Source: Lacinutrix sp. 5H-3-7-4 (lineage in GTDB: Bacteria; Bacteroidota; Bacteroidia; Flavobacteriales; Flavobacteriaceae). Taken from it: DNA of 64,000 bases. Made by a program: the position numbers and the translations under genes. Below the pieces are notes generated by a model, which had not been told where the DNA came from, made no database searches, and saw only the letters and a list, made by a program, of their open reading frames with translations. Where the stretch lies: positions 2,577,001 to 2,641,000 of the forward strand of contig NC_015638.1 of NCBI RefSeq assembly GCF_000211855.2, given 5' to 3'. Below are positions 1-64,000 of this stretch, one piece after another. The number at the start of each line of letters is the position of its first letter. Position 1 is the stretch's first letter.

Positions 1-1229
1 AAAAGGAGATTAATACAGCATTAAATATATCTATATCTAAAAATGGCCCAGTACATGTAAATATCCCGTTTAATGAGCCATTATACGATATTGTAGAAGA
101 GCTAACTGTGTCACCACAGCTAATGCCTATTAAAGAAAGTAATTTAGAAATAGAAAATTTAGAAGCTTTCAAAACAATTTGGAAAGCTTCTAAACGAAAA
201 TTAGTTTTGGTAGGTGTAAATCAGCCAGACAGTGTAGCGCAAAAACACCTTGATAATTTAGCAGAAGATGATAGTGTTTTGGTACTTACAGAAACGACTT
301 CAAACATTCATCACGATAAGTTTATTCCAGGAATAGATAAGTTAATAGGAGCTTTTAATCAAGATGATTTTAAAAAATTACAACCAGAAATAGTACTTAC
401 TTTTGGAGGTTTAGTAGTCTCAAAAAAAATAAAAAAACTTTTAAGAGAATTTAAACCCAAACACCATTGGCATGTAGGAGAACACAATGCAAACGATACT
501 TTTTTTGTACTTGACAAAGTATTTAAAACTTCGGTAAATAGATTTTTTTCTAAGTTTTTAGAGAATACAACCACAGTTAAAAGTGACTACAATCCATATT
601 GGTTAGCACAATTTAATAACCGAAGAAAAAAACATAAAACATATATGGAAGCAATTCCATTTTCAGATTTTCAGGTTTTTAATCAATTATTAAGTACAAT
701 TCCAGATAATTCAATTTTACAAGTTGGTAACAGCTCAGCAATTAGGTACACGCAGCTTTTCGACTTAAATAAGACCATAAAAGTATTTTGTAATAGAGGA
801 ACCAGTGGTATAGATGGTAGTACAAGTACTGCAATAGGTACAGCAGCCATAGCACAAGAACAAACAGTATTTATAACAGGAGATTTAAGTTTTTTTTACG
901 ATAGTAATGCACTGTGGAATAAATATATACCTAAAAATTTTAGAATTATTGTAATTAATAATAGTGGTGGCGGTATTTTTAGAATACTACCAGGACATAA
1001 AAACACCAGTAATTTTGATGAATTTTTTGAAACCAAACATAATCTAACAGCTAAGCAATTATGTAGCATGTATGATTTTGAATATGTACAAGCTAATAGT
1101 GAAATAGAATTAACTCAAAATTTAACTCAATTTTATTTAAAAAGTAATAAGCCTAAGTTACTAGAAGTCTTTACTCCAAGTAAAATTAATGATACGATAC
1201 TACTTAATTATTTTAATGAAATAAAGTAA
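1..1229 (+). CDS. menD: MenD, 2-succinyl-5-enolpyruvyl-6-hydroxy-3-cyclohexene-1-carboxylate synthase (3' part)
   Basis: ThDP-dependent enzyme of menaquinone synthesis that joins isochorismate and 2-oxoglutarate in the cytoplasm. The reading frame is open from base 3 and its 5' end lies outside the window; the in-frame GTG at 108 is internal, since the residues before it (NGPVHVNIPFNEPLYD) are typical MenD. The C-terminal ThDP-binding region is visible: GTSGIDGSTSTAIGTA, then GDLSFFYD, then the INNSGGGIF segment that completes the cofactor motif. It begins a menaquinone gene group that continues with menB, menA, menC and menE downstream. Identification is secure; only the truncation limits it. 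Confidence 0.95.
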   Translation, partial: KEINTALNISISKNGPVHVNIPFNEPLYDIVEELTVSPQLMPIKESNLEIENLEAFKTIWKASKRKLVLVGVNQPDSVAQKHLDNLAEDDSVLVLTETTSNIHHDKFIPGIDKLIGAFNQDDFKKLQPEIVLTFGGLVVSKKIKKLLREFKPKHHWHVGEHNANDTFFVLDKVFKTSVNRFFSKFLENTTTVKSDYNPYWLAQFNNRRKKHKTYMEAIPFSDFQVFNQLLSTIPDNSILQVGNSSAIRYTQLFDLNKTIKVFCNRGTSGIDGSTSTAIGTAAIAQEQTVFITGDLSFFYDSNALWNKYIPKNFRIIVINNSGGGIFRILPGHKNTSNFDEFFETKHNLTAKQLCSMYDFEYVQANSEIELTQNLTQFYLKSNKPKLLEVFTPSKINDTILLNYFNEIK

Positions 1230-1348
1230 GTTAGCGAAAGTTTTTTCCTTTTATCGATATATGGTCGATAATTTATTCTTGCGTTAAAAATTTTGGTTTA
1301 AAAAAATTGTATATTTAAAGGAATTTAAAACAACTTAAAACTAAAATT

Positions 1349-1690
1349 ATGAGTAAAAGAGACGACCTTATTACTAAATATGCTGCAGATCTTAAAGACA
1401 AATGTGGTGTAAATCCCGATATGGATTTTTTAACTAAAGTTACAATTGGTTGTGGTCCTTCAATTTATAACAGAGATGCTGCAACAGTTTCTGGGTCTGA
1501 TGAAAAAGAATTAGCTACTGTTAAAAATAATTTTCTAATAAAAAAATTAGGCTTAAGTGATAGTGATGATTTAGATAAAGCTATAGATTCTGTAATAGAA
1601 ACTTACGGTCGATCTAACAAGACTAAGTATAGAGCTGTAATTTATTATTTACTAGCTAAGCATTTTAAAAAAGAGTCTGTTTACAAATAG
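1349..1690 (+). CDS. DUF2853 family small protein
   Basis: A 113-residue soluble, charged, probably all-helical protein with no signal peptide or membrane segment. The start MSKRDDLITKYAADLKDKCG and the ending with YRAVIYYLLAKHF fit the DUF2853 family, whose members are about this length and whose function is unknown. It lies between menD and cvfB, 119 bases after menD, and has its own terminator, so it need not share the menaquinone role. No catalytic motif is seen. The family name comes from recognition by eye. Confidence 0.75.
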   Translation: MSKRDDLITKYAADLKDKCGVNPDMDFLTKVTIGCGPSIYNRDAATVSGSDEKELATVKNNFLIKKLGLSDSDDLDKAIDSVIETYGRSNKTKYRAVIYYLLAKHFKKESVYK

Positions 1691-1710
1691 AATTATCTTT
1701 ATAAAATATT

Positions 1711-1745
1711 AAAAACGCTGTAACTCATATTATAGCGTTTTTTTT
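1711..1745 (+). terminator. Rho-independent terminator after the DUF2853 gene
   Basis: Inverted repeat aaaaacgctgtaa / ttatagcgtttt with a short loop, followed by a T run. It separates the DUF2853 gene from cvfB. Confidence 0.8.
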
Positions 1746-1803
1746 ATATTTAAATTTCAAATTTTATAGATTAAAAAAAATCTAATTTGATTTTTAATAT
1801 TAG

Positions 1804-1811
1804 TACTTTTG
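1804..1811 (+). promoter_or_regulatory. TAnnTTTG promoter box abutting the cvfB start
   Basis: TACTTTTG matches the Bacteroidota -7 box. It ends only four bases before the cvfB ATG, so the transcript would start at or next to the start codon (leaderless). A TTTG lies upstream at 1786-1789, at a shorter spacing than usual. The location right after a terminator supports a promoter here. Confidence 0.55.
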
Positions 1812-1815
1812 CAAA

Positions 1816-2646
1816 ATGATTAATATAGGAGAATACAATACTTTAGAAGTTTTAAGAGATACAGAGCCAGGATTATTTCTTGGAGACGAAGATGGTAACG
1901 AGGTGTTACTGCCTAATCGTTATGTGGAAGATGTTTTTAAAGTTGGAGATGATGTAGAAGTATTTATTTACTTAGATAATGATGAACGTTTAGTAGCAGT
2001 AACAGACGAGCCATATATAACAAGAGGTGATTTTGCTGTTTTACGTTGTAATGCAGTTAACGATTATGGTGCTTTTTTAGATTGGGGAATGGTAAAAGAA
2101 TTATTTTGCCCATTTAAAGAACAAGCCTTTAAAATGAAAAAAGGTGGTTGGTATTTAGTACACTGTTATTTAGACGAAAAAACCGAAAGACTTGTAGCAT
2201 CAAGTAAGACCAATAGGTTTTTAGATAATACAGTATTAACAGTAGCAGAGTTTGATAAGGTAGATTTAATAGTCTCACATCCAAGTGATATAGGGATGAA
2301 TGTTATTGTAAATGGTAAACACACAGGATTAATTTATAAGGATAATATTTTTCAGGAAATTAGTGTAGGAGATAGACTAGACGGTATAGTTAAAAAAATT
2401 AGACCTGGAAATAAATTAGATATTGCTTTAGGAGAAATAGGATATAGAAATATAGAACCTAATGCTAAAAAAATACTAGAAACCTTAGAAGATAATAGTG
2501 GCTATTTACCATTACATGATAAGTCTTCGCCAGAAGCAATAAAAGAGACTCTAGAAATGAGTAAAAAGAATTTTAAAAAAGCTATTGGTACACTTTATAA
2601 GCAAAAGCAAATCACTATAGAAAAAGAAGGTATTAGGTTAAATTAA
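1816..2646 (+). CDS. cvfB: CvfB/YitL-type S1 RNA-binding protein
   Basis: A 276-residue cytoplasmic protein with the CvfB layout: consecutive S1/OB-type RNA-binding segments over about residues 1-215 and a C-terminal winged-helix region (about 217-276, KKILETLEDNSGYLPLHDKS onward). The S1 repeat with LRCNAVNDYGAFLDWG (about residues 74-89) is typical. In Firmicutes CvfB affects virulence gene expression through RNA binding; the role in Flavobacteriaceae is not established. It has its own promoter box and a terminator, so it appears to be a single-gene unit embedded in the menaquinone region. Confidence 0.82.
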   Translation: MINIGEYNTLEVLRDTEPGLFLGDEDGNEVLLPNRYVEDVFKVGDDVEVFIYLDNDERLVAVTDEPYITRGDFAVLRCNAVNDYGAFLDWGMVKELFCPFKEQAFKMKKGGWYLVHCYLDEKTERLVASSKTNRFLDNTVLTVAEFDKVDLIVSHPSDIGMNVIVNGKHTGLIYKDNIFQEISVGDRLDGIVKKIRPGNKLDIALGEIGYRNIEPNAKKILETLEDNSGYLPLHDKSSPEAIKETLEMSKKNFKKAIGTLYKQKQITIEKEGIRLN

Positions 2647-2662
2647 TAACCATATATAACAA

Positions 2663-2705
2663 TAAAAAAAACTGTTTTCTATTAGTTTAGAGAACAGTTT
2701 TTTTA
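2663..2705. terminator. Bidirectional terminator between cvfB and the 2740-3183 gene
   Basis: A-run, stem with aaactgttttct / agagaacagttt, then a T-run. It can serve cvfB on the plus strand and the converging minus-strand gene. Confidence 0.75.
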
Positions 2706-2739
2706 TTAAATTAAGGGATATAAATAGTTTTATTAGTTA

Positions 2740-3183
2740 TTACTTTAAAACGCATTGTGACTTAGTCCAATTATAAGCCTCTGTTAATGAGTCAAAGTCT
2801 TTTTTATTAGTTTTAAAAAAAAGCTCTTCAATTTTAATAGCATTTCTTTTGTAACTGTTATAAGTAACTGTACAATAAGATCGCGCACTTTTTAATTTCT
2901 CTTTAAAGTAGTGTAAATCTAATGGCGAAACAGAGAAGTCATTAACTCTGTTGGATATATAACCATAAGGATCTTCTCTAAAATATAAGTTTATAGCATC
3001 AATTAGTAATTTGCTATTATCTATATTTAAATGCTCACCATCATGTATTTCAGATACAACTGCATCTTCAAGAAAATATAACATACCAACACTATGCTCA
3101 AAACGTTCAATAATTTTAGAGCTTAAATCAGAGTATATAATAGAGTTTTTTGGGTTCACTTTTGTAATAAATTTATTAGACAA
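2740..3183 (-). CDS. Unrecognised 147-residue protein, possibly SpoIIAA/STAS-like
   Basis: Soluble protein without signal peptide. The middle part (about residues 29-90, with YISNRVNDFSVSPLDLHYF) resembles small SpoIIAA/STAS-like proteins common in Flavobacteriaceae; this is pattern memory, not an alignment. The start is uncertain: the frame has no upstream ATG, and the only start matching the full ORF is TTG at 3183-3181, which sits directly behind a terminator-like hairpin and U-run. The first in-frame ATG is at residue 34 and would cut the domain. Transcription control by the leader hairpin is therefore plausible. Function unknown. Confidence 0.6.
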   Translation of the reverse strand: MSNKFITKVNPKNSIIYSDLSSKIIERFEHSVGMLYFLEDAVVSEIHDGEHLNIDNSKLLIDAINLYFREDPYGYISNRVNDFSVSPLDLHYFKEKLKSARSYCTVTYNSYKRNAIKIEELFFKTNKKDFDSLTEAYNWTKSQCVLK

Positions 3184-3190
3184 TAAAAAA

Positions 3191-3235
3191 AAGCTGCTAG
3201 ATTTAAAATTAGATTTTAATAAAAATCTAACAGCT
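3191..3235 (-). terminator. Terminator-like hairpin in the leader of the 2740-3183 gene
   Basis: On the minus strand agctgttagattt pairs with aaatctagcagct (13 pairs including one G-U), followed by seven T. It lies between a promoter box at 3317-3324 and the gene's TTG start, so it may be an attenuator or the 3' end of a short RNA of about 125 nt. Confidence 0.6.
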
Positions 3236-3316
3236 CATGTAGGTTATCTAGTTCGGGTAAATAATATTTTTATAAACTTTATTTTATAATAAAGATTTAA
3301 AATTTTAAAAAAGTTG

Positions 3317-3324
3317 CAAAAGTA
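3317..3324 (-). promoter_or_regulatory. Minus-strand TAnnTTTG box
   Basis: On the minus strand the sequence reads TACTTTTG. It lies about 130 bases upstream of the 2740-3183 gene and upstream of the leader hairpin. No clear -33 TTTG was found at standard spacing. Confidence 0.4.
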
Positions 3325-3641
3325 ATTACAATTTCTGTGTATTTAAAATTTTTTCACAAATGTGTATAAAGTATTTATTTTTAATAGTTTATAGAATAAT
3401 TAATAACACTACAAATATATTTTTGTTAGCTATTATTAGCGTGTTTTAAAGTCATAAAAAGATAATCTATAGTTAAAATGCTAAAAAATCAGTTTAACAG
3501 TCTGTTTTGTAGGTGTTTATTCTAGTTGTATATTTTTACATTTTATAATATCTATATAGATACTACATAATTATAATAGTAAAATTAGTACTAAACATAC
3601 TAAATTATGTATTTTTAATGCCGATTAATATAAAACACAAT
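3325..3641. other. AT-rich non-coding spacer before menB
   Basis: The gap between the divergent 2740-3183 gene and menB is about 450 bases in all. Apart from the leader hairpin and box at 3191-3324 I see only very AT-rich DNA without a convincing ORF, tRNA or repeat. The menB promoter must lie here but no clean TAnnTTTG box was found. Confidence 0.5.
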
Positions 3642-4481
3642 ATGAGCGAAATAAAATGGACTAAGGTTAAAGATTATGAAGACATAACCTATAAAAAATC
3701 CAATGGTGTAGCAAGAATAGCATTTAACAGACCTGATGTAAGAAATGCATTTAGACCAAAAACAACAAAAGAACTATACGATGCATTTTACGATGCACAA
3801 GAAGACACTAGCATAGGCGTAGTATTACTATCGGCAGAAGGTCCTTCAAGTAAAGATGGAATATACTCATTTTGTTCTGGAGGAGATCAAAAAGCTAGAG
3901 GACATCAAGGATATGTTGGTGAAGATGGTTACCATAGATTAAATATATTAGAAGTTCAAAGACTTATTCGTTTTATGCCAAAAGCTGTAATTGCTGTTGT
4001 TCCAGGTTGGGCTGTTGGTGGTGGTCACAGTTTGCATGTGGTTTGCGATTTAACTTTAGCAAGTAAAGAACATGCTATTTTTAAGCAAACAGATGCAGAT
4101 GTTACTAGTTTTGATGGTGGTTATGGTTCTGCATACTTAGCAAAAATGGTAGGTCAAAAAAAGGCAAGAGAAATCTTTTTCTTAGGAAGAAATTATAACG
4201 CTCAAGAAGCTTACGAAATGGGTATGGTAAATGCCGTAATACCTCATGATGAGTTAGAAAATACAGCATACCAATGGGCTCAGGAGATTTTAGAGAAATC
4301 ACCAACATCTATTAAAATGCTAAAATTTGCAATGAATTTAACAGATGACGGTATGGTAGGGCAACAAGTGTTTGCAGGAGAAGCAACACGTTTAGCTTAC
4401 ATGACAGATGAAGCAAAAGAAGGTAGAGATGCGTTTTTAGAAAAACGTAAACCTAACTTTCCAAAACAATGGATTCCATAA
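3642..4481 (+). CDS. menB: MenB, 1,4-dihydroxy-2-naphthoyl-CoA synthase
   Basis: Crotonase-fold enzyme that closes the second ring of the naphthoquinone from o-succinylbenzoyl-CoA. Visible motifs: NRPDVRNAFRPKT, CSGGDQKARG (oxyanion region), PGWAVGGGHSLH and SFDGGYGSAYLAK with the catalytic Ser-Asp pair. The segment FKQTDADV carries Asp where bicarbonate-dependent enzymes such as that of E. coli have Gly, so this is the type with an intrinsic carboxylate, as in Mycobacterium. I prefer the ATG at 3642 (MSEIKWTKVKDYEDITY), the usual family start; an ATG at 3618 would add eight residues. menA follows after 9 bases. Confidence 0.95.
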   Translation: MSEIKWTKVKDYEDITYKKSNGVARIAFNRPDVRNAFRPKTTKELYDAFYDAQEDTSIGVVLLSAEGPSSKDGIYSFCSGGDQKARGHQGYVGEDGYHRLNILEVQRLIRFMPKAVIAVVPGWAVGGGHSLHVVCDLTLASKEHAIFKQTDADVTSFDGGYGSAYLAKMVGQKKAREIFFLGRNYNAQEAYEMGMVNAVIPHDELENTAYQWAQEILEKSPTSIKMLKFAMNLTDDGMVGQQVFAGEATRLAYMTDEAKEGRDAFLEKRKPNFPKQWIP

Positions 4482-4490
4482 TTAAGCCAG

Positions 4491-5396
4491 ATGAAAAATA
4501 TTTCAATTTGGTTATCAGCAATAAGGCTTAGAACCTTACCGCTTTCCATTTCGGGTATAATTGTAGCAGGAAGTTTAGCAGAATATAATGGTGTTTTTGA
4601 TGCTTTAATATTTACACTAGCAATAGCAGCAACTATAAGTTATCAAATACTATCTAATCTTGCTAACGATTATGGTGATTTTGAAAAAGGTACAGATAAC
4701 GACCAAGATAGAGTTGGACCAACCAGAGCAATACAAAGTGGTAAAATTACACAATATGAAATGTTTCATGCTATTAGATTAAACATTTTAATATGTATTG
4801 TTCTAACTATCTTTTTAATTTTTACTGCTTTTGGAGTAAAACATTTGTTATTATCGTTTTTGTTTTTCTTTTTTGCATTCCTATCTGTTAGAGCAGCAAT
4901 GAAATACACAATGGGTAACAATGCTTTTGGTTATAAAGGTCTTGGAGATATTTATGTATTTATATTTTTTGGCTTGCTTAGTGTTATTGGATGTTACGTG
5001 CTTTTTGCTAAGCAGTTTGATCATGTTACCATACTTCCTGCAATAACAATAGGTTTATTAAGTGCAGGCGTATTAAATTTAAATAATATGAGAGATGCTA
5101 TTGGAGATTTAAAATCTAATAAAATCACACTAGCAGTAAAACTAGGATTTGAAAAAGCTAAAAATTACCATTATTTTTTAATTTTAGGAGGCATAGTCGC
5201 ATCTTTATTATTTGGTGTTTTATATTATGTTTCACCATTTAATCTAATATTTTTTATAGCATACATTCCATTGTTTTTACATTTAAAAAGAGTAAAAGCA
5301 ATTACAAATCCTGTAGATTTTGATCCAGAATTAAAAAAACTAGCACTGTCTACAGTCTTATTAGCACTTTTACTTGGTGCTGGACATTTACTATAA
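4491..5396 (+). CDS. menA: MenA, 1,4-dihydroxy-2-naphthoate polyprenyltransferase
   Basis: UbiA-family integral membrane prenyltransferase that attaches the isoprenoid tail to DHNA to give demethylmenaquinone. The 301 residues are mostly hydrophobic with about eight or nine membrane spans. The Asp-rich, Mg-diphosphate-binding motif is seen as NLANDYGDFEKGTDNDQD near residues 57-74, and the second conserved Asp motif is in NNMRDAIGDLKSNK near residue 200. The gene is 9 bases after menB and 3 before menC, so it is cotranscribed with them. Confidence 0.94.
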   Translation: MKNISIWLSAIRLRTLPLSISGIIVAGSLAEYNGVFDALIFTLAIAATISYQILSNLANDYGDFEKGTDNDQDRVGPTRAIQSGKITQYEMFHAIRLNILICIVLTIFLIFTAFGVKHLLLSFLFFFFAFLSVRAAMKYTMGNNAFGYKGLGDIYVFIFFGLLSVIGCYVLFAKQFDHVTILPAITIGLLSAGVLNLNNMRDAIGDLKSNKITLAVKLGFEKAKNYHYFLILGGIVASLLFGVLYYVSPFNLIFFIAYIPLFLHLKRVKAITNPVDFDPELKKLALSTVLLALLLGAGHLL

Positions 5397-5399
5397 AAT

Positions 5400-6434
5400 A
5401 TGAAAGCAGTTTACCATAAACATATTTTAAATTTTAAAATGCCAAGCGGTACATCACGAGGTATTTTAAAAACCAAAGAAACTTGGTTTATAATAATAAA
5501 AACCGAAGAAAATACCGGTATTGGCGAGTGTGGTATACTTAGAGGTTTATCTATAGACGATAGGCCAGACTACCAGCAACAATTAGAGTATACTTGTAAA
5601 AATATAGATAAAGGTTTAGAGTATTTATTAGAAAAAAATACAGCATTTCCTAGTATACAAATAGGTTTAGAAATGGCTTTTAAATCTTTAAAGGCTCAAG
5701 ATAAATTTATACTTTATCCTTCAGCTTTTACCCAAGGTCAAGCAGCAATAAACATTAATGGACTAATTTGGATGGGTACAAAAGCGTTTATGAAAGACCA
5801 AATTAAAAACAAAATTGAATCTGGTTTTAATTGTATTAAGCTTAAAATTGGTGCTATAGATTTTAATACAGAATTAGAAATATTAAAAGATATTAGAAAG
5901 CATTTCCGCGAAAGCGATATAGAGTTAAGAGTAGATGCTAATGGTGCTTTTAAACCAACCGAAGCATTAGAAAAATTAAAGCAACTATCACAGTATAATC
6001 TTCATTCTATAGAGCAACCAATAGCTGTAAAACAGTTTGATGAAATGGCTAAGCTTTGCGAACAAACACCTTTACCAATTGCTTTAGATGAAGAGTTAAT
6101 AGGTGTATTTTCTAAACACGATAAAAAACAATTATTACAAACTATAAAACCTCAATATATTATTTTAAAACCTAGTTTTATTGGTGGTTTTAACGGTACA
6201 GACCAATGGATTGAATTGGCAGAAAATAATAATATAAATTGGTGGATTACAAGTGCTCTTGAAAGTAATGTAGGTTTAAATGCAATAGCACAATATACTT
6301 ACAAAAAAAACACAACAATGCCACAAGGCTTAGGTACTGGCAGTTTATTTACAAATAATTTTGATTCGCCATTACAAGTAAAAAATGGTACATTGCAATA
6401 CAATCCAAATTTACCTTGGAATTTTAATTTATAA
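5400..6434 (+). CDS. menC: MenC, o-succinylbenzoate synthase
   Basis: Enolase-superfamily dehydratase giving o-succinylbenzoate from SHCHC. All active-site elements are present: the KLK lysines (about residues 147-149), metal ligands Asp179 (RVDANGAF), Glu205 (EQP) and Asp230 (ALDEE), and the general-base Lys257 (ILKPSFIGG). Length 344 is normal. It sits 3 bases behind menA and 3 before the CPBP gene. The codons FRESD at about 5904-5916 are written with the word TTCCGCGAAAGCG, which recurs twice elsewhere in the window. Confidence 0.93.
   Translation: MKAVYHKHILNFKMPSGTSRGILKTKETWFIIIKTEENTGIGECGILRGLSIDDRPDYQQQLEYTCKNIDKGLEYLLEKNTAFPSIQIGLEMAFKSLKAQDKFILYPSAFTQGQAAININGLIWMGTKAFMKDQIKNKIESGFNCIKLKIGAIDFNTELEILKDIRKHFRESDIELRVDANGAFKPTEALEKLKQLSQYNLHSIEQPIAVKQFDEMAKLCEQTPLPIALDEELIGVFSKHDKKQLLQTIKPQYIILKPSFIGGFNGTDQWIELAENNNINWWITSALESNVGLNAIAQYTYKKNTTMPQGLGTGSLFTNNFDSPLQVKNGTLQYNPNLPWNFNL
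5904..5916 (+). repeat. Word TTCCGCGAAAGCG (copy 1 of 3) in menC
   Basis: Encodes FRES in MenC. Same word at 25248-25260 (minus) and 30438-30450. Confidence 0.6.
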
Positions 6435-6437
6435 TTT

Positions 6438-7394
6438 ATGTATATAGCTCAAGCATATAAAGTAATGCACGAATGGTGGCGTTACTTATTAGGAATAATT
6501 ATCGCTGTAATTGGTGTATTTATATTTTCGCTTCCACATTTAGCAGCCATTTTTGTGAAAAAAATGGAAGCAAACGTAGATTTAGCAAGATTAGATGATA
6601 CTAATTATCTATTAAGTCTTTTTGATGCTAATACAAATCTGGTATTTATTTTATTACCATTTGCTGGCGGATTAATTTTTCTATTATTAGCTGTGAAATT
6701 TTTACACGCTCAAACTATAACATCTCTAACTACAGCAAGAAAAAAAATAGATTGGAAACGTATTTGGTTTGCTTTCTTTTTTTGGGGAATACTATCTTCT
6801 GGAATGGTACTTTTAGATTACTTTTTATCTCCAGATAGTTATTTAAATAATTTTGAGTTAAATAGATTTTTAATTTTAGCAGTAATCGCAATTATACTAA
6901 TTCCTTTTCAAACCAGTTTTGAGGAGTATTTATTTAGAGGCTATTTAATGCAAGGTTTAGGTGTTATAGCAAAAAACAAATGGGTGCCATTAATTTTAAC
7001 TTCTGTTATATTTGGTATGTTACACATTGCAAATCCTGAGGTAGAAAAATTAGGTTACTCTATTATGGTCTACTACATTGGTACAGGATTATTTTTAGGT
7101 ATTATAACACTTATGGATGAAGGTATGGAACTTGCTTTAGGTTTTCATGCTGCCAATAATTTATTTACAGCATTATTGGTAACAGCAAATTGGACAGCTT
7201 TTCAAACACATTCTATATTTAAAGATGTTGCAGAACCAGAACTTGGTTTTTTAGATTTAATATTACCTGTATTTATAATTTTTCCAATTTTAATTCTAAT
7301 ATTTAGTCGTCTTTATAAATGGACTAATTGGAAAGAAAAACTTTTTGGAAAAGTAATAGAACCACCAAAAGAAAACTATAAAATTCTAGATTAA
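6438..7394 (+). CDS. CPBP family intramembrane glutamic endopeptidase (CAAX protease-like)
   Basis: A 318-residue membrane protein with about seven or eight spans and the complete CPBP/Abi motif set: E162-E163-x3-R167 in FEEYLFRGY, H196 in GMLHIANPE, and H237-x3-N241 in GFHAANN. These residues form the active site of Rce1-type proteases. The substrate is unknown. The gene is tightly embedded (3-base and 1-base gaps) between menC and menE, so it is cotranscribed with menaquinone enzymes; whether it acts on that pathway is not shown. The long soluble stretch typical of CPBP N-termini is absent. Confidence 0.9.
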   Translation: MYIAQAYKVMHEWWRYLLGIIIAVIGVFIFSLPHLAAIFVKKMEANVDLARLDDTNYLLSLFDANTNLVFILLPFAGGLIFLLLAVKFLHAQTITSLTTARKKIDWKRIWFAFFFWGILSSGMVLLDYFLSPDSYLNNFELNRFLILAVIAIILIPFQTSFEEYLFRGYLMQGLGVIAKNKWVPLILTSVIFGMLHIANPEVEKLGYSIMVYYIGTGLFLGIITLMDEGMELALGFHAANNLFTALLVTANWTAFQTHSIFKDVAEPELGFLDLILPVFIIFPILILIFSRLYKWTNWKEKLFGKVIEPPKENYKILD

Positions 7395-7395
7395 A

Positions 7396-8466
7396 GTGGT
7401 GCCAGAGTATTATAAAACACACGAGCATTTTAAATTTAATGGGAAGCATTACAACGCTCAAACATTAAAAACGCTAAGCGAAACATTTTTAAAAGGTGAT
7501 GTTTTATATAAAAAAGATATAGGAACGTTTCTTTTAAATTGGTTAGATAAAAAAGAAACAATAACACTTAAAACATCTGGCTCTACAGGAAAACCTAAAA
7601 CAATAACTATTAGCAAACAGCGCATGATTAATTCTGCAATTGCTACTAGAGATTTTTTTAATTTAAAACCAGGAGATAAAGCACTTTTATGTTTACCAAC
7701 GCACTATATTGCTGGCAAAATGATGTTAGTTAGAGCGCTAATAATTGGTTTAGAAATAGATAGTATAGAACCCAAATCTAAATTAATAATAGATAAATCT
7801 AAAACGTATGATTTTGCAGCAATGGTGCCGTTACAATTGCAAAGCAATTTATATTCTGTAGATAATATAAAAACCTTAATTGTTGGAGGAGCAAAAGTAT
7901 CAACAGCATTAACAAAAACACTACAAGATTTAAAAACAACTGTTTTTGAAACTTATGGGATGACAGAAACGGTATCTCATATAGCTTTAAAGCAATTAAA
8001 TAATTTTGAAGCGCAACAGGCTTCGGGCGTATTTAAAACGTTACCAGAAGTTACTATTTCTCAAAATGAAAATAATTGCTTAGAAATTGAAGCACCTTTG
8101 CTTTCTTCGGAAAAAGTAATTACAAACGATGTAGTAAAACTCCATACAAAACAGACTTTCGAGTGGTTAGGTAGGTTTGACAATGTTATAAATTCTGGAG
8201 GTATAAAAGTATTTCCAGAACAAATTGAAAATGCTTTACAATCTAAAATTAGTAATCGTTTTTTTATAGCTTCAGAAGAAGATAAAACTTTAGGAAACCG
8301 TATAATTTTAGTTGTTGAAGGACAAAAGGATTCTATTATTTCTTCAGTATTTAATGATTTAGAACCTTATAAAAAACCAAAATACATATACTATTTAGAT
8401 GCTTTTGCCGAAACCGCTTCTGGAAAAATTCAGCGTATAAAAACATTACAATTATTAAAAAAGTAG
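7396..8466 (+). CDS. menE: MenE, o-succinylbenzoate-CoA ligase
   Basis: Adenylate-forming enzyme that activates o-succinylbenzoate to its CoA ester, the substrate of MenB. Motifs: the P-loop-like TSGSTGKPKTI (about residue 58), ETYGMTET, GRFDNVINSGGIKVFPEQIE and the C-terminal catalytic lysine in SGKIQRIKT. At 356 residues it is shorter than proteobacterial MenE but normal for Bacteroidota. There is no ATG: translation must start at one of two consecutive GTG codons (7396 or 7399), one base after the CPBP stop, which points to translational coupling. Confidence 0.92.
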   Translation: MVPEYYKTHEHFKFNGKHYNAQTLKTLSETFLKGDVLYKKDIGTFLLNWLDKKETITLKTSGSTGKPKTITISKQRMINSAIATRDFFNLKPGDKALLCLPTHYIAGKMMLVRALIIGLEIDSIEPKSKLIIDKSKTYDFAAMVPLQLQSNLYSVDNIKTLIVGGAKVSTALTKTLQDLKTTVFETYGMTETVSHIALKQLNNFEAQQASGVFKTLPEVTISQNENNCLEIEAPLLSSEKVITNDVVKLHTKQTFEWLGRFDNVINSGGIKVFPEQIENALQSKISNRFFIASEEDKTLGNRIILVVEGQKDSIISSVFNDLEPYKKPKYIYYLDAFAETASGKIQRIKTLQLLKK

Positions 8467-8560
8467 GGTTTACTCATTAAAAGTAACTGTTTACTCATTG
8501 GGTATTTTTTAAAACAAGCTTTGGTTATAGTTTTATTATAAACTTTAAAACCATAGCATC

Positions 8561-10657
8561 ATGAAATACATTTTAAATTTTCTATTTGTAAGCATTTTTG
8601 TAATGCAATTACAAGCACAACAAAAAACAATTTCTGGTATAATTACAGACGAAACAGGAATACCGCTTCCTGGAGTTACAATAGTTGAAAAAGGTACCAC
8701 AAATGGTACACAAACAAATTTTGAAGGAAAATATACTATTAATGCAACAGCAGGTAATATTTTGTTATACAGCTTTATTGGTTATGTAAGAGAAGAACGT
8801 ACTGTTGGTGAGTATTCTACAATTAGTTTTTCTATGCAACCAGATAAAAGTAGTTTAGATGAAGTTGTTGTAATGGCATATTCTAATAAAAGTAGAAGGC
8901 GAACCAAACCAACTTCTGCCGCGCAATTAGTTGCAAACAAAAACAATGTAGTAAGAACACTTCAAGGTAGCGTTTCAGGTGTTAAAATAAAAAAAGCTAC
9001 AAAAACTCGAATAAATAAAGAAAATTCTTCTATTGTTTTAAGAGGTAATACATCAACAAACGGAAAAATAGAACCTTTAGTTATTATAGATGGCAAACCA
9101 TCAACACAAGAAGATTTAAGAAAACTAAAAGCTAAAAAAGTAAAAGAAATTAAAATATTAAAAGATGCTGGAGCAACAGCTATTTATGGCAATAGAGGTG
9201 CAAACGGTGTTATTTTAGTAAGTACAAAAAAAGGAAACTTTACAATGCCAGATGTGCATAAAATAGCTAACGAATCGTATACTAAAATTCATGAAAATAA
9301 ATTTAAATTAACAAATACATCTGCATTATCTACATTTTCTATAGACGTTGATAAAGCATCATATAGTAATGTTAGACGCATGATAAATAATGCACAGCAT
9401 ATTCCGGCAGATGCTGTTAAAATTGAAGAAATGATTAATTATTTTAATTATAATTATTCACAACCAAAAGATGAACATCCTTTTGCTATTCATACCGAAG
9501 TAGCACAAACGCCATGGAACAACCAAACCAAACTTGTTAAAATAGGACTACAAGGTAAAACCTATGAGAATAAAGAGCTTCCAGCTGCAAACCTTACTTT
9601 TTTAATAGATGTTTCTGGCTCTATGAGTCACGAATTAAAATTATTAAAATCTGCTTTTAAGCTATTAGTAGATCAATTAAGAGATAAAGACAAAGTATCT
9701 ATTGTAGTATATGCTGGAGCAGCAGGCGTTGTTTTAGAGCCAACCTCAGGAAAAGATAAAAAGAAAATTTTAAAGGCTTTAAATAAATTACAATCTGGTG
9801 GTTCTACAGCTGGTGGAGCTGGAATAAATCTAGCTTATAAATTAGCTGAAGAAAATTTTAATAAAAACGGAAATAATAGAGTGATTTTAGCTACAGATGG
9901 TGATTTTAATGTTGGAGCATCTAGTAATCAGGCAATGGAAGATTTAATTATTGAAAAAAGAAAATCTGGCGTATTTTTATCTGTTTTAGGCTTTGGTTAC
10001 GGGAATTATAAAGATGATAAATTAGAAACTTTAGCAGATAAAGGTAATGGTAACCACGCTTATATTGATACTATGCAAGAAGCAAAATTAATTTTTGGAA
10101 AAGAGTTTGGCGGTACACTATTTACTATAGCAAAAGACGTTAAAATTCAAGTAGAATTTAATCCTACAAAAGTTCAGGCTTATAGATTAATAGGGTATGA
10201 AAATAGATTATTAGCTAATGAAGATTTTATAGATGATACTAAAGATGCTGGAGAATTAGGTAGTGGTCACAAGGTTACTGCTTTATATGAAGTAATCCCG
10301 GTTGGTGTTGAAAGCAAATATATAAAAGGAGAAACACAATTAAAATATACAAAAACAGTAGAGCAGAAGCAATATTCTAATGAATTATTAACAGTAAAGT
10401 TTAGATATAAAAAACCAGATGAAGATACTAGTATAGAAATGGTACACGTAGCTACAGACAAAACAACAGAAGCATCAGTAGATATGAAGTTTGCATCGGC
10501 AGTGGCTTTATTTGGTATGCAATTAAGAGAATCTCAATTTGATAATAATTCAAATTTAGACACTGTTATAAAACTTGCAAAACAAGGTAGAGGTGAAGAT
10601 GAAGATGGTTATAGAGCAGAGTTTATTAGGTTAGTAAAATCTTCTCAAAGTATATAA
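8561..10657 (+). CDS. VWA domain protein with SusC-like N-terminus (CarbopepD_reg, plug, VWA, DUF3520)
   Basis: Exported 698-residue protein. Order of parts: signal peptide (1-19, ending LQAQ); CarbopepD_reg_2 beta-sandwich (about 22-95); TonB-receptor plug-like segment (about 110-225, with AIYGNRGANGVILVSTKKG); the N-terminal VWA-associated region (TFSIDVDKASYSNVRRMIN, about 258-276); a VWA domain with an intact MIDAS (D350-x-S352-x-S354, then GGSTAGG and ATDGDFN); and a C-terminal DUF3520-like part. The C-terminal half matches the YfbK-type VWA family. The N-terminal half is what a SusC receptor carries, but no beta-barrel follows. It likely acts at the periplasmic face of the outer membrane; ligand unknown. 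Single-gene unit. Confidence 0.88.
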   Translation: MKYILNFLFVSIFVMQLQAQQKTISGIITDETGIPLPGVTIVEKGTTNGTQTNFEGKYTINATAGNILLYSFIGYVREERTVGEYSTISFSMQPDKSSLDEVVVMAYSNKSRRRTKPTSAAQLVANKNNVVRTLQGSVSGVKIKKATKTRINKENSSIVLRGNTSTNGKIEPLVIIDGKPSTQEDLRKLKAKKVKEIKILKDAGATAIYGNRGANGVILVSTKKGNFTMPDVHKIANESYTKIHENKFKLTNTSALSTFSIDVDKASYSNVRRMINNAQHIPADAVKIEEMINYFNYNYSQPKDEHPFAIHTEVAQTPWNNQTKLVKIGLQGKTYENKELPAANLTFLIDVSGSMSHELKLLKSAFKLLVDQLRDKDKVSIVVYAGAAGVVLEPTSGKDKKKILKALNKLQSGGSTAGGAGINLAYKLAEENFNKNGNNRVILATDGDFNVGASSNQAMEDLIIEKRKSGVFLSVLGFGYGNYKDDKLETLADKGNGNHAYIDTMQEAKLIFGKEFGGTLFTIAKDVKIQVEFNPTKVQAYRLIGYENRLLANEDFIDDTKDAGELGSGHKVTALYEVIPVGVESKYIKGETQLKYTKTVEQKQYSNELLTVKFRYKKPDEDTSIEMVHVATDKTTEASVDMKFASAVALFGMQLRESQFDNNSNLDTVIKLAKQGRGEDEDGYRAEFIRLVKSSQSI

Positions 10658-10668
10658 AAAGGCACAGT

Positions 10669-10701
10669 AAAAAAAGCATTTAATTTTTAAATGCTTTTTT
10701 T
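10669..10701. terminator. Bidirectional terminator overlapping the MFS stop codon
   Basis: aaaaaagcattt / aaatgctttttt inverted repeat with flanking A and T runs. It ends the VWA gene, and its right arm encodes the last codons and stop of the converging MFS gene. Confidence 0.82.
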
Positions 10702-11949
10702 ACAATGTTTATAAAATAAAACCGAAGCTAACGTACCAACCAACGAAAAACCACTCATAATAGCAAAAACATGTCTTAATCCCAAAGCTCCTGGGTTTTT
10801 ATCTAAAAAATAGCCCATTAATGGTCCTGCAAATATATCTGGTGTGTAGCCTATAATAGAAACGACACCAACGGCAGTACCTGTAATTGCAATAGGAATT
10901 TTACTTTCTTCAAAAGCAGCAAAATATAAAACTCTAGCAGAATATACGCCTAAAGCCATTGTGCCAATTGAGAGTACGAAGAGTAATGTAAGATTTTCAT
11001 TAATTATTCCGCTAGCAAAAAGCGCGCTTGTTAATAGCATTAAAATAAAACCAATTACAATCCATAAAGATGCTCTGGTTCTATCGGCAAGTAAGCCTAT
11101 TATCACACCAATTAGAGGTCTTAAATACAATAAGTAAGTACCAACTTTTGCAGCTTCAATTTTATTATATTTCATAACATCTTCTGCATATTGACTAAAT
11201 AAATCTGTCATTTTATAACTAAAATAAGCACAAAGTATAATAATCATTAAAAGCCAAATGGCTTTAAATTTTAATACTTGTTTAATGTTTTTTAAAGTTG
11301 GCTGATTAAAGTTTTTGTTAGAAATGTTATTAGGTAATTTTCGTAATAGAAAAAACACTAATAAAGAAACGAGAACAACAGCTACAGAAAAATAAATTAT
11401 AACTTGTTTAAACGCTAAGCGTCGCTCTGCTATAGAAGTAATTTCAATATCTGTAGAAATAAACAAGGAAAAAACATAAACACCAACTGAACCAAACAAG
11501 GCGGCAACAAGTCCACGTCCACCATCTAAAAAGCCAAAAGCGAGGCCTTGTTTTTGTGTTCCTCCCCAAATTCTAGTAGCTTTAATCATTGCAGCCCAAA
11601 ACAAAAAAATAGTAGTAAAACCCCAAAAACCATATAAAATATGAAGGTTAACTAAATCTGGATATGTAGAAAGGTAAAAGCCTCCAAGTGCTGTTAGTAA
11701 TAAAGCCACAAACATAAGTGTATGTGGTTTAAATTTATCTGCAATTGGTCCGCCAAATAAATAAGAAAAAAATGCAACCAAACCGTAAACTGAAAAGCAA
11801 CTTCCTAGTTCGGTTTGACTTATATTAAAAGCCTCTAGAAACGTTGTTCTAAAGATCCTTACAATAACAAAAGGTAATATAAAAACTGCCTCACCAGCTA
11901 GTATAAGTAACAAGATTATAAAAACTGGTGATTTAGATTTCTTTTTCAT
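10687..11949 (-). CDS. MFS transporter
   Basis: About 420 residues with the twelve hydrophobic spans of a major-facilitator permease. The loop GGPIADKFKPHT after the second span is the MFS motif A (GxxxDrxgrr type), with a related loop GLLADRTRAS in the second half. The substrate cannot be read from the sequence. I chose ATG 11949 (MKKKSKSPVFI), four bases after the stop of the acyl-CoA carboxylase gene; an ATG at 11970 overlaps that gene by 17 bases. The pairing suggests transport of an organic acid or a product of acyl-CoA breakdown, which is only an inference. Confidence 0.85.
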   Translation of the reverse strand: MKKKSKSPVFIILLLILAGEAVFILPFVIVRIFRTTFLEAFNISQTELGSCFSVYGLVAFFSYLFGGPIADKFKPHTLMFVALLLTALGGFYLSTYPDLVNLHILYGFWGFTTIFLFWAAMIKATRIWGGTQKQGLAFGFLDGGRGLVAALFGSVGVYVFSLFISTDIEITSIAERRLAFKQVIIYFSVAVVLVSLLVFFLLRKLPNNISNKNFNQPTLKNIKQVLKFKAIWLLMIIILCAYFSYKMTDLFSQYAEDVMKYNKIEAAKVGTYLLYLRPLIGVIIGLLADRTRASLWIVIGFILMLLTSALFASGIINENLTLLFVLSIGTMALGVYSARVLYFAAFEESKIPIAITGTAVGVVSIIGYTPDIFAGPLMGYFLDKNPGALGLRHVFAIMSGFSLVGTLASVLFYKHCKKSI

Positions 11950-11953
11950 AATA

Positions 11954-13582
11954 TTAAACCTGTAAAACACCCATATTAAAAGGTTTCTCTATAGGAGCAT
12001 GATTAGCAGCCTCAATACCCATAGAAATCCAGGTTCTTGTATCTAATGGATCTATTATAGCATCTGTCCATAAACGTGAAGCAGCATAATATGGAGAGAC
12101 TTGATTGTCATATCTATCTTTTATTTTAGAGAATAACTCTTCTTCCTTTTCAGGTGTAATTTCTTCGCCTTTTTTTAGTAAAGAAGCTTTTTCAATTTGT
12201 AATAAAACCTTTGCAGCACTATTACCACTCATAACAGCCAATTCTGCACTTGGCCATGCAGCAATTAACCTTGGGTCGTATGCTTTACCACACATTGCGT
12301 AGTTTCCTGCACCGTAACTATTACCAACAACAATTGTAAATTTTGGTACCACACTATTACTTACTGCATTTACCATTTTGGCACCATCTTTTATAATACC
12401 ACCATGTTCACTTTTACTACCAACCATAAAGCCGGTAACATCTTGTAGGAATACTAATGGTATTTTTTTCTGGTTACAATTAGCAATAAAACGAGTAGCT
12501 TTATCTGCGCTATCGTTATAAATTACACCACCAAATTGCATTTCTCCTTTTTTAGTTTTTACTAATTTTCTTTGATTTGCAACAATACCAACTGCCCAAC
12601 CATCTATTCTTGCATAAGCTGTAATAATAGTTTGGCCATAGCCTTTTTTATATTCATCATATTCGCCATTATCTACCAATCTTGAAATAATTTCAAGCAT
12701 GTCATATTGGTCGGCTCTTGATTTAGGTAAAATACCGTAAATGTCTTCAGGATTCTCTTTAGGTTTTTTAGCTTCAACTCTATTAAAACCTGCAGTATCG
12801 TGATCTCCAATTTTATCTATTAATCTTTTAATAGTATCTAAAGCATCCTTATCATCCTTAGCTTTATAATCTGTAACACCAGAAATCTCACAGTGAGTTG
12901 TAGCACCACCAAGTGTTTCGTTATCTATAGTTTCTCCAATAGCAGCTTTAACCAAATAGCTACCAGCAAGAAAAATACTTCCTGTTTTATCAACAATCAA
13001 AGCTTCGTCACTCATTATAGGTAAGTAAGCGCCACCAGCAACACAACTTCCCATAACAGCGGCAATTTGTGTAATGCCCATACTACTCATTACTGCATTA
13101 TTTCTAAAAATTCTTCCAAAATGTTCTTTATCTGGAAATATTTCATCTTGTAATGGTAAATACACACCAGCACTATCTACTAAATAAATAATAGGTAGTT
13201 TGTTTTCTATTGCAATTTCTTGAGCACGTAAATTCTTTTTACCGGTAATAGGAAACCAGGCTCCAGCTTTTACTGTAGCATCATTGGCAACTACTATGCA
13301 TTGCTTACCACTTACATATCCTATTTTTACAACAACACCACCAGATGGGCATCCGCCGTGTTCTTCGTACATACCATCACCTACAAAAGCTCCAATTTCA
13401 ATACTTTTACGCTTACTGTCTAATAAGTAATCAATACGTTCTCTAGCAGTTAATTTTCCTTTTTCGTGATGCTTATCTATTCTTTTTTGGCCACCACCAA
13501 GTTTAACTTTTGCAAAGCGATTACGTAAATCTGAAACTAGTAATTTATTATAATCTTCGTTTTTGTTGAAGTTGATATCCAT
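11954..13582 (-). CDS. Acyl-CoA carboxylase carboxyltransferase (beta) subunit, methylcrotonyl-CoA-type
   Basis: A 542-residue two-domain carboxyltransferase (crotonase-like halves, about 30-290 and 300-540) that moves CO2 from biotin to an acyl-CoA. The N-half segments LQDEIFPDKEHFGRIF, GSCVAGGAYLP and the Gly-rich LGGATTHCEISGVTD resemble methylcrotonyl-CoA carboxylase beta more than propionyl-CoA carboxylase; the C-half has GGVIYNDSADKATRFI and VVGNSYGAGNYAMCG. No biotin carboxylase/BCCP gene lies nearby, so the alpha chain must be encoded elsewhere. Likely leucine or isoprenoid acyl-CoA breakdown; exact substrate uncertain. MFS gene follows directly. Confidence 0.87.
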   Translation of the reverse strand: MDINFNKNEDYNKLLVSDLRNRFAKVKLGGGQKRIDKHHEKGKLTARERIDYLLDSKRKSIEIGAFVGDGMYEEHGGCPSGGVVVKIGYVSGKQCIVVANDATVKAGAWFPITGKKNLRAQEIAIENKLPIIYLVDSAGVYLPLQDEIFPDKEHFGRIFRNNAVMSSMGITQIAAVMGSCVAGGAYLPIMSDEALIVDKTGSIFLAGSYLVKAAIGETIDNETLGGATTHCEISGVTDYKAKDDKDALDTIKRLIDKIGDHDTAGFNRVEAKKPKENPEDIYGILPKSRADQYDMLEIISRLVDNGEYDEYKKGYGQTIITAYARIDGWAVGIVANQRKLVKTKKGEMQFGGVIYNDSADKATRFIANCNQKKIPLVFLQDVTGFMVGSKSEHGGIIKDGAKMVNAVSNSVVPKFTIVVGNSYGAGNYAMCGKAYDPRLIAAWPSAELAVMSGNSAAKVLLQIEKASLLKKGEEITPEKEEELFSKIKDRYDNQVSPYYAASRLWTDAIIDPLDTRTWISMGIEAANHAPIEKPFNMGVLQV

Positions 13583-13684
13583 GTATTTAAATTTTTAAGC
13601 TAAAATACAAAGTTTAATCACAATAAAAATAGTTAATAAAGTATTAAACACCGCGACATTATATTCTATGGAAACTAAATTAAT

Positions 13685-13692
13685 TATATTTG
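13685..13692 (+). promoter_or_regulatory. TAnnTTTG box upstream of the FMN reductase operon
   Basis: TATATTTG, 18 bases upstream of the ATG at 13711; fits the -7 box for the reductase-marR unit. Confidence 0.5.
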
Positions 13693-13710
13693 AGATAAAC
13701 AAAAGTATAT

Positions 13711-14241
13711 ATGAAAAAAGTAATTGCATTTGCAGGAAGTAATAGTAAAGCATCTATAAACAAACAGTTAGCAACTTATACAGCTAATAAATTAGAAGAT
13801 GTAACAGTAAAAATTTTAGATTTAAACGATTATAATTTACCATTATATGGTATAGATTTAGAAAATGATCAAGGTATTCCAAAAGATGCACATTCGTTTT
13901 TAAAAGAAATAAAATCGTCTGATGGAGTAATTATCTCTTTAGCAGAACACAACGGTGCTTATACAACAGCATTTAAAAATACTATGGATTGGTTATCTAG
14001 AATTGAAAATAATTTTTGGGATAATAAACCAATGTTACTAATGGCAACATCACCAGGAAAACGTGGTGGACAATCTGTGTTAACTATAGCCAGTGATAGA
14101 TTTCCAAGACATAGTGCAAATATTATAGAAACATTTTCTTTGCCTTCTTTTTACGAGAACTTTTCAAGTGAAGGTATAAAAGATCACAACTTAAATACAG
14201 AATTAGAAAATGCATTAACTAATTTTAAAAATAATATGTAA
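13711..14241 (+). CDS. NAD(P)H-dependent FMN reductase
   Basis: A 176-residue flavodoxin-like quinone/FMN reductase. It starts with the phosphate-binding loop AFAGSNSKASINKQLA after beta-1, has the SLAEHNGAYTTAFKNTMDW stretch (the family's EYN.s.p..LKNaiDW segment) and GKRGGQSVL. Expected to reduce FMN or quinones with NAD(P)H in the cytoplasm. The stop overlaps the start of the marR gene (TAATG), and a pirin gene follows, so it sits in a redox-response unit: reductase, MarR repressor, quercetinase-like pirin. Confidence 0.88.
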   Translation: MKKVIAFAGSNSKASINKQLATYTANKLEDVTVKILDLNDYNLPLYGIDLENDQGIPKDAHSFLKEIKSSDGVIISLAEHNGAYTTAFKNTMDWLSRIENNFWDNKPMLLMATSPGKRGGQSVLTIASDRFPRHSANIIETFSLPSFYENFSSEGIKDHNLNTELENALTNFKNNM

Positions 14242-14678
14242 TGGGAGATATTTCAAAAGAAATACAATCTTCATTTCCTAGTAACGATTTAAAAGCTTAT
14301 ATAAATATATTATATACAGCAAGTTGGATAAATAGTGCACAACAAGAGTTATTAAAACCTTATAATATTTCTGCACAACAATACAATATTTTAAGAATTT
14401 TAAGAGGAGCAAAGAAACCTTTAAAAGTGCAAACAGTAAAAAGTAGAATGGTTCAACGTTCGCCAAATGTTACGAGGTTAATGGATAAGTTATTTGCCAA
14501 AGATTTAATAGATAGAGTATCTTCTACAACAGATAGAAGAGTTGTTAATATAAGTATAACAACTTTAGGGTTAAATTTATTAGCAGAAATAGACAAAAAA
14601 TGGAATCCAAAATTCCTTGAAAATTTAAATGAAGAGGAAGCAGGCCAATTAAGTGATTTGCTCGATAAAATAAGGTGA
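14241..14678 (+). CDS. MarR family transcriptional regulator
   Basis: 145 residues with the MarR winged-helix arrangement: helix-turn-helix around residues 50-85 (LKVQTVKSRMVQRSPNVTRL) and the wing DRRVVNISITTLG (about 94-106). The leading part (ILYTASWINSAQQELLKPY) is the dimer helix. MarR proteins of this kind usually repress the neighbouring detoxification genes and release DNA upon binding phenolic or oxidant ligands. One-base overlap with the FMN reductase gene suggests autoregulation of that operon. No operator palindrome could be assigned with confidence. Confidence 0.9.
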   Translation: MGDISKEIQSSFPSNDLKAYINILYTASWINSAQQELLKPYNISAQQYNILRILRGAKKPLKVQTVKSRMVQRSPNVTRLMDKLFAKDLIDRVSSTTDRRVVNISITTLGLNLLAEIDKKWNPKFLENLNEEEAGQLSDLLDKIR

Positions 14679-14705
14679 AAACTATAAATAATAATGAAGA
14701 CTATT

Positions 14706-15422
14706 ATGAAAACAATACTACATAAAGCAAATAGTCGAGGTCATGCAAACCATGGATGGTTACAAGCTAATTACTCGTTTAGTTTTGCAAATTATTATAA
14801 TCCTGATAAATTACAATTTGGAACTCTAAGAGTTTTAAATGATGATATAATTGCTCCCAAAATGGGGTTTGGTTCACATCCTCATGATAATATGGAGATA
14901 ATTACCATTCCTATAAGTGGTGAATTAAAACATAAAGACTCTATGGCTAATGAGTGGTTATCTGTTACACCAGGAGAAGTACAAGTAATGTCTGCAGGAT
15001 CAGGTTTACAGCATTCAGAAATTAACGGAAGTCTTACAAGTCATTTAAATTTATTTCAAATATGGATAATTCCAAATAAAAAAAATGTTACACCAAGATA
15101 TGACCAAAAACATTTTAGTTTAGAAGGTCGAAAGGATAAGTTTCAAACCATTGTGTCCTCAATAGATAATGATGACGATGGATTAAAAATTCATCAAGAT
15201 GCCAAAATTTCTAGAGTAGATATTTCAAAAGAAAAAACATTAGAGTATAAAACCATTTCAAAAAATCACGGTGTATATATAATGAATGTAAACGGAAGCA
15301 TATCTATAAATAATACAAACTTAAATTCAAGAGATGCAATAGCGATTTCAAATACAAATAATTTTTTAATAACAGCAGAAACTAATTCAGAAATACTTTT
15401 AATTGAAGTACCAATGCTTTAA
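14706..15422 (+). CDS. Pirin family protein
   Basis: About 238 residues, bicupin. The N-terminal cupin carries the metal ligands in GFGSHPHDNMEIITIPISG and the later GSGLQHSE, as in YhhW-type pirins that oxidise quercetin or act as redox sensors. The C-terminal cupin is degenerate, as usual. I prefer the second ATG (14706, MKTILHKANSRGHANHGW), which is the family start; an upstream ATG at 14694 adds four residues. It lies 15-27 bases after marR and belongs to the same unit. Cytoplasmic; true substrate not known. Confidence 0.87.
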   Translation: MKTILHKANSRGHANHGWLQANYSFSFANYYNPDKLQFGTLRVLNDDIIAPKMGFGSHPHDNMEIITIPISGELKHKDSMANEWLSVTPGEVQVMSAGSGLQHSEINGSLTSHLNLFQIWIIPNKKNVTPRYDQKHFSLEGRKDKFQTIVSSIDNDDDGLKIHQDAKISRVDISKEKTLEYKTISKNHGVYIMNVNGSISINNTNLNSRDAIAISNTNNFLITAETNSEILLIEVPML

Positions 15423-15510
15423 ACAAGGTAATTAACTATTAAAAACACAGTAATTACGATGCTTTTTTTATAAAAAAAACGATATTTGTAATCCCTTTAA
15501 AATATAAAAT

Positions 15511-15693
15511 ATGGCAATGAATAAAAATACAGTGTTGGCATGGGCTACCACAATAATGATAATAGTAGGATTAGGTTTAATAGCAATGGGAGCTTTTAAA
15601 TATCAAGAAGTAGCTGGTTGGGGATTCGCAGCAGTTGGTGTTGGTTTTTTTGCAATAGCCTGGGTTTTTAACGCTTTAAAAGGAAGAGTATAG
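15511..15693 (+). CDS. Small two-span membrane protein (CAL67264-type)
   Basis: 60 residues with two hydrophobic helices (about 9-27 and 34-54) joined by KYQEVAGWG and a basic end (KGRV). I recognise it as the small Flavobacteriaceae membrane protein named after CAL67264; the name carries no function. It lies 3 bases before ettA and is cotranscribed with it. Both ends are well placed: ATG at 15511 follows an AT-rich leader. Role unknown. Confidence 0.7.
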   Translation: MAMNKNTVLAWATTIMIIVGLGLIAMGAFKYQEVAGWGFAAVGVGFFAIAWVFNALKGRV

Positions 15694-15696
15694 ATT

Positions 15697-17388
15697 ATGA
15701 GTGACGATAAAAAAATAATATTTTCAATGTCTGGTGTAACCAAGACATTTCCAAGTGCAAACACACCAGTTCTTAAAAACATTTATTTAAGTTTTTTCTA
15801 CGGTGCTAAAATTGGTATTCTAGGTCTTAACGGTTCAGGTAAATCTACCTTATTAAAAATTATAGCAGGAGTAGATAAAAACTATCAAGGAGACGTTGTT
15901 TTTTCTCAGGATTACTCTGTAGGTTATTTAGAACAAGAACCACAGCTTGATGAAAATAAAACGGTAATGGAAGTTGTTCGTGAAGGTGCAGCAGAAACTG
16001 TAGCTATTTTAGATGAGTATAATTCTATTAACGATCAATTTGCTTTAGAAGAAGTTTATAGCGATGCAGATAAAATGGAAAAGCTTATGGCTAGGCAAGC
16101 AGTGCTTCAGGATGAAATTGATGCCGCTAATGCTTGGGAGTTAGATACAAAGTTAGAAATTGCAATGGATGCTTTACGTACTCCAGATGGTGATAAAAAA
16201 ATAGCAGTTCTATCTGGAGGAGAAAGAAGACGTGTAGCTTTATGTCGTTTATTATTAAAAGAACCAGATGTATTATTGTTAGATGAGCCAACAAACCACT
16301 TAGATGCAGAATCTGTACATTGGTTAGAGCACCACTTAGCGCAATATAAAGGAACTGTAATTGCAGTAACGCACGATAGATACTTTTTGGATAATGTTGC
16401 AGGATGGATTTTAGAATTAGATAGAGGTGAAGGAATCCCTTGGAAAGGAAACTACTCATCTTGGTTAGACCAAAAGTCTAAACGTATGGCTCAAGAAAGT
16501 AAAACAGCATCTAAAAGACAAAAAACATTAGAGCGCGAGCTGGAATGGGTTAAACAAGGCGCAAAAGGTAGACAAACAAAACAAAAGGCACGTTTAAAAA
16601 ATTACGACAAGTTAATGAGTCAAGATCAAAAACAGCTTGACGAAAAACTTGAAATATATATTCCTAATGGACCACGTTTAGGAACAAATGTTATAGAAGC
16701 CAAAAATGTTGCCAAAGCGTATGACGATAAGTTATTATATGACGATTTAAACTTTAATTTACCACAAGCAGGAATAGTTGGTGTTATTGGTCCAAATGGT
16801 GCTGGTAAAACCACTATTTTTAAAATGATAATGGGTGAAGAAACTCCAGATAAAGGAGAGTTTATTGTTGGTGAAACAGCTAAAATAGCTTACGTTGACC
16901 AAAAACATTCTAATATAGATTCAGAAAAAACAATTTGGCAAAACTTTAGTGACGAGCAAGAGTTAGTAATGATGGGAGGAAAGCAAGTAAATTCTCGTGC
17001 CTATTTAAGTCGTTTTAATTTCAGCGGAAGTGAACAAAACAAAAAAGTAAAGTTATTATCTGGTGGTGAGCGTAACCGTTTACATTTAGCAATGACGCTT
17101 AAAGAAGAAGGAAACGTATTACTGTTAGATGAGCCAACAAACGATTTAGATGTAAATACACTAAGAGCGCTTGAAGAAGGCTTAGAAAATTTTGCAGGTT
17201 GTGCAGTTGTAATTAGTCACGATAGATGGTTCTTAGATAGAATTTGTACACATATTTTAGCTTTCGAAGGTGATAGTCAAGTTTATTTCTTTGAAGGTGG
17301 ATTTAGTGAATATGAAGAAAACAAAAAGAAACGTCTTGGTGGAGATTTAATGCCAAAACGTATTAAATATAAAAAGTTAATTAGATAA
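15697..17388 (+). CDS. ettA: EttA, energy-dependent translational throttle ABC-F ATPase
   Basis: Cytoplasmic ABC-F protein of 563 residues that binds the ribosomal E site and gates the first elongation steps according to ATP/ADP. Two ABC domains: Walker A GLNGSGKST (43-51), signature LSGGERRRVA, Walker B LLLDEPTNHLD; then Walker A GPNGAGKTT, LSGGERNRLHLA, LLLDEPTNDLD. The inter-domain P-site interaction linker is the basic helical region with ELEWVKQGAKGRQTKQKARL. No membrane domain. The C-terminal end GGDLMPKRIKYKKLIR is typical of EttA, which separates it from Uup. Ends at a strong terminator. Confidence 0.95.
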   Translation: MSDDKKIIFSMSGVTKTFPSANTPVLKNIYLSFFYGAKIGILGLNGSGKSTLLKIIAGVDKNYQGDVVFSQDYSVGYLEQEPQLDENKTVMEVVREGAAETVAILDEYNSINDQFALEEVYSDADKMEKLMARQAVLQDEIDAANAWELDTKLEIAMDALRTPDGDKKIAVLSGGERRRVALCRLLLKEPDVLLLDEPTNHLDAESVHWLEHHLAQYKGTVIAVTHDRYFLDNVAGWILELDRGEGIPWKGNYSSWLDQKSKRMAQESKTASKRQKTLERELEWVKQGAKGRQTKQKARLKNYDKLMSQDQKQLDEKLEIYIPNGPRLGTNVIEAKNVAKAYDDKLLYDDLNFNLPQAGIVGVIGPNGAGKTTIFKMIMGEETPDKGEFIVGETAKIAYVDQKHSNIDSEKTIWQNFSDEQELVMMGGKQVNSRAYLSRFNFSGSEQNKKVKLLSGGERNRLHLAMTLKEEGNVLLLDEPTNDLDVNTLRALEEGLENFAGCAVVISHDRWFLDRICTHILAFEGDSQVYFFEGGFSEYEENKKKRLGGDLMPKRIKYKKLIR

Positions 17389-17404
17389 TTATTTTAATAA
17401 AACA

Positions 17405-17443
17405 ATAAAAAAAAGCAGACTTAATTTAAGTCTGCTTTTTTTT
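17405..17443. terminator. Bidirectional terminator between ettA and a small membrane protein gene
   Basis: Perfect aaaaaagcagacttaa / ttaagtctgctttttt stem flanked by A and T runs; overlaps the stop of the minus-strand gene at 17442. Confidence 0.88.
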
Positions 17444-17648
17444 ATTGGTATAAATGGCCATCTGTAAAATCCTCATATTTTTTAGAGACCTTATTTTGTA
17501 GTGAGTCTAATTGCTCGCTTTCTTTTTTAAGTTTTTTTTGCTGTTTCTTTATTTTAATTTGCTGAAAAGAAATAATCAATATTAAAAATACAAGTACAGC
17601 GAGAATTCCAGTTAAAATAAAAATATTAGATACTAAACTAATCATCAT
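17442..17648 (-). CDS. Small single-span membrane protein with coiled coil
   Basis: 68 residues: an N-terminal hydrophobic helix (about 3-27, ending IISF) followed by a charged heptad-type coiled coil (QQIKIKKQQKKLKKESEQL and onward). The ATG overlaps the end of the preceding 57-residue ORF in the arrangement ATGATGATTAG, so the two are translationally coupled. No family recognised; the layout (anchor plus coiled coil) resembles small division or stress proteins, but that is only a shape. Confidence 0.6.
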   Translation of the reverse strand: MMISLVSNIFILTGILAVLVFLILIISFQQIKIKKQQKKLKKESEQLDSLQNKVSKKYEDFTDGHLYQ

Positions 17649-17811
17649 ATTTATTTTTATGCTGCTTAAGTTTAATACTAGATCTTAAACTATTTATTAA
17701 TAGTAATAATACAGCTACTAACGCTATTACAAGAATAATACATACTTTATTAGACAGTATTTCTTCTAGCAAAGAAGAGAATAGTTTTTGATTAATTATT
17801 ATGGATAACAT
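17638..17811 (-). CDS. 57-residue single-span membrane protein (short ORF)
   Basis: ATG at 17811, stop TAG at 17640-17638. The product has an amphipathic start (MLSIIINQKLFSSLLEEIL), one hydrophobic helix (about residues 23-39, VCIILVIALVAVLLLLI) and a basic tail ending KQHKNKYDD. It overlaps the downstream 68-residue gene by 11 bases, the usual sign of a coupled pair. Unrecognised. Conservation would decide whether it is real; the membrane topology and overlap favour it. Confidence 0.5.
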   Translation of the reverse strand: MLSIIINQKLFSSLLEEILSNKVCIILVIALVAVLLLLINSLRSSIKLKQHKNKYDD

Positions 17812-17896
17812 TGATTATTAGCAAATTGGTTCATCAAATATATAATAATATTAACTAAAACCTATAAAAAATGTTAAACAATAAAATTTTAAATAA

Positions 17897-18667
17897 TTAA
17901 TTATTAGAGTACCAATCTAATTGTACAACTTCAATTTTATTATTTTTTTTGTTAACAATATCTTTAAATGCACCTACATCACTTAAACCTTCAGTTCCTC
18001 TATAATGATATGGGTAAACTTGTTTTGGTTTAAAACTTAAAACAGCATCGGCAGCACTTTCTACAGTCATTGTATAAGGTAAATTCATACAAATAAATGC
18101 TTTATCAATATTTTTTAATGCTCTCATTTCAGGAATATCTTCTGTATCTCCAGAAATATAAACACGTTGTTTTCCAAAAGTTAAAACATATCCATTTCCT
18201 CTACCTTTAGGATGGAAGTGTAGTGCTTCTTCTCTTAAATTATACATAGGTATGGCTTCTATATTAAACGTTTCAAATTCTTCTTTAGCGCCATTAATCA
18301 TTGTTGTAGTTATACTTCTTATATTTTTAGGTAGCTGTTCATAAACAGCTTCTGGAGCAATAATTTTAGCGTTAGATAAATCTAAAGCTTCAATAGTATT
18401 TAAATGTAAATGATCGCTATGTATATCTGTAATTAAAATATAGTCAGGTTTCGAAAATGTTTCAAAAGCATCTTTACCACCAGTTGGATCAACATATATT
18501 GTTTTTTCACCATAATTTAAAACCATTGTGGCATGCTCAATAGGTGTTATTTTTAATTCAGCAATTTCTTTTTCAGGAGCTTCAATTTCTATAGTTTCTT
18601 TTTTATCATTTTTACACGCAGTTAAACTAATAGCTAGAGCAAGAATTAGATAGTATTTTATTTTCAT
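17897..18667 (-). CDS. MBL-fold metallo-hydrolase lipoprotein
   Basis: 256-residue exported protein with a lipobox (LTAC, Cys18), so probably membrane-anchored outside the cytoplasm. The MBL fold shows HATMVLNYG near the start and the metal motif TDIHSDH (D81-x-H83-x-D85-H86), in which the first His of the usual HxHxDH is replaced by Asp; later ligands are ISGDTED and YPYHY. It resembles the UlaG/YtkL type beta-lactamase-superfamily proteins. Substrate unknown. Transcribed away from the coiled-coil gene at 18840. Confidence 0.82.
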   Translation of the reverse strand: MKIKYYLILALAISLTACKNDKKETIEIEAPEKEIAELKITPIEHATMVLNYGEKTIYVDPTGGKDAFETFSKPDYILITDIHSDHLHLNTIEALDLSNAKIIAPEAVYEQLPKNIRSITTTMINGAKEEFETFNIEAIPMYNLREEALHFHPKGRGNGYVLTFGKQRVYISGDTEDIPEMRALKNIDKAFICMNLPYTMTVESAADAVLSFKPKQVYPYHYRGTEGLSDVGAFKDIVNKKNNKIEVVQLDWYSNN

Positions 18668-18839
18668 ATTTTATAGTATTATAATTTTGGTTAAAGATAA
18701 TTTCTTTATTTAAAATAATATAATTGTAACATTTAAATTAAAGTTAATACATATAAGTATGCAATTTTATTTTGAAAGTAGATTTTTTTAACGAAATTGC
18801 TTAGCATAAAATGTACAACCTTAAAACTAAAAATACCTT

Positions 18840-20183
18840 ATGTCTGACGATTTTGACTTACTAGAAACAAATTCAAACGAAAAAACCGAAAAAGTAGATG
18901 TTAATTGGGGAAAAGCTATAGATACCATGAAGTCTAAGCTTGCTCAAGAAGACGATCCAGAAAGCCGTCAAAAAATTCTTAACGCAACATTAGACGATGT
19001 TGTAAACATGGCAGAAAAAGACAGAACAACGCTTTTAGATGCTATTAAAGATTTAACAGATTATCAAGATGAGGTTGGTATATTGTTCGAGCGTTTTTCA
19101 TCTTTAAACGAAACCGAACAAAAAGTAATAGACGATGCACAAAAAGCATTAGAACGTGCAAAGGTTGAACTTGAAGATGCAAAAAACAAACCAGACACGT
19201 GGTGGAATAACCTTTGGGGACGTAAAAGCAAAATCGCAAAAGCAGAACAAGCATTAAAAGATGCAGAGAAAGTTAGAGCAGGAGCAGACAATAAGGCAAA
19301 AGCAATGTTTCAAGAGCGTATAGAAAGCGCAGATGTACAAACATTATTAAGCGAGTTATCTTACAAATCTCAAGCAGCAGTAACGCGTTTAAAAAACCGT
19401 GAAGTAGAGATTAAAGAAGTAGAAGAAAAACTTAAAGACGCTATTGTAGAAGCATCAAAAAACCATACAAAAGCCTTAGAGAAAAAGAAAGAAACCGAAG
19501 CGAAGCTAGAAGAGCAATACGCTTTACTTAAACAAGCACGTCAAGCACTAGAAGAAATAGTAGATAAACAATCTGCCGAATACTCAGAAGCCTTATCAAA
19601 AGTAACCACTTTAGAGCAAAAAGTAGAAGAGTTAGAAGGACTTAAAAACGCTTACACAACACTAGCCGCTTCAAAAGACAGTTTCGTGCATAAACATAAT
19701 TTAACCATTAAAGTACTAACATCTTTACGTAGTAACTTACAAACGCATCGTGCAAAATTAAAAAGTGATACAGACGAGCGTTTAAAATATTACGATGGTT
19801 ACGTTGTGGCTTTAAAAGCAAGAACAGACCAAGAATTCGCAGCAATTTTAGAACATTTAGGAGTTAAAACCGATGAACATATTGGAGAAACACTAGCATC
19901 TATGCATACCGCAAGTGCAAAAGCAAGACAAGAAATGATGGACAATATTCCAGTTCACGAAAAAGTAATGCAAGGTGTTTACGGTAGTTATGCTGAAGCT
20001 TTAAGCGAGATTCGTGCAAAAGATGTAGACATCCAAAAAAACTTTGCAGAACGTTACGGTATAGACATGAAAGAAATTTTTGAAGACTATTACGCAGCAG
20101 ATGCAAACGCACCTTCAGGCGATGGAGATAATGCTCCAGCACCAAAAAAGGAAGACACAAGCAACGAAGATTTACTAGGCTAA
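18840..20183 (+). CDS. Long coiled-coil protein, first gene of the AAA+ cluster
   Basis: 447 residues, almost entirely charged helix: strong coiled coil from about 88 to 270 (for example ALERAKVELEDAKNK, EIKEVEEKLKDAIVEASK), interrupted by a Trp-rich break (DTWWNNLWGRKS, about 119-130), then a helical C-terminal domain and an acidic, Pro/Ala-rich end (GDGDNAPAPKKEDTSNEDLL). No signal peptide or membrane span, so cytoplasmic. Similar proteins are sometimes labelled microtubule-binding in databases, which is not informative. It resembles TelA-type toxic-anion resistance proteins in shape only. Position at the head of a run containing a pore-loop AAA+ ATPase suggests a partner or substrate of that ATPase. 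Confidence 0.8.
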   Translation: MSDDFDLLETNSNEKTEKVDVNWGKAIDTMKSKLAQEDDPESRQKILNATLDDVVNMAEKDRTTLLDAIKDLTDYQDEVGILFERFSSLNETEQKVIDDAQKALERAKVELEDAKNKPDTWWNNLWGRKSKIAKAEQALKDAEKVRAGADNKAKAMFQERIESADVQTLLSELSYKSQAAVTRLKNREVEIKEVEEKLKDAIVEASKNHTKALEKKKETEAKLEEQYALLKQARQALEEIVDKQSAEYSEALSKVTTLEQKVEELEGLKNAYTTLAASKDSFVHKHNLTIKVLTSLRSNLQTHRAKLKSDTDERLKYYDGYVVALKARTDQEFAAILEHLGVKTDEHIGETLASMHTASAKARQEMMDNIPVHEKVMQGVYGSYAEALSEIRAKDVDIQKNFAERYGIDMKEIFEDYYAADANAPSGDGDNAPAPKKEDTSNEDLLG

Positions 20184-20192
20184 AATAATGAT

Positions 20193-20290
20193 GGCGTTAC
20201 CTACTTTTGCTTTTAATGGCAAAAGTAGGTCAGGCTTTCACTACTCGCTCTCTGCGAGGAGCTCAAACAAGCCGTTCAATCCTTAACGCA
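20193..20290 (+). repeat. Structured intergenic repeat closed by GCGTTA/TAACGC
   Basis: A compact 98-base element. Outer arms GCGTTA (20194-20199) and TAACGC (20284-20289) close it; inside are a perfect 12-bp hairpin acctacttttgc/gcaaaagtaggt (20199-20230), and a second stem ggctt/aagcc (20233-20237 with 20269-20273) that encloses ctcgc/gcgag (20244-20258). I recall sequences of this type (GGCGTTacc...GGTCgGGCT...ATCCcTAACGC) scattered in Flavobacteriaceae intergenic regions. It stands between the coiled-coil gene and the toxin-antitoxin pair. Confidence 0.65.
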
Positions 20291-20343
20291 TACACTATTA
20301 AGTTCTGTTTAAGCCTAAAAATTGGTGCTATTTATAATTTATA

Positions 20344-20358
20344 TTTACATTTTGTAAA
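20344..20358 (+). promoter_or_regulatory. Palindrome TTTACA-TTT-TGTAAA, possible antitoxin operator
   Basis: Six-base arms around a 3-base centre, 44 bases upstream of the antitoxin ATG and next to the TACATTTG box at 20366-20373. RHH antitoxins usually repress their own promoter at such sites; this assignment is inference. Confidence 0.4.
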
Positions 20359-20365
20359 TATTTAT

Positions 20366-20373
20366 TACATTTG
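20366..20373 (+). promoter_or_regulatory. TAnnTTTG box of the toxin-antitoxin operon
   Basis: TACATTTG, 28 bases upstream of the antitoxin ATG at 20402. The spacing to the nearest TTTG (20351-20354) is too short for a standard -33 box. Confidence 0.45.
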
Positions 20374-20401
20374 TATTAAGTAAATAAATAAAAACAAATT
20401 C

Positions 20402-20644
20402 ATGGCAACATTTACATCTTCTTTACCAAACGAGCTTTTAGATAAGTTATCAAATGCAGCTAAAGAGTTAAAGCTTCCTAAAAACAAACTTTTAGAAAAA
20501 GCTTTAGAGCTTTATTTAGAACAAATAGAAAAAGCGAGTTACATTAAATCTTACAAATTAGCTGGTGAAGATAAAGACGTTTTAATGGTTGCCGAAGAAG
20601 GTATGCAAGACTATTTCAATACAATAAACGAAATAGAATCTTAA
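20402..20644 (+). CDS. Ribbon-helix-helix antitoxin
   Basis: 80 residues. The first 45 (FTSSLPNELLDKLSNAAKEL then KNKLLEKALELYLEQ) form a ribbon-helix-helix DNA-binding unit; the rest is an acidic, probably disordered toxin-binding tail ending NTINEIES. It precedes the PemK/MazF toxin by 3 bases, the usual order. Expected to neutralise the toxin and to repress the operon. Confidence 0.85.
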   Translation: MATFTSSLPNELLDKLSNAAKELKLPKNKLLEKALELYLEQIEKASYIKSYKLAGEDKDVLMVAEEGMQDYFNTINEIES

Positions 20645-20647
20645 TAC

Positions 20648-20980
20648 ATGAAACAAGGCGAAATTTGGGAGTTGTATTTAAACCCAACAAAAGGTAGTGA
20701 GCAAAGTGGTAGAAGACCAGCAGTAATAATAAGTGGTAATATGTTAAACACCTATTTGCAAGTGGTAATTGTTTGTCCTTTAACAACTAGTGTGAAAAAT
20801 TATAAAGGTAATTTAATACTTGAGCCTAACGCAATAAATGGTTTAGCTAAAACATCAGAAGTCTTAACCTTTCATGTACGTTCTGTTTCTAAAACAAGAT
20901 TAGATAAAAAAATTGGAAAAATACCAATTAAGGATGTGGAGGTTATTAAAAAAACCTTAAACGATATTCTTAAATTTTAA
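20648..20980 (+). CDS. PemK/MazF family mRNA-interferase toxin
   Basis: 110 residues, the normal length for the family. The N-terminal MKQGEIWELYLNP, then GRRPAVIIS with the conserved Arg-Pro, and CPLTTS with the catalytic-region Thr are the MazF/PemK signature. It cleaves mRNA at short sequence motifs when the antitoxin is lost. The pair, with the repeat before it, interrupts an otherwise uniform run of genes (18840-29562), which suggests acquisition by insertion. Confidence 0.92.
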   Translation: MKQGEIWELYLNPTKGSEQSGRRPAVIISGNMLNTYLQVVIVCPLTTSVKNYKGNLILEPNAINGLAKTSEVLTFHVRSVSKTRLDKKIGKIPIKDVEVIKKTLNDILKF

Positions 20981-21079
20981 CAAAATTGAAATCAGTAGTA
21001 ATCGTGTTTAAATAACACAAGAGTAAGCAGGCTAAAAGTAGTTATTGAAAACTGCAACTAAAAATTGAATACTAAAAAC

Positions 21080-22135
21080 ATGTCATTAAACCACATAGTA
21101 ACACCATTAGACTCAGCTGTTTTAGACAGTAAAGAACAATACGTGTTCTATCATAAAAAAGTAGATTTTGCATTAAAAGAACTCATTACAAGTGTGCAAT
21201 TCAACACATTATGCACAGGACAAGAAATGACGTATTTTAAACAATACTGCGACCTACTATTATATTCTATCGAAGCCATGCGTGTAAAATACATGTACGA
21301 CGATGAAGATAATATGAAGGTAGATTTAACCGATTCTGGTTTCCCAAACTACTTAGAGTTTCGTTATCTGTATAACGATTTATCACTACGCGATAATTAC
21401 TTAAATAAATTAAAAGACGTAAGCGAATTACAAGAAGAGTTTTTAACGCAATTAATGCATAAAAAGGAACCTGTAAGACGCGACAAACTCTTTCAAGCAG
21501 CATCCATTGTTTATTACACTAGCGTAGAACAAAAATATATATTCAACCGTTTTGTACAAGGTAAAATAATAGAAGCAGAAGCAGGAAGTCAAGCAGAATA
21601 TATGGTAAGTTGGAGTTTTTACGACGTGGCATTAAACAGACCATTTATCTGTTTTATGTATTTCTATTACGATGGTAAAAGTCCAGAAAGTATAAAAGAA
21701 GAACTTTACGATACACTAAAAAACGTTGCAGACAGAAAAATGCCGTTAGACACTATGGCTTATGGTATAGACAGACGATTAAAAGACGTAAAACCTAAAC
21801 ACATAAAACGTATAGATTTAGGGCCATTCCATAACATATTTGCAAAAGACGAAAATATTTTAACGCACAGTATTTTAGAAAGCATAGCTAAAAAAGAAAT
21901 ACCATTAGAATCTTACGCATTATCTCTAAAAATAGATGAGGTTTTATCTGGTAGTGAATTTAAAGAAGGTGGCTATTTTAGTAAACAAACCTTACAGAAA
22001 TGGAGCGATGTAATAAAGCAAAACTACGTGTTTGCACCACATCGTATCATTCAATTATTATACAACAAAAATTCTGAAATTATGAACAAGTTGGCAAAAC
22101 CACCTTTTCAAGTAGCAGATTTAAAAATGAAGTAA
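21080..22135 (+). CDS. Unrecognised 351-residue soluble protein of the AAA+ cluster
   Basis: Start taken as ATG 21080 (MSLNHIVTPLDSAV); the longer frame begins with TTG at 21065 and is less likely. No signal peptide, membrane span or catalytic motif recognised. Mixed helical sequence with many aromatic residues in the middle (MYDDEDNMKVDL, FICFMYFYYDGKSPESIKEE). It is followed by a short secreted-protein gene after 10 bases and then by the AAA+ gene, so it is probably part of the same functional unit. Its function cannot be given. Confidence 0.75.
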   Translation: MSLNHIVTPLDSAVLDSKEQYVFYHKKVDFALKELITSVQFNTLCTGQEMTYFKQYCDLLLYSIEAMRVKYMYDDEDNMKVDLTDSGFPNYLEFRYLYNDLSLRDNYLNKLKDVSELQEEFLTQLMHKKEPVRRDKLFQAASIVYYTSVEQKYIFNRFVQGKIIEAEAGSQAEYMVSWSFYDVALNRPFICFMYFYYDGKSPESIKEELYDTLKNVADRKMPLDTMAYGIDRRLKDVKPKHIKRIDLGPFHNIFAKDENILTHSILESIAKKEIPLESYALSLKIDEVLSGSEFKEGGYFSKQTLQKWSDVIKQNYVFAPHRIIQLLYNKNSEIMNKLAKPPFQVADLKMK

Positions 22136-22145
22136 AAATTTAATT

Positions 22146-22586
22146 ATGAAAAAACAATTACTATTTACAACCTTATTATTTATTACATTTTTTAGTTTTT
22201 CACAATCAGCACCTAAAGAGAGTGCAGAACTTTTCTTTAAAGAATTTAAAGAGAAAGGTTCATCAACAGCTATCGATAATTTATACAAACCTAATAAATG
22301 GATTAGTAAGAATTCAGATGCTATAATTCAATTAAAAAGTCAAATAGCAGGATTAAATGAAGATTTTGTTGGCAAGCTATATGGCCATGAATTAATGTTT
22401 GAAAAAAAACTAGCAGATAGCTATATATTATTGAGTTACATGGTTAAATACGATAGACAACCAATTCGTTTTACATTTCAATTTTATAAACCTAATGATG
22501 AGTGGGTTATTTACAGCTTTAAATACGATGGTAATATTGACGAAGAAGTAGAAGAGTCTGCAAAACTTTACAACTTCAGACTTTAA
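22146..22586 (+). CDS. Small secreted protein of the AAA+ cluster
   Basis: 146 residues with an N-terminal signal peptide (MKKQLLFTTLLFITFFSFSQ) and a small alpha/beta domain rich in aromatic residues. Its shape (helix then sheet, with a late strand IRFTFQFYKPNDEWVIYSF) is like NTF2/DUF3887-type secreted domains, but I cannot name the family. Lies 10 bases behind the 351-residue gene, so likely cotranscribed. Confidence 0.68.
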   Translation: MKKQLLFTTLLFITFFSFSQSAPKESAELFFKEFKEKGSSTAIDNLYKPNKWISKNSDAIIQLKSQIAGLNEDFVGKLYGHELMFEKKLADSYILLSYMVKYDRQPIRFTFQFYKPNDEWVIYSFKYDGNIDEEVEESAKLYNFRL

Positions 22587-22647
22587 AAATATTACTTTCA
22601 AAAACCAATAATCAAAAATATTTGCTGAAAACTGAAGACTAAAAAAA

Positions 22648-24606
22648 ATGGAGCATAACTCAACATTCCCTATAAAACAAAACGAATTAAACATGCTTCG
22701 CGACGAAGCAAGCGGTTACCTTAAAAGTATACAGTGGGAGCAAGGCGCAAGAGCTAAAAATAAAGATAAAGACGCAAAAGATGAATCTATATTATTGTAT
22801 TTATCTCGTGCAAATAATGGAAGTGGAGCTACTCAGGTAACTTCGGTGTCAAAAACCATATTAGCTTTAAAAAAGCGATTATTACCAGATTCTATTGCCA
22901 TTCCTGTACATTTAAATCAAACACTTTATGCCGTACAAGAAGGTATAGCATTAGGTATTTGGGTTAAAGATAGTTATTATGATGCTTCAGGATTATCTGG
23001 TTTGCACGAGCGTAGAAGTGGTTTAGATAGTAACGGAAAACGAGAATACGAAAGTAAAATGCATACAGCAACAGCATTTATGCTCTTTTCTATGGCTTAC
23101 AATGTGCTTCATAATTTAAAACCACATGCATCAGATGATTTATCTGTAATGAAACAAAAATTTGCTGGACTTCCAGAAGTTTCGTTTATGTCACCATTAA
23201 AAGGTATTGCGTGTAGTTTATTTTACTACGATAAATATTTAGGGCATCCAGATATTATAAAAACCGATAAAGATGTAGTAGATTTTACAGTGGTTTATTT
23301 CGAGGCATTAATAGATGAAATTCAACTACGTAAAAGCAGCTTAGAGTACACCGAAACCATTGTCGATAGAACCTATAAATTAGAAAATAGCGATTTTGCC
23401 ATTTCAGGTTGGGACAACGTATTTGCAGGAACAGCAAAAAGCGTTGAATTTAATAAAATACAATTCGAACAAATAGTAGGAAACAGAGATGCAAAGCACT
23501 TTGCAAGACGTTTAACAGAACGTATGCTAAGCTACGATTTCGAGGCTAAAAAGAATCCATTTCAAGAGCTTGGTGGTTTTATGCCAGTTTTTATGGGTTA
23601 CGGTATTCCAGGAACAGGAAAAAGTATGCTTATTGCAGCCATTGCAACACGTTTAAAAGAACATTGCGATAATTTAGATATTCCGTTTTTATTTCATCCA
23701 ATGCCAGATACTTTAATAAGTACATTTCAAGGTGGAAGTGCCGAGAAAATGGTAGAATGGATGAAACCAATGCAAGATCCTTCAAAATTAATTTTTGCAC
23801 CAATTGATGATGCCGAAAACAATTTACAAGAACGAACAGCACAAGGTGTTTCGGCAGGTGTAAAAGAAGTTATTGGTGTTTTTCTGCGTTATACCGAAGG
23901 CGCTTACGCTGTAAATTATGGTAATAGTTCAATTGGGTTATTTACCAATTTACCAGAAATGTTAGATAAAGCGGTAATTTCTCGTGTACAAGGTCGATTT
24001 AAAATTGATGGTGCAAGAACAGAGCACGATTTCTTAGACCAAGATCATTTATGGTGGCGAAAACTTGAGCAAACCATGCCAGAATTTATAAACATGAAAA
24101 GCCCAGGCGATTACGAATATTTAAAAGCCCAAGGTTTAGCAAAAAACATGGGAGATATTTTAAATACTATCGAAAAACCAACCGAAGCTAGAGTTTTAGA
24201 AGCTTACCATAAAGCCGAAAAGCAAAATAAGGTTAACGAGCATGAGTTTTTTGCTAATTTATATTTAGAGATTCAAAAAATATTTCCATTCTTTTCTTCA
24301 AGAGATGTTAGAAATATTCAATCGGCAATATCATTACGTTTAACCGATTTTGATTTAGAACAAGATTGGTTTGATAATCCTGAAATTTATTTCAAAAAAG
24401 ATTACAATACCAAGTTAAATATGCTTCAGGAATTGATGAAGCAAAACATGAAAGGTTTAGATTTTTCAGAAATTAGAAGACAAGAAGTTGTACGTTATTT
24501 AGATAATGTGGCAACCATTGCAGATACCGATTTTAAACGAAAAGTTGATGCACGCGTAAATCAATTAAATATTGAAACCAAAGCAAGAGAACAGTTTGGG
24601 AAATAG
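22648..24606 (+). CDS. AAA+ ATPase with pore-loop motif and novel N-terminal domain
   Basis: 652 residues, cytoplasmic. An unrecognised helical N-terminal domain (1 to about 300) is followed by a classic AAA+ module: Walker A GIPGTGKS (319-326), aromatic-glycine pore-loop candidate STFQGG (358-363), Walker B with LIFAPIDDAE (D387-D388), sensor-1 Asn in LFTNLP (434) and arginines 446/450 in ISRVQGRF. The C-terminal part (about 500-652) is helical. The pore loop points to a substrate-threading or filament-remodelling ATPase of the FtsH/Vps4/katanin type rather than a transcription activator. It may act on the coiled-coil protein at 18840. Not a known housekeeping AAA+ such as ClpX or FtsH. Confidence 0.88.
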   Translation: MEHNSTFPIKQNELNMLRDEASGYLKSIQWEQGARAKNKDKDAKDESILLYLSRANNGSGATQVTSVSKTILALKKRLLPDSIAIPVHLNQTLYAVQEGIALGIWVKDSYYDASGLSGLHERRSGLDSNGKREYESKMHTATAFMLFSMAYNVLHNLKPHASDDLSVMKQKFAGLPEVSFMSPLKGIACSLFYYDKYLGHPDIIKTDKDVVDFTVVYFEALIDEIQLRKSSLEYTETIVDRTYKLENSDFAISGWDNVFAGTAKSVEFNKIQFEQIVGNRDAKHFARRLTERMLSYDFEAKKNPFQELGGFMPVFMGYGIPGTGKSMLIAAIATRLKEHCDNLDIPFLFHPMPDTLISTFQGGSAEKMVEWMKPMQDPSKLIFAPIDDAENNLQERTAQGVSAGVKEVIGVFLRYTEGAYAVNYGNSSIGLFTNLPEMLDKAVISRVQGRFKIDGARTEHDFLDQDHLWWRKLEQTMPEFINMKSPGDYEYLKAQGLAKNMGDILNTIEKPTEARVLEAYHKAEKQNKVNEHEFFANLYLEIQKIFPFFSSRDVRNIQSAISLRLTDFDLEQDWFDNPEIYFKKDYNTKLNMLQELMKQNMKGLDFSEIRRQEVVRYLDNVATIADTDFKRKVDARVNQLNIETKAREQFGK

Positions 24607-25174
24607 AATAAAAAATATAACCGAAAGAACTTTACATAAAGGTTGGGCAACATTAAGCGAGATTTTTTTCGATTATAAAATGAGTTCTGGCGAATGGACG
24701 CATAAACGGAGAGAATCGTACAATCGTGGTGATGGCGCAACAATTTTATTATACAATAAAGAAAAGCAAACTGTAATTTTGGTAAAACAGTTTAGAGTTT
24801 CGGCATATTTAAACCAACATAAAACTGGTTTTATACTAGAAACTTGTGCAGGAATGTTAGATGACGATACGCCAGAAACCTGCATAATTAGAGAAGTAGA
24901 AGAAGAAACAGGTTATAGATTACCTAAAGTCACCAAGATTTTTGATGCCTATTCATCGCCAGGCGCATTAACCGAGAAACTTCACTATTTTGTTGGAGAA
25001 TATACCAGTGATATGAAAGTGAGCTCTGGTGGTGGCGTTGAAAGTGAACAAGAAGATATCGAAATTATAGAGATGCCTTTTAAAACAGCCTTAAAAGGCA
25101 TTGAAACAGGAGAAATTGTAGATATAAAAACAATAGTTTTACTACAACACGCAAAAATTAATAAGCTGTTATAG
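24596..25174 (+). CDS. Nudix hydrolase, NudK/GDP-mannose pyrophosphatase-like
   Basis: About 192 residues. The Nudix box GMLDDDTPETCIIREVEEET is complete with its catalytic glutamates, and the following YSSPGALTEKLHYFVGEY fits the NudK (YffH) type that cleaves GDP-mannose or ADP-ribose-like substrates. No ATG opens the frame. I take TTG 24596 (giving M-GNRIKNITERTLHKGW, the family start), which overlaps the AAA+ stop by 11 bases; a further in-frame TTG lies at 24572. The tight overlap says it is translated together with the AAA+ ATPase. Confidence 0.85.
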   Translation: MGNRIKNITERTLHKGWATLSEIFFDYKMSSGEWTHKRRESYNRGDGATILLYNKEKQTVILVKQFRVSAYLNQHKTGFILETCAGMLDDDTPETCIIREVEEETGYRLPKVTKIFDAYSSPGALTEKLHYFVGEYTSDMKVSSGGGVESEQEDIEIIEMPFKTALKGIETGEIVDIKTIVLLQHAKINKLL

Positions 25175-25247
25175 TTTTTATTTAATATAAAATCAATCAA
25201 TAAATCCTTTGTAAAAATTAAACTAAGAGTAATTAAATTAATATTAC

Positions 25248-25260
25248 CGCTTTCGCGGAA
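25248..25260 (-). repeat. Word TTCCGCGAAAGCG (copy 3 of 3) in the 25266 gene leader
   Basis: Thirteen-base GC-rich word, here on the minus strand five bases before the ATG at 25266. The same word is at 5904-5916 (inside menC) and 30438-30450 (inside hutG). Three exact copies in 64 kb of AT-rich DNA exceed chance. Confidence 0.6.
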
Positions 25261-25265
25261 ATAAA

Positions 25266-26501
25266 ATGGATAAATTAAAACAAGCAAACCTTTATAGAAG
25301 CGAACTAATTCCTATTAGCGGGAAACTAGTAGAACGTTATAATAAGTGCTTAGTAAAACTTGGTTTTTTACCAACAAAACTCACTACATTTTCTATAGAT
25401 GGAAAAGGTTGGAGTCCAGAAATAGCAGAAGAAAAACAAAATTTGCATTATCTTAATAATGGTGAGGCAAATATGCATGCTATTATAATTTCACCATTAC
25501 AAAAAGGCAAACCGGTTTACGTACCATTTCACACGTTCGACCGTGAAATGATGCAACATGTATTTAGAACACACGAAGCTAAAATTAATAATATAACTCG
25601 AGACAGTGCAATTTGTTTAGATTTCGATCAAAATATAGATGCATTTTACGAACCTTTAGATGTTTTAAAATACAGTGTTGTTACTATAAATTTTCATTTA
25701 ATAGATAACTTAGATCAAATTCAAAAAGACCAATTAGAACTTGTAGCAAAATTTAAGCACGGTAATAATTTTATAGATGAAGACATTCATGCGCAATTAT
25801 TAAATTCTGCTAAAACATATGGCGATTTAAGAACGCGAGATTTAAAGTTGCACGAACTCCAGTATACAACAAATTCATTTTATACAAAGGCATTTGGAGG
25901 CGTTTACGTGCTACGAGATTTTATTAAGGAAATTGTAGTTTTTGAAGATGAAAAATGGCATAAAGAAGCCATTAAAGATACAGCGCACGATGTATTAATT
26001 TATCATATTTCTCAGCCAGAATTAATGGATAAATTGAGAGATCATATTATAATTGAATGTGATTTAGAAGATGAAGTTAAAACACCAAGATACGAGCGTA
26101 TAAAAAAGTTTGTTTTTGCCGAAGCTATAAAAGAAGCACAACATCCATTTACTAATATTTTAAACGATAAAGTGTTATATAAAAGCTATTTGAATAAGCT
26201 TGATATAGAAAGTAGAAAACGTGTAATGAGCGTAGAACGTTATCTCGAAAAATTAGAAGTAAGTAACGAATTTAAAATTGCAGATATTGTAGATGTTAAG
26301 TTTTTTGAGGCTTTACATAAACCACACTCATCTTTACACGCAAAGCATCAAGATTTAATATGGAAGCTATTAATAAATGTTTCTGCTAAAGATGTATTAT
26401 TTTTATATTGGTATGATAAGGAACAATTTTATAAAACATACGAGACTTGGAACGACTCTTTAAAAGATTGGGTAATAGAGGAAATTAGTAACAATATTTA
26501 A
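25266..26501 (+). CDS. Unrecognised 411-residue protein of the AAA+ cluster
   Basis: Soluble, no signal peptide. Begins MDKLKQANLYRSELIPISGK and ends in WVIEEISNNI; the sequence is mixed alpha/beta with no motif I know. Sits behind the Nudix gene (91-base gap) and before the GIY-YIG insertion. Conserved-looking, full-length ORF with normal codon use, so it is real, but its function cannot be given. Confidence 0.72.
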   Translation: MDKLKQANLYRSELIPISGKLVERYNKCLVKLGFLPTKLTTFSIDGKGWSPEIAEEKQNLHYLNNGEANMHAIIISPLQKGKPVYVPFHTFDREMMQHVFRTHEAKINNITRDSAICLDFDQNIDAFYEPLDVLKYSVVTINFHLIDNLDQIQKDQLELVAKFKHGNNFIDEDIHAQLLNSAKTYGDLRTRDLKLHELQYTTNSFYTKAFGGVYVLRDFIKEIVVFEDEKWHKEAIKDTAHDVLIYHISQPELMDKLRDHIIIECDLEDEVKTPRYERIKKFVFAEAIKEAQHPFTNILNDKVLYKSYLNKLDIESRKRVMSVERYLEKLEVSNEFKIADIVDVKFFEALHKPHSSLHAKHQDLIWKLLINVSAKDVLFLYWYDKEQFYKTYETWNDSLKDWVIEEISNNI

Positions 26502-26525
26502 AAAATGGTTACTAATAGTAAAATG

Positions 26526-26553
26526 GATTCTGCGTCGTAGCGCAGAATGACAG
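26526..26553 (+). repeat. REP-like palindrome A
   Basis: attctgcg (26527-26534), 6-base loop tcgtag, cgcagaat (26541-26548), followed by gacag. Same orientation as copy C at 26987-27013. Confidence 0.75.
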
Positions 26554-26643
26554 AGAGTATATTAATTTTTTAATTGTAAGAATGTCGATTTTTATTTGAA
26601 GTTTAAATGCAATAATAAAATTATTAATTGAAACACGAATGTT

Positions 26644-26670
26644 TGTCATTCTGCGTTACGACGCAGAATC
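26644..26670 (-). repeat. REP-like palindrome B (inverted)
   Basis: Reverse complement of palindrome A apart from one loop base; lies 10 bases before the GIY-YIG start codon. Copies B and C therefore form inverted repeats around the nuclease gene. Confidence 0.75.
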
Positions 26671-26679
26671 TATAATAAA

Positions 26680-26982
26680 ATGAAAGGAAATTATCATCAA
26701 TATTACATGTATATTCTTTCAAACAAGAAAAATGGAACATTATATATAGGTGTTACAAACGATTTAGAAAGAAGAATTTTTGAACATAAAAAGAAATTAG
26801 TAGAAGGATTCACTAAAAAGTATGGATTAAATAAATTAATCTATTTTGAACAATTTCAATATGTTAATGATGCAATAAAAAGAGAAAAACAATTGAAGAA
26901 TTGGAATAGAAGTTGGAAAATTAAATTAATAGAAAAAGAAAATAAAGATTGGACTGATTTATCGTCTAATTGGAATTTTTAA
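26680..26982 (+). CDS. GIY-YIG nuclease family protein, palindrome-flanked
   Basis: 100-residue single-domain nuclease. The motif is seen as YYMYILSNKKNGTLYIGVTN (GIY-YIG pattern with Y-x10-YIG), followed by the catalytic Arg in LERRIFEHK and a late Lys/Glu region (IKREKQLKNWNR). UvrC/YhbQ-like single-domain members of this kind are very numerous in Bacteroidota genomes. The gene is bracketed by REP-like palindromes at 26644-26670 and 26987-27013, with a third at 26526-26553, and interrupts a cotranscribed run, so it is likely a small mobile or formerly mobile element. Confidence 0.9.
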   Translation: MKGNYHQYYMYILSNKKNGTLYIGVTNDLERRIFEHKKKLVEGFTKKYGLNKLIYFEQFQYVNDAIKREKQLKNWNRSWKIKLIEKENKDWTDLSSNWNF

Positions 26983-26986
26983 AATA

Positions 26987-27013
26987 GACGCTGCGTCGTA
27001 GCGTAGAATGACA
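26987..27013 (+). repeat. REP-like palindrome C
   Basis: Third, more diverged copy (gacgctgcgtcgtagcgtag then aatgaca), direct orientation relative to A, immediately after the GIY-YIG stop. Confidence 0.7.
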
Positions 27014-27041
27014 AACCTTAAAATCATAAAAAACTACTCAA

Positions 27042-27566
27042 ATGACAATAGAAATAATAGTATTCATCGCATCAATCCTTTTTGGAATACTGCTGTATTG
27101 GAGAGAATCTAAAAGCAATAAAATTTATAAATTTTTCAATAAACTCTTTTATTCTAAAGACCTACAAATGAAGGATGATAGTAAAAAAGGCTTTTTATAT
27201 CAGCAGTCCTTTTTAATGCGATTGGTTTATATTGGTGTTTTGTTTTTAATTGGTGTATTAGTTTTAAGATTAATAATTCCAATAGATATGTACACCATCC
27301 AACTATTTATTGCCAGTATTTCTGGAACATTAATAGGTACGTATTTAGCTAATTTTGTCTTCAAATCTTCAGAAGTTATGGATGAACAAGGAGATTCACT
27401 TTTCGATGCAGTAAAAGACACTGTAGATAAAGGTAAAGACTTTATAAAAGATCTAGAAACTAAAGACACAAAAGCAGTGCAAGAAGCAAAAAAAGAAATT
27501 AAAGAAGAGCCAGAACCACCTAAAAAAAGTGCAAGACAACGATTAAAAGATAAAGGACATTTGTAA
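27042..27566 (+). CDS. Membrane protein of the AAA+ cluster (174 residues)
   Basis: Three predicted spans (about 3-19, 58-80, 84-108) and a charged cytosolic tail with a coiled-coil/helix (SLFDAVKDTVDKGKDFIKDL), Glu/Pro-rich stretch and basic end (SARQRLKDKGHL). No family recognised. It follows the inserted GIY-YIG element by 28 bases and precedes the second membrane protein gene, so it belongs with the AAA+ cluster and may anchor the complex to the membrane. Confidence 0.72.
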   Translation: MTIEIIVFIASILFGILLYWRESKSNKIYKFFNKLFYSKDLQMKDDSKKGFLYQQSFLMRLVYIGVLFLIGVLVLRLIIPIDMYTIQLFIASISGTLIGTYLANFVFKSSEVMDEQGDSLFDAVKDTVDKGKDFIKDLETKDTKAVQEAKKEIKEEPEPPKKSARQRLKDKGHL

Positions 27567-27615
27567 TTCTGTACTTGATTCTTAACCTATAGAAATTAAA
27601 TAACAATTAAACAGA

Positions 27616-27633
27616 TTCCTGCTTACGCAGGAA
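27616..27633 (+). repeat. Palindrome TTCCTGC-TTAC-GCAGGAA
   Basis: Perfect 7-base arms with a 4-base loop, six bases before the ATG at 27640. I recall similar dispersed palindromes in Flavobacteriaceae; it could also affect translation of the next gene. Confidence 0.5.
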
Positions 27634-27639
27634 AATATT

Positions 27640-29385
27640 ATGATAAAAAATTACTGGAATAAAGGCGGAAAACAAAAACGCATTGTTGTAATACTAAGTA
27701 TAATAATTATCGCATTATTATTTTTTATGCGTGACGATTATCAACCAGCATTACTGTTTATTAGAAAATTTATTTTCATAATAATACTTTGTGCAATTGT
27801 ATTATTTTTTGGATTACGTCTCTTTAGAAAACAAGCCGAAACAGGAAAACGTATTTTAATACTTGCAATTTTAGCCGTGTTTTTTGGAGCATTATATTTT
27901 GTTGGTTGGAGTATGCAGTTATACGATTATATGAAAACCTATAACGTGTTTAACGATTTAAATAAAGTTGAAATACATGATTTACCATTAACACAAAACG
28001 AACGCATACAACCATTAAAAAACATCCATTCTATGGGTAACGAAAGTGTTGGTGAAACTAAAGATGTTTCGTTGCCACATTTAGTTAGAGTAGATGGACA
28101 AAATAAATGGACCATGGCCATACAGCCAACCGAGAAGTATTACTGGCAAGGTATGCGTGATAATACCGAAGAGGTTTTTGCTGTTTCAAGTACAACACCT
28201 TTTCCTCGTTTTTCTAACGAGAACAGAATACCTGTAACATTTTCTATTGGTGAATCGTTAAAATTTAGTAGAAACACTTACAATGCAGTTGTACAGCGTT
28301 TTAATCCTTGGATGCTTGTAAATTATGAGCCAAGCGATACGTATTACATGAAAAACGATACCGGTCAATGGGTTGAAGTTGTAAGTTTAATAAAATGGAA
28401 AGGCTTCTTTTTTCCGTATCCAAGTTTTGGTGGTGTTATGGTTATAGAAAATGGTGAGCATGATGCAAGCGATTATTTAGAGCGTATAACAATTGGTAAA
28501 GGAGAATATATTGCTCCAGAGGAAATGAAAAACTATCCATACCTAACAAAACAAAATACTTTAGCAGAAAAAGTATCAAGACTTCAAGCAGAATCGCTTA
28601 AATTTTTAGGTGGTTTTAGCGATCCATTACCGTGGAATATGGAAACAGCAGTAAAAATTCCAGATTTAGCAGACGACCAAAACCAACAACCATTTGTAAC
28701 CGATTTTAATTTTGAAGATACCAAAATAGAGGCTTACAGCGGTTTATACCATTGGTTTGGATTAGAGCCAGTAGGCGATGAGCGTACTAGTTTAACATAC
28801 AGTGTTTTTATTCCTGCCGATGGTACAGATAAACTGTTTTATTATGATCACGCAGCAAAAAAACAAGGTTATGCAGGAGTGTCTGCAATGCCTTTAAAAG
28901 TAATTGAATCTCGTAAAGAGTTTGATTGGTCTGTAAATAAACCAGTAGAATTTAGACCATATATTAAGAATATTGCAGGAAGAAAACGATTGTTTTTTTT
29001 AGGAACAATAGCAGCAATTCGTGAAGGATCAGATAATTTTGATGGTTCTGCCACACCAGATTTGGCTTTAATAGATAGCGAATATCGTGATGTTGTTTGG
29101 ATAGATGTTAAACACCCAAGCGGTTGGGAAAAAGAAGTCTATAATCAATTAAACGAAGCTTGGCGATCAAGCGAAGGTATTGAAGAGTATTTTATTGAAG
29201 ACACCAAAATTATTGATGTGGTTGGAGATGAATTAGAATCAATTACTATAGAAAATGTAAATGAAAACAATACAGAAGAAACTGTTGAGTCCTTACAACA
29301 TAAAGTAGATTCTATTAAAAAACTTAAAAAAGAGGAAGAAATAAAGCGTTTAAAAAAAGAATTAGACTCTTTAAAAGGTATTTAA
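27640..29385 (+). CDS. Large membrane protein of the AAA+ cluster (581 residues)
   Basis: Three N-terminal spans (about 14-29, 39-61, 70-91), then a large soluble domain of about 420 residues rich in aromatic and beta-like segments (for example FPYPSFGGVMVIENGEHDA), and a Lys/Glu coiled-coil tail (KLKKEEEIKRLKKELDSLKG). No catalytic motif recognised. The soluble part is therefore on the side of the membrane that follows three spans; which side cannot be settled by eye. It is the largest membrane component of this region and probably cotranscribed with the genes around it. Confidence 0.75.
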   Translation: MIKNYWNKGGKQKRIVVILSIIIIALLFFMRDDYQPALLFIRKFIFIIILCAIVLFFGLRLFRKQAETGKRILILAILAVFFGALYFVGWSMQLYDYMKTYNVFNDLNKVEIHDLPLTQNERIQPLKNIHSMGNESVGETKDVSLPHLVRVDGQNKWTMAIQPTEKYYWQGMRDNTEEVFAVSSTTPFPRFSNENRIPVTFSIGESLKFSRNTYNAVVQRFNPWMLVNYEPSDTYYMKNDTGQWVEVVSLIKWKGFFFPYPSFGGVMVIENGEHDASDYLERITIGKGEYIAPEEMKNYPYLTKQNTLAEKVSRLQAESLKFLGGFSDPLPWNMETAVKIPDLADDQNQQPFVTDFNFEDTKIEAYSGLYHWFGLEPVGDERTSLTYSVFIPADGTDKLFYYDHAAKKQGYAGVSAMPLKVIESRKEFDWSVNKPVEFRPYIKNIAGRKRLFFLGTIAAIREGSDNFDGSATPDLALIDSEYRDVVWIDVKHPSGWEKEVYNQLNEAWRSSEGIEEYFIEDTKIIDVVGDELESITIENVNENNTEETVESLQHKVDSIKKLKKEEEIKRLKKELDSLKGI

Positions 29386-29388
29386 ATT

Positions 29389-29562
29389 ATGAAAAAAGCT
29401 TTACCATTTATAGTAATTTTAGCAAGCATAGGATTGATATTTGTAAATATTTTAGACTCTGAAGCCTTCGATAAACAATTCTGGCTTCGCACCGGTTCTA
29501 GTATTTTACTAATTGTAGCTATGATATTTACAATACGTTCTCAAAATGCATCAGAGGATTAA
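29389..29562 (+). CDS. 57-residue two-span membrane protein at the cluster end
   Basis: ATG at 29389, stop TAA at 29560-29562, three bases after the stop of the 581-residue gene. Two hydrophobic helices (about 4-21 and 35-48) separated by a polar loop (DSEAFDKQFWLRTG), short acidic end (SQNASED). Tight spacing and clean hydrophobic pattern favour a real gene; unrecognised. Confidence 0.6.
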   Translation: MKKALPFIVILASIGLIFVNILDSEAFDKQFWLRTGSSILLIVAMIFTIRSQNASED

Positions 29563-29563
29563 T

Positions 29564-30031
29564 TTATAAATCAAAAAATTCCATCTTTATATTACAACGT
29601 TCGTACGGGCAATCTTTTTCTACATCAATGTCTTTAAATCCAAATTTTCTATATAAATAGATGGCATTTTCAAGCTTTGTATTAGAATAGAGAAGTAGTC
29701 TATTAAAATTATTTTTTTTAGCAAAACCAATACCATATTGTAATAATTTTTGTCCAATTTTAAAACCTCTATGTTTAGGAGAAACAGCCATTTTTGTTAG
29801 CTCATATGCATTATCTTCTTTTAAAGGCATTAATGCAAATGTACCCACAATTGTTTCTTCTATTTTGGCAAAAAAAATAAAACCACCTTTGTTAATTATA
29901 TACAGGTCTGGATTTGTGAGTACCTCTCTATCAAAAGGTTCTACGTAAAAATAAGTTTCTAACCATTCTATATTTAAGTTGTAGAAGTCTTTTGAGTATT
30001 TTTTGTTAAAAGGAATAATATTAACTTTCAT
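29564..30031 (-). CDS. GNAT family N-acetyltransferase
   Basis: 155 residues with the GNAT acetyl-CoA motif A region (LTKMAVSPKHRGFKIGQKLL, R/Q-x-x-G-x-G/A loop seen as HRGFKIGQ) and motif B (YRKFGFKDIDV). Substrate not evident. Its start overlaps the end of hutG by 11 bases, so it is cotranscribed with hutG. Converges with the 57-residue gene with one base between stops. Confidence 0.87.
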   Translation of the reverse strand: MKVNIIPFNKKYSKDFYNLNIEWLETYFYVEPFDREVLTNPDLYIINKGGFIFFAKIEETIVGTFALMPLKEDNAYELTKMAVSPKHRGFKIGQKLLQYGIGFAKKNNFNRLLLYSNTKLENAIYLYRKFGFKDIDVEKDCPYERCNIKMEFFDL

Positions 30032-31043
30032 TAGCTCTAATAAAATCGGTTATTAAATAAGTAATTAATTTACCAACTTGTGTTGCAGTTTTGGGTGTTG
30101 GTGCAGCTTCACAAACGTGTAAGTATTTAGCATTTTTATTTGAAGCAAAATAGCTAACAAACTGTCTTGTTTTACTAACAGAGAAACCGGAAGGTGTTTT
30201 TGCGCTACTAGGTATATTAATTATAGCATCGCAATCTATTTCAATTCCAAAGTTGGTTTTTGAAATAAACTTCAAAGCTTTTTTCATTTGCGGTTTGTAT
30301 TTTAGTATTTTTTCAACTTCTAATTCTTCAAAGGTATTGTATCTAATTCTTTTTTTAGCATTTAACGCTGTATCAAAAATAGCTTGAGAAGTATAGTTTT
30401 TATGTAAGCCAAAAATAAAATATCTATTTAAAAAGCCTTCCGCGAAAGCGTAACTAAAACCATTTCCGCTATGTCTGCCTTCTAATGCTCTAAAATCTGT
30501 ATGCGCATCAAAATTAACAACATTTATTTTTTTATTTAATGCTAATGATGTGCCTTTAATATTTCCATATGCGTTATTATGACCGCCACCAATTATTATA
30601 GGTGTTTTTCCTGCTTTTACAATATTAAATATAATATTGGTTACTTCTTTGTCTATATTTTCTACTATTTGCCTTGATTTTTTTAAGTCTTTATTTGAGT
30701 CTTGACTTAATTTAGAGCATGTTTTTAGCTCTTCACTAAAATCTAAATAACCCAGTATTAATACATTGTTGCCGTTGTTTTCTTGGTTATGTTGCGTATT
30801 TAACAAAATTTTAATTGTGGACTCCCATGCTTTGTTAGTGCCTGTGTTTCCTAGGTTTGCAAACACACCAACATCTTCTGGTAAACCAATAAGTACATAT
30901 TTAACGTCTAAATTTTTTAACTTGCCGTATATATCATCGAATGCAGTTAACAATTTGATGCGTTCACCAAATTTAATTTCGCCTTCGCGTTTTTTTATTA
31001 TGTTGTTTAATTGGTTTGAATTAAATAAAACAAGTTTACTCAT
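30021..31043 (-). CDS. hutG: Formimidoylglutamase HutG (arginase family)
   Basis: 340 residues from the ATG at 31043 (MSKLVLFNSNQLNN); a longer frame back to 31130 would add an improbable hydrophobic leader and run into the divergent promoter. Ureohydrolase metal sites are seen in IIIGGGHNNAYG, VVNFDAHTDFRALEG and GIEIDCDAI. It hydrolyses N-formimidoyl-L-glutamate in histidine breakdown; hutI lies about 1 kb away, supporting HutG over agmatinase or arginase. The codons YAFAEG contain the word TTCCGCGAAAGCG on the plus strand (30438-30450). Confidence 0.87.
   Translation of the reverse strand: MSKLVLFNSNQLNNIIKKREGEIKFGERIKLLTAFDDIYGKLKNLDVKYVLIGLPEDVGVFANLGNTGTNKAWESTIKILLNTQHNQENNGNNVLILGYLDFSEELKTCSKLSQDSNKDLKKSRQIVENIDKEVTNIIFNIVKAGKTPIIIGGGHNNAYGNIKGTSLALNKKINVVNFDAHTDFRALEGRHSGNGFSYAFAEGFLNRYFIFGLHKNYTSQAIFDTALNAKKRIRYNTFEELEVEKILKYKPQMKKALKFISKTNFGIEIDCDAIINIPSSAKTPSGFSVSKTRQFVSYFASNKNAKYLHVCEAAPTPKTATQVGKLITYLITDFIRANES
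30438..30450 (+). repeat. Word TTCCGCGAAAGCG (copy 2 of 3) in hutG
   Basis: Lies within the minus-strand hutG gene, where it encodes AFAE. Same word at 5904-5916 and, inverted, at 25248-25260. Confidence 0.6.
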
Positions 31044-31137
31044 ATAATAAATGTTTAGAGAAATTAAAATTACGTTTAAAAAAGAAATATATTTAATAAT
31101 TAAAAGAAAAAAGGTAAATCCTTTAAACATTTAAATT

Positions 31138-32022
31138 ATGGCAAATTCAGGAAACACAGGATTAAAAGTTGCTTTAGGTATTGCAATAGCATTATTTATT
31201 GGCGTTGGAGTATTTTCTTCTTCACTTTATAAAGAGAAGCAAGAAAACGAAAAAGTATTAGTTCAAGAAAAAAACAAAGTTTTAGATGAGCTAAACCAAA
31301 TGGCAAATCGTTACGATGTTGCTATGAGTGAAAATACGGTTGCAAACCAAAATTTAATTGAGGCTAAAGAGCGTATTGAAGGTTTAATTGACTCTTTAAA
31401 AGTATCTGAAACTAATTTAAAAAGTCTTTGGAAGTATAAAAATAAATACCTTGCCTTACAAGATGAGATGACAGCAATTTTATCTGAAAATGATAAATTA
31501 AAAGTTGAAAACCAATTATTAGCAACAGCGTCTGATAGTTTAAAAATACAATTAGAAGAGCGTACAACATTTACAGACTCTTTATTGGTACAGAATACAG
31601 CATTAGCAGATGTGGTTGAAAGTGCCGCTGTTTTAACAGCAAATAGTATGGAGGTTTATGGTGTAATAGAGCGTTCTTCTGGGAAACAAATTCCTACTGA
31701 AAGAGCAAGAAGAAGTGATAAAATTAGAGTTTGTTTTACTGTAGCTAAAAACAGATTAGTAGAAGCTGGTGATAAAGAATTATTTGTACAGGTTATAGAC
31801 CCTAAAAACAATATTTTAGGTTTAAATAATCAAGTAGCTTTTGGAGAAGAATCTTTAAACTATAGTTTAATTAGTAAATTTAATTACGAAAATAATAGTA
31901 TTGATATTTGCGAATATATTGCAAAAGCTGACGAAGATACAGATTTTGAAGCAGGTGTTTATAAAGTAAATGTATTTAATGGAAACGAATTAGTAGCCAA
32001 TTCTAAATTCGCTTTAAAGTAA
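31138..32022 (+). CDS. Membrane-anchored coiled-coil protein
   Basis: 294 residues: one N-terminal span (about 9-30), a long charged coiled coil (about 32-160), and a globular C-terminal domain (about 165-294) with beta-like strands (DKIRVCFTVAKN, KVNVFNGNELVANSKFALK). Some databases label relatives as chromosome-partitioning proteins, which the sequence does not support. It lies between hutG and hutI, transcribed away from hutG and ending at a terminator shared with hutI. Function unknown. Confidence 0.72.
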   Translation: MANSGNTGLKVALGIAIALFIGVGVFSSSLYKEKQENEKVLVQEKNKVLDELNQMANRYDVAMSENTVANQNLIEAKERIEGLIDSLKVSETNLKSLWKYKNKYLALQDEMTAILSENDKLKVENQLLATASDSLKIQLEERTTFTDSLLVQNTALADVVESAAVLTANSMEVYGVIERSSGKQIPTERARRSDKIRVCFTVAKNRLVEAGDKELFVQVIDPKNNILGLNNQVAFGEESLNYSLISKFNYENNSIDICEYIAKADEDTDFEAGVYKVNVFNGNELVANSKFALK

Positions 32023-32048
32023 ATTATAGTCGCATATATTTACTTAAT

Positions 32049-32084
32049 AAAAAACCTGAAACTTAAGCGTTTCAGGTTTTTTAG
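32049..32084. terminator. Bidirectional terminator between the 31138 gene and hutI
   Basis: aaaaacctgaaact / agcgtttcaggtttttt stem-loop flanked by A and T runs. Confidence 0.85.
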
Positions 32085-32112
32085 TTTTAAAATTAAATGG
32101 TTTTAAAATTTA

Positions 32113-33348
32113 TTAAATTAACTCTCCATTTATTAATACTTGATCTATATTATTTTCACCAAAAGAGTACGGTAAATAATTATAACTAGGTACTGGTTTA
32201 GTAATAATTAAGTTAGCTTTTTTCCCTTTTGTAATGCTTCCATAATTGTTGGCAATTCCCATAGCGTAAGCTCCATTTATTGTTGCAGCATTAATAGCTT
32301 CTTCTGGAGTAAGCTTCATTTTTATACATGCCGTACTAACCACAAAATTCATGTTTCCAGATGGAGTAGAACCAGGATTATAATCTGTAGCTAGTGCTAA
32401 TGGTAAGCCTGCATCAATTATTTTTCGTCCAGGAGTATACGGTATACTTAAAAAATAAGAACAAGAAGGTAAAGCTACAGGCATTGTATTACTGTTTCTT
32501 AAAGCATCGATATCTTCGTTATTTAGCTCTTCTAAATGGTCTACACTTAAAGCATTATGTTTTACAGCTAAAGCAACACCGCCAAAAGCATTAAATTGGT
32601 TAACATGAATTTTAGAACGTAGATGATACTGCTTAGCAGCATTAAGAATTTGTGCGGTGTCATCTAAAGAGAAATAGCCTTTTTCACAAAACACATCAAC
32701 ATAATCTGCAAGATTTTCTTTAGCTACTTTAGGTAGCATATCATTAATTATTAAATTTAAATAATCTTGTTTATTTTCTTTATAAATTTTAGGTACAGCA
32801 TGTGCGCCTAAAAATGTAGCTTTTATTTTAATAGGAGTGTCTTGCTTTATTCTTTTAATAACACGTAGCATTTTAATTTCGGCCTCTGTGGATAGGCCGT
32901 AACCAGATTTTATTTCTAAAGCACCAGTACCTAATTTTATTATTTTATTTACTCTATCTATGGATTGTTTATATAGTGCATCTTCTGAGGTGTTTTTAAG
33001 TGTTTCAGCACTATTTAAAATACCGCCACCACGTTTTGCAATGTCTTCGTAACTTAATCCATTAATTCTATCTACAAATTCTTGTTCACGATTCCCAGCA
33101 TAAACAATATGTGAATGAGAGTCGCACCAAGTTGGTAATACCATTTTATTTTGGGCGTTAATAGTTTTATCTGCATTAATACCCTTACAGTTTTCCATTG
33201 GTCCAAAATCTACAATTGTATCGTCAATAATAAAAACAAATGCATTTTTTATACTAGGAAGCGTTTTCATTTCTTCTCCAGATACTTTTTCTATATTGGT
33301 TTCTCTTACTTGTAAAAGTTCTTTAATATTTATTATTAATGTAGACAT
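32113..33348 (-). CDS. hutI: HutI, imidazolonepropionase
   Basis: Amidohydrolase-superfamily enzyme (411 residues) that opens imidazolonepropionate to N-formimidoylglutamate in histidine breakdown. Metal-binding residues are in CDSHSHIVYAGNRE, FLGAHAVP, KIHVNQFNAFGG and LATDYNPGSTPS, the last being typical of HutI. The start at 33348 is 3 bases after the stop of the small membrane protein gene, so the two share a promoter. HutG, the next step, is encoded nearby; hutH and hutU are not in the window. Confidence 0.93.
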   Translation of the reverse strand: MSTLIINIKELLQVRETNIEKVSGEEMKTLPSIKNAFVFIIDDTIVDFGPMENCKGINADKTINAQNKMVLPTWCDSHSHIVYAGNREQEFVDRINGLSYEDIAKRGGGILNSAETLKNTSEDALYKQSIDRVNKIIKLGTGALEIKSGYGLSTEAEIKMLRVIKRIKQDTPIKIKATFLGAHAVPKIYKENKQDYLNLIINDMLPKVAKENLADYVDVFCEKGYFSLDDTAQILNAAKQYHLRSKIHVNQFNAFGGVALAVKHNALSVDHLEELNNEDIDALRNSNTMPVALPSCSYFLSIPYTPGRKIIDAGLPLALATDYNPGSTPSGNMNFVVSTACIKMKLTPEEAINAATINGAYAMGIANNYGSITKGKKANLIITKPVPSYNYLPYSFGENNIDQVLINGELI

Positions 33349-33351
33349 AAA

Positions 33352-33636
33352 TTATAGCGTTTGTGTAAAATTTGTGTTGTAAATTTTTATTGCAGCATAA
33401 AACATTAAAAGTATTCCTGCCATACTAATTAACCAATTATATTTTTTAAAAAGTAAACGAGATGCAAAATAGATGAATAAGGTAAATAAACCGATAAAAG
33501 CAGGTATCCATTTTGTTAAAACAGCTTCAATTCCAGTTAGATTATAATTGACTGTAAATGTAATTGTTAAGGTAATTATTTCAGTAATTATTACTGCTAT
33601 AATATTGTTTTTTGGGTTGTTTAATATTCTATTCAT
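33352..33636 (-). CDS. Small three-span membrane protein before hutI
   Basis: 94 residues with about three hydrophobic helices (about 13-30, 44-60, 68-86) and short polar loops. No family recognised. It is 3 bases ahead of hutI on the same transcript; a role in histidine use is possible but unsupported. Its own start is almost leaderless, four bases after a TAnnTTTG box. Confidence 0.6.
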   Translation of the reverse strand: MNRILNNPKNNIIAVIITEIITLTITFTVNYNLTGIEAVLTKWIPAFIGLFTLFIYFASRLLFKKYNWLISMAGILLMFYAAIKIYNTNFTQTL

Positions 33637-33640
33637 GGGT

Positions 33641-33648
33641 CAAATATA
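33641..33648 (-). promoter_or_regulatory. Minus-strand TAnnTTTG box of the hutI unit
   Basis: Reads TATATTTG on the minus strand and lies four bases before the ATG at 33636, giving a leaderless or near-leaderless transcript. Confidence 0.55.
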
Positions 33649-33746
33649 GACAAAATGCATAAAGTTGAATGACTGTACAGCGTATGTTTTGTATCGTTTA
33701 ATGTTATGCTTACAACGAAAAATAAAGTTTTGTATATATAATATAA

Positions 33747-33763
33747 TTACTTTCAAAAAGTAA
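33747..33763 (+). promoter_or_regulatory. Palindrome TTACTTT-CAA-AAAGTAA before the Crp/Fnr gene
   Basis: Seven-base arms with a 3-base centre, 48 bases upstream of the regulator start at 33812. A candidate self-binding operator; not proven. Confidence 0.35.
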
Positions 33764-33811
33764 ATGTGTAATAGAATTATATTAATTTAATATTTTTCAT
33801 AAAAATAAAGT

Positions 33812-34411
33812 ATGAAACCATACTATAAAGAGAGTTTTGATTATATAAACTCTTTCTCCCCAATTTCGGAATCTGTATTTGAAAAAATGTATGATGCGAC
33901 TACATATAAAGTAGTAACAAAAGGTACCAAATTATTAAATTTAGGTAATATTTCTCAAAAAATATACCTTATAACTAATGGTGTTGTTAGATCTTACGTT
34001 GTGTTTGATGATGGTAAAGAGGTAACAAAATCTTTATTTGATTCGATAATGTTTTTTGCATCTTTCAATTCTTTGCTAAATAAAAAACCTTCAGATACAA
34101 TTTATGAGACAATAACAGATTGTCATATTTTTGAAATTGATTTTGGTTTCTTTAAAAGATTATGTTTAGAAAATGTTTCGGTTTTACAATTCTACAGTAA
34201 ATTTTTAGAATATTTAATTTTAGAAAAAGAGAAAACTTTTCTTGATATAACTACTAAAAATGCTAAAGAGCGTTACTTAAAATTAAGAGATCGTATTCCT
34301 AACATAGATAAAATTATGCCACAATATGAAATTGCTTCTTGTCTTGGTATAACTCCTGTGCAATTAAGTAGAATTAGGTCTAAATTAAATGCTGCAAATA
34401 ATGAGCTTTAA
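33812..34411 (+). CDS. Crp/Fnr family transcriptional regulator
   Basis: 199 residues: cyclic-nucleotide-binding-type beta-barrel (about 20-120, including ISQKIYLITNGVVRSYVVFD) and a C-terminal helix-turn-helix (about 160-195, IASCLGITPVQLSRIRSKL). No Fe-S cysteines of the Fnr type are seen. Bacteroidota have many such regulators with unknown signal. The gene is alone, with its promoter region facing the hutI unit. Confidence 0.87.
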   Translation: MKPYYKESFDYINSFSPISESVFEKMYDATTYKVVTKGTKLLNLGNISQKIYLITNGVVRSYVVFDDGKEVTKSLFDSIMFFASFNSLLNKKPSDTIYETITDCHIFEIDFGFFKRLCLENVSVLQFYSKFLEYLILEKEKTFLDITTKNAKERYLKLRDRIPNIDKIMPQYEIASCLGITPVQLSRIRSKLNAANNEL

Positions 34412-34496
34412 CCTATGTTAATGTAAATTACAATTAAAAGTTTTAAACTTGTGTAGTGAAAATTATTATCCCTTATAATAACTAACTAATAAAAAC

Positions 34497-34530
34497 CAAA
34501 AAAACCAATTGAATTTTCAATTGGTTTTTT
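34497..34530. terminator. Bidirectional terminator between the Crp/Fnr gene and fumC
   Basis: aaaaaaccaattgaa / ttcaattggtttttt stem with A and T runs on both sides. Confidence 0.85.
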
Positions 34531-34546
34531 GAATTTTAGGAATATT

Positions 34547-35944
34547 TTATTTTAAGCCACTAACCATATTTTCTGGTCTTACCCATTCATCATATTCTTC
34601 GGCAGTTACATAACCTAAGTTTATAGCTTCTGTTTTTAATGTTGTTCCGTTTTTATGAGCTGTATTTGCAATTTCGGCAGCTTTGTAATAACCAATTTTA
34701 GTATTTAAAGCGGTTACTAACATTAATGAGTTATTTAATAACTGTGTAATTACTTCGTGGTTTGGCTCAATACCACTAGCACAATGCTCTGTAAAACTCA
34801 CACAAGCATCACCAATAAGTTGTGCACTTTGTAAAATATTAGCAGCCATCATTGGTTTAAATACATTTAACTCGTAATGACCTTGAGTACCTCCAATTGT
34901 AACAGCAACATCGTTACCCATTACTTGTGCACAAACCATAGTTAAGGCTTCACATTGTGTAGGGTTTACTTTTCCTGGCATAATAGAACTTCCAGGTTCG
35001 TTTGCTGGTATAATTATTTCACCAATTCCAGATCTTGGTCCAGAAGCCATCATCCTAATATCGTTTGCAATTTTATTTAGAGATACAGCTATTTGTTTTA
35101 ATGCACCATGTGTTTCTACAATAGCATCATGAGCAGCTAATGCTTCAAATTTATTTTCGGCCGTAATAAAAGGCAAGTTTGTAAATTTAGCAATATATTT
35201 TGCTACAAGAATATCGTAACCTTTAGGTGTATTTAATCCTGTACCTACAGCAGTTCCTCCAAGTGCTAATTCTGCTAAATGCGGTAATGTATTTTCTAAA
35301 GCTTTTAAACCATGATCTAATTGTGATACATAACCAGAAAACTCTTGACCTAATGTTAATGGTGTTGCATCCATTAAGTGCGTTCGGCCAATTTTTACAA
35401 CATCTTTAAAAGCTTGAGCTTTATCGTTTAATGCGTTGCGTAATTTTATAACACCAGGAATAGTATTTTCTACTACTTTTTTATAAGCTGCAATATGCAT
35501 TCCTGTTGGAAATGTATCGTTAGAAGATTGCGATTTGTTTACATCATCATTTGGTTGTATAGTTTTTTCACCTTCGCCAATAGTTTTTCCTGCTATTTGG
35601 TGTGCTCTATTTGCAATAACTTCATTCACGTTCATGTTAGATTGTGTACCAGAACCTGTTTGCCAAATTACTAACGGAAACTCTTTATCATGTTTTCCTT
35701 CTAAAATTTCATCACAAACTTGTGCAATTAAATCACGCTTACTATTATCTAAAACGCCTAACTCTGCATTAGTATAAGCTGCAGCTTTTTTTAAATAAGC
35801 AAAACCATAAACTACTTCTAATGGCATAGAAGCAGCAGTGCCTATTTTAAAATTATTTCGAGAGCGTTCAGTTTGTGCTCCCCAAAGTTTATTTGCAGGC
35901 ACTTTAACATCGCCCATTGTATCTTTCTCTATTCTAAATTCCAT
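34547..35944 (-). CDS. fumC: FumC, class II fumarate hydratase
   Basis: 465 residues, the standard length. The superfamily signature [13 protein letters not shown] is intact, as are the substrate-binding [12 protein letters not shown] and the catalytic [11 protein letters not shown] (histidine of GRTHLMDA). TCA cycle, cytoplasm, interconverts fumarate and malate; class II so iron-independent. Two adjacent minus-strand TAnnTTTG-type boxes (TAATTTTG, TAAATTTG) lie at 35969-35984, just upstream. Convergent with the Crp/Fnr gene. Confidence 0.96.
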
Positions 35945-35968
35945 GTTTTTTGGTTTGTTTTAGGTATA

Positions 35969-35984
35969 CAAATTTACAAAATTA
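35969..35984 (-). promoter_or_regulatory. Two overlapping-range TAnnTTTG boxes upstream of fumC
   Basis: Minus-strand TAATTTTG (35984-35977) directly followed by TAAATTTG (35976-35969), about 25 bases before the fumC ATG. Only one is likely used. Confidence 0.5.
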
Positions 35985-36014
35985 AAGTGTATTTTCGCTT
36001 AATAAATTATATCA

Positions 36015-36884
36015 ATGAATATCGTTTTTTTAGTTTTTGGTAATGACTATAAAAATTATCAACAAGCCTTATTTTCTATGTTAACTTTTCTTTCTAAAAT
36101 GAAAGAAGAAGACCATATTATTGTTTTAACAGATACTCCAGAATATTTTAAGGTAATTGAAGAGCAAATAACTATTTCATTATTAAATGAAGAACTTCTT
36201 AACTCTTGGAAAGGAAATTACAACTTTTTTTGGCGTATTAAAATTAAAGCACTTCAGTTAGTTGAAAAAGAGTTTGGTGGTAAACCTTTTATTTATTTAG
36301 ATGCAGATACTTTTTTATTTAATGATTTAAATAAAATAAAAAAAGGTTTAACTCAAGGTTATAACTTTATGCATTTAAATGAAGGAAAACTTAGTGAACT
36401 AGGTTCTAAAACCGAAAAGCGCATGTGGAAACAACTAAAAAACACTGTGCACGCAAATGTTTTGGTAGATGAAAGCTCATGTATGTGGAATGCCGGTGTT
36501 ATTGCTATTGGTACAAAAATTAAAGAAACACTACAATTAAGTTTAGATATTTGTGATAGTATGTGTGCACAAAATGTAACACCACGACTAATAGAACAAT
36601 TCGCATTTTCACTAGCTTTAAATAAAGAAAACAAGCTTATTGAAGCAGATGATACTATTGGTCATTATTGGGGTAATAAAATACAATGGAATGAGAAAAT
36701 ATCTGCTTTTTTTAATGAAAATTTATTGAAAAATATCTCTTTAAAATCTCAAATTAAATTACTTGATGATTTTAAATTTGATGCACTTCCTGTTAATATT
36801 AAAGTACCAAATACTAGAAAGCGATTAAACACAAAAATTGAACATTGGTTTCCTAATAAATATGAAATTTATATTAAAAGGTAA
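36015..36884 (+). CDS. Nucleotide-diphospho-sugar transferase (glycosyltransferase)
   Basis: 289 residues with an N-terminal Rossmann-type glycosyltransferase core and the metal-binding DxD motif in FIYLDADTFLF (Asp at about 96-98). The rest contains WNAGVIAIGTK and a C-terminal HYWGNKIQWNEK segment usual for GT-A proteins acting on sugar acceptors. Donor and acceptor are not readable. Its last 11 bases overlap the 3' end of the converging LpxR-like gene. Confidence 0.8.
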   Translation: MNIVFLVFGNDYKNYQQALFSMLTFLSKMKEEDHIIVLTDTPEYFKVIEEQITISLLNEELLNSWKGNYNFFWRIKIKALQLVEKEFGGKPFIYLDADTFLFNDLNKIKKGLTQGYNFMHLNEGKLSELGSKTEKRMWKQLKNTVHANVLVDESSCMWNAGVIAIGTKIKETLQLSLDICDSMCAQNVTPRLIEQFAFSLALNKENKLIEADDTIGHYWGNKIQWNEKISAFFNENLLKNISLKSQIKLLDDFKFDALPVNIKVPNTRKRLNTKIEHWFPNKYEIYIKR

Positions 36885-37836
36885 AACCAATTTTAATGCC
36901 TCCCCATTTTGCAGATGAACCAGAATTAAATTCCTTCGTTATAAAATAACGAGAATACTCAAAAAACAAAGTCCTTGTTTTTAAGATAAAGCCATAGGCA
37001 TATTGACCAGTTAGACGTTTAACTTCGCCAGATGAAATTGTATATGTACTAGAATTATTGAACATACCGCTTTGTAGTGTAGCATCGTAAACAACTGCAG
37101 TACCAATAGATTGCAAAAAACCATAAAAATTAAATTTTTTAGCGCTATTTTTTATAGAAAACGGTTTGTCTATAATACCAAAAGTAGCACTTAAACCAAA
37201 AGATGCATTAGTAAATAATGTACCAGCCTTAATTTTAGATTGAGCTTGTAAAGAAAAAACAGGAGCTACTGTAACGATTTGTTTTTCTAAACCAATTTCA
37301 TAATTCACTACAATATCGTTTTTAATTTGATTTTTCCATCCTTTAGGAATTTTATTGCCCGTCCATTTATGTATTCCTACTTGCATATCTTCACCAAAAG
37401 CAGCAGGACCAATAATACCTAAGTTAAATGAAGAGATAAGTCTTATTTTTTTAGTTGTATTAATAGTAATAATCATACTCTTAAGCATGATTGCAGATGC
37501 AAACGGTCGATCTCCAAACTGAATGTTTTCACTTACATAATCATCTGGAGTAAAACCTATATGCTCTAATGATAAACCGTATTTTTTGGTTGAATTATTT
37601 GGTTTGAAGAAAAGAAAGTTAATAGGATTTTTTTTTAAGCTTTTTAAAAAGAGTTCAAAATTATAACCTTGTGTATAGTTCTCGTCTCCATTTGCAAAAT
37701 AGTCGTTTTCATAGTTAAAGCGGAAATAAGAGGTATTGTCTATATCTCTAAAAGAAACTAAATTATCTATTTTTTGAGCATTACTAAATGTAAAGCATGT
37801 GCAAGAAATTATAAAAAAGGTAAATAGTTTTTTCAT
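36874..37836 (-). CDS. LpxR-like lipid A deacylase, outer membrane
   Basis: 320 residues with a signal peptide (MKKLFTFFIISCTCFTFSNA) and beta-barrel-like sequence. The LpxR/DUF2219 motifs are present: ENDYFANGDENYTQGYNFE (catalytic Asn/Asp region), GDRPFASAIML and GIHKWTGNKIPKGWKNQI (His and substrate-site residues). LpxR removes the 3'-acyloxyacyl group of lipid A in the outer membrane. Assignment rests on motifs, not activity. Ends in a strong aromatic C-terminal strand (GGIKIGFTF). Confidence 0.82.
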   Translation of the reverse strand: MKKLFTFFIISCTCFTFSNAQKIDNLVSFRDIDNTSYFRFNYENDYFANGDENYTQGYNFELFLKSLKKNPINFLFFKPNNSTKKYGLSLEHIGFTPDDYVSENIQFGDRPFASAIMLKSMIITINTTKKIRLISSFNLGIIGPAAFGEDMQVGIHKWTGNKIPKGWKNQIKNDIVVNYEIGLEKQIVTVAPVFSLQAQSKIKAGTLFTNASFGLSATFGIIDKPFSIKNSAKKFNFYGFLQSIGTAVVYDATLQSGMFNNSSTYTISSGEVKRLTGQYAYGFILKTRTLFFEYSRYFITKEFNSGSSAKWGGIKIGFTF

Positions 37837-37950
37837 AATCTATTTACGGTTTTATTACAACTGTGGTTTTGTTTTAATTATTAAAAAGAGTATTATTTAT
37901 TTTAAAATTTAATATAGTTAACAACTATGTTAATAATTACAAAGTTTATA

Positions 37951-37981
37951 TTGTATAAAAAAACAGTTTAACTTATCTTTG
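37951..37981 (+). promoter_or_regulatory. Promoter of the 38012 small membrane protein gene
   Basis: TTG at 37951-37953, 20-base spacer, TATCTTTG at 37974-37981: good match to the Bacteroidota -33/-7 pattern. It makes the TTG start at 37979 impossible and fixes the ATG at 38012. Confidence 0.65.
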
Positions 37982-38011
37982 CTGCAAGATTTAAAACAAG
38001 ACACATCAATT

Positions 38012-38185
38012 ATGTTCGAATTTGACCAATATTTAGGCTTTTTAGCATTTTTAACTATCTTAACCATAGGATTTTGGTTAATGATTTTTTTATTAACTTT
38101 TGTAATTCCTTATTGGATTGGTGGAAGTTTAATTGAGCGTCTTAAAGAAATTAAAGAAGAAAGAGACGCTAAGAAAAAAGCTTAA
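38012..38185 (+). CDS. Small membrane protein, 57 residues
   Basis: ATG 38012 (MFEFDQYLGFLAFLTILTIG): one long or two short hydrophobic helices up to about residue 38, then a basic charged tail (ERLKEIKEERDAKKKA). A longer frame to TTG 37979 is excluded by the promoter. No family recognised; the tail could contact nucleic acid or lipid head groups. Confidence 0.62.
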   Translation: MFEFDQYLGFLAFLTILTIGFWLMIFLLTFVIPYWIGGSLIERLKEIKEERDAKKKA

Positions 38186-38201
38186 TTAGCTTTTAAAACA
38201 T

Positions 38202-38237
38202 AAAAAAAAGGGAAACTTAATAAGTTTCCCTTTTTTT
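38202..38237. terminator. Bidirectional terminator between the 38012 gene and the receptor gene
   Basis: aaaaaagggaaactt / aagtttccctttttt stem with A and T runs. Confidence 0.87.
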
Positions 38238-38271
38238 GTTTCCCATTGTTGGGACTTAAGTTTGAAAGCTA

Positions 38272-40722
38272 TTAACCTTCAAACTCTTCGCCACCATCAT
38301 TATTTTGTTGTCTTTGTCTTCTATCTTTTTTCTGATTAAATCTATATGTAAACGATAAGTTAAAGCTGCGTTCTCTCCATTGAAACTCACTCTCGCTCAT
38401 AAATGTTGGAGTAGTAGTGGTTTGAGATCTTACTCGGCTATTAAATAAATCACTTACATTAAAAGCTATAGATGCTTTTTCGTTAAATAAATCTTTACTA
38501 AATGCTAAGTTTGCAGAGAATATTCCATCTCTTTCGTTTTGAGCATCTGCACTTGGCCCTCTATAAACTAAACGAGTTTGCCAATCTATTTGTCCTGGTA
38601 AAGTATATTTGTTATTTAATCTAGCAAACCAAGATGTGTTTGTGTTTCCAAGGTTTAAACCGTTTGGTGTTACACCATCAGTTTCATTTTGAAAGATATT
38701 AAAGTTAGCATTTATATTCCATTTTCTAGATGGTCTATATCCTAAAGTAAACTCAAAACCTAAGCGTTCTTCTGTTGCTAAGTTTATTGGAGTTCTATTA
38801 ATTACGGGAAGCTCTTCACCATTAACAATTACAGTTTGCCCAGTATCAAAGCTAACAAAGTTAAAAACATCTGTTGCTCTTGAGAAATAAGCAGAAGCAT
38901 CTAAAGTATATTTTCCAAAACGTTTTACATATCCAACATCTACAGTACCAGAATAACTTGGTGCTAAATTTGGATTTCCTTGAAATACACTAGTTACACT
39001 TGATCGTGATGGAAAAGGATTTACAAAACGGGATCTTGGTCTTCTTAAACGACGGTTATATGCTAATGTTACGTTTTCACTATCACTTAATTCGTAACTA
39101 AGATTTACTGTTGGAAAAAATCCAGAATATTGATTTTTTACTAAACTACCAGATGTTGGTTGGTCTATTGTTATTTGTGTATCCTCAAAACGAAGACCTA
39201 ATAAATATGAAAATTTACCAAACTTACTACCAAACTGTGTGTAAAAAGCTGTAAGATATTCTCTATAATTAAACAGGTTACTTAAGTTGTTATCAACTTC
39301 AAATTGGTTTGTAGTTTCGTTTAAAAATTCTACTGTATAATCTGTACTTTGGTTATTAAAGTTACCACGGTATCCTATTTCAAATTGAGACTTTTCTCCT
39401 ATAGGTAAAACATAATCTGTTTGTAATAAAATACGTTCTTGATCTTCTAAAGTTGCAACTCTTTCAGAGTCTAAACCATTTACATTTACTAAAGAGTTTT
39501 CATCTTCAGAACTTTCTTCATATTGAAAATCAAATGTAAATTTATGTCCGCTAGTTTCAAATTGTTTATCAAAGTTAACAGCATATTGTATTGTTTTATC
39601 ATCTTCTAATTCTGGATCTAAACGTAGCGTAGAAGAGGTTAAATTTCTATTACTATCAAATTGATTAAGTAAATTTTGAGTATTACTTTCGTTATCACTC
39701 TCGCTATATAAAATAGAAGTTGTTAATGATGCTGAATCTGTAATGTACCATTCTACACCTAAATTGGTGTTAAAACCTTTACGAATACGGTCAAAATCAC
39801 TAGATTCTTCAACAAAAGTATCTGGATTATCTGTGATTAAATTACCATCATCATCAAATTCTTTATTAAAGTTTACTCTTGAATCGTTTGTGTTTCCAGG
39901 TACTTCTCTATAGTTATAACTTGTAGTATTAAAAATGTTTAAATCTCCAGTTCTATAATTTATATTTCCAGATATTCCTGCTGAAGGATTATAACCTGCA
40001 TTTGCAGTAATGGCTCCATTTAAACCTTGTAATTTACTACGACGTAATATAATATTTAAAATACCACCAGTACCTTCGGCATCATATCTTGCAGAAGGAG
40101 AAGTGATTACTTCAACTCTCTCAATAGATTCTGCTGGTAATTGTCTTAAGGCATCAGTAGAATTTAAACCTACTAAACCAGATGGTTTACCGTTAATTAA
40201 AATGGTAACATTTTCGTTACCTCTTAAAGCTACATTACCTTCCACATCAACAGATACAGATGGTACGTTATCTAAAACATCACTTACAGTTCCTCCTCTA
40301 ACAGTTAAATCTTTACCAACATTGTAGATTTTTTTATCTAATTTTATTTCAACGGTAGTTTTTTCTGCAATAATTTCTACTTCTTCTAAAGCTGTGGCAT
40401 CTTCAGATAAATAAGTAATTCCAAAGTTTTCATTTTTAGAGATAACTTTATTTTCTAGTGTTTTAGATTTAAAGCCAATATATTCAAAAGAAATCGTGTA
40501 TGTTCCTTTTTCTACTTCAATATTAAATTCACCGTTTTCATTTGTAATACCTCCAGTTGCTAGTTTTCCAGGAATATTGCTTTTTACAACTACTGTAGCA
40601 TATTCAAGAGGTGTTTTTGTGTTTTGATCGAGAATTTTACCAGTTAATTTTACTTCTTCTTGTGCATGTAAACCAAACACTGTAAGAAAAGTAAATAGAA
40701 GGTAATAAGAGATTTTGTTCAT
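38272..40722 (-). CDS. TonB-dependent receptor-like outer membrane protein (CarbopepD_reg, OMP_b-brl_3)
   Basis: 816 residues. Signal peptide (ends GLHAQ), CarbopepD_reg beta-sandwich (about 24-110), plug-like domain (about 115-225; VLDNVPSVSVDVEGNVALRG, VEVITSPSARYDAEG), then a long beta-barrel with alternating hydrophobic residues and a C-terminal aromatic strand (NLSFTYRFN) followed by a charged tail (KKDRRQRQQNNDGGEEFEG). The layout is that of the OMP_b-brl_3 family; no SusD partner is adjacent, so the nutrient is unknown. Confidence 0.9.
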   Translation of the reverse strand: MNKISYYLLFTFLTVFGLHAQEEVKLTGKILDQNTKTPLEYATVVVKSNIPGKLATGGITNENGEFNIEVEKGTYTISFEYIGFKSKTLENKVISKNENFGITYLSEDATALEEVEIIAEKTTVEIKLDKKIYNVGKDLTVRGGTVSDVLDNVPSVSVDVEGNVALRGNENVTILINGKPSGLVGLNSTDALRQLPAESIERVEVITSPSARYDAEGTGGILNIILRRSKLQGLNGAITANAGYNPSAGISGNINYRTGDLNIFNTTSYNYREVPGNTNDSRVNFNKEFDDDGNLITDNPDTFVEESSDFDRIRKGFNTNLGVEWYITDSASLTTSILYSESDNESNTQNLLNQFDSNRNLTSSTLRLDPELEDDKTIQYAVNFDKQFETSGHKFTFDFQYEESSEDENSLVNVNGLDSERVATLEDQERILLQTDYVLPIGEKSQFEIGYRGNFNNQSTDYTVEFLNETTNQFEVDNNLSNLFNYREYLTAFYTQFGSKFGKFSYLLGLRFEDTQITIDQPTSGSLVKNQYSGFFPTVNLSYELSDSENVTLAYNRRLRRPRSRFVNPFPSRSSVTSVFQGNPNLAPSYSGTVDVGYVKRFGKYTLDASAYFSRATDVFNFVSFDTGQTVIVNGEELPVINRTPINLATEERLGFEFTLGYRPSRKWNINANFNIFQNETDGVTPNGLNLGNTNTSWFARLNNKYTLPGQIDWQTRLVYRGPSADAQNERDGIFSANLAFSKDLFNEKASIAFNVSDLFNSRVRSQTTTTPTFMSESEFQWRERSFNLSFTYRFNQKKDRRQRQQNNDGGEEFEG

Positions 40723-40762
40723 AAAATTGGTTGTTTCTGTAATAGTTTTTTTAGTTAGATTG

Positions 40763-40770
40763 CAAAAATA
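40763..40770 (-). promoter_or_regulatory. Minus-strand TAnnTTTG box for the receptor gene
   Basis: Reads TATTTTTG on the minus strand, about 40 bases upstream of the ATG at 40722. Confidence 0.55.
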
Positions 40771-40810
40771 CCTTATGGTTTAACTGGCTTTGGTTAAAAC
40801 TATGTTAAAT

Positions 40811-40842
40811 AAAAAAAGCCTTGAAATTATCAAGGCTTTTTT
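40811..40842 (-). terminator. Terminator between the ArsC-like gene and the receptor gene
   Basis: aaaaaagccttgaaatt / tatcaaggctttttt stem-loop; lies directly after the stop of the ArsC-like gene at 40846. Confidence 0.85.
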
Positions 40843-40845
40843 AAA

Positions 40846-41205
40846 TTATTGTGTGATTTGAAATATTTTTTTTGGTGGCTCGCCAATTACAGCTTTTTGG
40901 CCGTTAATTACAATTGGACGTTCTATTAATTCTTGATGTTCTATCATTATTTCAATATATTCTTCATCTGTGAATTCTACACCATTTTGTATTAAATGAT
41001 CAAATTTTTGCTTCCAAAGTAAATCGTTAGTTCTAATAATTTCTTTTGGAGAAATTTTAAGAATATTTATTATTTTTTGAAGCTTAATTGCATCTAAAGG
41101 TCTGTCCTGATATTTAATTTTTTGAGTGTCATGTTTACTGGTTTCTAAAATTTCTAAACCAGATTTTGAGTTTTTAGATTCTGGATTGTGATATATTACT
41201 ATCAT
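40846..41205 (-). CDS. ArsC family protein lacking the catalytic cysteine
   Basis: 119 residues with the ArsC/thioredoxin-like fold. The N-terminal motif reads YHNPESKNSKSGL where the next gene has YHNPRCSKSRQGL, so Cys10 is replaced by Ser and the flanking Arg is lost; the anion-site Arg of LIERPIVI is kept. It therefore cannot work by the normal arsenate reductase mechanism. Possible roles: regulator of the Spx/YffB type or a diverging duplicate. It is 65 bases behind its paralogue on the same strand. Confidence 0.85.
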   Translation of the reverse strand: MIVIYHNPESKNSKSGLEILETSKHDTQKIKYQDRPLDAIKLQKIINILKISPKEIIRTNDLLWKQKFDHLIQNGVEFTDEEYIEIMIEHQELIERPIVINGQKAVIGEPPKKIFQITQ

Positions 41206-41270
41206 TTTAGTTTAAGGGATTAGGTATTACTATCAATCTCAATAATATTAGTTTTAGGATATATTAATTA

Positions 41271-41612
41271 TTAAATAATGGTATTAATTAATTCGGTTGG
41301 TCGACCTAAAACTGCTTTATCATTATTAATAACAATTGGTCTTTCAATTAATTTTGGGTGTTCTATTAAAATGGAGATTATTGCATTGTTAGATAATGTT
41401 TTTCCTTTATAGTTCTCTTTCCAAATTGATTCATTCTTTCTAACCAAATCTATAGGTTTAATTGCTAATTTTTTAATGACATCAGTTAATTCATTTGTGT
41501 TAATAGGTGTGTTTAGGTATTTTACTATTTCAAATTTTTTCCCTGAGTCTTCTAATAGCGCTAAACCTTGTCGTGATTTACTGCATCTAGGATTGTGGTA
41601 TATTTTTATCAT
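41271..41612 (-). CDS. arsC: ArsC family arsenate reductase-like protein
   Basis: 113 residues with intact YHNPRCSKSRQGL (Cys10) and LIERPIVINNDKAVLGRP. Members reduce arsenate with glutaredoxin or act as thiol-redox Spx-like proteins. The gene lies 30 bases after prfB and 65 before its Cys-less paralogue, so all three may be cotranscribed. No arsB/acr3 gene nearby, so an arsenic role is unproven. Confidence 0.88.
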   Translation of the reverse strand: MIKIYHNPRCSKSRQGLALLEDSGKKFEIVKYLNTPINTNELTDVIKKLAIKPIDLVRKNESIWKENYKGKTLSNNAIISILIEHPKLIERPIVINNDKAVLGRPTELINTII

Positions 41613-41642
41613 TTAAAGAATATAATAATTGTTTAGATAAAG

Positions 41643-42753
41643 TTATAATTCGTTTGTATTTGTAGATTGTTGTCCCATTGACATTAAATAGGATTTTAGA
41701 AAAGGTGTTATATCGCCATCCATAACAGCGTCTACATTACCAGACTCAAAACCTGTTCTTACATCTTTAACTAATTTATATGGATGCATAACATAGTTTC
41801 TTATTTGGCTTCCCCACTCAATTTTCATTTTAGCAGCTTCAATATCTTCACGTTGAGATAATTGTTTTTGAAGTTCGATTTCATATAATTGAGATTTAAG
41901 CATTTGTAACGCTCTAGATCTGTTATCATGTTGTGAGCGTGTTTCGCTACATGAAATTTGTATACCAGACGGTTTGTGAGTAAGTTGTACTTTTGTTTCT
42001 ACCTTATTTACATTTTGTCCACCGGCACCACTAGATCTTGCAGTTGTTATTTCTATATCTGCAGGATTAATTTCAATTTCTATAGAGTCGTCTACTAATG
42101 GATATACATATACAGATGCGAAACTTGTGTGGCGTTTAGCATTACTATCAAAAGGTGAAATGCGTACCAACCTATGTACACCATTTTCTCCTTTAAGCCA
42201 ACCAAATGCATAATCGCCTTCAATTTCTAAAGTTACTGTTTTTATACCTGCAACATCACCTTCTTGAAGGTTAAGTTCTTTAACTTTAAAATTGTTTTTT
42301 TCTGCATACATTAAATACATACGCATAAGCATTTGTGCCCAATCACAACTTTCTGTTCCACCTGCGCCAGCTGTTATTTGTAGTACAGCACTTAGGCTAT
42401 CTCCTTCTTCAGAAAGCATATTTTTAAACTCTAAATCTTCAATAGCTGTTTGTGCTTTTGTAAATCTATTTGTAACATCATTTAATGTGGCTTCATTTTC
42501 TTTGTAGAATTCATAAATAACATCTAAATCTTCTATTAGTGTATTTGCAGTATTGTAGTCTTCTACCCACTTTTTTTTAACTCTAAGGGTTTTCATTATA
42601 GCTTCGGCAGCCTTGGAGTCTTCCCAAAAATTAGGATTAAAAGTTTGTTCTTCTTCATTACTAATTTCTATTAGTTTTGCGTCTATGTCAAAGATATTGC
42701 CTCAACAATGTTAGGCGGTTTGAGAGATCCTTAATTTGATCTTGTGTTATCAT
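41643..42753 (-). CDS. prfB: Peptide chain release factor 2 with programmed +1 frameshift
   Basis: Gene is read as 42753-42691 then, after skipping the T at 42690, 42689-41643 (369 residues). The first frame, [20 protein letters not shown] then L, ends at the in-frame TGA of TAT CTT TGA C (42696-42687), the same slip site as in E. coli prfB; an AGG (42702-42700) upstream may stimulate. The shifted frame continues [17 protein letters not shown] and [10 protein letters not shown]2 motifs: GGQ in [11 protein letters not shown] and the stop-codon anticodon SPF in [13 protein letters not shown]2 levels are thus autoregulated: RF2 terminates at UGA and stops its own synthesis. Confidence 0.93.
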
Positions 42754-42772
42754 CTGTAGTATTTATTTAAAA

Positions 42773-42780
42773 CAAAAATA
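42773..42780 (-). promoter_or_regulatory. Minus-strand TAnnTTTG box upstream of prfB
   Basis: Reads TATTTTTG on the minus strand, 19 bases before the prfB ATG at 42753; supports that start. Confidence 0.55.
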
Positions 42781-42846
42781 GAATTATTACAATGATATGA
42801 AAATTATTACCTCCTTATTTTATAGTTTTATCATCAAAAAACAAGA

Positions 42847-43866
42847 ATGATTATAGATTTAAGAAGTGATACGGTTACAAAACCAAGTCCAAAAATGTTA
42901 GAAGCTATGCTAAAAGCCAATGTTGGTGATGATGTATACAAGGAAGATATAACAACAAATGAGTTAGAAACTAGAATAGCAAATATGTTTGGTAAAACAC
43001 GTGGACTTTTTTTTCCAAGTGGTACTATGGCAAACCAAACAGCAATTAAGTTACATACTAATCCTGGAGATCAAGTTATTTGTGATAAATATGCACATAT
43101 TTTTAATTATGAAGGTGGTGGTGCTTCTTTTAATAGTGGTGTTTCTTGTAAATTAATAGATGGAGATCGTGGAATGTTTACAGCAGACCAGGTTTTAGAA
43201 GCTATAAATCCTCCAGATTTTTACCATAGTCCTTTAACCACTTTGGTAGAAATAGAAAATACTACAAATAAAGGTGGTGGCGCTTGTTGGGATTTTAATG
43301 AAATTTTAAAAATAAGAGCAGTTTGTGACTCTCACAATTTAGGCTTACACTTAGATGGAGCAAGGTTATGGAATGCTCTAATAGCAAAACAAGAATCTGC
43401 TAAAGATTATGGACAAGTTTTTGACACTGTTTCTGTATGTTTAAGTAAAGGACTTGGTTGTCCAGTAGGATCAGTATTAGTAGGTGATGAGAAATTTATG
43501 AAAAACGCTATTAGAATAAGAAAGATTCTTGGTGGTGGAATGAGGCAAATAGGCTATCTCGCAGCAGCAGGTTTATATGCTTTAGACAATAATTTGTCAA
43601 GATTACAAGAAGACCACGATAAAGCCAAGGAAATTGCTTCAGTTTTAACAAAAGCTTCATATATTAATAAAGTAGAATTAGTAGAAACTAATGTCGTAAT
43701 TTTTAGTTTAGCTAAAGATATAGATGAAACTCACTTTATTAATCAATTAGGAGATAAATCTATACTCATAAGTAATTTAGGAAAAGGCAAAATGCGAATT
43801 GTAACACATTTGGATTATACAAATGCTATGCATAAGCAATTTTTAAAAGTTTTATTGACACTGTAA
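42847..43866 (+). CDS. ltaE: Low-specificity L-threonine aldolase family (PLP)
   Basis: 339 residues, PLP fold type I. Start motif IDLRSDTVTKPSPKMLEAM, the substrate-binding GDDVYKEDITTNELE, LHLDGARLWNALIA with the PLP Asp, and the PLP lysine in SVCLSKGLGCPVGS. It splits L-threonine or allo-threonine to glycine and acetaldehyde, or related 3-hydroxy amino acids. Divergent from prfB. Stereospecificity cannot be read from the sequence. Confidence 0.91.
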   Translation: MIIDLRSDTVTKPSPKMLEAMLKANVGDDVYKEDITTNELETRIANMFGKTRGLFFPSGTMANQTAIKLHTNPGDQVICDKYAHIFNYEGGGASFNSGVSCKLIDGDRGMFTADQVLEAINPPDFYHSPLTTLVEIENTTNKGGGACWDFNEILKIRAVCDSHNLGLHLDGARLWNALIAKQESAKDYGQVFDTVSVCLSKGLGCPVGSVLVGDEKFMKNAIRIRKILGGGMRQIGYLAAAGLYALDNNLSRLQEDHDKAKEIASVLTKASYINKVELVETNVVIFSLAKDIDETHFINQLGDKSILISNLGKGKMRIVTHLDYTNAMHKQFLKVLLTL

Positions 43867-44082
43867 AATCAACTGTTTTTATAAAGTATTGATATTCATT
43901 TATTTAGTTTTATTTTTTTAAACTTAAACGACATTTTTTGCTTTTTATCGAATTATTAAGTAAATTTTAACAAAACTTAACAGTTTGAGTTTGATTACAT
44001 TTAATTTTACACGTAATTAGTAACAAAGCTAGTGGTTTCCATTAGTTAATTAATCTTTAATATAACCATAAAACTTTTAAAA

Positions 44083-46314
44083 ATGAAAAAAGTATTACTA
44101 ACAATTTTATCTTTTGTAGTCTGCACCTTTGCATTTGCACAAGATTTACCAACTAACCCAGATCCGGGAAAATGTTACAAGAGATGTGTAACTCCAGATG
44201 TATGGGTAAATCAAGATGTAACTATTCAAGTTGCACCTGCGTACAAAAAATTAAAAGTTGTACCTGCACAATACAGAACAGAAAATCAAGAAGTTGTAGT
44301 TCAATCTGCAGGTCAAGAATTATCTGTAGTACCAGCAAAATATGAAACTCAAACTTTTGAAGTAGAAGTTCAAGGTCCTGCACAAAGACTTGAAAAAGTT
44401 GCTGCAACAACTGAAACTAGTACTGAAGTAATGGAGATACAACCAAGTTACCAAGAATTAAGTGTTGTACCTGCAAAATACGCTACAGAAAACTTTGAAG
44501 TTACAACTTTTGAAGGAGGACAAACCTTATCTGTAGTACCTGCTAAATTAGGAACAGAATCTTTTGAGGTTGTAGTAAAAGAAGCTAGCCAAAGATTAGA
44601 AGTTGTGCCAGCACAGTACGAAACAAGAACAGAGACTGTTATTGTACAGCAAGCATACCAAAAATTAGAAACTATTCCAGCACAATACGAAACAAGAACA
44701 GAAACTGTTGTTGTAACAGAAGCGGGTCAACGTATGGAAGTTGTTCCTGCTAAATGGGGAACAGAAAATGTAGAAATTGTTGTTCAACCAGCTTCATCTA
44801 AATTAGAAATAATTCCAGCACAATACGGTACGGAAAATGTAGAAGTTGTTGTGAGTGAAGCTAGCCAACGTTTAGAAGTAATTCCTGCTAAATGGGGAAC
44901 AGAAACTTTATCATATAAGAAAAGACAATATGGATCTACATTAACTGTAGTACCAGCTAAGTTTTCTTCAGATTACCAAGTGATTGAAACTAAACCAGCT
45001 ACTGCTAAATGGGGTATGAGTGATACACCTGCTGCAGATTGTGCTTCTAGTGATCCTAACGATTGTAGATACTGGTGCTATAAAAATGTACCAGCACAAA
45101 ACATTACTGTAAATACTACTGTATTAGCTTCAGATGCTCAAGTTGTAACTAAACCTGGATGTGACAATGGAGATGCTAGTAATGAGGATTGTGGAATGGG
45201 AACTTACACAAGAAAAGTTGTGTTAACTCCAGCTACAACAAGAGTAATTGATATTCCAGCTGTAACAAAAACAGTTAAAAGAACAGTAATGACTCAACCA
45301 TCAACTACAAGAGTAATTGAAATACCAGCTGTAACAAAAACTATTAAGAAAACAGTATTAGTTTCTCCAGCTACAACAAGAGTAATCGATATTCCTGCAG
45401 TAACTAAAGAAGTAACTAGAAAAGTTATGGTTACACCACCAACAACAAGAGTAATAGATATTCCAGCGGTAACAAAAGAAGTAACAAGAACTGTAATGGT
45501 AACACCACCAACTACAAGAGTTATTGAAATACCAGCTGTAACTAAAACTATGAAGCGTACTATTGTTGCAACACCTCCAACTACAAATGTAACAGAGATT
45601 CCAGCTACAACTAAAACAATGAAACGTACAGTTATGGCTGCGCCTCCAACAGCAAGAGCTACAGATATTCCTGCAAAAACAACTGCTATTAAGAAATCTG
45701 TTCTTTCTCCAGAAACAACAAGAACAGTTGATATTCCTGCAGTATCTAAAACAATGAAGCGTACTGTAATGGTAACACCTCCAACAACTAGAGTTATAGA
45801 AGTACCACAAAAAACGGCTACTTTAAAAACTACTGTTTTAGCTAATGATGCTAGAGTAGAAGAAGTAACAATTCCTGCAGTTAACAAAACAGTAACTAAA
45901 GAAGTTTTACAAACAAAAGGAGGATTAACAACTTGGGCTGAAGTAGATTGTAAATTAGTTGAGTACAACAGTCTTAATATAAACTGGGACTTAGGTTCGG
46001 CAACATTAACTCCAGCAGCAAGAGCAGAGATTGATAGAATTTTATTACCAGTATTAGCAGATGGTGTTTCAGTTGAAATTGCATCTCATACAGATTCTAG
46101 AGGGTCTAAAGCATCTAACCGTTCTTTATCAGAAAGAAGAGCACAAGCAGTAACTAACTACTTAATCTCAAAAGGAATTAATTCTTCAAGAATTGTTTCT
46201 AATGGATTTGGTGAGTCTAGATTATTAAATAACTGTTCAGATGGTGTTTCTTGTACAGAAAGAGATCACAGAATAAACAGAAGAACTCAATTTAGAGTAA
46301 TTGATGCAAATTAA
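44083..46314 (+). CDS. OmpA-like protein with two arrays of 23-residue repeats
   Basis: 743 residues. Signal peptide (ends TFAFAQ), then array 1: eleven units with xVVPAxY at exact 23-residue spacing (Pro61, 84, position 107 as Ala, 130, 153, 176, 199, 222, 245, 268, 291). A linker with Cys residues (320-370, DPNDCRYWCYKN) follows, then array 2 of ten units with IPAVTKTxKRTV (Pro392 through 598, period 23 except one of 22). The end (about 625-743) is an OmpA-C peptidoglycan-binding domain (ASHTDSRGSKASNRSLSERR). Likely an elongated outer-membrane-anchored or periplasmic tether bound to peptidoglycan. Its role is unknown. Confidence 0.9.
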   Translation: MKKVLLTILSFVVCTFAFAQDLPTNPDPGKCYKRCVTPDVWVNQDVTIQVAPAYKKLKVVPAQYRTENQEVVVQSAGQELSVVPAKYETQTFEVEVQGPAQRLEKVAATTETSTEVMEIQPSYQELSVVPAKYATENFEVTTFEGGQTLSVVPAKLGTESFEVVVKEASQRLEVVPAQYETRTETVIVQQAYQKLETIPAQYETRTETVVVTEAGQRMEVVPAKWGTENVEIVVQPASSKLEIIPAQYGTENVEVVVSEASQRLEVIPAKWGTETLSYKKRQYGSTLTVVPAKFSSDYQVIETKPATAKWGMSDTPAADCASSDPNDCRYWCYKNVPAQNITVNTTVLASDAQVVTKPGCDNGDASNEDCGMGTYTRKVVLTPATTRVIDIPAVTKTVKRTVMTQPSTTRVIEIPAVTKTIKKTVLVSPATTRVIDIPAVTKEVTRKVMVTPPTTRVIDIPAVTKEVTRTVMVTPPTTRVIEIPAVTKTMKRTIVATPPTTNVTEIPATTKTMKRTVMAAPPTARATDIPAKTTAIKKSVLSPETTRTVDIPAVSKTMKRTVMVTPPTTRVIEVPQKTATLKTTVLANDARVEEVTIPAVNKTVTKEVLQTKGGLTTWAEVDCKLVEYNSLNINWDLGSATLTPAARAEIDRILLPVLADGVSVEIASHTDSRGSKASNRSLSERRAQAVTNYLISKGINSSRIVSNGFGESRLLNNCSDGVSCTERDHRINRRTQFRVIDAN

Positions 46315-46339
46315 TAATAAGTAAACTTATTTCATTTAT

Positions 46340-46375
46340 AAAAAAAAGGAAGCCAACTGGCTTCCTTTTTTACTT
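46340..46375. terminator. Bidirectional terminator between the OmpA-like gene and ybaB
   Basis: aaaaaaggaagccaa / ctggcttcctttttt stem-loop with A and T runs. Confidence 0.87.
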
Positions 46376-46411
46376 TTTTAAAGGCTATACACTTAAAAGT
46401 TAATTGCTATA

Positions 46412-46735
46412 TTACTTAAACATATCCATACCAGGAATATTGGGCATACCTTCTTTAGTTACCGCAGCAATTTCAGTTTCATTAACTTCTGTAGCACGAG
46501 CAATTGCTTTATTTAATGTAAGAATTAAATAATCTTCTAATTGTTCTTTATCCTCTAAAAGAGAATCGTCTATAGTTATAGATTTAATACTTCTATTAGC
46601 TGTGATAGTAACATTTAATAAATTATCATTACTTTTTTCATCAATTAAAACACTATCTAAACGTGTTTTTGTTTCTTCAACTTTCTTTTGGGTTTCTTTT
46701 AATTTACCCATCATTCCCATTAAATCTCCAAACAT
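46412..46735 (-). CDS. ybaB: YbaB/EbfC family nucleoid-associated protein
   Basis: 107 residues, the family norm, starting [20 protein letters not shown] and containing the conserved [19 protein letters not shown] region. YbaB forms dimers that bind DNA and affect nucleoid organisation and gene expression. Usually near dnaX/recR, but not here. Minus-strand box TAAATTTG at 46764-46771 fits its promoter. Confidence 0.92.
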
Positions 46736-46815
46736 AATTTTCTTTTTTAAATTAATTTTGATGCAAATTTATTAAAATCAACGGTTAATAACCAATAGCA
46801 TATCTATTATAAAAT

Positions 46816-46848
46816 TTTGAGTTTTTATTTCTATATAACTTATTTTTG
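46816..46848 (+). promoter_or_regulatory. Promoter of the oligopeptidase B gene
   Basis: TTTG at 46816-46819, 21-base spacer, TATTTTTG at 46841-46848. One of the best matches to the Bacteroidota consensus in the window; ATG at 46867 follows after 18 bases. Confidence 0.7.
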
Positions 46849-46866
46849 TAAACTCTTAAAATTAGA

Positions 46867-48945
46867 ATGTTTATGATATTAAAAAATGAAGCTTTAGTAA
46901 ATATACCTATAGCTAAAAAAATAGAAAAAAAATTAGAATGTCATAATGATGTAAGAATAGACAATTATTTTTGGATGAATGATAGAGAAAACCAAGAGGT
47001 AATCGATCATTTAAATACAGAAAACAACTACACAAAATCTATTTTAAAACATACAGAAGCCTTTCAAAAAGAATTATTTGAGGAGATGAAAGGTAGAATA
47101 AAAGAAGACGATACTTCAGTTCCATATAAATTAAACGGTTATTGGTACATAACTAAATATGAAAAAGGAAAAGATTACCCAATTTATACAAGGAAAAAAG
47201 AAAGCTTAGAGTCTGAAGAAGAAATAATTTTTGATTGCAATGAAATGGCTAAAGGTCATGCTTACTTTAAACTTGGAGGTATTTCAATTAGTCCAGATAA
47301 TACAATGGCTAGTTTTTCTATAGATACAGTAAGTCGTAGACAATATACTCTACAAGTAAAAAATTTAGTGACAGGCGAAATTTTTTCAGATAAAATAGAA
47401 AATACCACAGGAAGTTCAACTTGGGCAAACGATAATAAAACTTTGTTTTACACAAAAAAAGATGCTGTTACTTTACGCTCTAATAAAATTTATAAACATA
47501 AATTATATACTAAAGAAGAAGATGACATATTAGTATTTCATGAAGAAGATGAAACCTTTAATGCCTTTGTGTATAAAACAAAATCTAAAAAATATATTAT
47601 AATAGGATGTTCAAGTACATTAACATCAGAATATCGTTTTTTAGACGCTAATACTCCAGATGCTGAGTTTAAAATATTTCAAGAGCGAGAACGTAAGTTA
47701 GAATACTCTATAGCCCATTATGATGATAGTTTTTATATAATTACAAATAATAATGAAGCTACAAATTTCAAATTACAAAAAACATCTATACATGCTACAG
47801 AAAAGTCAAATTGGGTAGACGTTTTACCACATAGAGAAGAAGTATTATTAGAAGATATAGAGATTTTTAAAAATTATTTAGTTGTAAATGAGAGAGAAAA
47901 TGGTTTAAATAATATAAGAATTATAAGTTGGGATAAAACAGAAGACTATTACTTAGATTTTAACAGTGAAACCTATACAGCAAGTTTAGGTAATAACCCA
48001 GATTTTAATAGCAATACACTTAGGTACAGTTACAACTCATTAACAACACCAAGCTCTGTAATAGATTATAATTTTTCAACAAAAAAAAGCGAAGTAAAAA
48101 AAGAACAAGAAGTATTAGATAAGAATTTCGATAAAAATAATTATACATCACAACGTGTATGGGCTACAGCAAAAGATAATACAAAAATACCAATGTCTAT
48201 TGTTTATAAAAAAGGAATAGAATTAAATGGAGAAAATCCAGTATTACAATATGCTTATGGATCTTATGGTTCTACAATAGACCCATATTTTTCAACCATA
48301 AGATTAAGTTTACTAGATCGTGGTTTTATATATGTAATTGCTCATGTTCGAGGTAGCGAATATTTAGGCCGTGAATGGTACGAAAATGGAAAACTATTAA
48401 AAAAAATAAATACGTTTACAGATTTTATAGACTGTTCTAAATATTTAATTAAAAATAAATACACATCACCAAAGCATTTATACGCAATGGGTGGCAGCGC
48501 AGGAGGTTTATTAATTGGCGCAGTTATAAATATAAATCCAGAGCTATATAATGGTGTAATTGCAGCAGTACCATTTGTAGATGTAGTTACAACAATGCTA
48601 GATGATACTATACCATTAACCACAGGAGAATATGATGAATGGGGAAACCCAAATGAAGAAACGTATTATAAATACATGAAATCATATTCACCATACGATA
48701 ATGTTGCGGCTAAAAACTATCCAAATATTTTAGTAACAACAGGACTTCATGATTCGCAAGTACAGTATTTTGAACCAGCAAAATGGGTAGCGAAATTAAG
48801 AGAATTAAAAACAGATAAAAATAAATTAATTTTTCATATCGATATGGAAGCGGGTCATGGCGGTGCTTCTGGAAGATTTGAAAGTTTAAAAGAAGTTGCA
48901 TTGGAATATGCTTTTTTATTAGATTTAGAAGAAATAGCCCATTAA
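46867..48945 (+). CDS. ptrB: Oligopeptidase B (prolyl oligopeptidase family, S9)
   Basis: 692 residues. N-terminal beta-propeller (to about 410) and C-terminal alpha/beta hydrolase with the Ser nucleophile in [11 protein letters not shown], Asp in [14 protein letters not shown] and His in [13 protein letters not shown]. The SAGG and the acidic pattern suit cleavage after basic residues of short peptides. No signal peptide, so cytoplasmic. An ATG at 46873 is also possible. Housekeeping peptide processing. Confidence 0.93.
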
Positions 48946-48957
48946 AAATAATTTTCT

Positions 48958-48965
48958 TATTTTTG
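48958..48965 (+). promoter_or_regulatory. TAnnTTTG box upstream of the cysteine-synthase-like gene
   Basis: TATTTTTG, about 50 bases before the ATG at 49016. Confidence 0.55.
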
Positions 48966-49015
48966 CGAGGTTTTTGGTTACAATTCTAACTAAAGTAACA
49001 GATCAAATATTGTTT

Positions 49016-50056
49016 ATGGCACAAAACAAACAAGTTTTTGAAAATGTATTAGACTTAATTGGTAATACACCTTTGATAAAACTAAATAAAATGACATCAG
49101 AGTACAAAGCTGATTTTTTCGCAAAAGTAGAAGCTTTCAATCCAGGTCACTCATCAAAAGATAGAATAGCGCTTTATATTATTGAGCAGGCTGAGAAGCA
49201 AGGCATCATTAAACCAGGTGACACTATAATAGAAACTACTTCTGGTAATACAGGATTTAGTATAGCTATGGTTAGTGTAATTAAAGGTTATGATTGCATA
49301 TTAGCAGTAAGCTCTAAATCTTCGGCAGATAAAATAGACATGCTTAAAAACATGGGAGCCAAAGTTTACGTTTGCCCAGCAAATGTAAGTGCAGATGACC
49401 CAAGATCTTACTATCAAGTAGCAAAACGTTTACATGATGAAATAAAAGGTTCGGTTTATATCAACCAATATTTCAATCAATTAAACATAGATGCTCACTA
49501 TGCAACTACAGGTCCAGAGATTTGGAATCAAACTAATGGTGAAATTACACATTTGGTAGCTTGTAGTGGTACAGGAGGAACCATTTCTGGTACAGCAAAA
49601 TATTTAAAAGAACAAAACCCTAATATTAAAGTAATAGGAGTAGATGCTTTTGGTTCTGTAATAAAAAAATATCATGAAACTAGAGAGTTTGATGATAAAG
49701 AAATTTATCCATACCGTATTGAAGGTTTAGGTAAAAACTTAATACCAACAGCTACAGATTTTGATGCAATAGATAAATTTATAAAAGTAACAGACGAAGA
49801 AAGCGCTCACACAGCACGTGAAATTGCTAAAACCGAAGGTTTATTTGTAGGTTACACCTCTGGTGCAGCAATGCAAGCAGTAAAACAATTAGTTGAAGCA
49901 GGAGAATTTAAAGCAACAGACAAAGTAGTTGTTATATTTCCAGATCACGGTTCACGATACATGAGTAAAGTATACAGTGATAAATGGATGAGTGATCAAG
50001 GCTTTTTTGATAGTAAAAATGAAGAAGCAGCACAGAGCATTCAATATATAAAATAA
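49016..50056 (+). CDS. Cysteine synthase-like PLP enzyme, candidate cysteate synthase
   Basis: 346 residues, fold type II PLP. Start at ATG 49016 ([20 protein letters not shown]); the upstream TTG at 48974 is too far. PLP lysine Lys48 in [11 protein letters not shown], phosphate-binding TSGNTG (75-80), GTGGTISG. The substrate-site region differs from ordinary CysK ([14 protein letters not shown] in place of a MSxERR pattern). Its neighbour is an alpha-oxoamine synthase. In flavobacteria a CysK-like enzyme making L-cysteate together with an acyltransferase of that family forms the sulfonolipid capnine, so this is a plausible cysteate synthase. An ordinary cysteine synthase or cystathionine beta-synthase remains possible. 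Confidence 0.78.
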
Positions 50057-50075
50057 CACATATTATTATGTAACA

Positions 50076-50108
50076 TAAGCTGATGCACTACGTATCAGCT
50101 TTTTTTTG
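50076..50108 (+). terminator. Terminator after the cysteine-synthase-like gene
   Basis: aagctgat / atcagctt hairpin followed by a T run; separates the two neighbouring PLP genes, so they are probably not one transcript. Confidence 0.8.
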
Positions 50109-50190
50109 TTAACAATAGTATATAAAAATAATAGGCAAAAAACACAGAATTATGTAGTTTTGTAAATTCTGAACTAACGAAATAGCATTA

Positions 50191-51450
50191 ATGAAAGATT
50201 TATTTGAAAAAATATACAGAGATAAAGGACCATTAGGTAAATGGGCTGAACAAGCAGAAGGTTATTTTGTTTTTCCTAAATTAGAAGGTGAAATTTCCAA
50301 TAGAATGAAATTTCAAGGAAAAGAAGTTATTACTTGGAGTATTAACGATTATTTAGGTTTAGCAAATCATCCAGAAGTTCGTAAAGTAGATGCAGAAGCA
50401 GCTGCAGAATATGGTTCTGCTTACCCAATGGGAGCAAGAATGATGTCTGGTCACACAGAGTTACACGAGCAATTACAAAATGAATTAGCAGAGTTTGTAA
50501 GCAAAGAAGCAGCTTACCTTTTAAACTTTGGTTATCAAGGTATGGTTTCTACTGTAGATGCATTAGTTTCTAAAGATGATATTATTGTTTATGATGTAGA
50601 CGCTCACGCATGTATTATAGATGGTGTTCGTTTACATATGGGTAAACGTTTTACATACAAACACAACGATGTAGAAAGTCTAGAAAAAAATCTAGAACGT
50701 GCTACAAAAATGGCAGAACAAACAGGTGGAGGAATTTTAGTAATTTCTGAAGGTGTTTTTGGAATGCGTGGTGAACAAGGTCGTTTAAAAGAAATAGTTG
50801 CACTTAAAGAGAAGTATAACTTTAGGTTATTTGTTGACGATGCTCACGGCTTTGGAACCTTAGGTAAAACCGGTGCAGGAGCAGGAGAAGAGCAAGGAGT
50901 ACAAGATGGTATAGATGTTTATTTTGCAACCTTTGCTAAATCTTTAGCAAGTACAGGAGCATTTATAGCTGCCGATCAAGAGATTATAGACTACTTAAAA
51001 TATAACTTAAGATCTCAAATGTTCGCAAAGTCACTACAAATGCAATTAGTTGTAGGAGCTTTAAAACGTTTAGATATGTTGCGTTCAATGCCAGAGTTAA
51101 AAGAAAACTTGTGGAAAATTGTAAACGCATTACAATCTGGGTTAACAGAAAGAGGTTTCGATATTGGAACCACACAAAGTTGTGTAACACCAGTATACCT
51201 TAATGGTAGTATTCCTGAAGCAATGGCTTTAGTAAAAGATTTAAGAGAAAACTATGGTATATTTTGTTCTATAGTAGTGTATCCAGTTATTCCTAAAGGA
51301 TTAATTTTATTACGTATGATACCTACAGCTACACATACTATTGAAGATGTAAATGAAACTCTAGATGCTTTTGATGCTATTAGATCGCGTTTAGAAAATG
51401 GTACTTATAAAAGAATGTCTGCTGCTTTAATGAAAGCAATGGGTGAATAA
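50191..51450 (+). CDS. Alpha-oxoamine synthase, candidate cysteate fatty-acyltransferase
   Basis: 419 residues, PLP fold type I, AONS/KBL/SPT family that condenses an amino acid with an acyl thioester. PLP lysine Lys250 in FATFAKSLASTGAFIA; DDAHG (216-220); NDYLGLANHPEV and MGARMMSGHTELHE near the N-terminus. The TFAKS motif resembles serine palmitoyltransferase and the Flavobacterium cysteate-fatty acyltransferase needed for capnine; no bio genes are near, which argues against BioF. A sulfonolipid role is supported by the neighbouring cysteine-synthase-like gene, but 3-ketosphinganine formation cannot be excluded. Confidence 0.85.
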   Translation: MKDLFEKIYRDKGPLGKWAEQAEGYFVFPKLEGEISNRMKFQGKEVITWSINDYLGLANHPEVRKVDAEAAAEYGSAYPMGARMMSGHTELHEQLQNELAEFVSKEAAYLLNFGYQGMVSTVDALVSKDDIIVYDVDAHACIIDGVRLHMGKRFTYKHNDVESLEKNLERATKMAEQTGGGILVISEGVFGMRGEQGRLKEIVALKEKYNFRLFVDDAHGFGTLGKTGAGAGEEQGVQDGIDVYFATFAKSLASTGAFIAADQEIIDYLKYNLRSQMFAKSLQMQLVVGALKRLDMLRSMPELKENLWKIVNALQSGLTERGFDIGTTQSCVTPVYLNGSIPEAMALVKDLRENYGIFCSIVVYPVIPKGLILLRMIPTATHTIEDVNETLDAFDAIRSRLENGTYKRMSAALMKAMGE

Positions 51451-51467
51451 TATATTTAAGAATACAA

Positions 51468-51506
51468 TAAAAAAAATCCGATTCGTAAGAATCGGATTTT
51501 TTTTAT
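51468..51506. terminator. Bidirectional terminator between the oxoamine synthase and the GNAT-like gene
   Basis: aaaaaatccgattc / gaatcggatttttt stem with flanking A and T runs. Confidence 0.87.
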
Positions 51507-51517
51507 TTAAACTATGC

Positions 51518-52642
51518 TTAGTAAGTAATTTCTTTTCTAAAAGTTTTTCTACGCTTTACAACAACAGGATCAAAATGCTTCCAAATTTTATGTATGGCTT
51601 CATTATCTTCTAATTCTGGAGTTCTATAGCAGTTCATAATTCCTTTTTCAGTAAATATTTCATAATATTCATTAAAAATAACAGCATGAATACCTTTGTT
51701 TTGATATTCTGGATGTACACCAATTAAATAGAAAACAACGTCTTTACTATTCTTTTTAGCGTTTAATAGTTTTAAAAAACCAAAAGGAAAAAGTTTACCT
51801 TTCATTTTTTGTAAAGCATGAGCAAATCTAGGCATTACAATAGCAAAGGCAACCATTTCATCATGATCGTCTACTACAAATTTAATGTATTCTGGATTTA
51901 TAAATGAAATAAATTTTTTCTTAAAATAGGCTTTTTGTATATCAGTAATTTCAACAAAAGAGGATAAAGACGCGTAAGAGCTATTAAATAAATCGAACAT
52001 CTTATCTGCATAAGGCATAACTTCTTCAGTTTTTGTAAACTTTAAAGCTTTTAATTTATAGCGCCTTTTTATTAATTCCTGAGCTTTTTTAAAGAATTCA
52101 GGTTTAACATTTTTAAACGGGAATCTACTTTCAGAATAAGATTTTTCAACAGTATAGCCTAGAGCTTCATAATGTTTTACATAATATTCATGGTTGTACC
52201 AAGTAATCATATTACTTATCTCTTCAAAACCTTCGGTCATTACTCCAACTTTATCTAAGTTAGAAAAACCTACAGGACCTTCTGTATACTCTAAATTATG
52301 TTGTTTTCCTATAGAAACCACTTGTTCTATAAGTGCTTTAGATACTTCTAAATCATCAATAAAATCAAACCAACCAAATCGCATTTTCTTTTGGTTTTGA
52401 TTTTTTACTTCTAGCCAATTAATTATAGCTGCAACTCGACCTACAATTTTTCCGTTTTTATATGCTAAAAAGAAAGTAGCTTCAGCATCATTAAAAATTG
52501 GGTTTTTATCCTTACTAAAAGTTTCTAATTCTTGATTTATAATAGGAGGAACCCAATATTTAGAATCTTTATAAAGCGAAAAAGGAAAAGTTACAAAAGC
52601 TTTAAGCTCTTTTTTAGTTTTAGCTGGTTTTACTGTAATCAT
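51518..52642 (-). CDS. GNAT-fold acyltransferase-like protein (374 residues)
   Basis: Cytoplasmic protein with two N-acyltransferase-like halves; the clearest GNAT features are FLAYKNGKIVGRVAAIIN near residue 58-75 and VFYLIGVHPEYQNKGIHAVIF (acetyl-CoA binding loop Q-N-K-G) near residue 300. Such long YghO-like proteins have no fixed substrate. It converges with the oxoamine synthase gene; bacterial N-acylation of sphingoid or sulfonolipid bases uses GNAT-type enzymes, so N-acylation of capnine is a possible role. The outer-membrane gene lies 3 bases upstream on the same strand. Confidence 0.75.
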   Translation of the reverse strand: MITVKPAKTKKELKAFVTFPFSLYKDSKYWVPPIINQELETFSKDKNPIFNDAEATFFLAYKNGKIVGRVAAIINWLEVKNQNQKKMRFGWFDFIDDLEVSKALIEQVVSIGKQHNLEYTEGPVGFSNLDKVGVMTEGFEEISNMITWYNHEYYVKHYEALGYTVEKSYSESRFPFKNVKPEFFKKAQELIKRRYKLKALKFTKTEEVMPYADKMFDLFNSSYASLSSFVEITDIQKAYFKKKFISFINPEYIKFVVDDHDEMVAFAIVMPRFAHALQKMKGKLFPFGFLKLLNAKKNSKDVVFYLIGVHPEYQNKGIHAVIFNEYYEIFTEKGIMNCYRTPELEDNEAIHKIWKHFDPVVVKRRKTFRKEITY

Positions 52643-52645
52643 ATA

Positions 52646-53722
52646 TTAATCTTCATCATCAAAATCGATGTCTTGTAATTCTTTTTTACGTTTTTTATCG
52701 CCACCAGAACCATCTTTGTCTTTATTTTTTTTCTTACTTCTTCTTTTATTGGCTCTACGTTCTGCTTCTTCTTCGGCAGAAGTACCATTATCAAGACCTG
52801 GATCTTTATGGAAATCCAAACGGTAAGATACACCAAAGTTTACACTAAAAACTGATGGAGTATCTTTAGTATTAAAGGTTAGTGCAGTATCTAATTGAAA
52901 GTTTTTATTCCATAAATATGCGCCTCCAAATCTAAATAAATTATCTGCATAAAAATCACTTTTTATGCCTTGAGTTTCTCCAAATAAAACCCATTGATCA
53001 CTTATAGACTTGGTAAGTGTTAATATATATTGAAATTCGAAAGGGTTTACTGGTTCGCCATTTACAAATACTTCACCTCCAGTATCAGATTTTGTTTTTG
53101 TAAACGGTCTATTTCCAATAAAATTCATTACAAAAACCCAACCACTAGAAAAATTGTTTTGAGTAGCTATCATGATTTTAGGACTAAAACCACTAACTCC
53201 TGGTGGCGTATATGGGTTGTCTTCTGTATCATAATTACCGCCAACATATACTGCAACAGCAGGAATTAAATCTCCCCATTTAAAGCGTTTATTCGCATGG
53301 TAGCTATAAAGATTTGGTTTTTCTTCTCCTTTATTTTTGTAAGGATCATAAACTAAATATTTTGCACCTAAAGTAAGTGTTTTAAAATTTGCACGTTTTT
53401 GTTCTGTAGTTATAAATGAGCGATAATCTGTTCTGGTATCGTTTTGGTAAGAACCTTCTAAATTAATTTCTAATTGTGGTAATAACAAGCCATATCTAGC
53501 AGCAAAGTCAATACCAAAACCTTTATCTTCTCTCTTTAAAGGTGTGTGTTCTTCGTTAACTGTATAAGGTCCAGCTTCAAACTGTACAACATTTGTACCT
53601 ACAGAAAAAGCCGATCTAGATACTCCAGGTCTATTAGAATTTATAACTTCGGTATATTGGGCATTAGCCATATAAACAAAAGCAAACAGAAATAATAAAA
53701 GATAAATTTGTCTTAGACGCAT
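52646..53722 (-). CDS. Outer membrane transporter-like protein (phenol MetA family-like)
   Basis: 358 residues: signal peptide (MRLRQIYLLLFLFAFVYMANAQ), then an outer-membrane beta-barrel-like region (about 25-300; SNRPGVSRSAFSVGTNVVQF at the start), and an unusual highly charged C-terminal tail (about 310-358; Lys/Arg blocks then acidic DIDFDDED). The barrel resembles the MetA-pathway/transporter family often annotated in Bacteroidota. Cotranscribed with the GNAT gene, 3 bases away. The charged tail may be periplasmic or a linker. Confidence 0.75.
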   Translation of the reverse strand: MRLRQIYLLLFLFAFVYMANAQYTEVINSNRPGVSRSAFSVGTNVVQFEAGPYTVNEEHTPLKREDKGFGIDFAARYGLLLPQLEINLEGSYQNDTRTDYRSFITTEQKRANFKTLTLGAKYLVYDPYKNKGEEKPNLYSYHANKRFKWGDLIPAVAVYVGGNYDTEDNPYTPPGVSGFSPKIMIATQNNFSSGWVFVMNFIGNRPFTKTKSDTGGEVFVNGEPVNPFEFQYILTLTKSISDQWVLFGETQGIKSDFYADNLFRFGGAYLWNKNFQLDTALTFNTKDTPSVFSVNFGVSYRLDFHKDPGLDNGTSAEEEAERRANKRRSKKKNKDKDGSGGDKKRKKELQDIDFDDED

Positions 53723-53739
53723 AAGTGATAGGTTTGCCT

Positions 53740-53747
53740 CAAATATA
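53740..53747 (-). promoter_or_regulatory. Minus-strand TAnnTTTG box before the transporter-like gene
   Basis: Reads TATATTTG on the minus strand, 17 bases upstream of the ATG at 53722. Confidence 0.55.
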
Positions 53748-53801
53748 GAGATTTTATATTTTTTTTAGGTATTAATAATTAAAATTAAAGCCTAACTATT
53801 G

Positions 53802-53809
53802 TATTTTTG
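53802..53809 (+). promoter_or_regulatory. TAnnTTTG box before the DUF4834 gene
   Basis: TATTTTTG, 23 bases before the ATG at 53833. Confidence 0.55.
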
Positions 53810-53832
53810 TACAGCAATTATTGAAGTAGATT

Positions 53833-54090
53833 ATGTTAAAAATATTATTAATTATATTACTTGTTTATTTTGGTGTTAAAATTCTCTCTAGACTTTTTGC
53901 ACCTTTATTACTTAAATACTTATCTAACAAAGCTGCCGAGCGTTTTGGAGGTCAGTTTAGAGATTTTGGAAATCAAAAACAGCAATCACCAAGACAAAAA
54001 GAAGGTGAGATTTCTATAGAAAAAATGCCAAATAAAAAAGAATCTAATACTACAGTTGGAGAATATGTTGATTACGAAGAGATTGATTAA
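53833..54090 (+). CDS. DUF4834 family small membrane protein
   Basis: 85 residues: one N-terminal span (about 2-18), an amphipathic Leu-rich segment (RLFAPLLLKYLSNKA) and a Lys/Glu/Gln-rich tail ending VGEYVDYEEID, the typical DUF4834 end. Common in Flavobacteriaceae, function unknown. Stands before the polysaccharide-type YfhO gene (78-base gap). Confidence 0.85.
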   Translation: MLKILLIILLVYFGVKILSRLFAPLLLKYLSNKAAERFGGQFRDFGNQKQQSPRQKEGEISIEKMPNKKESNTTVGEYVDYEEID

Positions 54091-54168
54091 GTAGTAATTT
54101 CATTTTACTTACAACACTTTTCTAAAAAATTATGATTAATTTTCACTTTCATAATTTCAAACTATTTT

Positions 54169-56586
54169 ATGCAACCAGCGTTTAAAAAACTCCTACCACA
54201 TTTATTAGTATTTATTGGTTTTATAATCCTTTCTTTGGCTTATTTTAGTCCAGTTTTACAAGGAAAACAAATTTTGCAAAGTGATATCGTTCAATATAAC
54301 GGTATGGCAAAACAGCAGCGTGATTTTAAAGCAGCTACTGGACAAGAAACCTATTGGACTAATAGTGCTTTTGGTGGTATGCCTACGTATCAATTAGGTG
54401 CAAGATACCCTCATAATTACATTAAAAAATTAGACTCTGCATTACGTTTTTTACCAAGACCTGCAGATTATCTTTTTCTGTATTTTCTAGGATTTTACAT
54501 ATTGCTAATAAGTTTAAAAGTAGATTTTAAATTGGCAGCGCTTGGAGCTTTAGCTTTTGGTTTTTCTACATATTTAGTAATTATTTTAGGAGTAGGCCAT
54601 AATAGTAAAGCACATGCTATTGCTTATATGCCTCTAGTTTTAAGCGGTATTATTCTCACCTTTAGAAAAAAGTATATTCTTGGCTTTTTGGTCACTGCAA
54701 TTGCAATGGGATTAGAATTGGTAGCGAATCATTTTCAAATGACGTATTACTTACTAATTCTTGTTATTATATTAGGTATTGCATACTTAATAGATGCTTA
54801 TAAAAAGCAAACATTACCACATTATTTTAAATCTGTTGGTATTATGGTTGTAGCTGTTATTCTTGCTATAGGAATGAATGCTACAAATATTTTAGCCACA
54901 CAAGAATATGTGAAAGAAAGTACCAGAGGAAAAAGTGAATTAACCATAAACCCAGATGGCTCTCCAAAACCAGTAGCTACAGGATTACCAAAAGAAAAGA
55001 TTACAGAATATAGTTACGGGTTTTTAGAAACATTTAATTTATACATTCCAAGACTTTTAGGTGGAGGAATGAGTGAAAATGTAGGTAAAGATTCTGCTTT
55101 TTACGATTTCTATATTTCTCAAGGAGCATCGCCATTGCAAGCTAAAGACGCAGTAAAAACGGCACCGCTTTATTGGGGAAGTCAACCTATTGTTGAAGCT
55201 CCAGCGTATGTAGGAGCAGTAGTTCTTTTTCTTTTTGTTTTTGCTTTGTTTTTAATTAAAGGACGATTAAAATGGTGGATTGTTGGAGGCGCAGTAATTT
55301 CATTACTACTATCCTACGGAAAGAATTTAGAATTTTTAACCAACTTTTTTATAGATTATGTTCCTTTTTACGATAAGTTTAGAGCAGTAACTTCTATACA
55401 AGTAATTTTAGAATTATGTATACCAATACTTGCTGTATTTGGTTTATCTCGATTATTTAACAATTTTGAAAAAGAAGAACAAAAAAAGAAAGCTTTACTG
55501 TATAGTGTTAGTATAACAGCAGGATTAGCTGTAATATTTCTTTTATTTAGATATACTGGAATTTTAGATTTTGAAGGCGGAAGAGATGCTAGTTTTAAAC
55601 AAAATTATGGTCCAGATTTTTTAAACGCTATAGTTGAAGACCGAAAATCTATTTTCACCACAGATACATTAAGATCATTAATATTAGTTTTATTATCTGG
55701 AAGTATTATTTACCTATTTATAAACAAAAAAATATCTGAAGTAAAAGTTATTATTGCTTTTGCAGCACTTATAATTTTCGATTTAGTTGGTGTAGATAGG
55801 CGTTATGTTAATACCGAAAATTTTGTATCTGCAAGACAAGTATCACAACCGTTTCAAGCCAATGCAGCAGATGTCCAAATTTTAAATGATAAAGAAAACT
55901 TTAGAGTGTTTGATGTTGCTTCTGGTGGAGCAAAAGCATCATTTTTCCATAATTCATTAACAGGATATCATGCAGCAAAATTAAAACGTTATGATGAGTT
56001 ATTCGATTTTTATATTGCTCAAAATAATTTGAATGTTTTAAATATGCTAAATACTAAGTATATTATAGCTCCAGACGAATCACAAAAACCGTATCCATAT
56101 TTAAATAAAGATGCAAATGGAAATGCTTGGTTTATTGAAGATTTAAAGAAGGTAAATTCTGCAAATGAAGAAATTACAAGTTTAGCAAATTTAGATACTA
56201 AAAAAGAAGCAGTTTACACTAATGAAGAAACATTAAATGCAAAATATAAAGTAGATTCTTTAGCATCAATTTCTGTTTTAGAATATAAGCCTAACTATAT
56301 TAAATACGAATCTAAAAACCTAAATGATGGTTATGCAGTTTTTTCAGAAATATATTATAAAGAAGGATGGCATGCATACATAGATGGTACTAAAGCACCT
56401 TTTAACCGTGTTAATTATGTACTTAGAGGTATGCAAATTCCAAAAGGAAGGCATATTATAGAGTTTAAATTTGAACCAGAAGTTGTACAACAAGGTATTA
56501 CAATCTCACTAGCAAGCTCTGGAGTATTGTTACTTTTAATTATAGGCGGATTATTTTACAGTTTGAAACAAAAAAATGAAGAATAA
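54169..56586 (+). CDS. YfhO-type membrane protein (GT-C-like)
   Basis: 805 residues with about 11-13 spans over residues 10-540 and a long extracytoplasmic C-terminal domain before a last span (about 777-797). The YfhO family is a GT-C-fold membrane protein group, in Bacillus linked to teichoic acid glycosylation. The polar loop QQRDFKAATGQETYWTNSAF near residue 49-68 is on the outer side. The next gene, a cytosolic glycosyltransferase, overlaps its end by 11 bases, and a flippase gene follows, so it may glycosylate or polymerise a cell-surface sugar polymer. Confidence 0.87.
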   Translation: MQPAFKKLLPHLLVFIGFIILSLAYFSPVLQGKQILQSDIVQYNGMAKQQRDFKAATGQETYWTNSAFGGMPTYQLGARYPHNYIKKLDSALRFLPRPADYLFLYFLGFYILLISLKVDFKLAALGALAFGFSTYLVIILGVGHNSKAHAIAYMPLVLSGIILTFRKKYILGFLVTAIAMGLELVANHFQMTYYLLILVIILGIAYLIDAYKKQTLPHYFKSVGIMVVAVILAIGMNATNILATQEYVKESTRGKSELTINPDGSPKPVATGLPKEKITEYSYGFLETFNLYIPRLLGGGMSENVGKDSAFYDFYISQGASPLQAKDAVKTAPLYWGSQPIVEAPAYVGAVVLFLFVFALFLIKGRLKWWIVGGAVISLLLSYGKNLEFLTNFFIDYVPFYDKFRAVTSIQVILELCIPILAVFGLSRLFNNFEKEEQKKKALLYSVSITAGLAVIFLLFRYTGILDFEGGRDASFKQNYGPDFLNAIVEDRKSIFTTDTLRSLILVLLSGSIIYLFINKKISEVKVIIAFAALIIFDLVGVDRRYVNTENFVSARQVSQPFQANAADVQILNDKENFRVFDVASGGAKASFFHNSLTGYHAAKLKRYDELFDFYIAQNNLNVLNMLNTKYIIAPDESQKPYPYLNKDANGNAWFIEDLKKVNSANEEITSLANLDTKKEAVYTNEETLNAKYKVDSLASISVLEYKPNYIKYESKNLNDGYAVFSEIYYKEGWHAYIDGTKAPFNRVNYVLRGMQIPKGRHIIEFKFEPEVVQQGITISLASSGVLLLLIIGGLFYSLKQKNEE

Positions 56587-57871
56587 AAAGGTTTTAATTA
56601 TTACATATTATTGGCCACCAGCTGGAGGACCAGGCGTACAACGTTGGCTAAAATTTGTAAAATATTTGCCAGAATTTGGCGTAGAACCTATTGTGTATTG
56701 TCCTTATAATCCTATTTATCCTCAGGTTGATGAGAGTCTTCTAGATGAAGTACCTGAGAATATTACCATTTTAAAGCAACCTATTAGAGAACCATACAAG
56801 CTAGCTAATTTTTTTTCTAAACAGTCTAAAACAATTAGTAAAGGCATAATTCCAGAAAACGAAAAACAAGGACTGTTGCAAAAAGCAATGCTTTATATTC
56901 GTGGCAATTTTTTTATTCCTGATGCTAGAAAAGGTTGGGTTAAACCATCGTTTAAATATTTATCAACTTACATTTCAGATTTTAATATTGATACTATTGT
57001 AACTACTGGTCCGCCACACAGTTTGCATTTAATTGGTCTAAAATTAAAAGAGAAATACAATGATTTAAATTGGATTGCAGATTTTAGAGATCCATGGACA
57101 ACTATTGGCTATCATAAACAACTAAAATTAACAAAGGCTTCTAAAAAGAAACATAAAATTCTTGAAAAAGCAGTTTTAAACTGTGCTAACCAAATTTTAG
57201 TAACTAGTAATAATACTAAAAAAGAATTTGAAGCGATTACCAATAATCCAATAACTGTTATTACAAATGGTTATGATAACGAAAACATAGAAAGTGTACC
57301 TTTAGATAAAGCATTTACATTTTCACATATTGGGTCTTTACTTTCAAAACGAAATCCTGAAAATCTTTGGAAGATATTTAAAGAATTAATTAATGAAAAC
57401 GAAGCATTTAAAAAGGCGTTTAAGTTAGTATTGGTAGGTTCTGTTAGTGATACTATTTTAAAATCTATTGCAGCATATGGTTTAACAAATTTTTTAGATA
57501 ATGTTGGCTATGTGTCTCATAAAGAATCTATTAAATACCAAAAAAAATCTCAAGTATTATTACTTATAGAAATAGATTCAATAGACACTAAGGCTATAAT
57601 ACCTGGAAAGTTATTTGAGTATATGGCTTCACAAAGACCAATTCTTGCCATTGGGCCAAAAGATACAGATGTAGAACGTATTTTAAAATCAACCAATAGT
57701 GGTAGCTATTTTAATTATAATAGTGATAACGATTTAAAAAATGAAATATTAAAACATTTTGAAGCCTTTAAGCATAACAATTTAAAAGTTAATGCTATAG
57801 GTTTAGAGCAGTATAGTCGTAAAAATTTAACAAGAGAATTATCTAAAGTTATATTAAAGCCTGTTACGTAG
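56576..57871 (+). CDS. Glycosyltransferase, GT4 (GT-B) family
   Basis: 431 residues, GT-B fold. The N-terminal half begins KVLIITYYWPPAGGPGVQRW with the Gly-rich donor loop; the C-terminal half has the GT4-type KLFEYMASQRPILAIGPKDT (nucleotide-sugar site with Glu). Overlaps the YfhO gene by 11 bases and is followed by a flippase gene after 35 bases. Takes part in building an envelope sugar, exact sugar not readable. Confidence 0.9.
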   Translation: MKNKKVLIITYYWPPAGGPGVQRWLKFVKYLPEFGVEPIVYCPYNPIYPQVDESLLDEVPENITILKQPIREPYKLANFFSKQSKTISKGIIPENEKQGLLQKAMLYIRGNFFIPDARKGWVKPSFKYLSTYISDFNIDTIVTTGPPHSLHLIGLKLKEKYNDLNWIADFRDPWTTIGYHKQLKLTKASKKKHKILEKAVLNCANQILVTSNNTKKEFEAITNNPITVITNGYDNENIESVPLDKAFTFSHIGSLLSKRNPENLWKIFKELINENEAFKKAFKLVLVGSVSDTILKSIAAYGLTNFLDNVGYVSHKESIKYQKKSQVLLLIEIDSIDTKAIIPGKLFEYMASQRPILAIGPKDTDVERILKSTNSGSYFNYNSDNDLKNEILKHFEAFKHNNLKVNAIGLEQYSRKNLTRELSKVILKPVT

Positions 57872-57906
57872 TAGCATATTCTTCAGGTTTTAAATTTTAA
57901 AAATAT

Positions 57907-59361
57907 ATGGGAGTAGTTGTAAACCAATCTATTAAAAATACTATAATCACTTATATTGGTTTTGGTATTGGTGCAATTAACATCTTGTTTTTATTTACCA
58001 ATTTTGTTAGTGATACCTATTTTGGTTTAATAACATTTATATTTTCTACGGCAAATATTTTAATGCCACTCATGGCATTTGGTGCACATAACACAATTAT
58101 AAAATTTTATACTTCTTTTAAAACAAGGCAATCTCAAAACAATTTTTTAAGCTTAATGTTGTTATTGCCGTTGTTACTTATTATTCCTGGGATTTTAATA
58201 ACTTATTTTTCTTTCGATTTTTTAAGTAACTGGTTGTCATCTCAAAATAGTATTGTAAAAAGTTATACATGGTATATTTTTATTAGTGCAGTAGCTTTTG
58301 CATATTTCGAAATTTTTTATGCATGGAGTAGAGTGCAAATGCAAAGTGTTTTTGGAAATTTTATGAAAGAAGTATTTCATAGAATTACAACCACTATTTT
58401 ATTAATTCTATTGTATTTTGGACTCCTTACGGCAGAAGAATTAGTACTTTGTATGGTTGCCGTTTATGTACTTAGAATGTTAATTATGAGTGCTTATGCC
58501 TTTAGTTTAAGGTTTCCTATTTTTAAAAGTTTTAAAATTTATAACGGAATTAAAATAATAAAATATGCAGCCTTAATAATTGTTGCAGGTTCTGTAGCCA
58601 ATATGATTTTAGAAATAGATAAATTCATGATTGGTAAATATGTAACCATAGAAAATGTAGCGTATTACGGTGTTGCTATTTACATTGCAACAGTTATAGG
58701 AGTTCCAGCTAGAGCAATGCAGCAAATAACGTACCCATTAACAGCTAAGTTGTTAAATAATAAAAATAATAAAGAGTTAAGCCTACTTTATAGAAAAAGC
58801 TCATTAAACCTTTTTATTATTGGTGGCTTTATTTTTTTACTAATTATTTTAAATATAAATCAACTTTATAAACTTTTACCAACCGATTATAGCGAGGGTT
58901 TAATAGTTGTTTTTGTAATAGGTATATCAAAACTTTTTGATACTATTTTAGGAAATAATAATGCCATTTTATTTTATAGTGATTATTATAGAGTAGTATT
59001 GTTAATGGGCGTGTTTTTAGTAATAGTTACCGTTTTATTAAATGTATATTTTATTCCAAACTATGGTATAAATGGAGCTTCTTATGCAACAGCACTAGCT
59101 ATATTTTTATATAATATTATAAAACTAGGCTTTGTTCATTTTAAAATGAAAATGCAACCATTTACAGTAGCAACAGGTAAAACATTTTGTTTAATTATTG
59201 CATGTGTTTTAGCATTTTATTTTTGGGATTTTAGGTTTCATTCTTTATTAAATATTGCTGTAAAATCTCTGTTGCTAGCTATTTGTTATGGCTTTATTGT
59301 GTACAGGTTTAATCTTTCAGAAGATGTTACAAGTTTGATAAATAAACTTATAAAACGCTAA
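57907..59361 (+). CDS. Oligosaccharide flippase, Wzx-like (MATE/MVF fold)
   Basis: 484 residues with about 12-14 spans and no large loops, as in Wzx/RfbX flippases that move lipid-linked sugar across the inner membrane. The N-terminal pattern (TIITYIGFGIGAINILFLF) and a polar helix near residue 240 (ILEIDKFMIGKYVTIENVA) fit. Last gene of the DUF4834/YfhO/GT group, ended by an imperfect hairpin. Confidence 0.87.
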   Translation: MGVVVNQSIKNTIITYIGFGIGAINILFLFTNFVSDTYFGLITFIFSTANILMPLMAFGAHNTIIKFYTSFKTRQSQNNFLSLMLLLPLLLIIPGILITYFSFDFLSNWLSSQNSIVKSYTWYIFISAVAFAYFEIFYAWSRVQMQSVFGNFMKEVFHRITTTILLILLYFGLLTAEELVLCMVAVYVLRMLIMSAYAFSLRFPIFKSFKIYNGIKIIKYAALIIVAGSVANMILEIDKFMIGKYVTIENVAYYGVAIYIATVIGVPARAMQQITYPLTAKLLNNKNNKELSLLYRKSSLNLFIIGGFIFLLIILNINQLYKLLPTDYSEGLIVVFVIGISKLFDTILGNNNAILFYSDYYRVVLLMGVFLVIVTVLLNVYFIPNYGINGASYATALAIFLYNIIKLGFVHFKMKMQPFTVATGKTFCLIIACVLAFYFWDFRFHSLLNIAVKSLLLAICYGFIVYRFNLSEDVTSLINKLIKR

Positions 59362-59409
59362 AAATCCTGCTAAAATGTTTTGGGAGCACATTATAACAGG
59401 ATTTTATTT
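59360..59409. terminator. Long hairpin terminator after the flippase gene
   Basis: aaaatcctg (59361-59369) pairs with caggatttt (59397-59405), extended by a weaker inner pairing, followed by T-rich DNA. Lies between the converging flippase and secreted basic-protein genes. Confidence 0.6.
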
Positions 59410-59439
59410 TTTCTGTGTAAATACAGAAAATTCTATATT

Positions 59440-60576
59440 TTAACCTCTACGGTTTCTTGAGTTTCTAGACGTACTTTTAGAACGTGAACTTGAGCTTCTA
59501 GAACTTTTACTTTGTACTTTACTACTTTTTCTAGGTGTAGATTTTACAGCACTTCTAGTTTGTTTTGTTCTAGTAGAACTAGGCCTTACATTTTTAGTTC
59601 TAGTACTTTTAGTTCTAACACTAGAACGCGTTTTTGGTGTTGCCGCTTTTGTATTACTTCTTACATTTCCACGCGTATTACTTTTTATTCTAGTAGATGT
59701 ACTTTTTCTAGTTGTACTGCTTTTAGCTTTAGCATTACTATTATTACGTTGCCCACCAATAACAGTATTATATCTTGTTCTAGATCTTGGAGCTGTAGCC
59801 GTATTATTACGCGTTCTAGATCTTGAGTTGGTAACATTTGCATTACTTCTTCTTGTATGGTTTGCTTTAACGCGGCCATTGGTTCTTGAAGCATAACTTC
59901 TATTTCTTACTACAGTATTTCCTCGTCTGCTTGCAACAGCAGTAGTTCTGCGGTAGTTGTTTCTATAAGGTCTATCGTATCTATAACGAATAGGTGTATA
60001 ATATTGTCTGTATGGTCTATTATATACTACACAGTAATTTACAGGAGGAATAGCATAAAATCTATGCCAAGGTCTATAAACATAAGCTCTGTTGTAAACA
60101 TTTATAAAACCAGTATAATGAGAAAATACATTATATGTATTATAGTGAACATATAAACCTCCAACACGAGAAATGTAACCTCTGTTATTATAGTTTATAA
60201 AAACATCACCAGCCTGTACAATTCTACCATAGTGGTCGTAAAATATTGGAGTATTTTCAATTTGAATAACGGCGCCAAACTCATCATACTGTACATAAGC
60301 GCTATAATCGTAACCTGTATTAAAACTAATATTTACATTATTGGTATTAACTGAAACAGCAACATTTGGACCATAATTAGGCATATAGAAATCAAATTGA
60401 CCATCTGCATAAACAGAGAATTCTATACCTTGTTCATTAAATATAAAAGATTTACCATAACCTCTATAAGCATTTGTAGTATTGGTTTCTATAGATTTTA
60501 GCGTGTTAGTATTGTCTGCATTTACAGTAAAACTCGTAAAAAGTAATGCTGAAAAAAAGTACATTAATTGTTTCAT
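59440..60576 (-). CDS. Secreted protein with basic Ser/Arg/Thr-rich tail
   Basis: 378 residues. Signal peptide (about 1-20, TSFTVNA). The region 45-165 has a repeated YxxG-like beta motif (GIEFSVYADGQFDFY, GRIVQAGDVFINYNNRGYIS, GGLYVHYNTYNV). From about 205 to the end the sequence is dominated by Arg, Lys, Ser, Thr and Asn (for example SSRSSSSRSKSTSRNSRNRRG), so it is very basic and of low complexity. The N-terminal motif is shared with the 61375-62079 gene. Probably outside the cell or periplasmic; may bind acidic polymers or DNA. Unknown function. Confidence 0.75.
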   Translation of the reverse strand: MKQLMYFFSALLFTSFTVNADNTNTLKSIETNTTNAYRGYGKSFIFNEQGIEFSVYADGQFDFYMPNYGPNVAVSVNTNNVNISFNTGYDYSAYVQYDEFGAVIQIENTPIFYDHYGRIVQAGDVFINYNNRGYISRVGGLYVHYNTYNVFSHYTGFINVYNRAYVYRPWHRFYAIPPVNYCVVYNRPYRQYYTPIRYRYDRPYRNNYRRTTAVASRRGNTVVRNRSYASRTNGRVKANHTRRSNANVTNSRSRTRNNTATAPRSRTRYNTVIGGQRNNSNAKAKSSTTRKSTSTRIKSNTRGNVRSNTKAATPKTRSSVRTKSTRTKNVRPSSTRTKQTRSAVKSTPRKSSKVQSKSSRSSSSRSKSTSRNSRNRRG

Positions 60577-60646
60577 AATAATTCGTTTTTAAGATTGAAT
60601 ATTAAGTAAAATACAAGCATCGTGCCAAAATCGAAAACGTGTATGT

Positions 60647-60677
60647 TTTGTAAACCGAAGAAATACACGTAGTTTCG
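60647..60677 (+). promoter_or_regulatory. Promoter of the DEAD-box-like gene
   Basis: TTTG at 60647-60650, 19-base spacer, TAGTTTCG at 60670-60677 (one mismatch to TAnnTTTG). A similar TTTCGC variant (TATTTTCG, 35990-35997) lies before the 36015 glycosyltransferase gene. Confidence 0.5.
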
Positions 60678-60705
60678 CAGTATACTTATAATTAAGCAGT
60701 AAAAT

Positions 60706-61317
60706 ATGTCTTTTAAAAAATTGAATCCTGAAATTTTAGAAGCTTTAGAAACTAATGGTTTTGAAGCTCCAACACCTTTTCAAAAAAATGTAATACCTAT
60801 TATAAAAGGTGGTGCAAATGTTTTTTGTATTGGAAATAAAGGCTGCGGAAAAACAACAGCAATTATTATTAGTGTAATGCAAAAATTAAAATGTAAGGCT
60901 GAAGGTGATGCTCCTAGAGCTTTAATTTTAGTTGAAACTAAAGCTGATGCCTTAAAATTAAAAGAAGAATTTGAAAAATTTACAAGACGAACAGATTTAA
61001 GGATTTATACCGCTTACGACGAGCAAACTTTAGAGCAACAACGTGAAGAAGTTTATTATGGTCAAGATATTTTAATAGCTACGCCAAAACGCTTAAACAA
61101 GCTTTATTTATTAAATAGTTTAGATTTAAGCCAATTAAAAATGTACATTTTAGAAGATGCAGAATTTGCAGAAAAAGGCGCTTATTTTGCAGCAATAAAC
61201 CGTATTCCAGAAAGTATAGACAAATGTCAATACCTAATATTTGCCGAAAAACTAACACCTAGATTAAAGCGTTTTGAAGACACCTTTATGTTTTTACCTC
61301 AGGTAATAAAACAATAA
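60706..61317 (+). CDS. Half-length DEAD-box protein (RecA1 only, EDAE)
   Basis: 203 residues covering just the first RecA-like domain. Q motif TPFQ, motif I GNKGCGKTT, Ib-like ATPKRL, and motif II present as ILEDAEF where DEAD-box helicases have DEAD. Motif III (SAT) is not seen (FAEKLT instead) and domain 2 with motifs IV-VI is missing, so it should not unwind RNA on its own. The gene has its own promoter and terminator and full normal codon use, so it is a stable short family member and not a broken gene. It lies between two related secreted protein genes on the other strand. Confidence 0.82.
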   Translation: MSFKKLNPEILEALETNGFEAPTPFQKNVIPIIKGGANVFCIGNKGCGKTTAIIISVMQKLKCKAEGDAPRALILVETKADALKLKEEFEKFTRRTDLRIYTAYDEQTLEQQREEVYYGQDILIATPKRLNKLYLLNSLDLSQLKMYILEDAEFAEKGAYFAAINRIPESIDKCQYLIFAEKLTPRLKRFEDTFMFLPQVIKQ

Positions 61318-61355
61318 AAAAATCCCATAAGCCTTTAGGTTTATGGGATTTTTTA
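61315..61355. terminator. Bidirectional terminator between the DEAD-like gene and the 61375 gene
   Basis: aaaaaaatcccataa / ttatgggatttttt stem-loop, A and T runs. Confidence 0.88.
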
Positions 61356-61374
61356 ATTCTAAATAATTAAATAT

Positions 61375-62079
61375 CTATTGTTTTGGTTTTACTGTTTTAA
61401 TTTTTTTCTTTTTTAAAACTTTACCATCTTTTTTATAGTAGTAGTGACCGTTATTTGTATTCCAGTTGCTACCTTGATTATTAGAGTGATTACCAGGACT
61501 AGTTTGTATTAAATTACCCTGATGTTTATTTCTAAAATTTACAAAACCAGTTGTTTTAATAATTTGCCCGAAACGGTTATACTTTATACGTAAACCACCA
61601 ACTTGTGTTAACCAACCTTTACGGTTATATTTCATGTAAACACTACCTAAACGTTTTACCTGGTTGTAACGGTTATAGTTTACAAATACATTACCAACAC
61701 GTCTTACTTTACCATCGTTATCATGCGTTACAATTACACCGCGACTTCTTGGAGTAGAGTAAGTAACTTGAGTTCCTGGTGCACCAAATGTTCTATTAAC
61801 ACCACTACGTTTTGTGTTTGTATTTCTATAATAACCATCATTATAATTATTATGGTTAGATTCTATATTTGTATTAAAATCGAATGCGCCATCTGGAAAA
61901 ATTAAAAATTCTACACCGCGCTCAATAAATTGAATAGGTTCAATAAAATTATAATTGTTATTACTAATTCTATTTTCTAATTGTTTAACTTTATTTAAAG
62001 ATTTCTCTTTTTTTTCAGTTGCTGTTACAGTTGTTAATCCCATTAACAATCCTGTAAATAATAGTACTAATTTTTTCAT
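61375..62079 (-). CDS. Secreted protein related to the 59440 gene product
   Basis: 234 residues with signal peptide (MKKLVLLFTGLLMGLTTVTA). Shares with the 59440 product GVEFLIFPDGAFDFN (there GIEFSVYADGQFDFY) and the repeats RRVGNVFVNYNRYNQ, RLGSVYMKYNRKG and QVGGLRIKYNRFG (three copies of a beta-hairpin-like unit of about 19 residues). It lacks the long basic Ser/Arg tail but ends in a Lys-rich block. Probably a periplasmic or secreted beta protein; unknown role. Confidence 0.78.
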   Translation of the reverse strand: MKKLVLLFTGLLMGLTTVTATEKKEKSLNKVKQLENRISNNNYNFIEPIQFIERGVEFLIFPDGAFDFNTNIESNHNNYNDGYYRNTNTKRSGVNRTFGAPGTQVTYSTPRSRGVIVTHDNDGKVRRVGNVFVNYNRYNQVKRLGSVYMKYNRKGWLTQVGGLRIKYNRFGQIIKTTGFVNFRNKHQGNLIQTSPGNHSNNQGSNWNTNNGHYYYKKDGKVLKKKKIKTVKPKQ

Positions 62080-62293
62080 AGTATTACGGTATTAAATTTA
62101 TGCGTATTTCTGAGCGTTTCAGAAAAGCTTAAAAGCCTACGCGATTTGTTATATACGTTTTCAATATACGTGCCAAACTGTAAAAGTGTTATTTTTACTA
62201 GGTGTTTCAGCCTATTTTAAATAGAGTTTAGTTATTGTTTAAGTTTTTCAAAATTGGTTTTTTATACTATATTTACATGTAGAAACCAACCCA

Positions 62294-63346
62294 ATGTCTT
62301 TAGAATATAAAAGCTGCAAAAACTGCGATTCTAATTTTAGAAGTAGTTATAAATACTGTCCAGAGTGTGGCATGAAATCTAAAGAAGAACTTACCTTAGG
62401 TGTACTTTTTTACAATACAATAAATAACTATTTACTTTACGACTCTAAGTTTTTTAAAAGTTTTATACCATTAATGGTTAAACCAGGTTTTTTGGCTAAT
62501 AAATTTATAGCTGGAAAGCGTTTGTCTTTTTTACATCCTGCCCAATTGTACTTGTTTGTAACTTTTATTTTCTTTTTTATGTTCTCGTTTGTAACCAATA
62601 AGCAAGAATTAAAACTAAATCAAGAATTTAATAAAGCAACTACAGAAATTAAAAATGAATTAGAAGCTCAAAAAAGTGATTCTTTAAATAGAATAGAATT
62701 GTATAACACTTTAAAAAAAACACAGCAGTTTACAGGACAAAATGATAAAGTAATAGATTCTATTGTTGCAAATACAGATTTTAGTAAATCTAAAAATAAA
62801 ATTAGTTTTGGTTACGATGTAAAAAAAGTAGATTCTTTATTAGAAATTAATGCACCTAAAAATGATATTTATCTAGAAATGGGTATGCATGAAAACCCTT
62901 ACTGGATAGAGAAAATAATCTATCCACAAGTTTTAAAATTTCATCAAGAGCAAAATATAGGAACCATTTGGAATTCTATGATAAAAGCAACGCCAATAGC
63001 TCTATTTATACTTTTACCAATATTCGCATTATTATTAAAAATTTTCTATTATAATAAAGGAAAATATGCATACCATTTAGTATTTACATTTTACTTTTTT
63101 TCTTATTTGTTTGTAGTATTTAGTATTCTTTTAATTGCCGATTTTATAACTACAGTACCAGGTTGGATAGATTTATTAATATTACTATCTACTTTTATAT
63201 ACTTGGTAATTGCATTAAAAAAGTTTTATAATCAAGGTTGGTTTTTAAGTTATTTAAAAAGTGCTTTAATTACTTTTTTCTTTTTAATATTTGTAATGCC
63301 TATAGCTTTTGTAGCACTTGGTTTTATTACTTTTTTACTATACTAA
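62294..63346 (+). CDS. DUF3667 membrane protein with N-terminal zinc ribbon
   Basis: 350 residues. A zinc-ribbon-like start (CKNCDSNFRSSYKYCPECGM, two CxxC pairs) is followed by one or two spans (about 75-95), a charged coiled region (about 100-200) and four spans at the C-terminus. This order matches the DUF3667 family. Function unknown; the ribbon may bind nucleic acid or a partner protein. Converges with uvrA; no clear terminator between them. Confidence 0.85.
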   Translation: MSLEYKSCKNCDSNFRSSYKYCPECGMKSKEELTLGVLFYNTINNYLLYDSKFFKSFIPLMVKPGFLANKFIAGKRLSFLHPAQLYLFVTFIFFFMFSFVTNKQELKLNQEFNKATTEIKNELEAQKSDSLNRIELYNTLKKTQQFTGQNDKVIDSIVANTDFSKSKNKISFGYDVKKVDSLLEINAPKNDIYLEMGMHENPYWIEKIIYPQVLKFHQEQNIGTIWNSMIKATPIALFILLPIFALLLKIFYYNKGKYAYHLVFTFYFFSYLFVVFSILLIADFITTVPGWIDLLILLSTFIYLVIALKKFYNQGWFLSYLKSALITFFFLIFVMPIAFVALGFITFLLY

Positions 63347-63362
63347 AAAGCAATTTAAAACA

Positions 63363-64000
63363 TTATAATTTTTCTTTTAAATACTTTCCTGTTTCAGAGG
63401 ATTTTACTTTTATAATTTCTTCTGGTGTACCAAAAGCCACTAAATTACCACCATTTTCTCCACCAGTTGGACCTAAATCTATAATGTGGTCTGCACATTT
63501 TATTAGTTCTAAATTATGTTCTACAACAATAATAGAATGTCCTTTTTCAATTAAAGCATTAAAAGATTTTAGTAGTTTTTGTATGTCATGAAAATGTAAT
63601 CCTGTTGTAGGTTCATCAAAAATAAATAATGCAGTTTCTTTAGTGTTTCCTTTTCCTAAAAACGATGCTAATTTAATACGTTGTGCTTCACCACCAGAAA
63701 GTGTAGAGGAACTTTGACCTAAGGTTACATAACCTAAACCTACGTCTTGTAAAGGCTGTAATTTATTTTTAATTTTAGTAACATGATTAGTGTCAAAAAA
63801 TGCAATGGCATCATCAATTGTCATGTTTAAAATATCGTCAATATTCTTATCGGCAAAAGTAACCTCAAGTACTTCTTTTTTAAAGCGTTTACCTTTACAG
63901 GTTTCACATTCTAAATGCACATCGGCCATAAATTGCATTTCTATAGTTACTTCACCTTCACCTTTACAAGTTTCACAACGTCCGCCATCTACATTAAAAC
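63363..64000 (-). CDS. uvrA: UvrA, excinuclease ABC subunit A (C-terminal part)
   Basis: The gene runs past the right edge; the visible 212 codons are the end. On the minus strand the last zinc-finger module is seen ([10 protein letters not shown] ... [11 protein letters not shown]), followed by the ABC signature [15 protein letters not shown], Walker [17 protein letters not shown] and the [20 protein letters not shown]. UvrA recognises DNA damage and loads UvrB in nucleotide excision repair. Confidence 0.95.

Follow-up and report, generated by a model that had tools for sequence, protein, structure and literature searches.

The analysed window is a stretch of 64,000 nucleotides (positions 2,577,001 to 2,641,000 of NC_015638.1) from Lacinutrix sp. 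5H-3-7-4, whose 3.3-Mb genome forms a single contig. Between an ORF for a DUF6638 protein and an ORF of 174 aa lie a gene for a small GIY-YIG endonuclease and three palindromes, here named P1, P2 and P3 (Table 1). P2, the gene and P3 form a unit with the layout TGTC-palindrome, GIY-YIG gene, palindrome-GACA, in which the tags of both palindromes point outward.

Table 1. Features of the palindrome/GIY-YIG element and its neighbours (window positions)
Feature	Position	Strand	Remarks
DUF6638 ORF	25266-26501		upstream neighbour of the element
P1 palindrome	26523-26552	+	stem-loop 26527-26548; GACA tag 26549-26552 at right end
P2, left palindrome of the gene-bearing unit	26644-26673	-	outward TGTC tag 26644-26647; stem-loop 26648-26669
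GIY-YIG endonuclease gene, 100 aa, single domain, UPF0213/Slx1-like	26680-26982	+	PF01541, 4e-17
P3, right palindrome, decayed	26980-27013	+	stem-loop 26988-27009; outward GACA tag 27010-27013
Whole tag-to-tag gene-bearing unit, 370 bp	26644-27013	+	delimited by geometry and by comparing relatives that have a gene-free unit or an empty site
174-aa ORF	27042-27566		downstream neighbour of the element

P2 has a 9-bp stem (ATTCTGCGT/ACGCAGAAT), a 4-nt loop and the tail CTA. P2 and P3 fall within a 43-nt inverted repeat that is 84% complementary, and P1 and P2 within one of 30 nt that is 93% complementary. P1, which is inverted relative to P2, and P3 are direct copies of each other (88% over 34 nt), and P1 may have been the right end of a previous unit. 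As drawn, P3 shares 3 nt with the stop codon of the GIY-YIG gene. An earlier, sequence-only reading of the window had described three near-identical palindromes, the middle one inverted, of which the last two bracket a 100-residue GIY-YIG gene. The coordinates, the inverted repeat and the PF01541 match confirm the bracketing, and both the number of palindromes and the inversion were borne out; "near-identical" is generous for P3, since this copy has decayed.

The same reading had asked for a count of the palindrome across the genome. Allowing up to 3 mismatches, the palindrome pattern gave 7 strand matches in the 3.3-Mb genome and a control pattern gave 1 (pattern counts here and below are sums over the two strands; where mismatches are allowed, a small number of palindromes may contribute twice). 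Five of the seven matches are P1, P2 and P3 and the other two are a single weak palindrome elsewhere, so that the palindrome is confined to this locus in the genome. The count thus exceeded that of the control, but the dispersed repeat that had been expected was not seen in this genome, which has three copies, all at one place. A longer tagged pattern was found in 3 copies at the window locus, in 2 copies at a decayed gene in the genus member G007, and in 0 to 2 copies in each of the remaining eleven genus members. A further palindrome (ATTCCTGC-TTAC-GCAGGAA type) occupies positions 27616-27637 of the window, directly before a 581-aa ORF, and variants of it are present there in several relatives.

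The GIY-YIG protein

PF01541 and PF10544 were the only domain matches of the window protein. The PF01541 score of 62.7 bits, against a cutoff of 22.6 bits, places it in the GIY-YIG superfamily, and the group I intron endonuclease model TIGR01453 scored 27.2 bits, under its cutoff of 56.05 bits. Neither the HUH tyrosine transposase domain nor the GTAG tag that mark a RAYT/REPtron was found, the tag here being TGTC. A structure model of the protein (pLDDT 91.9) was used for a Foldseek search, which ranked UPF0213 (1zg2) first and Slx1 next; the sequence profile agrees with the fold (1zg2, 2.3e-16; SLX1, 0.0015) and the protein is accordingly classed as UPF0213/Slx1-like. It carries the residues Y11, Y22, G24, R32, H36 and E69. 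These were followed in alignment columns, as a strict text pattern for the catalytic residues picked out only 54 of 80 proteins. At least 111 of 112 relatives retain Y11, Y22, G24, H36 and E69, and 109 of 112 retain R32, with conservation over E69-K73 biased because this segment lies inside the scan pattern that picked the relatives. A C-terminal W-x-[DE]-[LI] motif is present in 76 of 80 palindrome-linked proteins (the best 80 of 556 relatives).

Palindrome-linked GIY-YIG genes are mostly under purifying selection: dN/dS was 0.04-0.10 in 15 of 18 usable pairs (20 were tried) and 0.19-0.84 in the remaining ones. Stops were found within 6 of the 40 genus copies of small GIY-YIG genes. One explanation to be weighed here is that the protein is a host factor of the YhbQ/Slx1 kind that trims hairpins or cruciforms, and that the palindromes either regulate the nuclease or are tolerated thanks to it. 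Such a role would suit both the purifying selection on most gene pairs and the closeness in sequence and fold to UPF0213 and to Slx1, a branched-DNA nuclease, but a patchy distribution, decay of some copies and the occurrence of several dissimilar copies in one genome are not what a core repair factor looks like, and E. coli yhbQ has no such palindromes. We consider this explanation very unlikely.

Association of the gene with palindromes in relatives

Two surveys were made of the surroundings of small GIY-YIG genes. All 13 genus members searched have such genes, at 40 places in total, of which 39 were examined and one, a 31-residue fragment, was left out. The cross-phylum survey used one genome per species and one peptide pattern, and took the best 80 of 556 relatives, which come from about ten phyla by record titles; two loci with short flanks were dropped, leaving 78. 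The threshold was an inverted repeat score of at least 30 within 250 nt of the gene.

In the cross-phylum survey (best 80 of 556), inverted repeats span the gene at 56 of the 78 loci, compared with 3 of 146 neighbouring ORFs; when flanks were paired across loci as a control, 60 of 464 pairings reached the threshold. Omitting L101, whose ORF overran the domain, leaves 55 of 77. The sequence-only reading had named related GIY-YIG genes without such flanks as the observation that would speak against it, and for most loci the flanks proved to be there. Among the best 80 of 556, loci over the threshold belong to Bacteroidota, Alpha-, Beta- and Deltaproteobacteria, Spirochaetes, Ignavibacteria and candidate-phylum records, including 25 of the 42 loci outside Flavobacteriaceae, and those of Eremiobacterota, Caldimicrobium, Chlorobiaceae and Fibrobacter fell under it. 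Within the genus, 22 of 39 loci have inverted repeats; of the larger ORFs that served as controls (at least 330 nt, taken from 28 loci, some of them overlapping), 3 of 87 do. The threshold was therefore missed by 22 of 78 cross-phylum and 17 of 39 genus loci. In the window genome itself, four small GIY-YIG copies stand beside four different palindromes and only two of them pass, the others scoring 20 (L032) and 27 (L004).

The tags nearest to the gene both face outward at 40 of 78 loci and at 2 of 175 controls, and strict tagged hairpins point outward on both sides at 36 of 78 loci and at 1 of 160 controls. Strict tagged hairpins on both sides were found in only 5 of 39 genus loci, which indicates that the strict hairpin rule is too narrow for the genus. 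No flanking palindromes were found beside the genes of Rhizobium K1/93 (score 15) and E. coli yhbQ (score 16). At one further locus, L216 (Sinorhizobium sp. K101, plasmid pK101a), the GIY-YIG frame extends into a repeat of which a direct copy lies upstream of the gene; with flanks taken from the domain end the scores are 49 (inverted) and 203 (direct), and for this reason the locus was not counted as palindrome-free.

Two records of N. gonorrhoeae (L213, NZ_CP119140.1; L218, NZ_CP119142.1) have a GIY-YIG gene among palindromes of the CGTC/TGTC type, with 226 and 238 pattern matches on both strands and 0 for a reversed-pattern control. These palindromes are probably dRS3, going by the naming in PMC3733652 and by the dRS3 consensus. 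Both records are named plasmids, are chromosome-sized at about 2.17 Mb and list 12 and 17 genes, with the GIY-YIG gene unlisted. On plasmid AZO_p3 of Azospirillum lipoferum 4B (L214), a GIY-YIG gene separates sufB from sufC and has a pair of CGTC palindromes on either side. The tags closest to the gene at the Neisseria and Azospirillum loci point toward it, unlike the common outward arrangement.

Small genes for four-helix-bundle proteins (PF05635; L175-L204) served as a comparison set and form a second pairing of a small gene with repeats: 12 of 30 have inverted repeats at a score of at least 30, of another, short-period kind such as TCAGTGTTCAGTG. In G002, G004, G005 and G011 they lie downstream of DUF6638, at the site that holds the element in the window.

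Palindrome similarity was found to track protein similarity. For 37 genus loci with unlinked flanks (after removal of two truncated genes; 629 pairs) the correlation is r=0.54, a value that includes pairs of L028 and L024, which may be orthologous sites that escaped the filter. It is 0.42 without L028, 0.35 without L028 and L024, and 0.26 without pairs at least 60% identical, and in each of these four cases 0 of 2000 permutations reached it. The 42 loci outside Flavobacteriaceae (among the best 80 of 556) gave r=0.34, with 0 of 1000 permutations. Within one genome, different GIY-YIG genes have unlike palindromes, with the exception of tandem duplicates. These results bear on the first alternative considered, that palindromes and small nuclease genes are passive neighbours that merely co-occupy permissive intergenic sites. 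Both are indeed intergenic, and other small genes with flanking repeats can occupy one and the same intergenic site, but the pattern is rare in all three sets of neighbouring ORFs (3/146, 2/175 and 1/160) and the palindrome type follows the protein, which makes mere co-occupation highly improbable.

Copy number was compared with the presence of a matching gene for a sister palindrome family, GTCATTCCTGCG-NN-GGCAGGAATC. The matching gene is present in three genus members, which have 56, 87 and 73 copies; among the ten others, G008 has 33, G002 has 12 and eight have at most 2 (exact p=0.0035). The abundance that characterises CGTC-tagged REPs is thus seen for the sister family in G001, G007 and G011 and is lacking in the window palindrome with its three copies. 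In G001, 16 of the 17 copy pairs less than 80 nt apart are in the head-out arrangement. The comparison was extended to 149 genomes of the family, drawn over 148 genera, with statistics that otherwise ignore kinship. Copies are present in 13 of 13 genomes with a matching gene (median 5; 7 have at least 5) and in 35 of 136 without (median 0; 7 have at least 5), a difference with p=1.5e-9. A gene was called matching at a best E-value of at most 1e-38, a cutoff picked after the E-values had been seen; G000 was counted as matching though its palindrome differs, and the test holds without it. The 45 family genomes without any small GIY-YIG match never have more than 2 copies, and 8 of them have any. 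The seven copy-rich family genomes without a matching gene, together with G008, count against a strict rule that links gene and copy number.

States of orthologous sites

Comparison with relatives, another check put forward with the sequence-only reading, yielded gene-bearing, gene-free and empty states. The hisC-hisB junction was resolved in ten genus members. A gene-bearing unit is present there in G000 (with an internal TGA in the gene), G006 and G007. G011, G001 and G008 have a gene-free palindrome pair, whose right end is altered in G008. The junction is empty in three members (G012, G005 and G002), and that of G003 is short. The picture is similar at two other places. At the L001 site, resolved in ten members, four genomes (G000, G004, G005 and G010) carry a gene-bearing unit. 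G001, G002, G007 and G011 have a gene-free pair, decayed at its right end in G002, and the pairs of G003 and G006 are of mixed type. A syntenic block has a gene-free pair in G001 and G011, which is collapsed in G007 and absent in G003, G012, G006 and G000. No constant target-site duplication was recognised by eye at the empty sites of the hisC-hisB junction and the syntenic block. At the site of the window element, the gene of G007 is decayed and both of its palindromes are present, whereas G012 has an orthologous solo copy resembling P3 and G006 a decayed solo one; these states are compatible with insertion and deletion alike. Small GIY-YIG genes often occupy orthologous sites across species, which implies that their movement is slow.

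One element of G004 and G005 (L139/L140) lies in an element-sized block that is near-identical between the two species within diverged flanks: the tract 2575-3065 around it has 6 mismatches, and the neighbouring stretches have 67/360 and 101/890. A tract of this kind resembles co-conversion and is among the observations expected under the main rival explanation, in which a free-standing homing endonuclease enters the spacers of existing palindrome pairs, or an empty site of its own, and break repair then copies it, while something else makes and spreads the palindromes. The position of the gene inside an otherwise gene-free-looking palindrome pair at the hisC-hisB junction and the L001 site would fit such homing as well, as would the window locus, where the gene segment lies between the directly repeated P1 and P3, and where G012 carries nothing but a palindrome resembling P3. 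Against this, there are one or two matching genes in each genome that offers 56-87 target palindromes, which argues that the gene does not enter palindromes efficiently, and palindrome copy number is higher where a matching gene is present. On balance homing appears unlikely, but it is a serious competitor.

A candidate mobile unit and its relation to known systems

Several known systems invite comparison. Di Nocera 2013 (PMC3733652) described CGTC-tagged REPs, in which the tag is often TGTC, as having 8-9 bp stems starting with AT, short loops and CCA-like tails and as occurring mostly as dimers in five phyla, Bacteroidetes among them, with Neisseria dRS3 as a member and apparently without a dedicated transposase. 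P2 fits this definition by its TGTC tag, 9-bp stem and 4-nt loop, and P3 is a decayed form. Tag, stem, short loop, a CCA-like tail and a mostly dimeric arrangement are shared, whereas the partner here is a GIY-YIG gene and that paper reports no associated transposase; the window palindrome also differs in not being high-copy in its own genome. The "HH" dimers of that source may correspond to the outward-tag pairs of this study.

With the REP-RAYT system (GTAG REPs, REPtrons) the element shares an enzyme gene between inverted palindromes, many gene-free paired copies and a type-specific partnership; it differs in having a GIY-YIG nuclease and a TGTC/CGTC tag in place of a HUH tyrosine transposase and a GTAG tag. 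UPF0213 and bacterial Slx1-like proteins (YhbQ, BH0048) are likewise single GIY-YIG domains of about 100 aa, but the palindrome-linked set mostly has the C-terminal W-x-[DE]-[LI] motif and yhbQ is without flanking palindromes. Homing endonucleases of the I-TevI type resemble the element in that a nuclease is tied to selfish DNA and in the one co-conversion-like tract, and are unlike it in that no intron was seen and the window protein has no added target-binding domain. Both halves, the GIY-YIG nuclease and the CGTC/TGTC REPs, are of known kinds and the novelty is their link: no paper connecting GIY-YIG genes with REPs was found in the literature searched, which excludes bioRxiv and most subscription journals.

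The sequence comparisons are best explained by a mobile unit in which an Slx1-like GIY-YIG nuclease has its own palindromes as targets and causes tag-to-tag units to spread, a reading to which we assign a probability of about 0.6. The TGTC-tagged palindromes on either side would be both the ends of the unit and the substrates of the enzyme. A palindrome may fold into a hairpin or cruciform, for example on the lagging strand, where the small structure-selective nuclease would nick at or near the tag, and host replication and repair would then copy or move tag-to-tag units into new intergenic sites. GIY-YIG enzymes are hydrolytic and none is known to join strands, so that insertion would need host enzymes. 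Gene-free units, made of two outward-tagged palindromes and a short spacer, would multiply in trans as the main route of increase, and gene-bearing units would stay at one or few copies and could be lost, leaving solo palindromes. The cutting of hairpins, the position of the cut, the route of copying and the role of the nuclease as the cause of the copies are all predicted steps of this scheme, which would parallel the spread of GTAG REPs by RAYT transposases with unrelated chemistry. The sequence-only reading had seen REP-like palindromes with the GIY-YIG nuclease as their possible mover. That view has gained from the flank controls, the type matching, the copy-number link and the three site states; the three palindrome copies of the window genome weaken it, and movement by the nuclease is something that we infer.

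Nuclease and palindrome are found paired in many bacteria, an indication that members of this enzyme family spread the CGTC/TGTC class of repeats. More broadly, and at slightly less than even odds, single-domain GIY-YIG nucleases may be the dedicated mobility enzymes of the whole CGTC/TGTC REP superfamily, including Neisseria dRS3, across many phyla, and thus define bacterial mobile units that are spread without a transposase by a hairpin-nicking nuclease and host repair. There is a fair chance that nuclease and palindromes together constitute a new class of mobile unit. CGTC/TGTC REPs are widespread, and the matching GIY-YIG nuclease provides a directly testable candidate for their spread. 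If this holds true, the system would be an independent parallel to the RAYT transposases, and its many type-matched variants could supply palindrome-specific nucleases.
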